Assembly: GCA_947627645.1 (NCBI GenBank) | Contig: CANQWV010000010.1 | Location: forward strand, 1-35,672 | Direction of reading: 5' to 3' | DNA from: an uncultured Lachnospiraceae bacterium | Lineage (GTDB): Bacteria; Bacillota; Clostridia; Lachnospirales; Lachnospiraceae | DNA length: 35,672 bases | Shown: in pieces, positions 1 through 35,672 of the stretch | Layout of the letters: the number at the start of each line of letters is the position of its first letter | How positions within the stretch are numbered: the first letter of the stretch is position 1 | Program-made: the position numbers and the translations under genes | The notes under the pieces: generated by a model | What the model was told of the DNA's origin: nothing | What the model saw: only the letters and a program-made list of their open reading frames with translations | Database searches by the model: none

Positions 1-49
1 CCACCTCTCTTTCTGCAGGAAGTTCTCTTCCTTACATGTCACAGGCAAT

Positions 50-75
50 AAAAAAGGGAGGATTTTTACCCTCCC
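50..75 (-). terminator. Rho-independent terminator-like hairpin
   Basis: On the minus strand GGGAGG-gtaaaaat-CCTCCC is followed by a T-run (plus: aaaaaagggaggatttttaccctccc). Confidence 0.5.
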
Positions 76-81
76 TGCAGG

Positions 82-1683
82 CTGTAGACAAAGTCCCGGC
101 GAAAGCCGGGATTTTCTATACTTTCAGCCGCCTTTCTGGTATAATAATAATCAGAAAGGCGGTGCTTTTATGTTGACGAAAAACGCGGATAAGAAAAGAG
201 AACAAATACAGATGTTCTGCATGGACGACATGGTTCCGCAAGACCATATGCTCCGATTGATCAACAAAGCGATCGACTGGTCTTTTATCTATGATCTCGT
301 CGAGGACAAATACAGCATGGATAACGGACGCCCAAGCATGGACCCCGTCATGTTAATCAAGCTGCCGTTCATTCAATATCTTTATGGTATCCGCAGCATG
401 CGCCAGACGATAAAGGAGATCGAGGTAAATGTTGCGTACCGCTGGTTCCTCGGCCTGGATATGCTCGATCCCGTACCTCACTTTTCCACGTTTGGTAAGA
501 ATTACACGCGCCGCTTCAAAGACACGGATCTTTTTGAACAGATCTTCTCCAGGATATTGGAGGAATGCATGAAATTCCATCTGGTGGATACGGAACAGAT
601 ATTCATAGATTCTACCCATGTAAAGGCGTGTGCCAACAGTAAAAAGATGCGGAAACGTGTGGCGCATGAACAGGCTCTGTGGTATGAGGATGAGCTGCAG
701 AAGGAGATCACAAAAGACAGGGAAGCACATGGGAAAAAACCCTTGAAAGAAAAACAGCCTCCGGCCTCCGGCGGCAGCGGCGGGCAGGGCAGCCTTCCCG
801 TGGAAGACGGGGAATCCCCAGCTGAAAAGACACAGAAATGCAGCACGACGGATCCGGAAAGCGGGTGGTTCCGTAAAGGGGAGCACAAGCATGTTTTTGC
901 GTATGCGGTGGAGACAGCATGCGACAGGCATGGGTGGATCTTAGGGTATACCGTGCATCCTGGGAACGAGAACGACAGCCGGACTTTCAGGGCATTGTAT
1001 GGGAAGATCAAAGATTTCCAGCCAGATATGGTTGTGGCGGACGCTGGATACCGCACACCGGCGATCGCACGGGAACTGATTGAGGATGGGGTGGAACCGT
1101 TGTTTCCGTATAAAAGGCCGATGACGAAGCAGGGATTTTTCCCAAAGTATGAGTACGTATATGACGAATACTATGACTGCTATATCTGCCCGGAGGGGCA
1201 AGTTTTGGGATACCACACAACAAACCGGGACGGGTATAAAGAATACAAAAGTGACGGAGAGACCTGTGCCGGCTGTCCGAACCTGAAGAAATGTACAGAA
1301 AGCAGAGACCATGTGAAGACGGTGACCCGGCATGTATGGGAAGAATACATGGAACAGGCGGAGGACATACGGCACACGTTAGGGAATAGAGAGATCTATG
1401 AGCAGAGGAAGGAAACGATAGAGCGGATCTTTGGCACGGCAAAGGAGCAGCACGGATTCCGGTATACGCAATACATAGGAAAAGCACGGATGGAGATGAA
1501 GGCCGGGCTTACCTATGCATGTATGAACCTGAAAAAGCTGGCGAGGATGTTGGAAGTCAGGGAAAAAGGGCGCCAGCCGTTTTCTTTAAAAAGGATTTAT
1601 TTAACTTTCCGGATAAGAATCGGACAGGGAATCCCCCGAAAAGTGGTGCCGGAGATTGCCTCCGGCACCAGCTTTGTCTACAG
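82..1683 (+). mobile_element. IS1182-family insertion sequence
   Basis: Perfect 12-bp terminal inverted repeats CTGTAGACAAAG (82-93) and CTTTGTCTACAG (1672-1683) flank a transposase ORF; subterminal hairpins (cccggcgaaagccggg; ggtgccggagattgcctccggcacc) lie just inside both ends. Confidence 0.8.
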
Positions 1684-1699
1684 TCACTTGTGGACATGA
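170..1699 (+). CDS. IS1182-family transposase
   Basis: 509 aa; N-terminal DUF772-like block (GRPSMDPVMLIKLPFIQYLYGIRSMRQTIKEIEVNVAYRWFLGL) and DDE-type core. The reading frame runs through the right TIR and stops in the flank. Confidence 0.9.
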   Translation: MLTKNADKKREQIQMFCMDDMVPQDHMLRLINKAIDWSFIYDLVEDKYSMDNGRPSMDPVMLIKLPFIQYLYGIRSMRQTIKEIEVNVAYRWFLGLDMLDPVPHFSTFGKNYTRRFKDTDLFEQIFSRILEECMKFHLVDTEQIFIDSTHVKACANSKKMRKRVAHEQALWYEDELQKEITKDREAHGKKPLKEKQPPASGGSGGQGSLPVEDGESPAEKTQKCSTTDPESGWFRKGEHKHVFAYAVETACDRHGWILGYTVHPGNENDSRTFRALYGKIKDFQPDMVVADAGYRTPAIARELIEDGVEPLFPYKRPMTKQGFFPKYEYVYDEYYDCYICPEGQVLGYHTTNRDGYKEYKSDGETCAGCPNLKKCTESRDHVKTVTRHVWEEYMEQAEDIRHTLGNREIYEQRKETIERIFGTAKEQHGFRYTQYIGKARMEMKAGLTYACMNLKKLARMLEVREKGRQPFSLKRIYLTFRIRIGQGIPRKVVPEIASGTSFVYSHLWT

Positions 1700-2196
1700 T
1701 GTCCACAAGTTCCGATCCCTTCAATCTCCTGCAGAATGTCATTCCGCCTTCCCTGGCTGATCACCTTCTCATATCTGGCAGACAGCACTGCCACCTTCTC
1801 GCTCGGAGCCAGATCAGTGAATGACCTCCGGATCACATTTGTCTCGATTACATAGACATAGGCTTCTTCGTCCAACAGACCTTCCTTCACAATGGCCGGT
1901 ATCTCCGTCAGCCCTGCAAGCTTCGCCGCGTTCTGCCTGTTGTGACCGGAAAGCATTTCAAAGCCGTTCCCCTTCTTACGAACGATCATCGGATTCAGAA
2001 CTCCATGCTCCCGGATGCTCTCCACCATATCGTCCAGGCGTTCACCCTGATACAGATGGAATGGATGATCATAAAAAGGCTTTATCTTATCCACCGGAAG
2101 GCTCTGGAGACCATTTCCGGTCTCCGCCTGCGGCATATCTGTCGTCATCATATCCACGACATCAAAAATCTTCCTCTTAGGACTGTTAGCCTTCAT
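1684..2196 (-). pseudogene. ParB/Spo0J-like partition protein, C-terminally truncated at the IS
   Basis: LPVDKIKPFYDHPFHLYQGERLDDMVESIREHGVLNPMIVR...MLSGHNRQNAAKLAGLTEIPAIV is a ParB N-terminal domain. The ORF stop (1684-1686) is immediately next to the IS right end (1683). Confidence 0.85.
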
Positions 2197-2962
2197 CCGC
2201 GAGCACCTCCCCTGCCAGTCTCTCGTATGCCTTACAGGCATTACACCCCGGTGCGTACTCAATCAGAGGCTCACTGTAATAAACACTCTCACCTACCTTT
2301 ACGGTACTCGGAATCTTGCTCTTGAATATCCTAATCTGCCCGTTAAAGGTCTCCATAACCTGTTCTGTGATGGTCTTGCAGAGGATTGTCCTTGCATCAC
2401 ACATAGTGAGCGGGATTCCCGCCACATCCAGATTCTCATTTATGCGGCTCTTGATCTTCTTCACAGTCTTCAAGAAATCCTGCAACCCCATCATCGCCAG
2501 AAGCTGAGGATTCACGGTGATGATCACTTCATCCGCCGCAGCCATAGCGTTGATATTCAGTGCGCCCAAGGACGGACTGGTATCAATGAGAATGACATCA
2601 TATTCATTTCTCAGTGGCTCCAATATGGCTGAAAGCATCTTTTCCGCTCCCATTTCAAGCCTCAGCTTTGCTTCCACTGCGGAAAGTCCTATGGATGATG
2701 GGAGGAAATCTACACCATTTCTCTCCCGGATATATTCCTCACGCTCCGGAAGTTCTTCATCCTCGATCACGTTCATCATCAAATCCCCGATCGCCACATC
2801 CACATCTTCCGCTCCGAAGCAGGTGGTCAGGTTAGACTGTGGGTCGAAATCCACAGCCAATACCTTCTTTCCACGCTTCTGCAGAGAATAAGCCAAATTG
2901 AACGCAGTTACAGACTTTCCTACACCGCCCTTCATAGCTCCGATCATAATTATCTTCCCCAT
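2186..2962 (-). CDS. ParA/Soj-family ATPase
   Basis: MGKIIMIGAMKGGVGKSVTAFNLAYSLQKRGKKVLAVDFDPQSNLTTCFG (deviant Walker A KGGVGKS). GGAGG precedes the start; overlaps parB start. Confidence 0.93.
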   Translation of the reverse strand: MGKIIMIGAMKGGVGKSVTAFNLAYSLQKRGKKVLAVDFDPQSNLTTCFGAEDVDVAIGDLMMNVIEDEELPEREEYIRERNGVDFLPSSIGLSAVEAKLRLEMGAEKMLSAILEPLRNEYDVILIDTSPSLGALNINAMAAADEVIITVNPQLLAMMGLQDFLKTVKKIKSRINENLDVAGIPLTMCDARTILCKTITEQVMETFNGQIRIFKSKIPSTVKVGESVYYSEPLIEYAPGCNACKAYERLAGEVLADEG

Positions 2963-2966
2963 ATCG

Positions 2967-3308
2967 TCATGCCTCCAATCCGGCTTCTGCCACCATGCAG
3001 TAGCCCGCCTGCCTTTCTGCAATAAACCTTGCCCTCAATTCCTCCTTCTCTTTCTGGAAGCGTGCCTGCAGCTTCTTTGTCTCTTCTTCCATAAATGCCT
3101 GCTCAGCCTTCCTCAGTTCCGCCATCGCAGTGTCCGCCATGATGATCAGCTTGCCTTCCTCACACTTGACCAGGACCGGATCTCCGATATTAAATCCAAG
3201 TTCCTGAAACCAGTGTCCCTGGATCCGGAGCATCGGCGCAGTCTTCCTTCCATAACAGCACGCTTCACTGACAGTCAGTTCCCGGTATTCCTTTTTCGCT
3301 CTTGCCAT
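2967..3308 (-). CDS. SymE-like/AbrB-fold small protein upstream of parA
   Basis: APMLRIQGHWFQELGFNIGDPVLVKCEEGKLIIMAD matches a SymE-type beta domain; adjacent to parA. Confidence 0.65.
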   Translation of the reverse strand: MARAKKEYRELTVSEACCYGRKTAPMLRIQGHWFQELGFNIGDPVLVKCEEGKLIIMADTAMAELRKAEQAFMEEETKKLQARFQKEKEELRARFIAERQAGYCMVAEAGLEA

Positions 3309-3614
3309 AGTTTTTTACTCCTTTACTCTGATTGACTCCGGCAGGCGCTCAAGCGGTTCCTGAGAAGGCATAAAAATAGAACTATCATCAGCACACTTCT
3401 CAGTCACCGATTAAGTCCTACCTTAATTCCATGTTCAGTTGTACCGCACAGGCATAGTACCGCCCATGCGTTTTGCCCTTAAGGCTTCACCGCCCCTCGT
3501 GTTATATTAGTGCGAAGCGGTCATATTTTCAGTTGAAAACGGCGCCGTCCCACCTGTAAATACCTCACCCAAAGGCATTTTCTTGTAGGACTAAATCAGC
3601 CAAAAACCTTTGAT

Positions 3615-4421
3615 TTATGCGGTCTCTGCTTGACTTGACACTATAATACCACCATCCTCAGTCGCAGAAATCAACAGAGCACGTTTTTCTCCGCTCTCCC
3701 TCAGCTTTTTCAGATTCGAAATAAAGTCAAGCTGCATGGAATTCGGCGTCAGACGATAAGCTTCAAGAGAAGTGACCTCCGCCTTTTTCGCAATCTCACG
3801 CTGCTTTTTAACTACATTATATTTCAGTGTGCACTGCTCAATGAAATCATCGTAGGAATGAGTTGACTCAGAATTCCAAAGCTGCTCAAACTCCCTCACG
3901 ACCTCCTGGGTATACTCGCCCTGCTCTGTCGATACCAGTCTCGTGTTCCATTCACGGTTTTTCGTCAGAGCACTGAGCGTCATATTCGAGCTTCCTATGA
4001 TGATTCTGTATATCTCCTCATTGCGAAAGATATACCCCTTTGTGTGAAAACCCTCGTTCGCTTCACCCGTAGAGTATAACTTTAAAGTGATATTTCTGAG
4101 TTCCGCCAGTTTCGCCAATGCTTTCGGTTCACTGAAATTCAGGTAATCTGTCGTGAGGATCCGCCCGGGAACATTTTTCCTCTCCAGTTCCTTGAAGGTC
4201 TGAAGCAGAGGCGTAATGCCGCTCATCGTCACAAACGCTACACTGATAGAAAATTCCTCGTGCGCCAAAAGCTCACTCTCAATCGAGGTGAGCACTTTTC
4301 GGCCTTCTTTGTAGTTGTTTGATACAAACTGCGGTTTGTATGCAAGGTTTGATGTGGCCAAAGCATCGAGAAAAGCGGTGCGCAGATCGTGGGTTATCTC
4401 TTTAGTAACAGCGTGGTGCAT
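3615..4421 (-). pseudogene. PLD-nuclease/DEAD-box helicase (DUF3427-type architecture), truncated at Walker A
   Basis: PLD-like motif HTKGYIF...IIGSSNMTLSAL followed by LTPNSMQLDFISNLKKLRESGEKRALLISAT. The expected GTGKT is replaced by EDGGIIVSSQAETA-stop. Confidence 0.75.
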
Positions 4422-4656
4422 AGCAACTCCTTGAATATTATTAAGTCACTCTAAATCATTTAATTTCTTCTTATCTTCTCATATATTTTATTAAATTTCT
4501 ATAAGCATATATTTTCTCGCCAAAAAGTTTCCTTCTGTATCACTGTCGTACTTATTCTCGGTTTACTGCGAGTTGTCTTCCGGCAAAGCTCGGAACATTT
4601 CCAAGGCGGGTTCCAATATATTTCTGTACATACTACACTAATAAGTCTATTACAAA

Positions 4657-5268
4657 TCACATCACCTTCAGCAACTGTACCAGCATTTGTGCATCCTTCG
4701 TCCCTCTTTTTACCTCTTTTGTATCGAATCTCTTGAATCCGTTCTTTTCCTCATAGAATTTCAATAGCTTCTCTTCATTTTCTGCCTCAAGAAAAATCAC
4801 CATGCCACCAACCATATACTGCAATTCTTTGATTGTATCAACTGCCGCCTGAAGAAGCTGCTCACCCGTGACCTTCTTATTCGCCCCATCTGTAAAATTT
4901 TTGCCAAGTTGTGCAATCAAGTATGCCGAAAGTGTATATGTATCATTCACCTCATCCAACTCGCCCACTCTTGCAATCTTGCGCCGCATTGTATTGCTGA
5001 AATTCTCCGCCTTTACCGTAATTGGCTTTATAGCTAGAGTAAAGTATCCAACCAGTTCCGTATCTGCGTTTGAAAATACCAGATATGTAACGGACTGTTG
5101 CTTTTTTGTGAACTCTATTGACTGTTGTTTCAAAAATCTTTCAACATCCGGATTCTTTCCACACGAAAACTCGGAGAGGAGTTTTCGTAACTCTTCCTCT
5201 CCGAGATCTGTGTTGTCCTCACCAGACAAGTATTCACGAATGTTAAAGACAGTTACGTCATTAAACAT
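4657..5268 (-). CDS. GNAT-family acetyltransferase, putative toxin
   Basis: LVGYFTLAIKPI...YLIAQLGKNFTDGANKKVTGEQLLQAAVDTIKELQYMVGGMVIFLEAENEEKLLKFYEEKNGFKRFD has a GNAT-like core and C-terminus; overlaps a small upstream ORF. Confidence 0.7.
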   Translation of the reverse strand: MFNDVTVFNIREYLSGEDNTDLGEEELRKLLSEFSCGKNPDVERFLKQQSIEFTKKQQSVTYLVFSNADTELVGYFTLAIKPITVKAENFSNTMRRKIARVGELDEVNDTYTLSAYLIAQLGKNFTDGANKKVTGEQLLQAAVDTIKELQYMVGGMVIFLEAENEEKLLKFYEEKNGFKRFDTKEVKRGTKDAQMLVQLLKVM

Positions 5269-5455
5269 CTGCTTTTTTCCTTTTTTCCATAAATTTTTTC
5301 ACTTCTGCCGAACCACGAATATGTGTAATTCCCATGTCAGGTGCAGGAGACCTATGAAGAGATTCCTGATAGGATTCTTCAATTGCATTGGCAAACTTCT
5401 CTGCCTGTTCTCTTCCTGATACAACAAAATTTTTCGTGATACTTGAAGTTGCCAT
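5261..5455 (-). CDS. Small protein, putative antitoxin partner of the GNAT protein
   Basis: MATSSITKNFVVSGREQAEKFANAIEESYQESLHRSPAPDMGITHIRGSAEVKKFMEKRKKADV; 8-bp overlap with the downstream GNAT ORF. Confidence 0.6.
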   Translation of the reverse strand: MATSSITKNFVVSGREQAEKFANAIEESYQESLHRSPAPDMGITHIRGSAEVKKFMEKRKKADV

Positions 5456-5588
5456 GTTAAACACCTCCTTCTCTGATAAAGACTTGCAAATATAATATCT
5501 TCTATGTATTTATATTATATGGATAATCCACTCTTTTTTCAATAAATTTTTTCAAAATATGCAATATGATTTTCTGATAAGTCTCCGT

Positions 5589-6263
5589 TCAAACCTTCCT
5601 CCCCCACTCCTTCAGCCTCCTCCTTCTCTCCCGATAATCCGGCAGCACTTCCGCCACAATCGCCCAAAAGCGCTCGGAGTGATTCATCTCCCTGCGGTGA
5701 GCCAGCTCGTGCACCACCACGTAGTCCAGAATCTCGTCCGGCATGAGCACCAGCTTCCAGTTGAAGTTCAGGTTGCCCTTGCTGCTGCAGCTGCCCCAGC
5801 GTGTCTTCTGTTCGCGGATCGTGATTCGCCCGTAGTTCACGCCCATCTGCTGCGCAAAGTATGCCACGCGGCGCGGGATCTTCTCCAACGCCGTACGCAC
5901 CCCCTCCTCGCGCTCCTGGCCGCTGATCTCGCGCTTATTCTGCCGCGCCTCCACGAGCTGTTTCGTTCTCTGTTCAATCCACGAGCGATGGCGCTCCGCA
6001 AAAGCATCGATGTCCTTAAGCGCCATCCCGCGGGGCGCGCGCACGATGACCTCTACGTCTTTAATATTCCGTAGGTTCGCGCCGATTTCTCCTGATTCTC
6101 TGGCTACTCCAGCCTTTCCGGGCATACTGATTTCGGGCACAGTGGTTTCTCTGCTCTTCCCGGCTTGCCCTGCTGCTCCGGTCTCCCGCAGCTGTAGTGA
6201 GATCGTTTTTCGCGAAGAACGGATAAGCGTATATTCGATGTTATCTCTTACTTTTGTCTCCAT
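5589..6263 (-). CDS. YgjP-like metallopeptidase (DUF45/M48-like)
   Basis: TIREQKTRWGSCSSKGNLNFNWKLVLMPDEILDYVVVHELAHRREMNHSERFW contains HExxH and the family signature. Confidence 0.9.
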   Translation of the reverse strand: METKVRDNIEYTLIRSSRKTISLQLRETGAAGQAGKSRETTVPEISMPGKAGVARESGEIGANLRNIKDVEVIVRAPRGMALKDIDAFAERHRSWIEQRTKQLVEARQNKREISGQEREEGVRTALEKIPRRVAYFAQQMGVNYGRITIREQKTRWGSCSSKGNLNFNWKLVLMPDEILDYVVVHELAHRREMNHSERFWAIVAEVLPDYRERRRRLKEWGRKV

Positions 6264-6331
6264 GATCCTGCCTCCTGGTTTTCCTCACACAGTTTCTGAT
6301 TTGCGCGCTTTTCGGAATTATCACACCTCTC

Positions 6332-7966
6332 TCATACGCCTCTCATCACACTTGTAAACCGCTGTTTCGAGCTTCCGGGCTTACCTGGCACGCTGAGGCG
6401 AATCAACCCCCGCTCTATGAGCGGATTTACATAAGTCTGGATCGCGTATGTCATGGAGGAAAGGCCAAGGAATTCACTGATCTCCTGTCTGGTGCGCGGA
6501 ATGCGGCAAAATTCCAGAAGCCTGGCCTCATCTGTCGCAGCGCTATAACCTTCCCCTTCGCCTACCTGATAAACTGTCCGACGTTTATTCGTCTGAAACT
6601 CTTCTGACTGATAATCCGCCCAGCTCTCGCTCACCAGAGATTCTCCCCGTCCCTCGCCGCCGTACAATTTTGTATAATCCGGTCTCTTTGCGCAAACCTC
6701 TCCGAAAATATCTTCGTCAGCGCCGTCCCGCCGGTTTTCCCTGACCGTCTCCCTGTAGAACGTCACGACAAAGCTGCCCCTCTCATCCTCGAACTGAGGT
6801 GCGCGCAGGTGGTATTCCTCCATCGCTCTGCGGATCGTAGGGATGCCGGAATAGCGATTCTCGGTGATCCCGAGCACTTCGAGCGCCATTGCAAGTGCAG
6901 GGTTCCTGGTGTCGGGCTGCATCCTGCCGAGCTGGTCTACCGTCAGTCTTCCGTACAGACCGCCGGGATTGCGAATCTCCATCCGATCCTCAAACATCAG
7001 AAGCTGGATTGGCATGCTTTCTGTGTGTATGCTGTAATCCCGATGTACCAGTGCATTCATGATCGCTTCGCGGACTGCGGCGATCGGATAATCCGTGCGG
7101 TCGTTGCGCCGTCCGGTCTCCGGATCGATGATCGTCTTATTCCGCATATTCTTGCGCACAAACTGCAGAGCTGTCTCCAGCATCTGCGGAATGCCTCCCT
7201 CGATTCTCTGATTGTCCAGGAAACGCTCCCCCGCCTCACCTGTCTCGCCAACCTCCGTGCCAGGCACGACGACTGCCGTGATGCAAAGCCCGGGGAAATA
7301 GGCCTGAGGATAAGGGCTGAAAAGGAGCACGGCTGCCAGCGTGACTTCCCTGTCTCTGGTAACGCTAAGCAGCTCGCAGATTTCCTCATCCGACAGCCCT
7401 GCAAGGTTCGGCTTGCCTTCTTTCAGCTTTCGAATGTATTCCCCCAATGCATCCTGCCGCAGGGAAAGCTGAGTGGCTCTTGGCACTTCCCGGATATCGT
7501 CCTGATACTTTTTGCGAAAGGCTTCGTAACTGTATATCTCGTACTCTGTCATCGGCTCGTCGCTGTCTCCGACGCGCACATAAGATCCTTTCAGGCGCCC
7601 CTTCCCGCGATAGTAACAGGGGCGCTCCGACAGCTCAATTCCCGGAACCTCCGCCGCGACGAAGTTCTTCCCATCCTTCTCCAGAACAGTCAGAAGCGGG
7701 CGCACGACTGGCTCCATCTGAAGACACTGTTCATTGATCCTTTTCTGGAGATCCTGCGGGTCGTACACGCCCGTCTCCCTATATCCGGCTTTTTCGTCTA
7801 TTCCGAACACGATGATTCCACCATCGTCCTGATTGGAAAAGGCAGAGAGAGTATCATACAGCCGTTTCGGGCACCCTTGTTCTGCGCTTTTTAATTCGAG
7901 ATTTTGCGTTTCACATTTTATTTTTTGAATTTCTTTTAATTTTTCATGAAAATCTTCTCTCGTCAT
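6332..7966 (-). CDS. AlbA_2/Schlafen-type putative DNA-binding, ATP-binding protein
   Basis: N-terminus NLELKSAEQGCPKRLYDTLSAFSNQDDGGIIVFGIDE (AlbA_2); AIREAIMNALVHRDYS and NPGGLYG motifs; C-terminal wHTH-like segment. Confidence 0.88.
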   Translation of the reverse strand: MTREDFHEKLKEIQKIKCETQNLELKSAEQGCPKRLYDTLSAFSNQDDGGIIVFGIDEKAGYRETGVYDPQDLQKRINEQCLQMEPVVRPLLTVLEKDGKNFVAAEVPGIELSERPCYYRGKGRLKGSYVRVGDSDEPMTEYEIYSYEAFRKKYQDDIREVPRATQLSLRQDALGEYIRKLKEGKPNLAGLSDEEICELLSVTRDREVTLAAVLLFSPYPQAYFPGLCITAVVVPGTEVGETGEAGERFLDNQRIEGGIPQMLETALQFVRKNMRNKTIIDPETGRRNDRTDYPIAAVREAIMNALVHRDYSIHTESMPIQLLMFEDRMEIRNPGGLYGRLTVDQLGRMQPDTRNPALAMALEVLGITENRYSGIPTIRRAMEEYHLRAPQFEDERGSFVVTFYRETVRENRRDGADEDIFGEVCAKRPDYTKLYGGEGRGESLVSESWADYQSEEFQTNKRRTVYQVGEGEGYSAATDEARLLEFCRIPRTRQEISEFLGLSSMTYAIQTYVNPLIERGLIRLSVPGKPGSSKQRFTSVMRGV

Positions 7967-8100
7967 TTTGTTTTCTCCTTTACTTTTTCTATTTTACCAT
8001 CCTTCTTTATTTTTTTCAAGCTCATTTTTATCTACTTTTTGATTTTATTTTTAAATTTTTTTAAAAAGAAAGGGGGAATTTTAAAAGCATAAATCCATTT

Positions 8101-8316
8101 TACAATTGTGAGAGTTGTTTTGATGTGCTATGATTTTATAGAATTGTGATCGCGCTGTGTTTTCTGACGCTGCTGCTCCTTGTACTTCTCATCCCCTATA
8201 TCGCGCACTACTATACACTCGAAAATGAAGTGCAGCGTATGTACGGACAGTACGACGAGATTCTCAGGAAAGCCTCAGCCTCTCACACGGCTTCAGACAT
8301 CTCCGCACAAGGCTGA
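8101..8316 (+). pseudogene. Internally deleted paralogue of the small membrane protein at 21667-22029
   Basis: 8148-8316 reads IALCFLTLLLLVLLIPYIAHYYTLENEVQRMYGQYDEILRK..., near-identical to LLTLMLLVLLIPYIAHYYTLENEVQRMYEQYDKIW at 21667. Upstream 8103-8145 resembles 21591-21637 (CAATTG...TATGCTA/GTGCTATGATTT...ATAGAATT). Confidence 0.8.
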
Positions 8317-8323
8317 CAGCGTC

Positions 8324-8373
8324 AAAGAGGGTGTTCCAAAAGTCATTCGAAATGACCGAAGGGACACCCTCTT
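8324..8373 (-). terminator. Intergenic stem-loop at the end of the ABC exporter operon
   Basis: AGAGGGTGTtcc...GTCATTcgaAATGAC...gggACACCCTCTT forms a long imperfect hairpin directly downstream of the ABC stop at 8381; T-tail is short. Confidence 0.5.
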
Positions 8374-8380
8374 AATCGAC

Positions 8381-10192
8381 TTAAGCGACCTCAAACTGCG
8401 CGTTGTAGAGTGTCGCGTAGAAGCCGTTCTTTTCCAACAATTCCTGATGCGTGCCCTGCTCCACGATGTCGCCGTCCTTCATGACGAGAATGAGATCGGC
8501 GTTTCGGATCGTCGAGAGCCGGTGCGCGATCACGAACGAGGTGCGGCCTTTGAGCAGCGTATCCATCGCTGCCTGGATCAGATGCTCTGTTCTGGTGTCG
8601 ACGGACGAGGTCGCCTCGTCGAGGATCATGATCGGATTGTCCGCCAGGATTGCGCGGGCGATTGTCAGCAGCTGCTTCTGTCCTTGCGAGATATTCGAGG
8701 CTTCCTCGTTAATCTCCATCTGGTAGCCGCCCGGCAGGGAGCGGATGAACTTGTCGGCGCGCGCCAGCTTCGCCGCGCGGATAACCTCCTCGTCCGTGGC
8801 CTCCAGCCGGCCGTATCGGATATTCTCCATGATCGACCCCTTGAAAAGCCAGGTGTCCTGCAGCACCATACCGAAGCCGCCGCGCAGCGCGTTCCGGTCG
8901 AACTCGCCGACCGCGTGCCCGTTCAGGCGGATACAGCCGGAGTTCACGTCATAGAAACGCATGAGCAGCTTCACCATCGTGGTCTTGCCTGCGCCGGTCG
9001 GACCGACGATCGCGACCATCTGGCCCGGCTTGATCTCGCTGTTGAAATCGTGGATGATCACCTTATCCGGCGTGTAGCCGAACTGCACATGCTCGAAGGA
9101 CACCTGACCCTGTATCACGGCTGGATCGACCGGCTGCGCCGTCTCCTGCGTCTCTTCCTCCTCGTTCAGGAATTCGAAGATACGCTCGGCCGCCGCCGCC
9201 ATGGACTGCAGCAGATTCGACACCTGGGCCATCTGCGTGATCGGCTGCGTGAAGCGTTTCACGTACTGGACAAACGCCACGATATCGCCGATCTCGATCG
9301 TTCCGGCCGCCGCCAGCATCGCGCCGGCCACGGCGACCGCCACGTAGCCGAGGTTGCTGACAAAATTCATGATCGGCATCATCAGGCCGGAGAGGAACTG
9401 GCTCTTCCATGCCGACTCGAACAGAACATCGTTCGTCTTCCGGAACGCCTCAAGCTCGGTTTCCTCGCGGTTGAACGCCTTCACGACGTCGTGTCCGGAG
9501 AACGTCTCCTCAATCTGCCCGTCGATCAGGCCAAGATATTTCTGCTGGGCGATGAAGTATTTCTGGGAGCGCTTCACAATCCCCATCACCAGCATCATGG
9601 ACACCGGCAGGATCAGAATCGTGATCAGCGTCATGAGCGGCGAGATGGACAGCATCATGACGAGGACGCCGATCAGCGTGCACACAGAGGTAATCAGCTG
9701 AGTGATCGACTGGTTGAACGCCATGCCCAGGGTATCCACGTCGTTCGTGATCCTGGACAGGATATCGCCCACCGCGTTGCGCTCGAAATAAGCCAGCGGC
9801 ATCCGGTTGATCTTTTTGCTGATGTCCTCGCGCATCCGGAAGCACATACTCTGCGACATCTGCGTCATGAGCCAGCCCTGCGCAAAGGAAAAGACAGCGC
9901 ATAAGCCATAAATCCCCATCAGCCCCAGCAGGATACTGCCGAGCTTTCCGAAATTGATACTGCCGGTGCCGGACAGCTTCGCGATCAGGCCGTTGAACAG
10001 CTCCGTCGTCGCGTTGCCGAGGATCTTCGGCCCGATTACGTTGAATACGGTAGAGGCAACCGCGAACACGGCCACCGCGGCGAGCGCGATCTTGTATACT
10101 CCCATGTAGCGCAGCAGATTCCGGATCGTCCCCTTAAAGTCCTTCGCCTTCTCTCCACGCATACGGCCTCTTGGTCTTCTGCTCTCAGCCAT
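8381..10192 (-). CDS. ABC exporter, permease/ATP-binding fusion (MdlB/MsbA-like)
   Basis: TMD followed by an NBD with GPTGAGKTT, SQGQKQLLTIARAIL and MILDEATSSVD motifs. Confidence 0.95.
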   Translation of the reverse strand: MAESRRPRGRMRGEKAKDFKGTIRNLLRYMGVYKIALAAVAVFAVASTVFNVIGPKILGNATTELFNGLIAKLSGTGSINFGKLGSILLGLMGIYGLCAVFSFAQGWLMTQMSQSMCFRMREDISKKINRMPLAYFERNAVGDILSRITNDVDTLGMAFNQSITQLITSVCTLIGVLVMMLSISPLMTLITILILPVSMMLVMGIVKRSQKYFIAQQKYLGLIDGQIEETFSGHDVVKAFNREETELEAFRKTNDVLFESAWKSQFLSGLMMPIMNFVSNLGYVAVAVAGAMLAAAGTIEIGDIVAFVQYVKRFTQPITQMAQVSNLLQSMAAAAERIFEFLNEEEETQETAQPVDPAVIQGQVSFEHVQFGYTPDKVIIHDFNSEIKPGQMVAIVGPTGAGKTTMVKLLMRFYDVNSGCIRLNGHAVGEFDRNALRGGFGMVLQDTWLFKGSIMENIRYGRLEATDEEVIRAAKLARADKFIRSLPGGYQMEINEEASNISQGQKQLLTIARAILADNPIMILDEATSSVDTRTEHLIQAAMDTLLKGRTSFVIAHRLSTIRNADLILVMKDGDIVEQGTHQELLEKNGFYATLYNAQFEVA

Positions 10193-10193
10193 A

Positions 10194-12662
10194 TCACTCG
10201 CCTCCTTTCAGCGCACTCTGTATCTCTTCTTCCGAGAGCTGCCCCCTGGCGATCTCCAGATAGGTCTGACAGTTCTCCAGCAATTCCCGGTGCGTTCCCA
10301 TTCCTACGATGCGGCCTTCCTCCATGACCAGAATCTGGTCGGCGTGCAGGATCGTGGAAATTCTCTGTGCGACGATAACGACCGTCGCGTTTTCGATCTG
10401 GTCGGCGAGCGCCTGCCGCAGCAGAGCGTCCGTCTTGTAGTCCAGCGCCGAGAACGAATCGTCGAACAGGAAGATCTGCGGGTGCTTCGCGATCGCCCGC
10501 GCGATCGACAGCCGCTGCCGCTGCCCGCCCGACACGTTTGAGCCGTTCTGCGCAATCTCCGACTGATATCCGGTCTCTTTCGCCTCGATGAATTCGGTTG
10601 CCTGCGCGATCGCGGCGGCGGCCTCCATGTCCGCGTCCGTGACCTGCTCTCCCGCGTATTTCAGGTTGCTCTCGATCGTCCCCGAGAAGAGGACGCCCTT
10701 CTGCGGCACATAACCGATGCAGTCTCTCAGCTTTTTCTGGCTAAGCTCGCGGATATCGATTCCGTCCAGCGTGATGCTGCCCTCTGTCACGTCATAGAAA
10801 CGCGGGATCAGGTGAACCAGCGTGGACTTGCCGCAGCCCGTTGAACCGATGATCGCGGTCGTTTTGCCCGGCTCGGCGGTAAAGGAAATGTGCTCCAGCA
10901 CCGGTGAATCCGCACCCGGATAAGTAAATGAGACGTCGTCAAATGTCAGTATGCCAGTACAGGTTCCGGAGCCGGAATTCAAATGCGCCTGCAAAGCTTT
11001 CGCCCCGGCCACAGCACTCGCAGAAATGTTGTCCTTCGTCTCAGCATCTTTCGTCTCGTGCGCGGCAGCTGCAGCGGAATTCACATTTTCCGATCCATGC
11101 ACGGAAAATGCGCCGGACTTCCCCAGCTCGCCGTCCCTGGTCGCCTCCGCATCCTTCAGCGAAATCTCTGTCTCCAGCACCTCCGCGATACGGTCGGCCG
11201 CGACGCCGGCTCTCGGCAGCATGATGGAAATCATGGAGAGCATCAGAAAGCCCATGATGATAACCATGGAATAGGTGATAAACGCCGTCAGGTCGCCCAC
11301 CTGTACGGTTCCGGTATCCACGCCGTGGCCGCCGACCCAGACGATCAGCACCGAGACGCCGTTCATGATCAGCATCATGACAGGCATCATGAAGGTCATC
11401 GTCCGGTTCGTGAAGAGCTGTGTCCGATAGAGCTCCGTGTTCGCCTTCTCAAAACGGCCCTCCTCATACTTCTGCCGTCCGAACGCGCGGATCGGCATCA
11501 CGCCGGTCAGGATCTCCCTGGCCACCAGGTTCATCCGGTCTACCAGCTGCTGCATGATCTTGAACTTCGGATAGGCGATGGCAAACAGAACAGCGATGCA
11601 GACCGCCAGCGCAATGACCGCCAGAACGATGATCCAGCTCATCGAGGAACCGGTCTGGATCACCTTGAAAACGCCTGCGACCGCGAGGATCGGCGCGTAT
11701 GTCACCATGCGCAGCAGCATGACCGTCAGCATCTGTACCTGCTGGATGTCGTTGGTACAGCGCGTGATCAGAGACGCCGTCGAGAACTGCTCAATCTCCG
11801 CGCTCGTAAAATTCATAACCTTCGTGTAGAGCCGCTCGCGCAGGTTCCGGCCGATCCCGGCGGACACCTTCGCAGAAATATATCCGGTCAGAACCGCCAC
11901 GATCGCCATGATCAGCGACATCAGCAGCATCTTTGCGCCCACTCGGAACAGATAGGCGTTGCGGATCGCGTTCACGTCGGCCCCCTGCGCCTCGTATTCC
12001 GCGGCGACGTAACCCACCGCGACCTGGTCCAGAAACATATCCGTCATGCCGTCCATCTGGGAAAGACGCTCCTGCAGCTGCTGCCGCAGCGTGTCCTTGG
12101 ACATCACGCCCAGGCGGACAGCGCCTTTCGCCATCGCCAGCATCGCAGCGCCTTCCTCGCTGTTTCCCATCTGGAAGACGACGCTCTCCGGGAGCGCGAG
12201 CAGATCGTTCAGCTCCCTGCGCTCCGCCGACGTGAGCTTCTTCAGGGAACGCACCTCGTCCTCATCCGGATCGGCGGCGTCCTGACCACCGACGTTCTTG
12301 CCTGCTCCCGAATCAGCGACGTCTGTCTCGCCTTCATTTCTGTCTGCTGCGGAAGCATCGGCTTCCTGCTTCCCGGCCTGCCCGGTTCCCTCATCCGCTT
12401 CCGGATCAGAGCTCTCCGAGTAGGCCGCCTCTACCTTCTCCGCATCCTCATCCGAGAGAAAAAGCTCCAGCGTCTCCAGGCTCTCCGCCCGTATCGTCTC
12501 CGGCACCGCGTCCGAGATGCCGTTCTGCTGCAAGCCTACGTTCAGCAGGTCGCTCGTGTAAGAGGGAAGGGAAAGGTCGCAGTATGCCTGTATGATCAGC
12601 AGCGCCACTATGACTGCCACAGCGCCCTTCGCCTCAGCTAAAAATCGAAATATATTCTTCAT
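10194..12662 (-). CDS. ABC exporter, permease/ATP-binding fusion (MdlA-like), with two low-complexity insertions
   Basis: NBD motifs GSTGCGKST, VSGGQRQRLSIARAI, FLFDDSFSALD; 1 bp from the downstream ABC start. Confidence 0.95.
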   Translation of the reverse strand: MKNIFRFLAEAKGAVAVIVALLIIQAYCDLSLPSYTSDLLNVGLQQNGISDAVPETIRAESLETLELFLSDEDAEKVEAAYSESSDPEADEGTGQAGKQEADASAADRNEGETDVADSGAGKNVGGQDAADPDEDEVRSLKKLTSAERRELNDLLALPESVVFQMGNSEEGAAMLAMAKGAVRLGVMSKDTLRQQLQERLSQMDGMTDMFLDQVAVGYVAAEYEAQGADVNAIRNAYLFRVGAKMLLMSLIMAIVAVLTGYISAKVSAGIGRNLRERLYTKVMNFTSAEIEQFSTASLITRCTNDIQQVQMLTVMLLRMVTYAPILAVAGVFKVIQTGSSMSWIIVLAVIALAVCIAVLFAIAYPKFKIMQQLVDRMNLVAREILTGVMPIRAFGRQKYEEGRFEKANTELYRTQLFTNRTMTFMMPVMMLIMNGVSVLIVWVGGHGVDTGTVQVGDLTAFITYSMVIIMGFLMLSMISIMLPRAGVAADRIAEVLETEISLKDAEATRDGELGKSGAFSVHGSENVNSAAAAAHETKDAETKDNISASAVAGAKALQAHLNSGSGTCTGILTFDDVSFTYPGADSPVLEHISFTAEPGKTTAIIGSTGCGKSTLVHLIPRFYDVTEGSITLDGIDIRELSQKKLRDCIGYVPQKGVLFSGTIESNLKYAGEQVTDADMEAAAAIAQATEFIEAKETGYQSEIAQNGSNVSGGQRQRLSIARAIAKHPQIFLFDDSFSALDYKTDALLRQALADQIENATVVIVAQRISTILHADQILVMEEGRIVGMGTHRELLENCQTYLEIARGQLSEEEIQSALKGGE

Positions 12663-13285
12663 TCGCCGTCAATCCTCCCGCTTTCTTCATTCATGACACC
12701 CCAGATCAGCCTGGCGCAGCAGTCAATCCCCAGCTTGCCGCTATCCAGAACCAGATGATAGTTCGCCAGGTCATGCCAGTTCTTTCCCGTGTTCGTGGCG
12801 TAATAATTGCTTCGCTTCCGGTCAAACTTGTGCACCACAGCCTCCACCTCATTCGGGCTGATCCCATAGCTCTCGATCGCCCGCTTCCTCCGCAGCTCCT
12901 TGTCCGCCCGGACGAATACCTTCAGGACATCCGTCCTGTCCGTGAGCGCGTTCGCCGCGCACCTCCCCACGAAAACCGCAGGCCCCTGCGCCGCAAGCTT
13001 CTGGATCACGCGCTGCTCTTCGAGGTAGATCTGCCCCTCATTGGACAGCTGCCCCTCCATCCTTTCCCTCATCTTCCCCATAAGGTAAATGGAATACAGG
13101 AAACTGTTCGTCGCCCGCTCCTCGTACTGCTCGATCTCAGCGACATCAATGTTGAGGCGTTCTGACACCTGTTCCAGGATCTCAATCCCATAGCTCGGGA
13201 TCCCGCCCAGCTCTGTCAGCCTCCGGCCAATCTCAGTCCCGGCGCTCCCGTATTCACGCTCGATCGCAACATAACGATAATTCAT
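12659..13285 (-). CDS. Cytidylate kinase-like family protein
   Basis: MNYRYVAIEREYGSAGTEIGRRLTELGGIPSYGIEILEQVSERL...GRCAANALTDRTDVLKVFVRADKELRRKRAIE. Stop overlaps the ABC start by 4 bp (ATGA). Confidence 0.85.
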   Translation of the reverse strand: MNYRYVAIEREYGSAGTEIGRRLTELGGIPSYGIEILEQVSERLNIDVAEIEQYEERATNSFLYSIYLMGKMRERMEGQLSNEGQIYLEEQRVIQKLAAQGPAVFVGRCAANALTDRTDVLKVFVRADKELRRKRAIESYGISPNEVEAVVHKFDRKRSNYYATNTGKNWHDLANYHLVLDSGKLGIDCCARLIWGVMNEESGRIDGE

Positions 13286-13421
13286 TCTCCTCGCTCCTCC
13301 CACTTCTGTCTTCATCCTGTCAAATCCTGCCATCCAGCCTTTTCAGGCCAGAAACTTCCGCCTGCCAAAGCGTCGGCCAAAACCTTCCTTTCCCTCCGGA
13401 AGATCCGCAAAAAGCCTCCTC

Positions 13422-13880
13422 TCACTTCAAATCGTCAGATGTGATTTTTGTCTGAAGGATTTTTCGCGCATTCTGCCCCACGATATCGAGACAACGCTGA
13501 CATACCTCGAAGTCCTCCTCGGTAATCCCTTCCCGGATCAGCAGGCTGAAACGCTCCTGCAGTCTGCGTCCGCGCTCGATAATCGGCTGTGCCTTCTGCG
13601 TGCATTCCAGCCGCACCTTTCTCCTGTCCTCCTCCACGGCAGAGCGCTCCAGATAGCCCTCATTCACCAGCTTGTTGATATTTACCGACAAAATATTTTC
13701 CTTAAATCCCCGACGCCGGTTGATGTCCTTCGCCGTGCAGGCGTCCGGATTGTTCGCCAGAAACATCAGAATATCGAAAGCCATCTGCGGCATAGCGATC
13801 TCACGGCAAAGCGGCTTGCAATAATGCTCATAAGCCTCCATATAGCTGTGAAAATCCGATACATTATTTTTCCGGCTCAT
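13422..13880 (-). CDS. MarR-family transcriptional regulator
   Basis: wHTH: MAFDILMFLANNPDACTAKDINRRRGFKENILSVNINKLVNEGYLERSAVEEDRRKVRL; AAAGGA RBS before ATG at 13880. Confidence 0.85.
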   Translation of the reverse strand: MSRKNNVSDFHSYMEAYEHYCKPLCREIAMPQMAFDILMFLANNPDACTAKDINRRRGFKENILSVNINKLVNEGYLERSAVEEDRRKVRLECTQKAQPIIERGRRLQERFSLLIREGITEEDFEVCQRCLDIVGQNARKILQTKITSDDLK

Positions 13881-13899
13881 TTGTGCATTTCCTTTCAAA

Positions 13900-13918
13900 A
13901 TTATATAATCCAAATTTG
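13900..13918. promoter_or_regulatory. Adjacent palindromes upstream of marR, candidate autoregulatory site
   Basis: ATTATATAAT (13900-13909) and CAAATTTG (13911-13918), both perfect palindromes, ~20-40 nt upstream of the start. Confidence 0.35.
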
Positions 13919-14047
13919 AAGTTTATAGCATTATAGTCTTATCACCGCACAATGTCAACCTCCAGATACGATTCATTCGAAACCGCAGCGCCACAGACCA
14001 GAGAAAGCGTCAGGAAAAATATCTAAAATTAATCTTCTGCTGCAATA

Positions 14048-14076
14048 TTTACATTTTTACAGTGATACGATATAAT
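14048..14076 (+). promoter_or_regulatory. SigA-type promoter upstream of the GntR gene
   Basis: TTTACA-17 nt-TATAAT. Confidence 0.6.
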
Positions 14077-14139
14077 AGGTTGCAAACAATTAAGGCTTAT
14101 GACTGAAAACTTTGATGTTTGGAAGGAGGATGAAAGTGA

Positions 14140-14835
14140 ATGGGGGATCTGCTGGGATATCGAACTCTTCGAGAAAACGTGACGTCGGCAATCCGCATAA
14201 AGATTCTTAGACGGGAACTTGCCCCTGGCGCCCGGATCGTAGAAAAGAACCTTTCTGAAGAACTCCATGTCAGCCGTGGACCGATCCGCGAAGCGCTCCG
14301 CCAGTTGGAGCAGGAGGGGCTTGTCGAATATATCAGGAACGCCGGCTGCACCGTCAAAAAAATCACCATCGCAGATGTCTACGAAATATACCTTCTCCGC
14401 TGCACCTATGAGATGCTGGCGGTCAGGCTCTACGACGGAAAGTTTACGGATGAAGAGCTGGCAAAGATGGAACACATCGTGAATGGAATGCAGGCGCTGC
14501 ACAAAAACGATATGGAGACTCTGATATCCTGTGATCATGAGATGCATCGCATCATCATAAAAAAAAGCGGGCTGCCCAGATTGATCCAGGCCTAGGAACA
14601 GCTCAACTACGGGACCCTGATCGCCGGGGCCAACAGCGGTTCCTACAAGCCAAACCTGGCGTCGCGGCAATACACGATCCACCAGAAGCTGCTGGATATT
14701 CTGCGCTCCGGGGATGTGAACGCGATCTGCCGCGGCATTTACCAGCACTATATGCCGCCGGTCCGGCAGGTCATTCAGGAATGCGAGCCTTCGCCGGACA
14801 CCTTCAAATTCTTTGAACTTATGGAAAAACCGTAG
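14140..14835 (+). pseudogene. GntR/FadR-family (FCD) regulator interrupted by an in-frame TAG
   Basis: wHTH REALRQLEQEGLVEYIRNAGCTVKKI. Frame stops at TAG 14593-14595, then continues in the same frame as EQLNYGTLIAGANSGSYKPNLASRQYTIHQKLLDILRSGDVNAICRGIYQHY... to 14835. Confidence 0.8.
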
Positions 14836-14916
14836 ACTATGGTCTCCGGCAAAACATCCGGCGCGAAGGATTTCTGGTATATGGCGCAGCATCTTCCTTC
14901 CAGATCGACACAGCAA

Positions 14917-14951
14917 CGGGGCCGCCGCTATGCGACAGCCCCGCCCTTTTT
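14917..14951 (+). terminator. Rho-independent terminator downstream of the GntR gene
   Basis: CGGGGC (14917-14922) ... GCCCCG (14938-14943) followed by cccttttt. Confidence 0.6.
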
Positions 14952-14985
14952 GATCTCATTGATTTAATTTCTTACTGAAATGTCC

Positions 14986-16620
14986 TCACGGAAGCATATC
15001 CACATCGCCGAAGGTAGCCTCGAACTTCTCGGTGCGCTCGTCGATGATTGCCTGTCCGCCGGAGCTCAGGTAATCTTCCATACCGGCATCCCATACGCTG
15101 TCGAACTCATCCGTAGCTGCGATCACGGCGTTGTCAAATACGACGTCCTTCTTCTCGGAAAGCGCCGGACCCATGCCCTCTTCCGCCTCGATCGTGCCGA
15201 CGTTTACGTTCTTGCCCACATGCAGGTCGGTGTTCGCAACTTCGTTCGCATGCTCCACCTGAGCCGGATCGATGCCCGCATAGCTGTGAGCCGTAGACTT
15301 CAGCGTCTGCTCCTCGTCAACGAGCTTCAGGCCGTTGCAGGTGATCGTGTAGTCGATGTTGAAGCCGGAGTTCTGGATGTCGTCGCCCGTAGCAGCGATC
15401 ACTTCCACCGCGCCGTCGTCGAGCACGTTATGCGTAACGCCCTCGTCGCCGATCTGCAGGTACTCGATCACTTCCGGAGAGCTGATGAAATCCAGATACA
15501 GCATGGAAGCCAGCGGCTCGTCATTCGTGGACGGGAAGAAGATCTTACGGTCGATCGGGCCCGGAACGAACTTGGTGTGCGTACCCTTGCTGTCCTCAAA
15601 CGGATCGATTACGACATAGGTCGCGTCCTCGCCGACCATTCTCTGCAGGTTGGTCTGGATGCTGTCCTCACCGTTGCGGTACGGGTAATCCCAGTTGTGT
15701 GTGAACGCGCCTACATAGCCCGCCTTCATCATGTCGTCCTCGGTGGTGTCGCCGCTGCCGTACAGAGCGAAATCCTTCCACATAAGGCCTTCATTGTACC
15801 ACTTGTTCAGAAGTCTTACGCCTTCCTTGACGCCCGGCTCCGTGAACTTTCTGTCGTCAAAACCATAGATGTAGAAATCCTTGTCAGAGATATCCGGATC
15901 GATGAAGGACTCGAGCAGCGTAGCGGCTCTCCAGCCTACGTCGTAGCTCACCGAATACGGAACCATCTTGTCCGCGTCCTCGCCGAGAAGCGTCTCGGCA
16001 TTGTCGCGGAACGCGATCAGCATGTCCTCGAACTCCTGCTTCGTGGTCGGCTCAGCCAGTCCCAGCTTATCCAGCCAGTCTTTGCGGACGAAGGTGTTGA
16101 TGCGGTTGCTCGTCGCAAGCTTCGCCTCGATCGCCCAGATCGTCCCGGATTCCGGATCCTTGTCCCAGTAGAGGTTCGTCTCTCCGAGCCAGTCCCAAAG
16201 GTTCGGCAGAACGTCCTTGTTGTCGTCTACATAGGAAGCCAGATCCAGCACGCCGCCCATGTTCGCGTAGGTCTGGATCGTCGGATAATCGTAGGTCACG
16301 CAGATATCCGGAGCGTCGCCGGCCGCCAGCAGGTTGTTGATCTGCTCAACCTCGGTCCAGCGCGGAACCGCGATAAACTCTACTTCCACATTGTAGCGCT
16401 CCAGCATCTGATCCTGGATATACTTTGTGTACTTGTTGTTGGTCGGATCAGAGCCGCCGTCGTTGCCGCGGTCGTACACCTCAACCGTGATGTGCTTCGT
16501 CTCCGCGAACTTGCCGTCCGTCAACTCGTCCGCGCTCACGTTCACTGCCATCATCGGCAGCGTCATGCCGGCTGCAAGAAGCACAGCCATCGCCTTCTTT
16601 GAAAAACTACTTCTCAACAT
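14986..16620 (-). CDS. Extracellular solute-binding protein of a carbohydrate ABC transporter
   Basis: Signal peptide MLRSSFSKKAMAVLLAAGMTLPMMAVNVSADE; SBP family-1 type body (INNLLAAGDAPDICVTYD); adjacent to two permeases. Confidence 0.9.
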   Translation of the reverse strand: MLRSSFSKKAMAVLLAAGMTLPMMAVNVSADELTDGKFAETKHITVEVYDRGNDGGSDPTNNKYTKYIQDQMLERYNVEVEFIAVPRWTEVEQINNLLAAGDAPDICVTYDYPTIQTYANMGGVLDLASYVDDNKDVLPNLWDWLGETNLYWDKDPESGTIWAIEAKLATSNRINTFVRKDWLDKLGLAEPTTKQEFEDMLIAFRDNAETLLGEDADKMVPYSVSYDVGWRAATLLESFIDPDISDKDFYIYGFDDRKFTEPGVKEGVRLLNKWYNEGLMWKDFALYGSGDTTEDDMMKAGYVGAFTHNWDYPYRNGEDSIQTNLQRMVGEDATYVVIDPFEDSKGTHTKFVPGPIDRKIFFPSTNDEPLASMLYLDFISSPEVIEYLQIGDEGVTHNVLDDGAVEVIAATGDDIQNSGFNIDYTITCNGLKLVDEEQTLKSTAHSYAGIDPAQVEHANEVANTDLHVGKNVNVGTIEAEEGMGPALSEKKDVVFDNAVIAATDEFDSVWDAGMEDYLSSGGQAIIDERTEKFEATFGDVDMLP

Positions 16621-16786
16621 AAATCCCTCCTTTGAAATGGTTTACAGATATGAATAAACGGATCTCCTAATCCGGATCCGGTCATTCCAGATTGTTGTTC
16701 TGCTCACTCCTCCGCCTCTCCCCTGGCAGGCTTGTGAGCCAAAGCCCCGGCATTTTCCCGCCGTCACGCCGGAAAGCAGATTTCGC

Positions 16787-17698
16787 TCACTCCTTCACCG
16801 CGCCCATCGTCACGCCGTGGATGAAGTATTTCTGCAGCCACGGGTAGATGCACAGGATCGGGATCGTGGAGAACATGACGATCGCCGCCTTCAGCGCCTC
16901 GGAAAGTCCCGGCGAGGTGAAGCCCTCCTGCGTCGCGATCTCCACGCTGTTGATCGAGTTCAGGATGTTATACAGGAACAGCTGCAGCGGATACAGCGCC
17001 TTGTCCGTCACGTACATCAGCGCGTCGGAATAGCCGTTCCAGCGCCCCACCGCGTAGAACAGGGCAAGCGTGGCGAACACCGGCTTGGAGAGCGGGATGT
17101 AAATGCTCACCAATATGCGGAAGTAGCTCGCCCCGTCGATCTCCGCCGACTCCCGCAGGCTCTCCGGTATACCGTAGAAAAAGCTTCGCATGATGATCAT
17201 GTTGTACACGCTCATACAGCTCGGAATGATCAGCACCAGCGCCGTGTTCAGCAGACCCAGCTGCTTCATCAGCAGATAGTTCGGGATCGTGCCCGCGTTG
17301 AAGAACATCGTGATGATAATGAAAACATTGATAACGCCGCGGCCCTTCAGATTTTCAAAGATCAGCGGGTACGCGCAGAGCATCGTCATCAGCAGCGAGA
17401 CGAATGTACACACGATCGTCAGGAACACCGTCCAGAAAAACGCCCTTATGTACGTCATGTCTCCGAACACCATCTTGTAAGCCTCCAGGTTGAAGCCCTT
17501 CGGCAGCAGATACACCTCACGCTTGATCAGAGCGTCGGTCGAGCTCAGAGACCGGGACAGCAGGTTCAGCATCGGCAGGAGGCAGATCGCACTCACGATA
17601 ATGCAGATGAAGACAAACAGCAGGTCGCCCGTTTTGGTTCTTTTTGATTTAATCATATCCTCTCCTCCTCCGCTCTTACCAGATTCCGCGCTCGCCAA
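16787..17698 (-). CDS. Carbohydrate ABC transporter permease (LplC/MalG-like)
   Basis: EAA-type loop (ESLRESAEIDGASYFRILVSIYIPLSKPVFATLALFYAVGRWNGYSDAL). Confidence 0.93.
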   Translation of the reverse strand: MASAESGKSGGGEDMIKSKRTKTGDLLFVFICIIVSAICLLPMLNLLSRSLSSTDALIKREVYLLPKGFNLEAYKMVFGDMTYIRAFFWTVFLTIVCTFVSLLMTMLCAYPLIFENLKGRGVINVFIIITMFFNAGTIPNYLLMKQLGLLNTALVLIIPSCMSVYNMIIMRSFFYGIPESLRESAEIDGASYFRILVSIYIPLSKPVFATLALFYAVGRWNGYSDALMYVTDKALYPLQLFLYNILNSINSVEIATQEGFTSPGLSEALKAAIVMFSTIPILCIYPWLQKYFIHGVTMGAVKE

Positions 17699-18659
17699 GC
17701 TTCCTGGAGATCCAGTTAGCAGCCAGCAGGAAAAACAGACAGATCACAGACTGGAAGAAGCCCACCGCGGTAGTCAGCGAGAACTGCAGTCCCTTGATAC
17801 CATTCTTGTACACGAAGGTGGAAATCACCTCCGCCACATTCATGACCAGGTTGTTCTGCAGGGCGAACGGACGGTCGAATCCGCTTCCCAGGATGTTGCC
17901 AAGGTTCATGATGAGCAGCACTACGATGGTCGGCCGGATGCCTGTCAGCGTAATGTGCCAGATCTTCTTGAAGCGGCCCGCACCGTCCACGGACGCCGCC
18001 TCGTACAGCTCTGGGTTGATCCCGGCGATTGCCGCCAGATAGATGATGGAATTCCAGCCGAAGTTCTGCCAGACGCCCAGCGATACGTAGGTCGCCACCC
18101 AGTGTCCCGGCTCGTTGAGGAACGGAACCGCCTCGAAGCCCAGCTTCGTGATAACCTGGTTGACAAGGCCTGTCGTCGGCGCGAACAGCTGCAGCGCCAG
18201 CCCGTAGATAATAACCCAGGAGAGGAAGTGCGGCATATATGCGATCGTCTGCACAACTCTCTTGAAGCGCTTGAACGCGAGCTCATTCAGAATCAGCGCA
18301 AAAATGATAGGCGCCGGGAAGCCGAAGATCAGATCCAGCAGGTTCAGGGAAAGCGTATTGCGCAGCGCATTGATAAAATCACGGTTCTGGAACGCCTTGA
18401 TGAAATACTCAAAGCCGTGGTTCTTCGCCAGCGGCATCTCCCACACGCTCTGCACGATGCTGTATTTCTTAAAAGCGATCTGCATATAGATCATCGGTAT
18501 GTATTTGAAGACCAGCAGGTACAGAAGCGGCAGGGCCAGCAGCGCATAAAGCTGCCAGTAGCGCTTCAGATAGGCCTTGAAGCTGATCTTGTTTCCGACC
18601 TTCTTTGGGTTCTTCTTTTTCTCGTTCATCCCGCACCCCCATTTGTATAACTTTGACAA
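17676..18659 (-). CDS. Sugar ABC transporter permease (LplB-like)
   Basis: YEAASVDGAGRFKKIWHITLTGIRPTIVVLLIMNLGNIL EAA loop; overlaps the downstream permease start. Confidence 0.93.
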   Translation of the reverse strand: MSKLYKWGCGMNEKKKNPKKVGNKISFKAYLKRYWQLYALLALPLLYLLVFKYIPMIYMQIAFKKYSIVQSVWEMPLAKNHGFEYFIKAFQNRDFINALRNTLSLNLLDLIFGFPAPIIFALILNELAFKRFKRVVQTIAYMPHFLSWVIIYGLALQLFAPTTGLVNQVITKLGFEAVPFLNEPGHWVATYVSLGVWQNFGWNSIIYLAAIAGINPELYEAASVDGAGRFKKIWHITLTGIRPTIVVLLIMNLGNILGSGFDRPFALQNNLVMNVAEVISTFVYKNGIKGLQFSLTTAVGFFQSVICLFFLLAANWISRKLGERGIW

Positions 18660-18740
18660 TTATCGCCTCAAAGCATTTTCATCATTGTAGGTAGTATACA
18701 ACACTATTTCGGCAAATGCAATCATTTCTTCAAGATATTT

Positions 18741-18755
18741 GTCCAAAATCTGGAC
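18741..18755. promoter_or_regulatory. Short inverted repeat between lacI-type gene and permease operon, candidate operator
   Basis: GTCCA-AAATC-TGGAC at 18741-18755. Confidence 0.25.
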
Positions 18756-18825
18756 ATTTTGCTTACTGTTCTTGAAATTTTTTCACAGTTTTCAGCAGAA
18801 TAACGTAATTATTTGGTTTAACGTT

Positions 18826-19899
18826 TTACTTCAAATAATTTTCTTCCTGCGGCAAAAGACTACGCACCGACTCGCGCTCGATAAAGCTGCACGGGATCAG
18901 GATCTCCTCGTACGGCCGCTGCGTTTCATCCCCTGTATGCTCCATCTTCTCCATCAGCAGCTTTGCCGCCTTTCGCCCCATCTCGCGGAGAGGCTGAGCC
19001 ATGGTCGTGAGGCCCGGCACGAAATATTCCGCGATATCTTGATTGTCAAAGCCCACGACGGAGAAATCTCTCCCCGCGCGCATTCCCTGCTCGTCCAGAT
19101 AGCGGTACACGCCGCCGGCCATACGGTCCGCCATGCAAAACACCGCCGTGATCCCCGTCTCCAGAAGGCTCTGCGCCTCCCGGTACGCGCTCTCCAGATC
19201 CCAGCGCGCATAGCAGACCCACTCGGGATTGTACAGGATTCCATGGCTGTACAGCGCGCGCTGGTACCCCAGCAGACGCTTCTGGGTATGGATGTTGTCC
19301 TCCCTTCCCCCGATCACTCCAATCTTCCTGTGCCCCTTCGAGATCAAGTATGAGACGAGCTCATATGCTGCCCGCTCGTCATCCATCAGCACCGACGGCA
19401 CATTTGGATTTTCCGCATAAGAGTGGATCATCACGGCGGGAAGCGGGAAATTTTCTGGAAAGCAGTTGATTCTGCGGGCGTGGCCGGCGATGTAGAGCAC
19501 GCCGTCCGCCGTCATTGGGGTGATCTCCTGGATGGCGGGATTCCGCACGGAATCCTGCGCCCGGATATCATTGTACCAGCTGCCGCCCCACCTCGCGTAC
19601 ATACGCAGGTTTTTCACGATGATCCGGTACCCGTGCTCCTCGCAGCAGCCCATGATGCCCTCCACGATCTCCGGCGTGGTGAACTGCGCGATATCCTCGG
19701 CGACGATACAGATCATCCCTGTCTTCTGCGTCCGCAGCCCCTTCGCCATGTAATTCGGACGATATCCCAGGCGGAGGACAGCCTCCTGCACCCTGCGCTT
19801 TGTCTCCTCGCTCACCTTGTGCTCTTTTCCGTTGAGGATGTTGGAAACGGTCGTCGCCGACACGTTGCATTCTCTGGCGATCTCCTTGATGGTTACCAT
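18826..19899 (-). CDS. LacI-family transcriptional regulator
   Basis: MVTIKEIARECNVSATTVSNILNGKEHKVSEETKRRVQEAVLRLGYRPNYMAKGLR HTH and periplasmic-binding-like domain. Confidence 0.95.
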   Translation of the reverse strand: MVTIKEIARECNVSATTVSNILNGKEHKVSEETKRRVQEAVLRLGYRPNYMAKGLRTQKTGMICIVAEDIAQFTTPEIVEGIMGCCEEHGYRIIVKNLRMYARWGGSWYNDIRAQDSVRNPAIQEITPMTADGVLYIAGHARRINCFPENFPLPAVMIHSYAENPNVPSVLMDDERAAYELVSYLISKGHRKIGVIGGREDNIHTQKRLLGYQRALYSHGILYNPEWVCYARWDLESAYREAQSLLETGITAVFCMADRMAGGVYRYLDEQGMRAGRDFSVVGFDNQDIAEYFVPGLTTMAQPLREMGRKAAKLLMEKMEHTGDETQRPYEEILIPCSFIERESVRSLLPQEENYLK

Positions 19900-19918
19900 G
19901 GGCGCTCCTCCTTCTTCC

Positions 19919-21445
19919 CTATCTATAAAGCTCCGCCGCGACTGCGTCCATCAGCAGACTGCGGAACGCGGACGGCTCCTCCGTTTGCGGCTTCGCGCCG
20001 TCCCCGGTGAATACCATCTCGCAGCGGTCCGCGTCCGTGTACGCGTCCCAGCGCGGCATGGGCGTACCGTCGGCGTCCGGCCCGTTCGGGTCGCCGGTCT
20101 TGATAAAGTTCGCCCAGTAATTGCACATCTGGCGCGCCAGATCGTAATGCCTGCCCACGAGCGGGCGCCAGCACTTCGCAAGCGTCTCAAAGAAGAACCA
20201 CAGATCCACCGAGTGGAAGGTGCCCGGGTCATCCGGCCCCGGAATATCCGCATCGAATCGATAATAGTAGCATGGCTGCTCCTTACCGTTCTTCTCGTGC
20301 TGCAGGAACTGGCTCTTTACGGTGCACTCAATCCCGCTCACCTTCCCCCACAGATCCCCGTCCTGCGCTTCCTTAAGCTCCGGAAGGTTTATAAACTCGT
20401 CCGCGCGATCGCCGAAGAGCTTCCCCGCCTTTTCCCTGAGTTCCTCACGCGAGGACGCCTTCAGGAAATTCGGAAATTCATCCGCGGTATTGCCCGCCAT
20501 CACCGGCACCGGCGCATGCCTTCCCTGCGCGAACAACACCATCGGGTCGCCCACACAGAAGACATCGTCCTGCACCGTAAACATCCTCGGGTGCTTCGCC
20601 GCGTACTCCGCGTATCGGTCACGTATGTACAGAGCGTCCAGCTTCCGCGCCTCCTCCAGCGTCGATACGCCCAGATATTCAAAGAATTGTCTGCCGTTCT
20701 CTTCCGCCTCCCGAAGCGTGCACGGCTTTCCGATCCCGCCCTCTCCGTATGGATCGCGGATCATCGCGCTCATCACTACCGCGCGCTGAAACAGTCCGTA
20801 ATTGTCCGGACAGGTCATCTGGCTCATCACACTGCCGCCGCCCGCCGACTGTCCGGCGATCGTGATGTTCTCCGGATCGCCGCCAAACGCCGCGATGTTG
20901 CGCACCACCCAGCGCAGACCAGCCTGCTGATCCAGATTCCCGAAATTCGCCGGCGCGTCCGGCTGCTGCGCGCTGATCTCCGGGTGCGCCAGGAAGCCGA
21001 ACACATTGATGCGGTAATTGACCGTCACTACCACAATGCCGCGGCGCGCGAGCCGCTCCCCGTCGAACTCCATCTCCGAGGGATAGCCCCACTGCAGACC
21101 GCCGCCAAAAAACCACACGAGCACCGGCTGCCGCTCCTGGGGCGACTTCGCGCCCGTCCAGATATTCAGATACAGGCAGTCCTCTGCCATCTCAATCGAA
21201 GGATCCACGTGCCACTCCCGGTTGTACACAATATCCCCGATCCCCGGAGTATCCTGCACAGAGATCGGCGCGAAACGATACGCCTTCCGCACCCCTTCCC
21301 AGTCCTTACACGGCTGCGGCGCGCGCCAACGGTTCTCCCCCACAGGCGGCGCCGCGAACGGCACACCCTTAAACGCCGTAATCCTCGGATCCGCCGCCTC
21401 GATGCCCCGCACCCATCCGTTCTCTGTTCTTACTTTTCTGATCAT
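19919..21445 (-). CDS. Type-B carboxylesterase family protein
   Basis: VRGIEAADPRITAFKGVPFAAPPVGENRWRAPQP, nucleophile elbow ITIAGQSAGGGSVM, AEDCLYLNIW. Confidence 0.93.
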   Translation of the reverse strand: MIRKVRTENGWVRGIEAADPRITAFKGVPFAAPPVGENRWRAPQPCKDWEGVRKAYRFAPISVQDTPGIGDIVYNREWHVDPSIEMAEDCLYLNIWTGAKSPQERQPVLVWFFGGGLQWGYPSEMEFDGERLARRGIVVVTVNYRINVFGFLAHPEISAQQPDAPANFGNLDQQAGLRWVVRNIAAFGGDPENITIAGQSAGGGSVMSQMTCPDNYGLFQRAVVMSAMIRDPYGEGGIGKPCTLREAEENGRQFFEYLGVSTLEEARKLDALYIRDRYAEYAAKHPRMFTVQDDVFCVGDPMVLFAQGRHAPVPVMAGNTADEFPNFLKASSREELREKAGKLFGDRADEFINLPELKEAQDGDLWGKVSGIECTVKSQFLQHEKNGKEQPCYYYRFDADIPGPDDPGTFHSVDLWFFFETLAKCWRPLVGRHYDLARQMCNYWANFIKTGDPNGPDADGTPMPRWDAYTDADRCEMVFTGDGAKPQTEEPSAFRSLLMDAVAAELYR

Positions 21446-21588
21446 AGCCGCTCCTTTCCTGTTTGTCCTTAATTCGTTCGCTTTTCATTCAATTTGTGCG
21501 TCTGTTATGAAAATATACTAACATAAGGAGCGGTATTGTTCCACAATTTTTTGCGCTTACTATTCCTGTTTTCTTAAAAGAAAATAAC

Positions 21589-21618
21589 TTGCAATTGAGA
21601 AATCCATGTCGATATGCT
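21589..21618 (+). promoter_or_regulatory. Promoter-like block upstream of the small membrane protein gene
   Basis: TTGCAA-18-TATGCT; block conserved upstream of the deleted paralogue at 8103-8145. Confidence 0.45.
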
Positions 21619-21666
21619 AGGATTTGATATAGAATTCATTTAACAGAAATCCAGAAAGGCTAATCC

Positions 21667-22029
21667 ATGAAAAAAAGAATTGTAGGATATCGAAAAAGAA
21701 TTGACTCCCTGCTTGCGCAGAACACAGACTGCGACTGGAAGCAGGTTCTGGAAGAGCACCTGACACAGGTTGCATTCTTCCAGCACGAACGCCTGATCCA
21801 CCTGATCGTGACGGTAACATTCGCCATTCTGGCCATGCTGAGCGCCTGTTTCCTCCTGCTCACGCAGGAAATCGCGCTGGGCCTGTTGACGCTGATGCTG
21901 CTCGTGCTCCTCATCCCCTACATCGCGCATTACTATACGCTGGAGAATGAGGTACAGCGCATGTACGAACAATACGATAAAATATGGGCAAACCTGCATC
22001 ACGGGCATCCGCATCTGCATGAACAATGA
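21667..22029 (+). CDS. Small two-TM membrane protein with His-rich C-terminus
   Basis: 120 aa; two adjacent hydrophobic stretches; C-terminus NLHHGHPHLHEQ; RBS AAAGG; homologous to the 8.1 kb fragment. Confidence 0.75.
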   Translation: MKKRIVGYRKRIDSLLAQNTDCDWKQVLEEHLTQVAFFQHERLIHLIVTVTFAILAMLSACFLLLTQEIALGLLTLMLLVLLIPYIAHYYTLENEVQRMYEQYDKIWANLHHGHPHLHEQ

Positions 22030-22150
22030 CCGCCGCCCAGTCTTCAGGCAATCCTTCCGCACGCAATTTCCCATAAATATTCAACCAAAAATATCCCATG
22101 AAATCCTGGCTTTGCGCCCCGGACTCCATAGGATACCTAAATAATGACAT

Positions 22151-22537
22151 TCAATCAATCAGGCAAGCATATTCATTTTCCTCATCCTGCGCGGTGAGGA
22201 GCCCCAGCCTGCCCGTGTAAGGGTAACGCCCGGTCGCCACGATGTCGTGGCAGGTCATCAGCTCCGGACTCATGCGCTCGGTCAGAACGACCGCCATCTG
22301 CGTCGAGAGCTCCTTGTGTGAAATCTGATGAAGATTCTTCTGATCCAGGTAAACTGTCCCGCCGATCATTTTCAGCTGGCGGGTGATTGTCTTCAGGATT
22401 GTGGATTTTCCGGCTCCGTTCGGTCCGATGAGCGCGACGATCTCGCCCTTGCTGATCTCCACGCAGATGTCGCTGATCAGGGGCTTCCCGCCGTATCCCA
22501 CCGTCATCCGGTCCAGTCTGACATAATAATCCGCCAT
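22151..22537 (-). pseudogene. Iron-siderophore/cobalamin-type ABC transporter ATPase, C-terminally truncated
   Basis: ISKGEIVALIGPNGAGKSTILKTITRQLKMIGGTVYLD has Walker A, but the ORF stops after TGRLGLLTAQDEENEYACLID, lacking the signature and Walker B motifs. Confidence 0.8.
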
Positions 22538-23179
22538 CGTTTCTCTTCCTCCTGACTCAGCATATACAACAATGCATTGCAGATACAGGCGGCGATATTG
22601 CTCCCGCCTTTTCTGCCGCGGGCCACGATGTATGGGACATCCGTCTGCATGATCAGTTCTTTCGACTGCACCACGTTGACAAAGCCTACCGGGACGCCGA
22701 TAACCAGCTCCGGACAGAGCTTTCCCTCGCCGATCAGCTCATAGAGCCGCACCAGGGCAGTCGGCGCGTTGCCAATGGCCAAAATCATCGGTTTTTTATG
22801 CCCTGCGGCTTTGTCCATGCTCGCCACCGCGCGTCGTCCCCCGCGCTCTGGCCTGCTCCGCCACGTCCTCGTCCGACATGAAGCAACAAACCTCCCCGCC
22901 ATACTTCGCCAGTACTTTTTTGTTGATCCCGGCCCTGGCCATCTGCGTGTCCGTGACGATATCGCAGCCCGCCTGAATCGCGCGCAGCCCGGCCTCCACC
23001 GCGCCCGCCGAAAAGCAGAGATTGTCTGCGTAGTCAAAATCCGCGCTGGTATGAATGCAGCGCTTGACAATCAGCTCCGTTCCCGGCTGTAGCTTCCGGT
23101 CGCCCAGCTCCTGCGTGATGATTTCAAAGCTCCTGCGTTCAATCTCCATCGGCTTCACATTTTCCAGTTCCACTTTCAT
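22504..23179 (-). pseudogene. cobH: Precorrin-8X methylmutase (CobH/CbiC), frameshifted
   Basis: N-part [57 protein letters not shown]...DEDVAEQARARGTTR in one frame; C-part VASMDKAAGHKKPMILAIGNAPTALVRLYELI...GVPVGFVNVVQSKELI in another; switch at ~22825-22835. Confidence 0.85.
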
Positions 23180-24687
23180 ACGCCGTCCTCCAGAATCTGA
23201 TAGATCTTTTTCATGTCCAGATGCTCACGCAGGGCATCCGCGAGAATGTCGTACTGCGTTTCCTTGAACGCCGCAAAATCCACCGCCGCGAGCTCGTTTA
23301 CATCCAGCCCCTTCGCCCTGCCGAGCGCCCTCACCACAGCCTCTGCCACGTTTTTCCGGTCGAAAATTCCGTGAACATAGGTGCCATAGACATTGCCGCG
23401 CTGCGCGCCGTCCGCCTTTGCCTCGCACGCTGTATTGTGATCTGTAATCAACGTCAGCGGCTGAAGGCCTTCCCGCGGCGTCGTCACGCCCATGTGGATT
23501 TCGTACCCGCAAAACTCCTCACCGGCCAGCTCCGCCAGAATCCCTTCCGTCCGCACAAAGCTCCCCGTCACCCGTGTGCGCGTCTTCGCCCCGGCAAATA
23601 CTGTGTCCATCGGAAGCAGCCCCATGCCGCGCATCTGACCACCGCCCTCCACGCCCTGAGGATCCGCAAGCGTCTCTCCCAACATCTGGTAGCCGCCGCA
23701 GATGCCGAAGATCACCTTGCCCGCCGCCGCGGCTTTCTGGATTGCCGCCTCAAGCCCGCTCTGGCGCAGAAAGCGCAAGTCGTCCATCGTGCTCTTGCTT
23801 CCCGGCAGGATGATCATGTCCGGCTCCCCAAGCTCCGCTACGCTCACAACATAGCGCAGAGAGACACCCTCGATTACCTCAAAGGGATTAAAATCCGTGA
23901 AATTCGCGATTCGCGGCAGCCGGACGACGGCTATGTCGATTGCCGCCACCTTGTGATTTCCTGAAAAACGCTCGCTCAGGCTGTCCTCATCCTCAACCTG
24001 GATCCGCAGATAAGGTGCGACGCCCACGACCGGGATTCCGGCGCGCTCCTCCAACATGCGAATGCCAGGGTCCAGAATCGTTCTGTCCCCGCGAAACTTG
24101 TTGATAATCAGGCCCTTCACCATCGCCCGCTCATCCTCCTCCAGCAACATCACCGTCCCGACCAGCTGCGCGAACACGCCTCCGCGGTCAATATCTCCCA
24201 CCAAAAGCACCGGGGCCTTCGCCAGCTTTGCCATTCCCATATTGACAATGCCATCGCTCTTCAGATTAATCTCCGCCGGGCTGCCCGCCCCTTCGATCAC
24301 CACGATATCGTACTCCGCGCAAAGCGTTTCAAACGCCCGCAGGATGTCCGGGATCAGCTTTTTCTTGTAGGCAAAGTACTCCCGCGCATTCATGTTTCCC
24401 AGCACTTCCCCGTTGACGATCACCTGCGAATCCACATCGTTCGTCGGCTTCAGCAGGATCGGGTTCATGCAGACAGAAGGCTTGACGCCCGCCGCCTCCG
24501 CCTGCATCACCTGCGCGCGCCCCATCTCCAGTCCTTCCTCCGTGATGAAAGAATTCAGCGCCATATTCTGCGACTTAAAGGGAGCCACCTTATAGCCGTC
24601 CTGCTTGAAGATTCTGCAAAGTCCCGCCGTCAGAAGACTCTTGCCCACGTTTGACATCGTCCCCTGCACCATAATCACTTTCGCCAT
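23176..24687 (-). CDS. cobQ: Cobyric acid synthase
   Basis: [49 protein letters not shown]; GATase motif [11 protein letters not shown]; 4-bp overlap with cobH. Confidence 0.95.
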
Positions 24688-24815
24688 ATCCATCATCCTC
24701 GATCTGTATTCGTATCCATTATCTTATATCTGCTGTTCTTCATCTGTCGCCCTGTATCTGACCATCCCCGTCCGCCGGTTTGTTAATGCGCAGACTCTCA
24801 TGAAACAAGCCGGCG

Positions 24816-25523
24816 CTATGCAGCGCCGCAGCTTTCCAGCACGCGGATCAATTCCTCATTCTCCGCGTGTGTGCGCACAGCGATCCGGTAATAGCCCTCT
24901 GCCAATCCCAGATGATAGTCCAGGTAATCGTCGCCGAGAGAAAATCCCTCTTCCTTGCGCAGCGGATAATACACGATCTCGCAGTCCTGACCCGCAAGCG
25001 CCTGCGCGTATTCCGCAAATCCCGGAGCCACAAGCAGCGCCTTTTTCGGCCGCAGCACACGCGTAAGCGAAAAAATCAGCTCCGCCGCTCCGTTGGAGCA
25101 GACCACGTATTCCACCGGAACCTGTTCCTTCCGAGCGATCGCCCCGACCAACTCGCGGCACTGCACGTCCGGATAACAGTCCGACCGCCGCACGCCCTCG
25201 CAGGCCTTCCGAATATTTGCGGACGCCTCGGCGGCGTAAGGATGCGTGGCGTCCACCACCAGCACATCCCCGCACAGCGTTTTAAACATCTCCCGCATCT
25301 GACCCGCATCCAGCCTGCCCGTGTGCACCTTGCAGTGCTCCATCTGCACAAGCTCCCCGCCATACTCCGTCGCCACGCAGATGTGCACGGCAACCTGATA
25401 ACGATTCAAAAACTGCGCCAGCTCTCTTCCTTCTGTTGTCCCTGCAAAAAGAACAATCTCACACATCCCGGTGTCTCCATTCCTCCGCCTTCTGCCTGAC
25501 AATTCATATGATCTGTCTGCCAT
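24816..25523 (-). pseudogene. Chimeric ORF: CbiJ/CobK N-terminus fused to CobD fragments
   Basis: MCEIVLFAGTTEGRELAQFL...DVLVVDATHPYAAEASANIRKACE (precorrin-6A reductase-like), then SDCYPDVQCRELVGAIARKEQVPVEYVVCSNGAAELIFSLTRVLRPKKALLVAPGFAEYAQAL (CobD-like), then YYRIAVRTHAENEELIRVLE (CobD C-terminus). The CobD PLP-lysine region is missing. Confidence 0.75.
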
Positions 25524-25561
25524 TGCATCAGCGTTCCTCCGCTTATCCTACTCTTCCGGCC

Positions 25562-25676
25562 TCAATGCTTTTTCTGCATCGATTCTTCTGACCCCGATAT
25601 TTTTTCAACTTCAGTATCTTTTCAGACTCAATAGCTTCTCGATTTTAATTTTCTCTCGCTCTCAATATCCTCTCGG
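25562..25676. repeat. Degenerate 17-bp tandem array anchored at the cobJ stop codon
   Basis: Units at 25562, 25579, 25594, 25611, 25628, 25645, 25662 (steps 17,15,17,17,17,17), e.g. tcaatgctttttctgca / ccgatattttttcaact / tcagtatcttttcagac / tcaatagcttctcgatt / tcaatatcctctcggcg. Confidence 0.65.
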
Positions 25677-26225
25677 CGTTACCATTTTCCCGCCAATCTC
25701 TCGTGTTTGAGAATTGCCGACAAAAACCGCAGTAAACATATCCACCTTCTCCTCGCGCAGTTCCTCCAGCGTAAGGACGCGGCAGTTCTCTCCTTCGCGC
25801 CCGATGTTGCTCACGATCCCGCAGATCGTGTCCGGCGCTTTGTACCGCAGCATCAGCTCGCACGCTTTCTGAAGATAATCCGAGCGCTTCCTGCTGGAAG
25901 GATTGTACAGGCAAACGGAAAAGTCTGCCTCTGCCGCGGCCAGCAGACGGCGCTCGATCTTCTCCCAGGGCGTCAGCAGATCGCTCAGGCTGATCACGGA
26001 AAAATCGTGAATCAGCGGCGCGCCTAAGACCGCGGCCCCGCTCAGAGCAGCCGTCACGCCAGGGATCACATCGACCTCAATCGATGGATAATTTTCTCCT
26101 GTCTCCAGCATCAAACCAGACATACCGTAAACGCCGGCGTCTCCGCTGCAGATCATCGCCACCGTCTTTCCCTTTGCCGCCTCTTCAAAGGCCAGCGTAC
26201 AGCGTTCCCGCTGATAGTTGTTCAA
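25662..26225 (-). pseudogene. cobJ: Precorrin-3B C17-methyltransferase (CobJ/CbiH), N-terminally truncated
   Basis: RCTLAFEEAAKGKTVAMICSGDAGVYGMSGLMLE...PSIEVDVIPGVTAALSGAAVLGAPLIHDFSVISLSDLLTPW...YNPSSRKR. The N-terminal ~50 residues with the SAM-binding start are absent; only a TTG start. Confidence 0.8.
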
Positions 26226-26462
26226 AATGTGGAACTCACCAATGGAGACATAGCAGAAAACTTCAGCAGATAATCCGGTTTTGACAGAAACCTCGTTGAT
26301 AACGGGTGAATACCAAAAGCCGGCAGCTCACGTTCTGTGACGCTTATCCTTCACGATCATCAGAGAATAATATCCTGCGTCCTCCGGTATTCCCTGCGCG
26401 CTGGGATAGCATCGCTCATCTGCCATTCCACAGTTTTCCACATATCTGTTCCAATTCTATTA

Positions 26463-27584
26463 TCATCCGTCCAGCAGCCCGGACGCCTCCTTCAGCAGCT
26501 CTATCACCGGCAGATGCTGCGGACATACGCTTTCGCACTGACCGCACGCAATACACTCTGAAGCCCTCGCGCTGCGCGCCACAAGACCGTTGTAGAAATT
26601 CTTCGGACGGAACTCGTCGTGGTACAGGCGCATCGTGTTCACCGCGCGGAAGACGTCCGGGATGCTGATCCCCTGCGGGCAGCCGTCGCAGCAATACCGG
26701 CACGACGTGCAGCCGATCAGAGGCGTGTTCAGCATAATCTCCCGAACCTCCTCGACGACCTTCTTCTCTTCCTCACTCAGCGGCTTGAAATCCGTGAATG
26801 TGCGGATGTTGTCCTGCATCTGATCCTCATGCGTCATACCGGAGAGAATCGTCATAACGCCCGGCAACGAGCCGACGAAACGCAGCGCCCAGGAAGCGTT
26901 CGAGGCGTCCGGCCGCACCGCGCGGAACTTCTCCTGAAGCTCCGGAACCAGGTTTGCGAGCGTCCCGCCCTTCACCGGCTCCATGATGATCATCGGCACA
27001 TTTCTCCGGTGCAGGATCGCATATAACTCTCCGGAGCGCACCACAGGGTTGTTCCAGTCCGCATAGTTCAGCTGGATCTGCACAAACTCGGTCTCCGGAT
27101 GCTTGTCCAGCACCTTTTCGAGCAGCTCAGGGCTTCCGTGATAGGAAAATCCGAGATGCCGGAGCTTCCCCTCCGCCTTTTTCTGCATCGCCCAGCCGAA
27201 GCAGTCGTACTTCTCGTACATGTCGTAATTCGAACCGTCCTCGAGCGAATGCAGCAAGTAAAAATCAAAATACCCGGCCCCGGTGCGCTCCAGCTGCTCC
27301 TCAAAGATCCGATCCCGGTCGTCCGCGCCGTGCAGGCTCCAGGCCGGCAGCTTTGTCGCCAGGTAAAAGGATTCCCGCGGATAACGCTTCACGATAGTCT
27401 CCTTCACGTCCAGCTCCGACTGTCCATAGACATAGGCTGTGTCAAAATAGTTGAAGCCGGCCTTTATGTAGGCATCCACCATGCGACAGACCTCTTCCCG
27501 GTCGGTGCTCCCATCCTTCTGCGGAAGCCTCATCATCCCAAATCCAAGCTTTGGCATCTGTTTCAGGTCGATTGACATTTTCAT
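26463..27584 (-). CDS. Aldo/keto reductase with C-terminal 4Fe-4S domain
   Basis: LGFGMMRLPQKDGSTDREEVCRMVDAYIKAGFNYFDTAYVYGQSE; C-terminal CTSCRYCCDGCPQGI and CIACGQCESVCPQHLPV. Confidence 0.95.
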   Translation of the reverse strand: MKMSIDLKQMPKLGFGMMRLPQKDGSTDREEVCRMVDAYIKAGFNYFDTAYVYGQSELDVKETIVKRYPRESFYLATKLPAWSLHGADDRDRIFEEQLERTGAGYFDFYLLHSLEDGSNYDMYEKYDCFGWAMQKKAEGKLRHLGFSYHGSPELLEKVLDKHPETEFVQIQLNYADWNNPVVRSGELYAILHRRNVPMIIMEPVKGGTLANLVPELQEKFRAVRPDASNASWALRFVGSLPGVMTILSGMTHEDQMQDNIRTFTDFKPLSEEEKKVVEEVREIMLNTPLIGCTSCRYCCDGCPQGISIPDVFRAVNTMRLYHDEFRPKNFYNGLVARSARASECIACGQCESVCPQHLPVIELLKEASGLLDG

Positions 27585-27637
27585 ACGCTCCTTTCTGGTA
27601 ATGTGTGATTAAATGATGCAAAATTATATTAATTATG

Positions 27638-28732
27638 TCATTTCCCCGGCAGTTCTTTGATAAACGACTGCAGACGCTGATAGATCACCTTGACCTCCTC
27701 GCTCGTAAACAGCTTCATAAGATTGTTGTTCACCTGCTGCTTGGTTTCCGCGCTCAGGACCGCCTGTATGATCTCTTCTTTCTTATCGACATAATTCTTC
27801 TTTTTGAAATGTATGCCAAAGAAAGAACGCATCTGCTGTTCTCTTTTCCCCATCCCATTGGACGTCTCTTTCTCCTTTTTCGCGGGCTGGGGATGATTCT
27901 TCGTCTGGTTCTGGTCTTTCCCGGACTCTGACGCCTTCGTCTGGTTCTGGTCTTTCCCGGACTCTGACGACTTCGTCTGGTTCTGGTCTTTTCCGGACTC
28001 TGACGACTTCGTCTGGTTCTGGTCTTTTCCCGGCTTCGACGCCTTTGTCTGACCCTGAACCCGTTTTCCGCCCTTCTGTGTACGTTTTCCGTTGGCCTTC
28101 AGAATATTGACGATGTCCTCTGATATATGCCCGGCGATGTGGCTTATGATTCTCTCCACCTGCCCGTCCTTTGCATCGCCCGTATTTTTATCGTGCAGCG
28201 AATCCAGAATCTCGTCCTGCGTCACAATATCAAAGTTGAACGTAAACTTATTCCGGTTGTTCCTGTAATACTCGAGCGCGCAATCACACAGGTTCTCGCA
28301 CAGATAAGTAATGTCTACAATAATAGCCTTGTAAAAAACGTTCCCATGCCCGAAGTCAAGGTTGAGCGAGGAATCCCACACCACTGTTCCATCGCCAATG
28401 ACGACGATGAAGCGGTCAAGCCGATTAGTCTCCTCCTTCACTTTGGTGCTGTTGACATTCGGCGAGCCCTGATGCAGGTATGTGTTCCTCAGGTTGTAAA
28501 CAATCTCCCCGCTCATCCAGGGATTTCCGACGCTCAGGTTCTTGTGCCCCTGCTCCAGAAACGCGCCCAGATATTTGTCGTACCAGTCCATATACCGCTT
28601 GGATACGGACTGTTCCTCCGGGTACTCCGCCATGCCGCACATATCCGGCAGCGCAAGCGCCAGAGACAAGGCGGAAAAATAGCATTTATGCTTCAAAGAG
28701 CATTTAATATCCTTTACATATCTTTCTATCAT
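27638..28732 (-). CDS. Hypothetical protein; possible HEPN-like N-terminal domain, repeat linker
   Basis: 364-aa ORF; helical N-terminus with YNLRNTYLHQG (R-X4-H); GKDQNQTKSSES repeats; charged C-terminal region. Confidence 0.6.
   Translation of the reverse strand: MIERYVKDIKCSLKHKCYFSALSLALALPDMCGMAEYPEEQSVSKRYMDWYDKYLGAFLEQGHKNLSVGNPWMSGEIVYNLRNTYLHQGSPNVNSTKVKEETNRLDRFIVVIGDGTVVWDSSLNLDFGHGNVFYKAIIVDITYLCENLCDCALEYYRNNRNKFTFNFDIVTQDEILDSLHDKNTGDAKDGQVERIISHIAGHISEDIVNILKANGKRTQKGGKRVQGQTKASKPGKDQNQTKSSESGKDQNQTKSSESGKDQNQTKASESGKDQNQTKNHPQPAKKEKETSNGMGKREQQMRSFFGIHFKKKNYVDKKEEIIQAVLSAETKQQVNNNLMKLFTSEEVKVIYQRLQSFIKELPGK
27898..28045. repeat. 36-bp in-frame tandem repeat (~4 copies)
   Basis: ttcgtctggttctggtctttcccggactctgacgcc-type units encode (GKDQNQTKSSES)n. 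Confidence 0.85.
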
Positions 28733-28762
28733 AATCTTTGTCCTCGTATGGTTCCTTGTCCG

Positions 28763-28969
28763 CTTCAGATTCTATCTCAGCTTCAGATCCTGTCTCCACT
28801 TCAGATTCTGTCTTCACTTCAGATCCTGCCTCAGCTTCAGATTCTGTTTTCACTTCAAATTCTGTCTCTGCTATAGATCCTGTCTCAATTTCAGCTTCTG
28901 CCTCTGCTATAGATTCTGCCTCAGCTTCAGATTCCGTCTCCACTTCAGATCCTGTCTCAACTAAAGATA
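28763..28969. repeat. 18-bp minisatellite, 11 full units plus a partial unit at the uvrA2 stop
   Basis: Exact 18-bp register from 28763 to 28960 (cttcagatcctgtctcca consensus), ending with ctaaagata whose cta is the uvrA-like stop. Confidence 0.92.
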
Positions 28970-31615
28970 GCGCCCGGTAATGCTCTCACGATTCACCCGG
29001 ATCTCCTCCGGCGTCCCGCACGCCACAATCCGTCCGCCGTGAACGCCGCCGCCCGGCCCCATATCGATACAGTAGTCTGAATTGCGTATCACATCCAAGT
29101 CGTGTTCGATCACGATCACCGTCGCCCCGTTGTCGGTCAGATGGCGGAACACCTTAAGAAGCGTCTGCACATCCAACGGGTGCAGGCCGATCGTCGGCTC
29201 GTCGAATACAAACACGGAATCCTCCTGCCCTCTGCCCATCTCGCTGGCAAGCTTCAGCCGCTGCGCCTCTCCTCCGGACAGGCTCGGCGTCTCCTCGCCA
29301 AGGGTAAGATAGCCAAGTCCGAGATCATGCAGCACCTGCAGCTTCCTGTACACGTTCGGAAGATCCGTGCAGACGGCAAGCGCCTCGTCGATGCTCATAT
29401 CCATCAGCTCAGGAAGGGAATATCCCTCCGTTTGTCGCCCTGAATCACTCCCGGATTGCTTCTCCAGACAGTCTTCCTGAACAATCTTCTGATATTTTTC
29501 ACAGTTTTTTCCTGCAATGCCTTCCAAATTTGTTTTCCGATAATTCTCTGTACTTTTCTCTGAGCTCGTTTCCTGTCTCTTCCCCGAACTTAATTTCGGA
29601 ACCCGCTTCACGAGATACGCGTCCTTCGCGTAGCGTGAGCCGCGGCAGTCGGGGCACGGGATGTCCACATCCGGCAAAAACTGCACATCCAGGCTGATCG
29701 AGCCGGTGCCATCGCAGAGCGGACAGCGCAGCTTCCCCGTATTGTAGGAAAAATCGCCCGCCTTGTAGCCTCTGCTCTTCGCGTCCGCGGTCCGCGCGTA
29801 GACCTTGCGCAGCTCGTCGTGGACGTCGGCGTAGGTCGCGACCGTTGAACGCACGTTGATGCCAATCGGCGTGGCGTCGATCAGCTTCACATGATGAATG
29901 CCCTCCGCGGCGACGGACTTCACGTGCCCGGGCAGCTTCTCTCCCTTCGTCCATGCGTCAAGGGCCGGGATCAGGCTTTCCAGAATCATCGTCGTCTTTC
30001 CCGAACCGGACACTCCGGTGACGCAGATCATACGCCCCTTCGGGAAATCCGCCTCGAGCGGCTGTACCGTGTGAATCTGCGACGTAGACAGATGAATCGT
30101 CCCGAGAGAAAACAATTCCTCCGGCGGCAGCTTTTGCCGCAGATCGATCACGAACTTGCCGGACAGAAAGCCTCCGATGCGGGAGACGGGGTTTTGCTCG
30201 ATCTGCGGAACCGTCCCCTCGGCGATGACCGTACCGCCGCCCGCTCCTGCCTCCGGCCCCAGCTCGATCAGCCAGTCGGAGTGCGAGAGAATGCTCGTGT
30301 CATGATCCACCAGAATGACAGAATTTCCATCCGCGATCAGGTCGTCCATCACCCCTGTCACGCCCTCGAGGTTCGCAGGGTGAAGCCCGATGGACGGCTC
30401 GTCCAGCACGTAGAGGACGCCGGTCGTCCGGTTGCGCACCGCGCGGGCGAGCTGCATCCGCTGACGTTCCCCGGTAGAAAGCGTCGAGGCCTCGCGGTCG
30501 AGCGTCAGATAGGAAAGCCCCAGGTCCATGAGCCGCTTCGCCGCGTGCTGGAAAGACTCGCAAATGCTGACCGCCATCGGCCGCAGCTCCTCCGGGAGCG
30601 ATCCCGGCACGCCATCCACCCACTCAATCAGATCCGCGAGCGTCATCCGGCAGGCGTCGGCAAGGGAGATCCCGCGCAGCCTCGGCGCACGCGCTGCGTC
30701 TGAGAGCCTGCTGCCGCCGCACTCCGGGCAGGGGCCAATTTTCAGAAACTTCTCCACGCGCTTCATGCCCTTCTCGTCCTTCACATGGGAAAGCGCGTTT
30801 TCGACCGTGTAGACCGCGTTGTAATAGGTAAAGTCCATCTCTCCGGCTGTGTTCGTCTTCTCATTGTGGTAGAGCAGATGATGCTTATTCGCCGGGCCGT
30901 GGAAGACCGCCTCCTTCTCCCGCTCGGTCAGGTCGCGAAACGGCACGTCCGTGCGGACGCCAAGGTGATCGCGGGCGATGTCCTTCATCAGCGACCACAT
31001 CAGCGTCTGCCAGGGCGCGACCGCGCCCTCGTCGATCGTGAGCGTATCGTCCGGCACCAGCGTGGACTCGTCCACCGTGCGCACTGTCCCCGTCCCGTCG
31101 CAGCAGCGGCAGGCGCCCGTGGAATTGAACGCCAGATCCTCCGCGCCCGGCCCGTAGAAATGCACGCCGCATTCCGGGCAGACAAGCTCACGCTCCGCCG
31201 CCACGTTCATCGAAGGCGGCACGTAATGTCCGTTCGGACAGCGGTGCGAGCCAAGCCGCGAGTACATCAGCCGCAAGCTGTTCAACAGTTCCGTCCCTGT
31301 CCCAAACGTGCTGCGGATCCCCGGCACGCCCGGCCTCTGGCGCAGCGCAAGCGACGCCGGCACATACAGCACCTCGTCGACCTGCGCCTTCTCGGCCTGG
31401 GTCATGCGCCGCCTTGTGTAAGTGGAAAGCGACTCCAGATACCGTCTCGAACCCTCCGCGTACAGGACGCCCAGCGCGAGCGACGACTTCCCGGAGCCGG
31501 ACACTCCGGCAATCCCGACCACCTGATTCAGCGGGATGTCCACGTCGATATTTTTCAGATTGTGCACCTTCGCTCCGCGCACCTCAATGTGGGCGGGAAT
31601 CTTTTTTCTATCCAT
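28961..31615 (-). CDS. UvrA paralogue (UvrA2/DrrC-like excinuclease ATPase)
   Basis: Two ABC ATPase halves (GVSGSGKSSLALGVLYAEGSRRYLESLSTYTRR; TGVSGSGKTTMILESL), zinc-finger CPECGG/CPLCDGTG motifs, LSTGERQRMQLARA, LSGGEAQRLKLASE; lacks canonical UvrB-binding length. Confidence 0.88.
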   Translation of the reverse strand: MDRKKIPAHIEVRGAKVHNLKNIDVDIPLNQVVGIAGVSGSGKSSLALGVLYAEGSRRYLESLSTYTRRRMTQAEKAQVDEVLYVPASLALRQRPGVPGIRSTFGTGTELLNSLRLMYSRLGSHRCPNGHYVPPSMNVAAERELVCPECGVHFYGPGAEDLAFNSTGACRCCDGTGTVRTVDESTLVPDDTLTIDEGAVAPWQTLMWSLMKDIARDHLGVRTDVPFRDLTEREKEAVFHGPANKHHLLYHNEKTNTAGEMDFTYYNAVYTVENALSHVKDEKGMKRVEKFLKIGPCPECGGSRLSDAARAPRLRGISLADACRMTLADLIEWVDGVPGSLPEELRPMAVSICESFQHAAKRLMDLGLSYLTLDREASTLSTGERQRMQLARAVRNRTTGVLYVLDEPSIGLHPANLEGVTGVMDDLIADGNSVILVDHDTSILSHSDWLIELGPEAGAGGGTVIAEGTVPQIEQNPVSRIGGFLSGKFVIDLRQKLPPEELFSLGTIHLSTSQIHTVQPLEADFPKGRMICVTGVSGSGKTTMILESLIPALDAWTKGEKLPGHVKSVAAEGIHHVKLIDATPIGINVRSTVATYADVHDELRKVYARTADAKSRGYKAGDFSYNTGKLRCPLCDGTGSISLDVQFLPDVDIPCPDCRGSRYAKDAYLVKRVPKLSSGKRQETSSEKSTENYRKTNLEGIAGKNCEKYQKIVQEDCLEKQSGSDSGRQTEGYSLPELMDMSIDEALAVCTDLPNVYRKLQVLHDLGLGYLTLGEETPSLSGGEAQRLKLASEMGRGQEDSVFVFDEPTIGLHPLDVQTLLKVFRHLTDNGATVIVIEHDLDVIRNSDYCIDMGPGGGVHGGRIVACGTPEEIRVNRESITGRYL

Positions 31616-31760
31616 CTATTGACATCCTCCTGCGCGTGAATTCGTTTTCCCTCTGCTGTTCTCTTTGTATGTTTGCCCTGATGCACGCAGATTCATCTGC
31701 CGGTCTTGGCATACGGCCGGAACCTTGCCTTGCTCATTGCTCCCGTACTTTTTATCCACT

Positions 31761-31951
31761 CATTCATCTGCCGGCCTCTGCATGCACAGCGGCAGCTCCA
31801 TATCCACTATTCATCTGCAGATCCCTGTATGCACAGCGGCAGCTCCATATCCATTCATTCATCTGCAGATCCCTGCATACACAGCGGCAGCTCCATATCC
31901 ATTCATTCATCTGCAGATCCCTGTATGCACAGCGGCAGCTCCAGCCCGTTG
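31761..31951. repeat. 47/48-bp tandem array replicating the cbiO 3' end
   Basis: Copies at 31761, 31809, 31856 and 31904: cattcatctgcagatccctgtatgcacagcggcagctccatatcc. The last copy is the genuine cbiO C-terminus. Confidence 0.92.
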
Positions 31952-32646
31952 TCCTCCAGCAGCTTCCGGTTCGAAAGAATCTCTTTCGTCTCCCCGTCGC
32001 AGATGATCTTCCCATCCGCCATGAGGATCGTGCGCTTGCAGGTGTCCAGGATCATATCCAGATCATGAGACGCGATAATCTTCAGGTGCTCAAAGGAATT
32101 CAGAATGCGGATCAGATTCCTGCGGTTGCGCGGGTCGAGCGCGATCGAAGGCTCGTCCATCAGGATAATGTCCGGCGTCATGGACAGGATCGTCGCGATC
32201 GACACCAGCTTCTTCTCCCCGCCGGACATCTTGTAGATCTGCTTGTCCCGCAGATGTTCGATCCCCGTCAGGTGCAGCGCCTGCTCCACGCGCCTGCGCA
32301 CCTCGTCCTCCGGAAGACCGTAATTCCTCGGCGCGAAGGCGATGTCCTCATACGCCGTCGTCATGAAAAGCTGGCTGTCCGAGTCCTGGAACACATAGCC
32401 GATCCGGGAGCGTACCTGCGAGAGCGTCTGCTTCTCCACCGGAATGTCCATCACCCGGATCGAACCCTCATAATTCAGGTTCAGCCCTACCAGCAGCTTC
32501 AGCAGGGTGGACTTGCCCACGCCGTTGGCCCCGATCAGGCCGATGGAATCGTTCTCCGCCGCATGGAAGGAGATATCCTGCAGGATCGTCCTGCCGCTCT
32601 CGTATGCAAAGCTTACATTCTCTACGTCTATGTGTATATGGCTCAT
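31903..32646 (-). CDS. cbiO: Cobalt/ECF-type transporter ATPase
   Basis: MSHIHIDVENVSFAYESGRTILQDISFHAAENDSIGLIGANGVGKSTLLKLL; MSGGEKKLVSIATIL; ILMDEPSIALDPRNRRNL. Confidence 0.92.
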   Translation of the reverse strand: MSHIHIDVENVSFAYESGRTILQDISFHAAENDSIGLIGANGVGKSTLLKLLVGLNLNYEGSIRVMDIPVEKQTLSQVRSRIGYVFQDSDSQLFMTTAYEDIAFAPRNYGLPEDEVRRRVEQALHLTGIEHLRDKQIYKMSGGEKKLVSIATILSMTPDIILMDEPSIALDPRNRRNLIRILNSFEHLKIIASHDLDMILDTCKRTILMADGKIICDGETKEILSNRKLLEDNGLELPLCIQGSADE

Positions 32647-32770
32647 AATAATTCTCCGTTCCGCCATCCGCTCAGTACTGAAGCAAAGACAGACAAAGAT
32701 TTCTATCCGACTGAATCTCAATCTGTTTTTGTAATATTGCAATCTGAACGACGGCTCATACTGTAAAAGA

Positions 32771-33574
32771 TTAACGGACGAAAAGGCTCCCGATCACCAG
32801 CATCACCGGGCACAGGCGAAACAGCACAAACAACCCGGCCCATACAATCAAATATACCACATCCTGCCATCGCATGGCAATGCGCTCTTGCATATAGCGG
32901 TAGTCTCCCTGATAGCCGCGCAATAACATACTCTCGTACACATCCTCCGCCCGGTCCATGCTGCGCAGGAGCAGCTGTCCGGCGAGGGAGCCCCACACCT
33001 TGAAATGCACGCCCTTCTGGTTCGGCGCGCGCAGCGAGTAGGCCTGCGTGATCCGGTTCACCTCGCCGAGCAGAACCGTGATGTAGCGGTAAGTCAGCAT
33101 GAACTGCGTCACCATCGCCTTCGGGAGGTGCAGAAGCCGGAACGCGTAGCAGAGCTTTTCGACTGAGGTCGTCGCGATCAGCAGGTACGAGGCCAGCACG
33201 CTGAACACGCCTTTCAGGATCAGCGTGAGCATGGACAGGACTCCGGCGCTCATGCGGACTCCGCCAATCAGAACGACATTTTTGTCAAAAAACGGATTGA
33301 GGACGCCCACAAGACACACGAGGGGCAGCACCAGGCGCAGCCGCCTGACACTGTCCCAAAAGGATAACTCTGATAACAGAAAAAGCGCGACCGGGTAGAC
33401 CACCATTCCTGCCAGCCCGATCACGTCGTATTTTTGAAAAGATACCACTGTCATAATGTAGCCGACCGTTAAGACAAATTTAACCAGCGGGTGAATCCGG
33501 TTCACCCACTGGTCTCTTGCGGCTAAGGTATCCATCTGATGGATCTCATGAATCGCGTTTCCGATTTTACTCAT
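32771..33574 (-). CDS. cbiQ: Cobalt ECF transporter T component
   Basis: MSKIGNAIHEIHQMDTLAARDQWVNRIHPLVKFVLTVGYI; TTSVEKLCYAFRLLHLPKAMVTQFMLTYRYI; the ORF can start upstream at 33640 within the repeat array. Confidence 0.9.
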   Translation of the reverse strand: MSKIGNAIHEIHQMDTLAARDQWVNRIHPLVKFVLTVGYIMTVVSFQKYDVIGLAGMVVYPVALFLLSELSFWDSVRRLRLVLPLVCLVGVLNPFFDKNVVLIGGVRMSAGVLSMLTLILKGVFSVLASYLLIATTSVEKLCYAFRLLHLPKAMVTQFMLTYRYITVLLGEVNRITQAYSLRAPNQKGVHFKVWGSLAGQLLLRSMDRAEDVYESMLLRGYQGDYRYMQERIAMRWQDVVYLIVWAGLFVLFRLCPVMLVIGSLFVR

Positions 33575-33800
33575 GCCGTTTTTTTTCTTTCTAATGAATT
33601 TTTTACAGCCTGCCCTTTCTTTCGGGAGAGCTTTGCTCATGCCGTCTTTTTCTTTCTGCTGAATTTTTACAGCCTGCCCTTTCTTTTTGGAGAACGTTGC
33701 TCATGCCGTCTTTTTCTTTCTGCTGAATTTTTAACAGCCCGTCCTTTTGTTTTGAAAGGCTCTGCTCACGCCGCTTTCTTCTTTCGGAAAAATTTGAACA
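33571..33800. repeat. ~65-bp tandem array of the cbiM-stop/cbiQ-start junction
   Basis: tcatgccg units at 33571, 33637, 33701 and 33766 (66/64/65 bp) with ctttttctttctgctgaatttttacagcctgccctttc. On the minus strand each of three units reads ...aaaaacggcATGAG(C/T)AAa... Confidence 0.9.
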
Positions 33801-34764
33801 GATAGCACGCCCCGACGCAGACAGCCACGACGACCAGACAGCCGACGATGCCGGAGAATGTCGTCCCCAGCTCAGACTCTGAGCCTTTGAACGCGTAGTC
33901 CGGAAGCAGGGAGGTGAATTTCTGGACAGAGCCCGCCGCCTGATATACGCCGCCCTCCGCCGCCAGCTCCGTGGAACCGGTGATGCGCTCGATCGACCAT
34001 TCCAGTCCGTCCGGGAAGGAAGAAGCCACGAGCGAAAGCAGTCCGCCGATCAATGCAGCCGCAACCGCAAGGATCCCAAGCGTTTTCTTAAAGGAGAATC
34101 TGCCCTCCTTCTGCTCCGCCCGGGAAGCTCCGAACAGAAGCTCCGGCCTCGCCTCATGCACGAACACGAGCACTGCCGCCGTAATCAGGCCTTCCACGAA
34201 ACCAATCGCCAGATGAATCGGCTGCATCGTCGCCACAAACGTGGCAAACGGAAGCTCCGTGACGCCGGAAGCCATCGTCTCAAGCGTGACGGAAAACGCA
34301 CCGAGCTGCAGCGTCAGCACACAGCCCAGAATAGACGCCGCGATGATCTTCGCGCGCGACATTCCTTTCTTCATCATCGGCCTCCAGATCAGCAGCGCGC
34401 CGACAAAGCAACCGTAGAACGCCATGTTCCAGATATTGCAGCCGAGCGCCAGCAGTCCGCCGTCCGCGAAGAGCAGGCACTGGATCAGCAGCACCCCGAT
34501 CATCGTCAGAAAGCCCGCATAAGGACCGAGCAGCGCCGAGAGAAGCATACCGCCGCACAGATGGCCGCTGGAGCCTGTCCCCGGAATCGTAAAGTTGATC
34601 ATCTGCGTCGCGAATACGAACGCGCCCATAACCCCCATTAACGGAACCTTCTTCGTGTCCGTTTCCAACCGTACCTTTTTTACTGAATAGGCTGCCGCCG
34701 CCGCGGAGCAGACATACATCGTACCCGCCACTGCCGGTGCAACCAGAGCATCCGCCATATGCAT
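33766..34764 (-). CDS. cbiM: Cobalt transporter CbiM with C-terminal PDGLE/CbiN-like domain
   Basis: MHMADALVAPAVAGTMYVCSAAAAAYSVKKV...TIPGTGSSGHLCGGMLLSALLGPYAGFLTM; C-terminal SFPDGLEWSIERITG with a terminal TM. Confidence 0.93.
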   Translation of the reverse strand: MHMADALVAPAVAGTMYVCSAAAAAYSVKKVRLETDTKKVPLMGVMGAFVFATQMINFTIPGTGSSGHLCGGMLLSALLGPYAGFLTMIGVLLIQCLLFADGGLLALGCNIWNMAFYGCFVGALLIWRPMMKKGMSRAKIIAASILGCVLTLQLGAFSVTLETMASGVTELPFATFVATMQPIHLAIGFVEGLITAAVLVFVHEARPELLFGASRAEQKEGRFSFKKTLGILAVAAALIGGLLSLVASSFPDGLEWSIERITGSTELAAEGGVYQAAGSVQKFTSLLPDYAFKGSESELGTTFSGIVGCLVVVAVCVGACYLFKFFRKKKAA

Positions 34765-34850
34765 AATGTGTTCCTCCTGTTGTTATTCCTTCCAGCTGCG
34801 CAGCTGTAAGCAGAAATCGGATCGTTCTTTATTTTCTGCTTTATACAGGC

Positions 34851-34879
34851 ATTATACAGGAGGAAAAATCAACCCGCAA
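34851..34879 (-). promoter_or_regulatory. Candidate promoter of cbiMQO
   Basis: On the minus strand TTGCGG-17-TATAAT; ~80 nt upstream of the cbiM ATG. A 14-bp palindrome CAGCTGCGCAGCTG (34793-34806) lies in the leader. Confidence 0.5.
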
Positions 34880-34904
34880 GCCTCCCCGGGGGTTATTTTT
34901 CGCG

Positions 34905-35043
34905 AAAGCAACGAGCCGTGCAAAGGTGTCGTTGACAAAACGGCTGCTTGCAGACGGCTTTGTCAGACGACAGCTTTGTAGGGCGACTGCCCGCGACCTC
35001 GAAAAGCCTCGGGCTTTTCGAGGTTCGCACGGCTCGTTGCTTT
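34905..35043. other. Cloverleaf-like inverted-repeat element (MITE/REP-like or structured RNA)
   Basis: Perfect 17-bp outer IR AAAGCAACGAGCCGTGC / GCACGGCTCGTTGCTTT encloses three hairpins: 34922-34977 (near-perfect), 34981-34992 (GGGC-gact-GCCC), 34996-35024 (13-bp perfect ACCTCGAAAAGCC-tcg-GGCTTTTCGAGGT). Confidence 0.85.
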
Positions 35044-35057
35044 GATAATTCCAAGCC

Positions 35058-35672
35058 TTACAATCCCTCTCCAACCAGCGGCTCTGGCCGCTCGCAGGAG
35101 GACTTCAGCTGCACGAACGCCCCACTCTTCCCACTTTCCAGCATGGCGTGCAGCACATCCAGCACGTGCACGGCGAGCTCCTTCGAGGCACGCGGCGCGC
35201 GCCCGTTCAGGGCGGCATCCACGAGATCCGCCGCGCCCAGTCCGCGGTTCTCATCGCCATAGGGATTCACCGGCGACAAAATCTCCGGCTCATCCGGCGT
35301 CCGGAAATTCTCTGGCTCACGCAGGAGCTTCACGTCCCCGCCGAACTGGTTCGGATCGGTCAGATATAGAATTCCCTTGGTTCCATAGATCGCGAAATAC
35401 GCCTGATCCGCCATCACATTGTCCGCATTCACCATGAACGTCCCGGCAACTCCACTCTTCAGCTGCAGCACCGCCGACACTTCGCTCTCGTTCGGCGTGT
35501 CCATGACCTGTCCGAACTCCGGGCTCTGCGGGTTGATGTTCACGTGCGTCGGGTAGGGCGCGCGCACCACGGCCGCGACCCGCTCCACCGGCCCCAGCAG
35601 GCTCACAAGAGCGGTGATGTAGTAGCCCGCGTAGTCATAGCAGATCCCGGCCCCCGGGATGCGGAGAAAAGA
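35058..35672 (-). CDS. Gfo/Idh/MocA-family oxidoreductase, C-terminal part (continues past window end)
   Basis: ICYDYAGYYITALVSLLGPVERVAAVVRAPYPTHVNI...ESEVSAVLQLKSGVAGTFMVNADNV...YGTKGILYLTDPNQFGGDVKLLRE. The frame is open to the window edge. Confidence 0.85.
   Translation of the reverse strand, partial: SFLRIPGAGICYDYAGYYITALVSLLGPVERVAAVVRAPYPTHVNINPQSPEFGQVMDTPNESEVSAVLQLKSGVAGTFMVNADNVMADQAYFAIYGTKGILYLTDPNQFGGDVKLLREPENFRTPDEPEILSPVNPYGDENRGLGAADLVDAALNGRAPRASKELAVHVLDVLHAMLESGKSGAFVQLKSSCERPEPLVGEGL

Follow-up and report, generated by a model that had tools for sequence, protein, structure and literature searches.

The 191 nt between the stop of cbiM and the ATG of cbiQ in a cobalt-transporter operon of an uncultured Lachnospiraceae bacterium very probably represent a local minisatellite, generated by tandem duplication of an ancestral overlapping stop/start junction and tolerated as one of many such arrays. 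It is a clean and polarised case of a coupled gene overlap that has been opened into a spacer. The window analysed here is the whole stretch of DNA, 35,672 nucleotides long.

Structure of the cbiM-cbiQ array

The operon is read on the minus strand in the order cbiM, gap, cbiQ and cbiO, and the features considered are the following:

33766-34764, minus strand: cbiM, encoding CbiM with a C-terminal PDGLE domain; 332 aa, ending RKKKAA-TGA; Pfam CbiM E 2e-56, PDGLE E 1e-29
33722-33786, minus strand: repeat unit 1, 65 bp, holding the last codons and the stop of cbiM itself
33658-33721, minus strand: repeat unit 2, 64 bp, a junction copy with an ATG at 33704
33593-33657, minus strand: repeat unit 3, 65 bp, a junction copy whose ATG, at 33640, shares the cbiQ frame
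33566-33592, minus strand: terminal partial copy, AGAAAGAAAAAAAACGGC plus ATGAGTAAA, with the ancestral cbiQ start at 33574 as judged from orthologous starts
32771-33574, minus strand: cbiQ; 267 aa; Pfam CbiQ E 3e-33
31903-32646, minus strand: cbiO, the ATPase; Pfam ABC_tran E 3e-31
31753-31943, minus strand: a second array of the operon found by TRF, a 48-bp unit present four times and repeating the cbiO tail (LELPLCMQGSADE-stop)

TRF places the cbiM-cbiQ array at 33566-33785, with a 64-bp period, 3.4 copies and a score of 276, while the top score among 1000 dinucleotide shuffles of this sequence is 68. The gap is thus filled by three repeats of about 65 bp, as a preliminary description of this DNA had claimed, and these above-chance tandem units fall in the size range of minisatellites (about 10-100 bp). 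Identity is 91% between units 2 and 3 but only 72-77% between unit 1 and the others, and this greater divergence of the outer unit makes the amplification of the inner ones the younger event. A weaker periodicity of about 32 bp, half a unit, is also detected by TRF inside the array, with about 60% matches.

Four start-like codons follow one another on the minus strand, namely GTG at 33769, ATG at 33704, ATG at 33640 and the true cbiQ ATG at 33574, at intervals of 65, 64 and 66 nt. The GTG of unit 1 lies in a GTGA overlap and opens a 12-aa mini-ORF that ends at 33731; the ATG of unit 2 opens a 33-aa ORF, out of frame with cbiQ, that ends at 33603. The ATG of unit 3, 125 nt from the cbiM stop, is in frame with cbiQ because the last interval is 66 nt, and from it CbiQ would have 289 aa instead of 267, the 22 extra residues being mostly basic. 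The earlier claim that the unit lengths shift the frame, so that some decoy starts but not all read into cbiQ, that at 33640 among them, is correct; 33640 is in fact the only one.

It had also been proposed that the repeats regenerate a cbiM-like RKKKTA-stop tail overlapping a cbiQ-like start. Units 2 and 3 do so: they read AGA AAG AAA AAG ACG GCA TGA (RKKKTA-stop) overlapping ATGAGCAA, and their AGAAAGAAAAAGACGGCATGAGCAA encodes RKKKTA-stop in one frame while the second frame reads ATG AGC AA. The tail of cbiM itself departs from this scheme, since it reads RKKKAA-stop and its overlap is GTGA. The inner copies have thus preserved the ancestral RKKKTA/ATGA, which the present end of cbiM has not.

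Ancestral overlap and history of the unit

The relatives that carry names are uncultured Lachnospiraceae MAGs, many of them 'Lapin' isolates and so probably from rabbit gut. Six of the eight same-genus relatives compared (G042, G033, G038, G035, G032 and G034) have no gap at this site: the cbiM stop and the cbiQ ATG overlap by four bases, ATGA, as in AGAAAGAAAAAGACGGCATGAGTAAAATC of G042. More distant relatives mostly have an overlap or a gap of a few bases. Because the overlap is found in most relatives of both kinds, sequence comparison indicates that it is ancestral. Another relative, G039, carries a single homologous 65-bp unit that is 82-84% identical to units 2 and 3 of the window. Unit number is thus 0, 1 (G039) or 3 (window species), varying as in minisatellites, in a comparison that is made between species, with one draft genome each, and in which draft assemblies may under-count copies. 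In G036 the cbiM-cbiQ gap is about 64 nt of unrelated sequence just upstream of cbiQ (stretch L030, 2930-3000), ending GAAACATGAATAAACAGTAAAAAAACGGCATGAGTAAG, which may have arisen separately by partial duplication of the cbiQ start.

The array could be an assembly artefact of a metagenome-assembled genome, the window being an entire contig of a 234-contig draft. We give almost no credit to such an artefact: the units show differences of 9-28% from each other, and the homologous unit sits at the same site in G039, which was assembled separately; the number of copies in the window could still be too low.

When 47 genomes of the genus are searched with the window unit at the DNA level, the full unit is present in just two, the window genome and G039, in both cases between cbiM and cbiQ. 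The next-best matches are a core of 35-41 bp at the orthologous cbiM/cbiQ junctions of G033, G038, G042, G034 and G032, and a search of the own genome returns no further copy of the unit outside the locus. What is repeated at the core is thus the junction, and the unit is no dispersed element; the orthologous junctions strongly support the view that the cbiM end and cbiQ start were multiplied to give the repeats. A mobile or dispersed element with a preference for stop/start overlaps, like the mycobacterial MIRUs, would explain why the array sits exactly on the ancestral ATGA overlap (PMC12548453), but such an element is extremely improbable at a single locus of its genome, with cbiM-cbiQ as its only site among the 47 genus genomes and with a core that is the local junction. 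As it has no other site in the genus genomes searched, the unit is a junction amplified in place and not a mobile element.

Local duplication would have proceeded as follows. Ancestral cbiM and cbiQ overlapped by ATGA, and replication slippage, or unequal recombination, would have duplicated in tandem a short stretch across the overlap, which later amplification brought to three units of about 65 bp. As cbiM stops in the first copy and cbiQ still begins in the last, both proteins remain intact and the array would be tolerated. The duplication of a stop together with a start is harmless at any length for this same reason, invisible to both proteins; by the logic of the sequence, a stop/start junction is a permissive site for duplication. 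Tolerated slippage therefore explains the array, which is most likely near-neutral. Translation of the present cbiQ would begin at the weak in-frame start at 33574, possibly at the similarly weak one at 33640, or at both.

A tree of cbiMQO does not pair the window species and G039 as sisters (supports 88 and 88), and the nearest relatives of G039, namely G042 and G033, are without the unit. A single gain therefore does not suffice without either contraction to zero units or lateral exchange. Most simply, the unit was gained once and then lost by contraction in G042 and G033, which would have restored the overlap exactly; lateral exchange of the unit between species is possible, and local identity profiles reveal no recombinant or transferred tract with G039. 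The weak periodicity of about 32 bp suggests that two junction copies may make up each 65-bp unit, with marginal statistics: compared with a decayed junction copy of about 32 bp, the middle of the unit gives p 0.012 for unit 1 and 0.06-0.09 otherwise, and compared with upstream cbiM sequence p 0.03 for G039 and 0.13-0.50 otherwise, all uncorrected.

Tandem arrays across the genome and the genus

Arrays with a period of at least 10 and a TRF score of at least 80 were counted in 20-kb stretches, with samples of 50-436 kb per genome and genes called by a simple in-house hexamer caller. The window's own genome has 61 arrays in 436 kb, or 14.0 per 100 kb (stretches L047-L066). Densities in the same genus are 13 per 100 kb in G035, 8.5 in G038, 6.0 in G033, 5.7 in G042, 5.3 in G039, 4.0 in G036 and 2.5 in G005, against 0-2.1 in four other genera of the family and 1.3 in E. 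coli K-12. The excess over the four genera is 61 arrays to 2 in similar totals (p 9e-17), and the richest species of this gut genus has about tenfold more minisatellites than neighbouring genera. Nearly all arrays of the own genome are without a stop/start overlap, and given this genome-wide excess slippage is a sufficient cause of the cbiM-cbiQ array.

In the genus samples the unit length is divisible by 3 in 109 of 110 arrays inside genes and in 13 of 39 outside (p 3e-18), so that 26 of the 39 outside genes have units that are not a multiple of 3. Gene 3' ends lie under an array 17 times, against 3 times for 5' ends (p 0.003). The array on the cbiO tail also varies, with four copies of its unit in the window, two in G035 and one each in G039 and G042. 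From the excess of arrays, the 3-periodic units in genes, the 3' bias and the cbiO tail array, we infer that the cbiM-cbiQ array is a product of a general process that coding constraint filters. Arrays that span a stop plus the start of the next gene are rare in the census, cbiM-cbiQ being perhaps the only one. The genus offers a tractable system for the causes of tandem-duplication rate and for its filtering by coding constraint.

Loss of exonucleases was considered as the source of the excess. RecJ, exonuclease VII (XseA) and SbcD are all present in the own genome, and for this reason such a loss is not the cause.

Other repeats are found in the window downstream of the operon. A gene for a UvrA-like ATPase with a UvrA DNA-binding domain (28961-31615) lies directly downstream of the cobalt transporter genes, and it adjoins cbiO in several siblings too. 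The gap just downstream of it is filled by a degenerate array of 11 copies of 18 bp (28762-28959), and the predicted gene at 27638-28732 contains an in-frame array of 4.2 copies of 36 bp (27899-28051), a 12-residue repeat in the protein.

Translation at the junction and known systems

Predicted anti-SD pairing is weak at all four starts (-5.5 to -6.0 kcal/mol), the median for 907 non-abutting genes of the genus being -10.4 and the value at the ancestral cbiM/cbiQ junction -5.6. Because the predicted SD is equally weak at the ancestral junction, ancestral cbiQ probably relied on termination-reinitiation at the overlap. In the window, 26 nt separate the stop of the 12-aa ORF from the ATG at 33704, and 28 nt separate the stop of the 33-aa ORF from the cbiQ ATG. 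Published tests in E. coli and Haloferax report that coupling falls sharply with gaps of 13-20 nt and almost disappears with 22-38 nt (PMC10666635, PMC12548453). These gaps fall where published reinitiation largely fails, and tight translational coupling from cbiM to cbiQ is therefore probably lost or inefficient; the overlap or very short gap of a coupled pair is absent between cbiM and cbiQ in the window, and an overlap is present in the relatives without units.

The preliminary description had suggested that copy number could set the coupling between the transporter subunits. Copy number would then tune CbiM:CbiQ stoichiometry, with decoy starts and mini-ORFs that capture or relay ribosomes, more units giving a weaker or altered coupling. 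Such tuning would fit the start codons kept in units 2 and 3 with an SD as weak as that of the true start, the layout of the mini-ORFs (GTGA overlap, +26 nt, +28 nt) and the variation of unit number among species. We regard it as unlikely, since at 26-28 nt coupling is mostly gone (PMC10666635, PMC12548453), the outer copy of G039 has GTA and no start, the outer copy of the window is degenerating, and other arrays in the genome lack this layout. The suggestion is unsupported: the SD is the same weak one throughout, the gap, set against its shuffles, shows no remarkable RNA folding (z -0.87), an Rfam scan of the window gives no match, and slippage suffices. There is no sign so far that copy number regulates cbiM/cbiQ.

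Less probable still is a rheostat driven by slippage, in which zero units would give tight ATGA coupling and several a relay of weak starts. Were it to operate, it would set the CbiM:CbiQ ratio and switch on an N-extended CbiQ isoform, and precise contraction would restore the ancestral overlap. Selection for the CbiQ begun at 33640 is a further alternative, to which the basic character of the extension and its frame, owed to the 66-nt last interval, could point; in contrast, CbiQ of the relatives begins MSKIG with cbiM immediately upstream, the frame hangs on a single extra A within an A run, and the ATG at 33640 is no stronger than the native start, which together make such selection highly improbable. 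Under tolerated duplication an optional N-extended CbiQ is likely a consequence of the array.

Among known systems, the ancestral cbiM/cbiQ junction corresponds to the ATGA termination-reinitiation pairs, as it has the commonest coupled form (-4 nt) and joins subunits of one complex, whereas the array of the window puts 191 nt between the genes and should remove tight coupling. The closest architecture to the array is that of the MIRUs of Mycobacterium, for example in the senX3-regX3 gap (77-bp and 53-bp units), which are likewise tandem units of similar size between paired genes, placed at a start/stop overlap and with a small ORF per unit (PMC12548453, PMC4213456); apart from these, we found in the open-access literature no account of stop/start junctions multiplied in tandem. 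MIRUs differ in being dispersed and apparently mobile, and in coupling through a -4 nt overlap, while the cbiM-cbiQ unit is restricted to a single locus, derives from the local junction and has mini-ORFs that end 26-28 nt before the next start. Homologous units are not scattered over many loci in the own genome or the genus, and the unit ORFs are not coupled by a -4 nt overlap despite the ancestral ATGA site. As it lacks both the dispersal of MIRUs and their coupling through a -4 nt overlap, we class the array as an ordinary bacterial minisatellite derived from a gene junction. With bacterial minisatellites and VNTR loci it shares head-to-tail, diverged units of 10-100 bp, a copy number that varies among related genomes and, for the arrays inside genes, a unit length that is a multiple of 3; it differs from them in that its unit takes in the stop of an upstream gene together with the start of the gene that follows.

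Follow-up and report, generated by a model that had tools for sequence, protein, structure and literature searches.

A multicopy cloverleaf repeat of Lachnospiraceae, apparently mobile and often placed at predicted transcription starts

Closest in kind to the element described here are the BOX elements of Streptococcus pneumoniae, short multicopy interspersed repeats that fold if transcribed and have been proposed to be mobile (PMC3049150). BOX elements are modular, vary in the copy number of their inner module, are thought to affect genes with which they are co-transcribed, and are reported to be over-represented between convergent genes (PMC3049150). The cloverleaf element resembles BOX in kind, not in family; it too is multicopy, folded, modular and intergenic and has no known enzyme. 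It differs in host group and fold, and copies of its most common form, type A, lie in sense orientation, often at a fixed distance from a -10 box. With MITEs it shares small size, absence of an ORF, multiple copies and empty sites, and in part of the copies strong inverted ends. Unlike MITEs, it is not AT-rich, showed no consistent target duplication, has no parent IS that we could find, keeps its fold as a four-way junction and shows sense-strand asymmetry. REP/BIME sequences with RAYT are likewise palindromic intergenic repeats near stop codons or terminators, some of them clustered, whereas the cloverleaf is a much larger four-way junction with no associated Y1_Tnp. The structured leader RNAs of Rfam, T-boxes among them, share its 5′ UTR location and covariation, but the cloverleaf is apparently mobile and has neither an Rfam match nor a common downstream function.

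Small interspersed structured repeats are a known kind of element; what appears to be new is this particular family, with its fold and its lock to transcription starts. No family in Rfam 15 exceeded its gathering threshold, and the best sub-threshold matches of a permissive search were at chance level, so the strong known-family match that would have undercut the original prediction did not appear. We found no description of the family in the main texts of the open-access papers that we searched, and it may figure as a nameless candidate in large RNA screens (e.g., PMC8040213).

Fold of the element and its conservation

The DNA analyzed here, which we call the window, is a stretch of 35,672 nucleotides from an uncultured Lachnospiraceae bacterium. 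A covariance model places the element at 34901–35045 on the plus strand, 2 nt to 4 nt beyond the originally predicted 34905–35043. This multicopy element scores 153.7 bits in cmsearch with model R1, which was built from seven copies that include the window copy itself, and 135 bits with the broader model R2. Read from the sequence, a perfect 17-bp outer stem, in which AAAGCAACGAGCCGTGC (34905–34921) pairs with GCACGGCTCGTTGCTTT (35027–35043), encloses three arms. Arm 1 (34922–34977) is a long, variable stem with small internal loops and a CUUG apical loop (CTGCTTGCAG). Arm 2 (34981–34992) is the nearly invariant GGGC(GACT)GCCC. Arm 3 (34996–35024) is ACCTCGAAAAGCC(TCG)GGCTTTTCGAGGT, a 13-bp stem (34996–35008 with 35012–35024) and a 3-nt loop; relatives carry a CGAG/CGAG internal loop here. 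Helix borders at the junction can shift by two pairs in this copy, which has a GC content of 58%. The minimum free energy of the RNA from 34895 to 35053 is -89 kcal/mol compared with -51.1 ± 4.5 for 200 shuffles (z -8.5; 0/200 as low), and folding as DNA gives z -10.5. The sequence reading and the folding energy confirm the predicted four-way layout and coordinates.

Seven copies were aligned with MAFFT (alignment A1), and their consensus fold yielded R1. Double compensatory changes occur in 22 of 45 pairs in A1 and in 36 of 47 pairs in a 106-copy alignment (A3), in which 90.5% of cells hold standard pairs. The covariation score of A3 is 0.438, compared with 0.149 after shuffling and no more than 0.058 when partners are slid; the family-wide set A4 gives 0.495 compared with 0.154 after shuffling. 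Because fitting these alignments to the model favors pairs somewhat and the copies are related, the shuffle counts are not strict probabilities. Arm 2 is almost constant (99.8% of cells paired), while the outer stem, arm 1 and arm 3 covary: relatives keep outer-stem pairs by compensatory change (e.g., AAYGAG/CTCRTT), all arm 1 pairs show double changes, and 94% of arm 3 cells are paired. Covariation thus indicates that the four-way junction is maintained by selection, and the conservation of stems in relatives that the prediction had called for is seen in A1, A3 and A4.

Is the fold kept for RNA or for DNA? A G-U pair corresponds to an A-C mismatch on the opposite strand, so that an excess of G-U over A-C favors a sense-strand RNA. 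With the outermost pairs left out, G-U and A-C cells stand at 121:50 in A3 and 53:23 in A4, which is support, not proof, because the cells are non-independent and the alignments model-fitted. Type A copies also keep their loop and 5′-strand sequences, including copies whose 3′ partner is decayed. Both observations speak against the strongest competing explanation, namely that the element is purely selfish MITE/REP-like DNA whose fold serves single-stranded-DNA transposition and whose RNA has no role. The G-U excess, like the covariation, favors the structured RNA that the original prediction had listed among its options. Two other identities were dropped: an upstream ORF starting at the AUG of AAUGAGC, where types B and C have ACG and retain the pairing, and group II intron domain V, which GAGCCGUG...CACGGCUC resembles, because about 100 nt with three arms lie between these two sequences. 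No tRNA was found.

Copies, distribution and insertion at the window locus

A BLAST search of the element's own genome revealed six more long copies, some partial, with 72–87% identity; the single-copy status that would have spoken against a mobile hairpin was not encountered. R1 gives 21 matches in this genome, one being an opposite-strand self-match of the window copy, which leaves about 20 copies. Across the genus, R1 detects the element in 36 of 47 genomes, with up to 39 copies per genome. Of 397 genomes sampled in the family, R1 finds it in at least 202 (E ≤ 1e-5); with no more than seven candidates scored per genome, this figure is a lower bound. R2 matches 25 of 391 class genomes, 11 of which belong to other families, and 4 of 300 genomes in a phylum sample. 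All four of the latter belong to Lachnospiraceae, with no match outside the family, which indicates that R2 is specific. Phage, plasmid and viral collections, queried with a single copy or a single exact pattern, gave no match. A single 21-mer match in Paenibacillus was rejected as an element since the covariance model gives no match there. In other families of Clostridia, loci L336–L346 hold cloverleaf relatives with an RTRGGGC...GCCC arm and often a GCTTGC apical loop; several are located behind terminators and are more completely paired at their ends, and these relatives may represent an ancestral mobile form.

Most copies are of type A; the window copy belongs to the minority type B (AGCAACGAGCC). 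Several type B copies end in imperfect terminal repeats, TTCGTGTTTAG...CTAAACACGAA, and in type A the 3′ partner is often missing. One type B copy is flanked by GATA/GATA, most have no such duplication, and no consistent target-site duplication was seen among the copies. A third type, GCTACRAGCC, directly follows a TGA stop codon at four loci (L010, L190, L212 and L236). In the 5′ leaders at L084 (G044:C4), L085 (G046:C16), L086 (G041:C35) and L103 (G046:C8), the element or just its 3′ half is repeated in tandem. Four units, each about 147 bp long, precede mutS2 at L085, and later units in such arrays lack the conserved CGCGAAAGCAATGAG start or retain part of it. At L156, L158 and L159, remnants comprising only the first 20–50 bases of the element follow TATA and appear to be deletion derivatives.

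The window copy is antisense to both of its neighbors, cbiM (CbiM and PDGLE domains by Pfam; 33766–34764, minus strand) and the C-terminal part of a GFO/IDH/MocA-type oxidoreductase (Pfam; 35058–35672, minus strand), whose 3′ end points toward the element. Its left insertion edge (34879–34900, plus strand) consists of a weak terminator-like hairpin (34879–34894) and a T-run, ATTTTT, directly 5′ of the element. Poly-T is absent on the 3′ side, in agreement with the missing poly-U tail noted originally. A candidate cbiM promoter (34851–34879, minus strand) lies between the element and cbiM, where one had been predicted; it combines a -10 box TATAAT (34851–34856) with a weak -35 box TTGCGG (34874–34879) across a 17-nt spacer. 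This promoter was read by eye and is unlisted in a consensus scan that requires 4/6 matches in the -35 box. The promoter scan found no plus-strand promoter at this locus, and an Rfam search of the window found no cobalamin riboswitch. The palindrome CCTCCCCGGGG (34881–34891), beside the candidate promoter, is conserved whether or not a relative carries the element and is a candidate operator.

The orthologous intergenic region is cleanly empty in G036, G039 and G042 (e.g., CCTCCCCGGGGATATCCTTTTAAATTT in G042) and filled in G000 and G040, the latter with an orthologous copy. Comparison of filled and empty relatives resolved no target duplication. The empty sites likewise contain the candidate cbiM promoter, which places the insertion upstream of it. 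In G038 (L139), the locus holds a shorter element with an identical left edge and a different interior, which suggests internal replacement or deletion. The C-terminal residues and stop codon of the oxidoreductase (35058 region) differ between filled and empty relatives, so that the insertion region may have changed the end of the protein. The window copy, a type B insertion on the upstream side of the candidate cbiM promoter, is probably close to neutral; its local effect is probably small and would at most be to provide a folded 3′ end for the oxidoreductase mRNA.

Dispersal and empty sites support the predicted mobile hairpin, and the element is short (about 145 bp), multicopy and devoid of coding capacity, as MITEs are. 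The alternative first suggestion of an integration or recombination site found no support. Mobility and copy number equally suit the selfish-DNA explanation, as do the terminal repeats of type B and its unbiased orientation relative to the downstream gene (2:4). Type B copies, including that in the window, may indeed be ordinary selfish DNA.

Placement at promoters, terminators and genes

Most left flanks of the copies fall into one of three groups, defined by a -10 box, by a T-run, or by a stop codon that lies a few bases 5′ of the element. A -10 box separated from CGCGAAAG by exactly 3 nt precedes 50 of the 119 non-redundant copies. This 3-nt spacing occurs in 32 of the 92 copies from the genus and in 18 of the 27 from the family (non-redundant); any other spacing accounts for five or fewer. 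The consensus of the 50 copies reads TATG.TATAATGT. and then, across the boundary, CGCGAAAGCAATGAGC. A -35-like hexamer peaks at a distance of 17 nt (18 of the 50), and the joint promoter–element motif has 54 sites in the 47 genomes compared with none for a reversed-pattern control. A -10 box at exactly this distance puts the expected RNA start at the element's 5′ end. Among T-run flanks, 12 of 21 have a strong hairpin before the T-run. At seven loci (L022, L031, L068, L072, L073, L103 and L227), the element directly follows a terminator hairpin and precedes tyrS, leuA or a substrate-binding-protein gene; the leaders look T-box-like and are putative.

Insertion polymorphism extends to promoters: a matching promoter precedes mutS2 and an HgdC-type activator gene in relatives with and without the element, which indicates that the element was placed beside a pre-existing promoter. 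For type A, the downstream gene shares the strand of the element in 35 of 37 scorable genus cases and in all 24 scorable family cases (59:2). Under the selfish-DNA explanation, placement would reflect AT-rich or melted targets and the purging of harmful insertions. The base composition of the flank fits this, since the second-last base before the element is T in nearly all copies and TT occurs in 60 of 119, but the 59:2 orientation of type A does not. Taken with the G-U excess and the retained type A sequences, this makes purely selfish DNA a possible explanation that we consider unlikely.

Promoters directly upstream of many copies, together with the compact and closed fold, might suggest that the elements encode independent small RNA genes. 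No terminator was seen directly 3′ of the fold in the copies read, however, and the downstream gene is close and in the same sense, which renders this explanation very improbable. A vertically inherited cis-regulatory leader of one pathway, such as a riboswitch or ribosomal-protein leader, would account for the sense 5′ UTR location and the strong covariation. Yet the downstream genes (hisC, degV, mutS2, leuA, tyrS, valS, murI, ispF, purF and others, named by sequence inspection) are unrelated and reveal no consistent pathway, there are tens of copies per genome with tandem units, and orthologous loci occur with and without the element; such a leader can scarcely be credited. The original view that the element fits a cis riboswitch poorly therefore holds for the window copy and fails for the family, in which most copies are sense leaders, many of them at a predicted transcription start. 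Mobilization of a REP element by a RAYT (Y1_Tnp) transposase would suit palindromic intergenic repeats that follow stop codons or terminators with no clear target duplication, but is hardly credible given that Y1_Tnp was not found in five element-rich genomes (G000, G036, G040, G041 and G046, several of them incomplete assemblies) and that 0 of 30 Y1_Tnp loci carry the element.

The search for an autonomous partner found no long element between shared ends in the window or in the 47 genomes, which are draft assemblies. The window contains a DDE transposase gene (DUF772, DDE_Tnp_1_6; 170–1699), but the region around it does not share the ends of the element, which are not matched elsewhere in the window.

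A mobile repeat with a proposed leader role

We favor, with a probability of roughly 0.6, a family of non-autonomous mobile structured repeats of about 145 bp in Lachnospiraceae and some other Clostridia that mostly survive as 5′-end leaders. Its foundations, all read from genome sequence, are dispersal, presence or absence at orthologous sites, a covarying fold, the orientation of type A and the position at 5′ edges. Some enzyme would move the repeat. In type A, judging from promoter position, the mRNA would start at or within the first bases of the element, and the cloverleaf would form its 5′-terminal domain. In view of where most copies lie, namely at a predicted RNA start or immediately 3′ of a terminator or stop codon, an influence on the fate of the transcripts that contain them is probable. 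In Firmicutes, a folded mRNA 5′ end is generally taken to protect against RNase J. Folded repeats of other bacteria can be cut by RNase III or E (PMC3049150). By analogy, the 5′-terminal cloverleaf would most likely alter mRNA decay or processing, either by blocking 5′ exonuclease attack or by presenting an endonuclease site.

How the element comes to sit at these positions invites speculation. It might target the transcription complex, inserting strand-specifically into DNA melted by RNA polymerase at the -10 region of open promoters and at terminator T-runs. Such a mechanism would jointly explain the -10 spacing, the terminator position and the sense orientation, and would make the element a transposing 5′-end leader RNA. 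We regard it as a long shot; selection acting on random insertions is simpler.

The mammalian gut counts Lachnospiraceae among its dominant anaerobes. If the favored reading of a mobile leader repeat is correct, a folded mobile element sits at the 5′ ends of dozens of their housekeeping mRNAs and would constitute a family-wide layer that has so far gone unannotated. Expression could then change with each insertion, loss or tandem duplication. The finding also raises a testable question, namely how a mobile element gets placed to the base at transcription starts.
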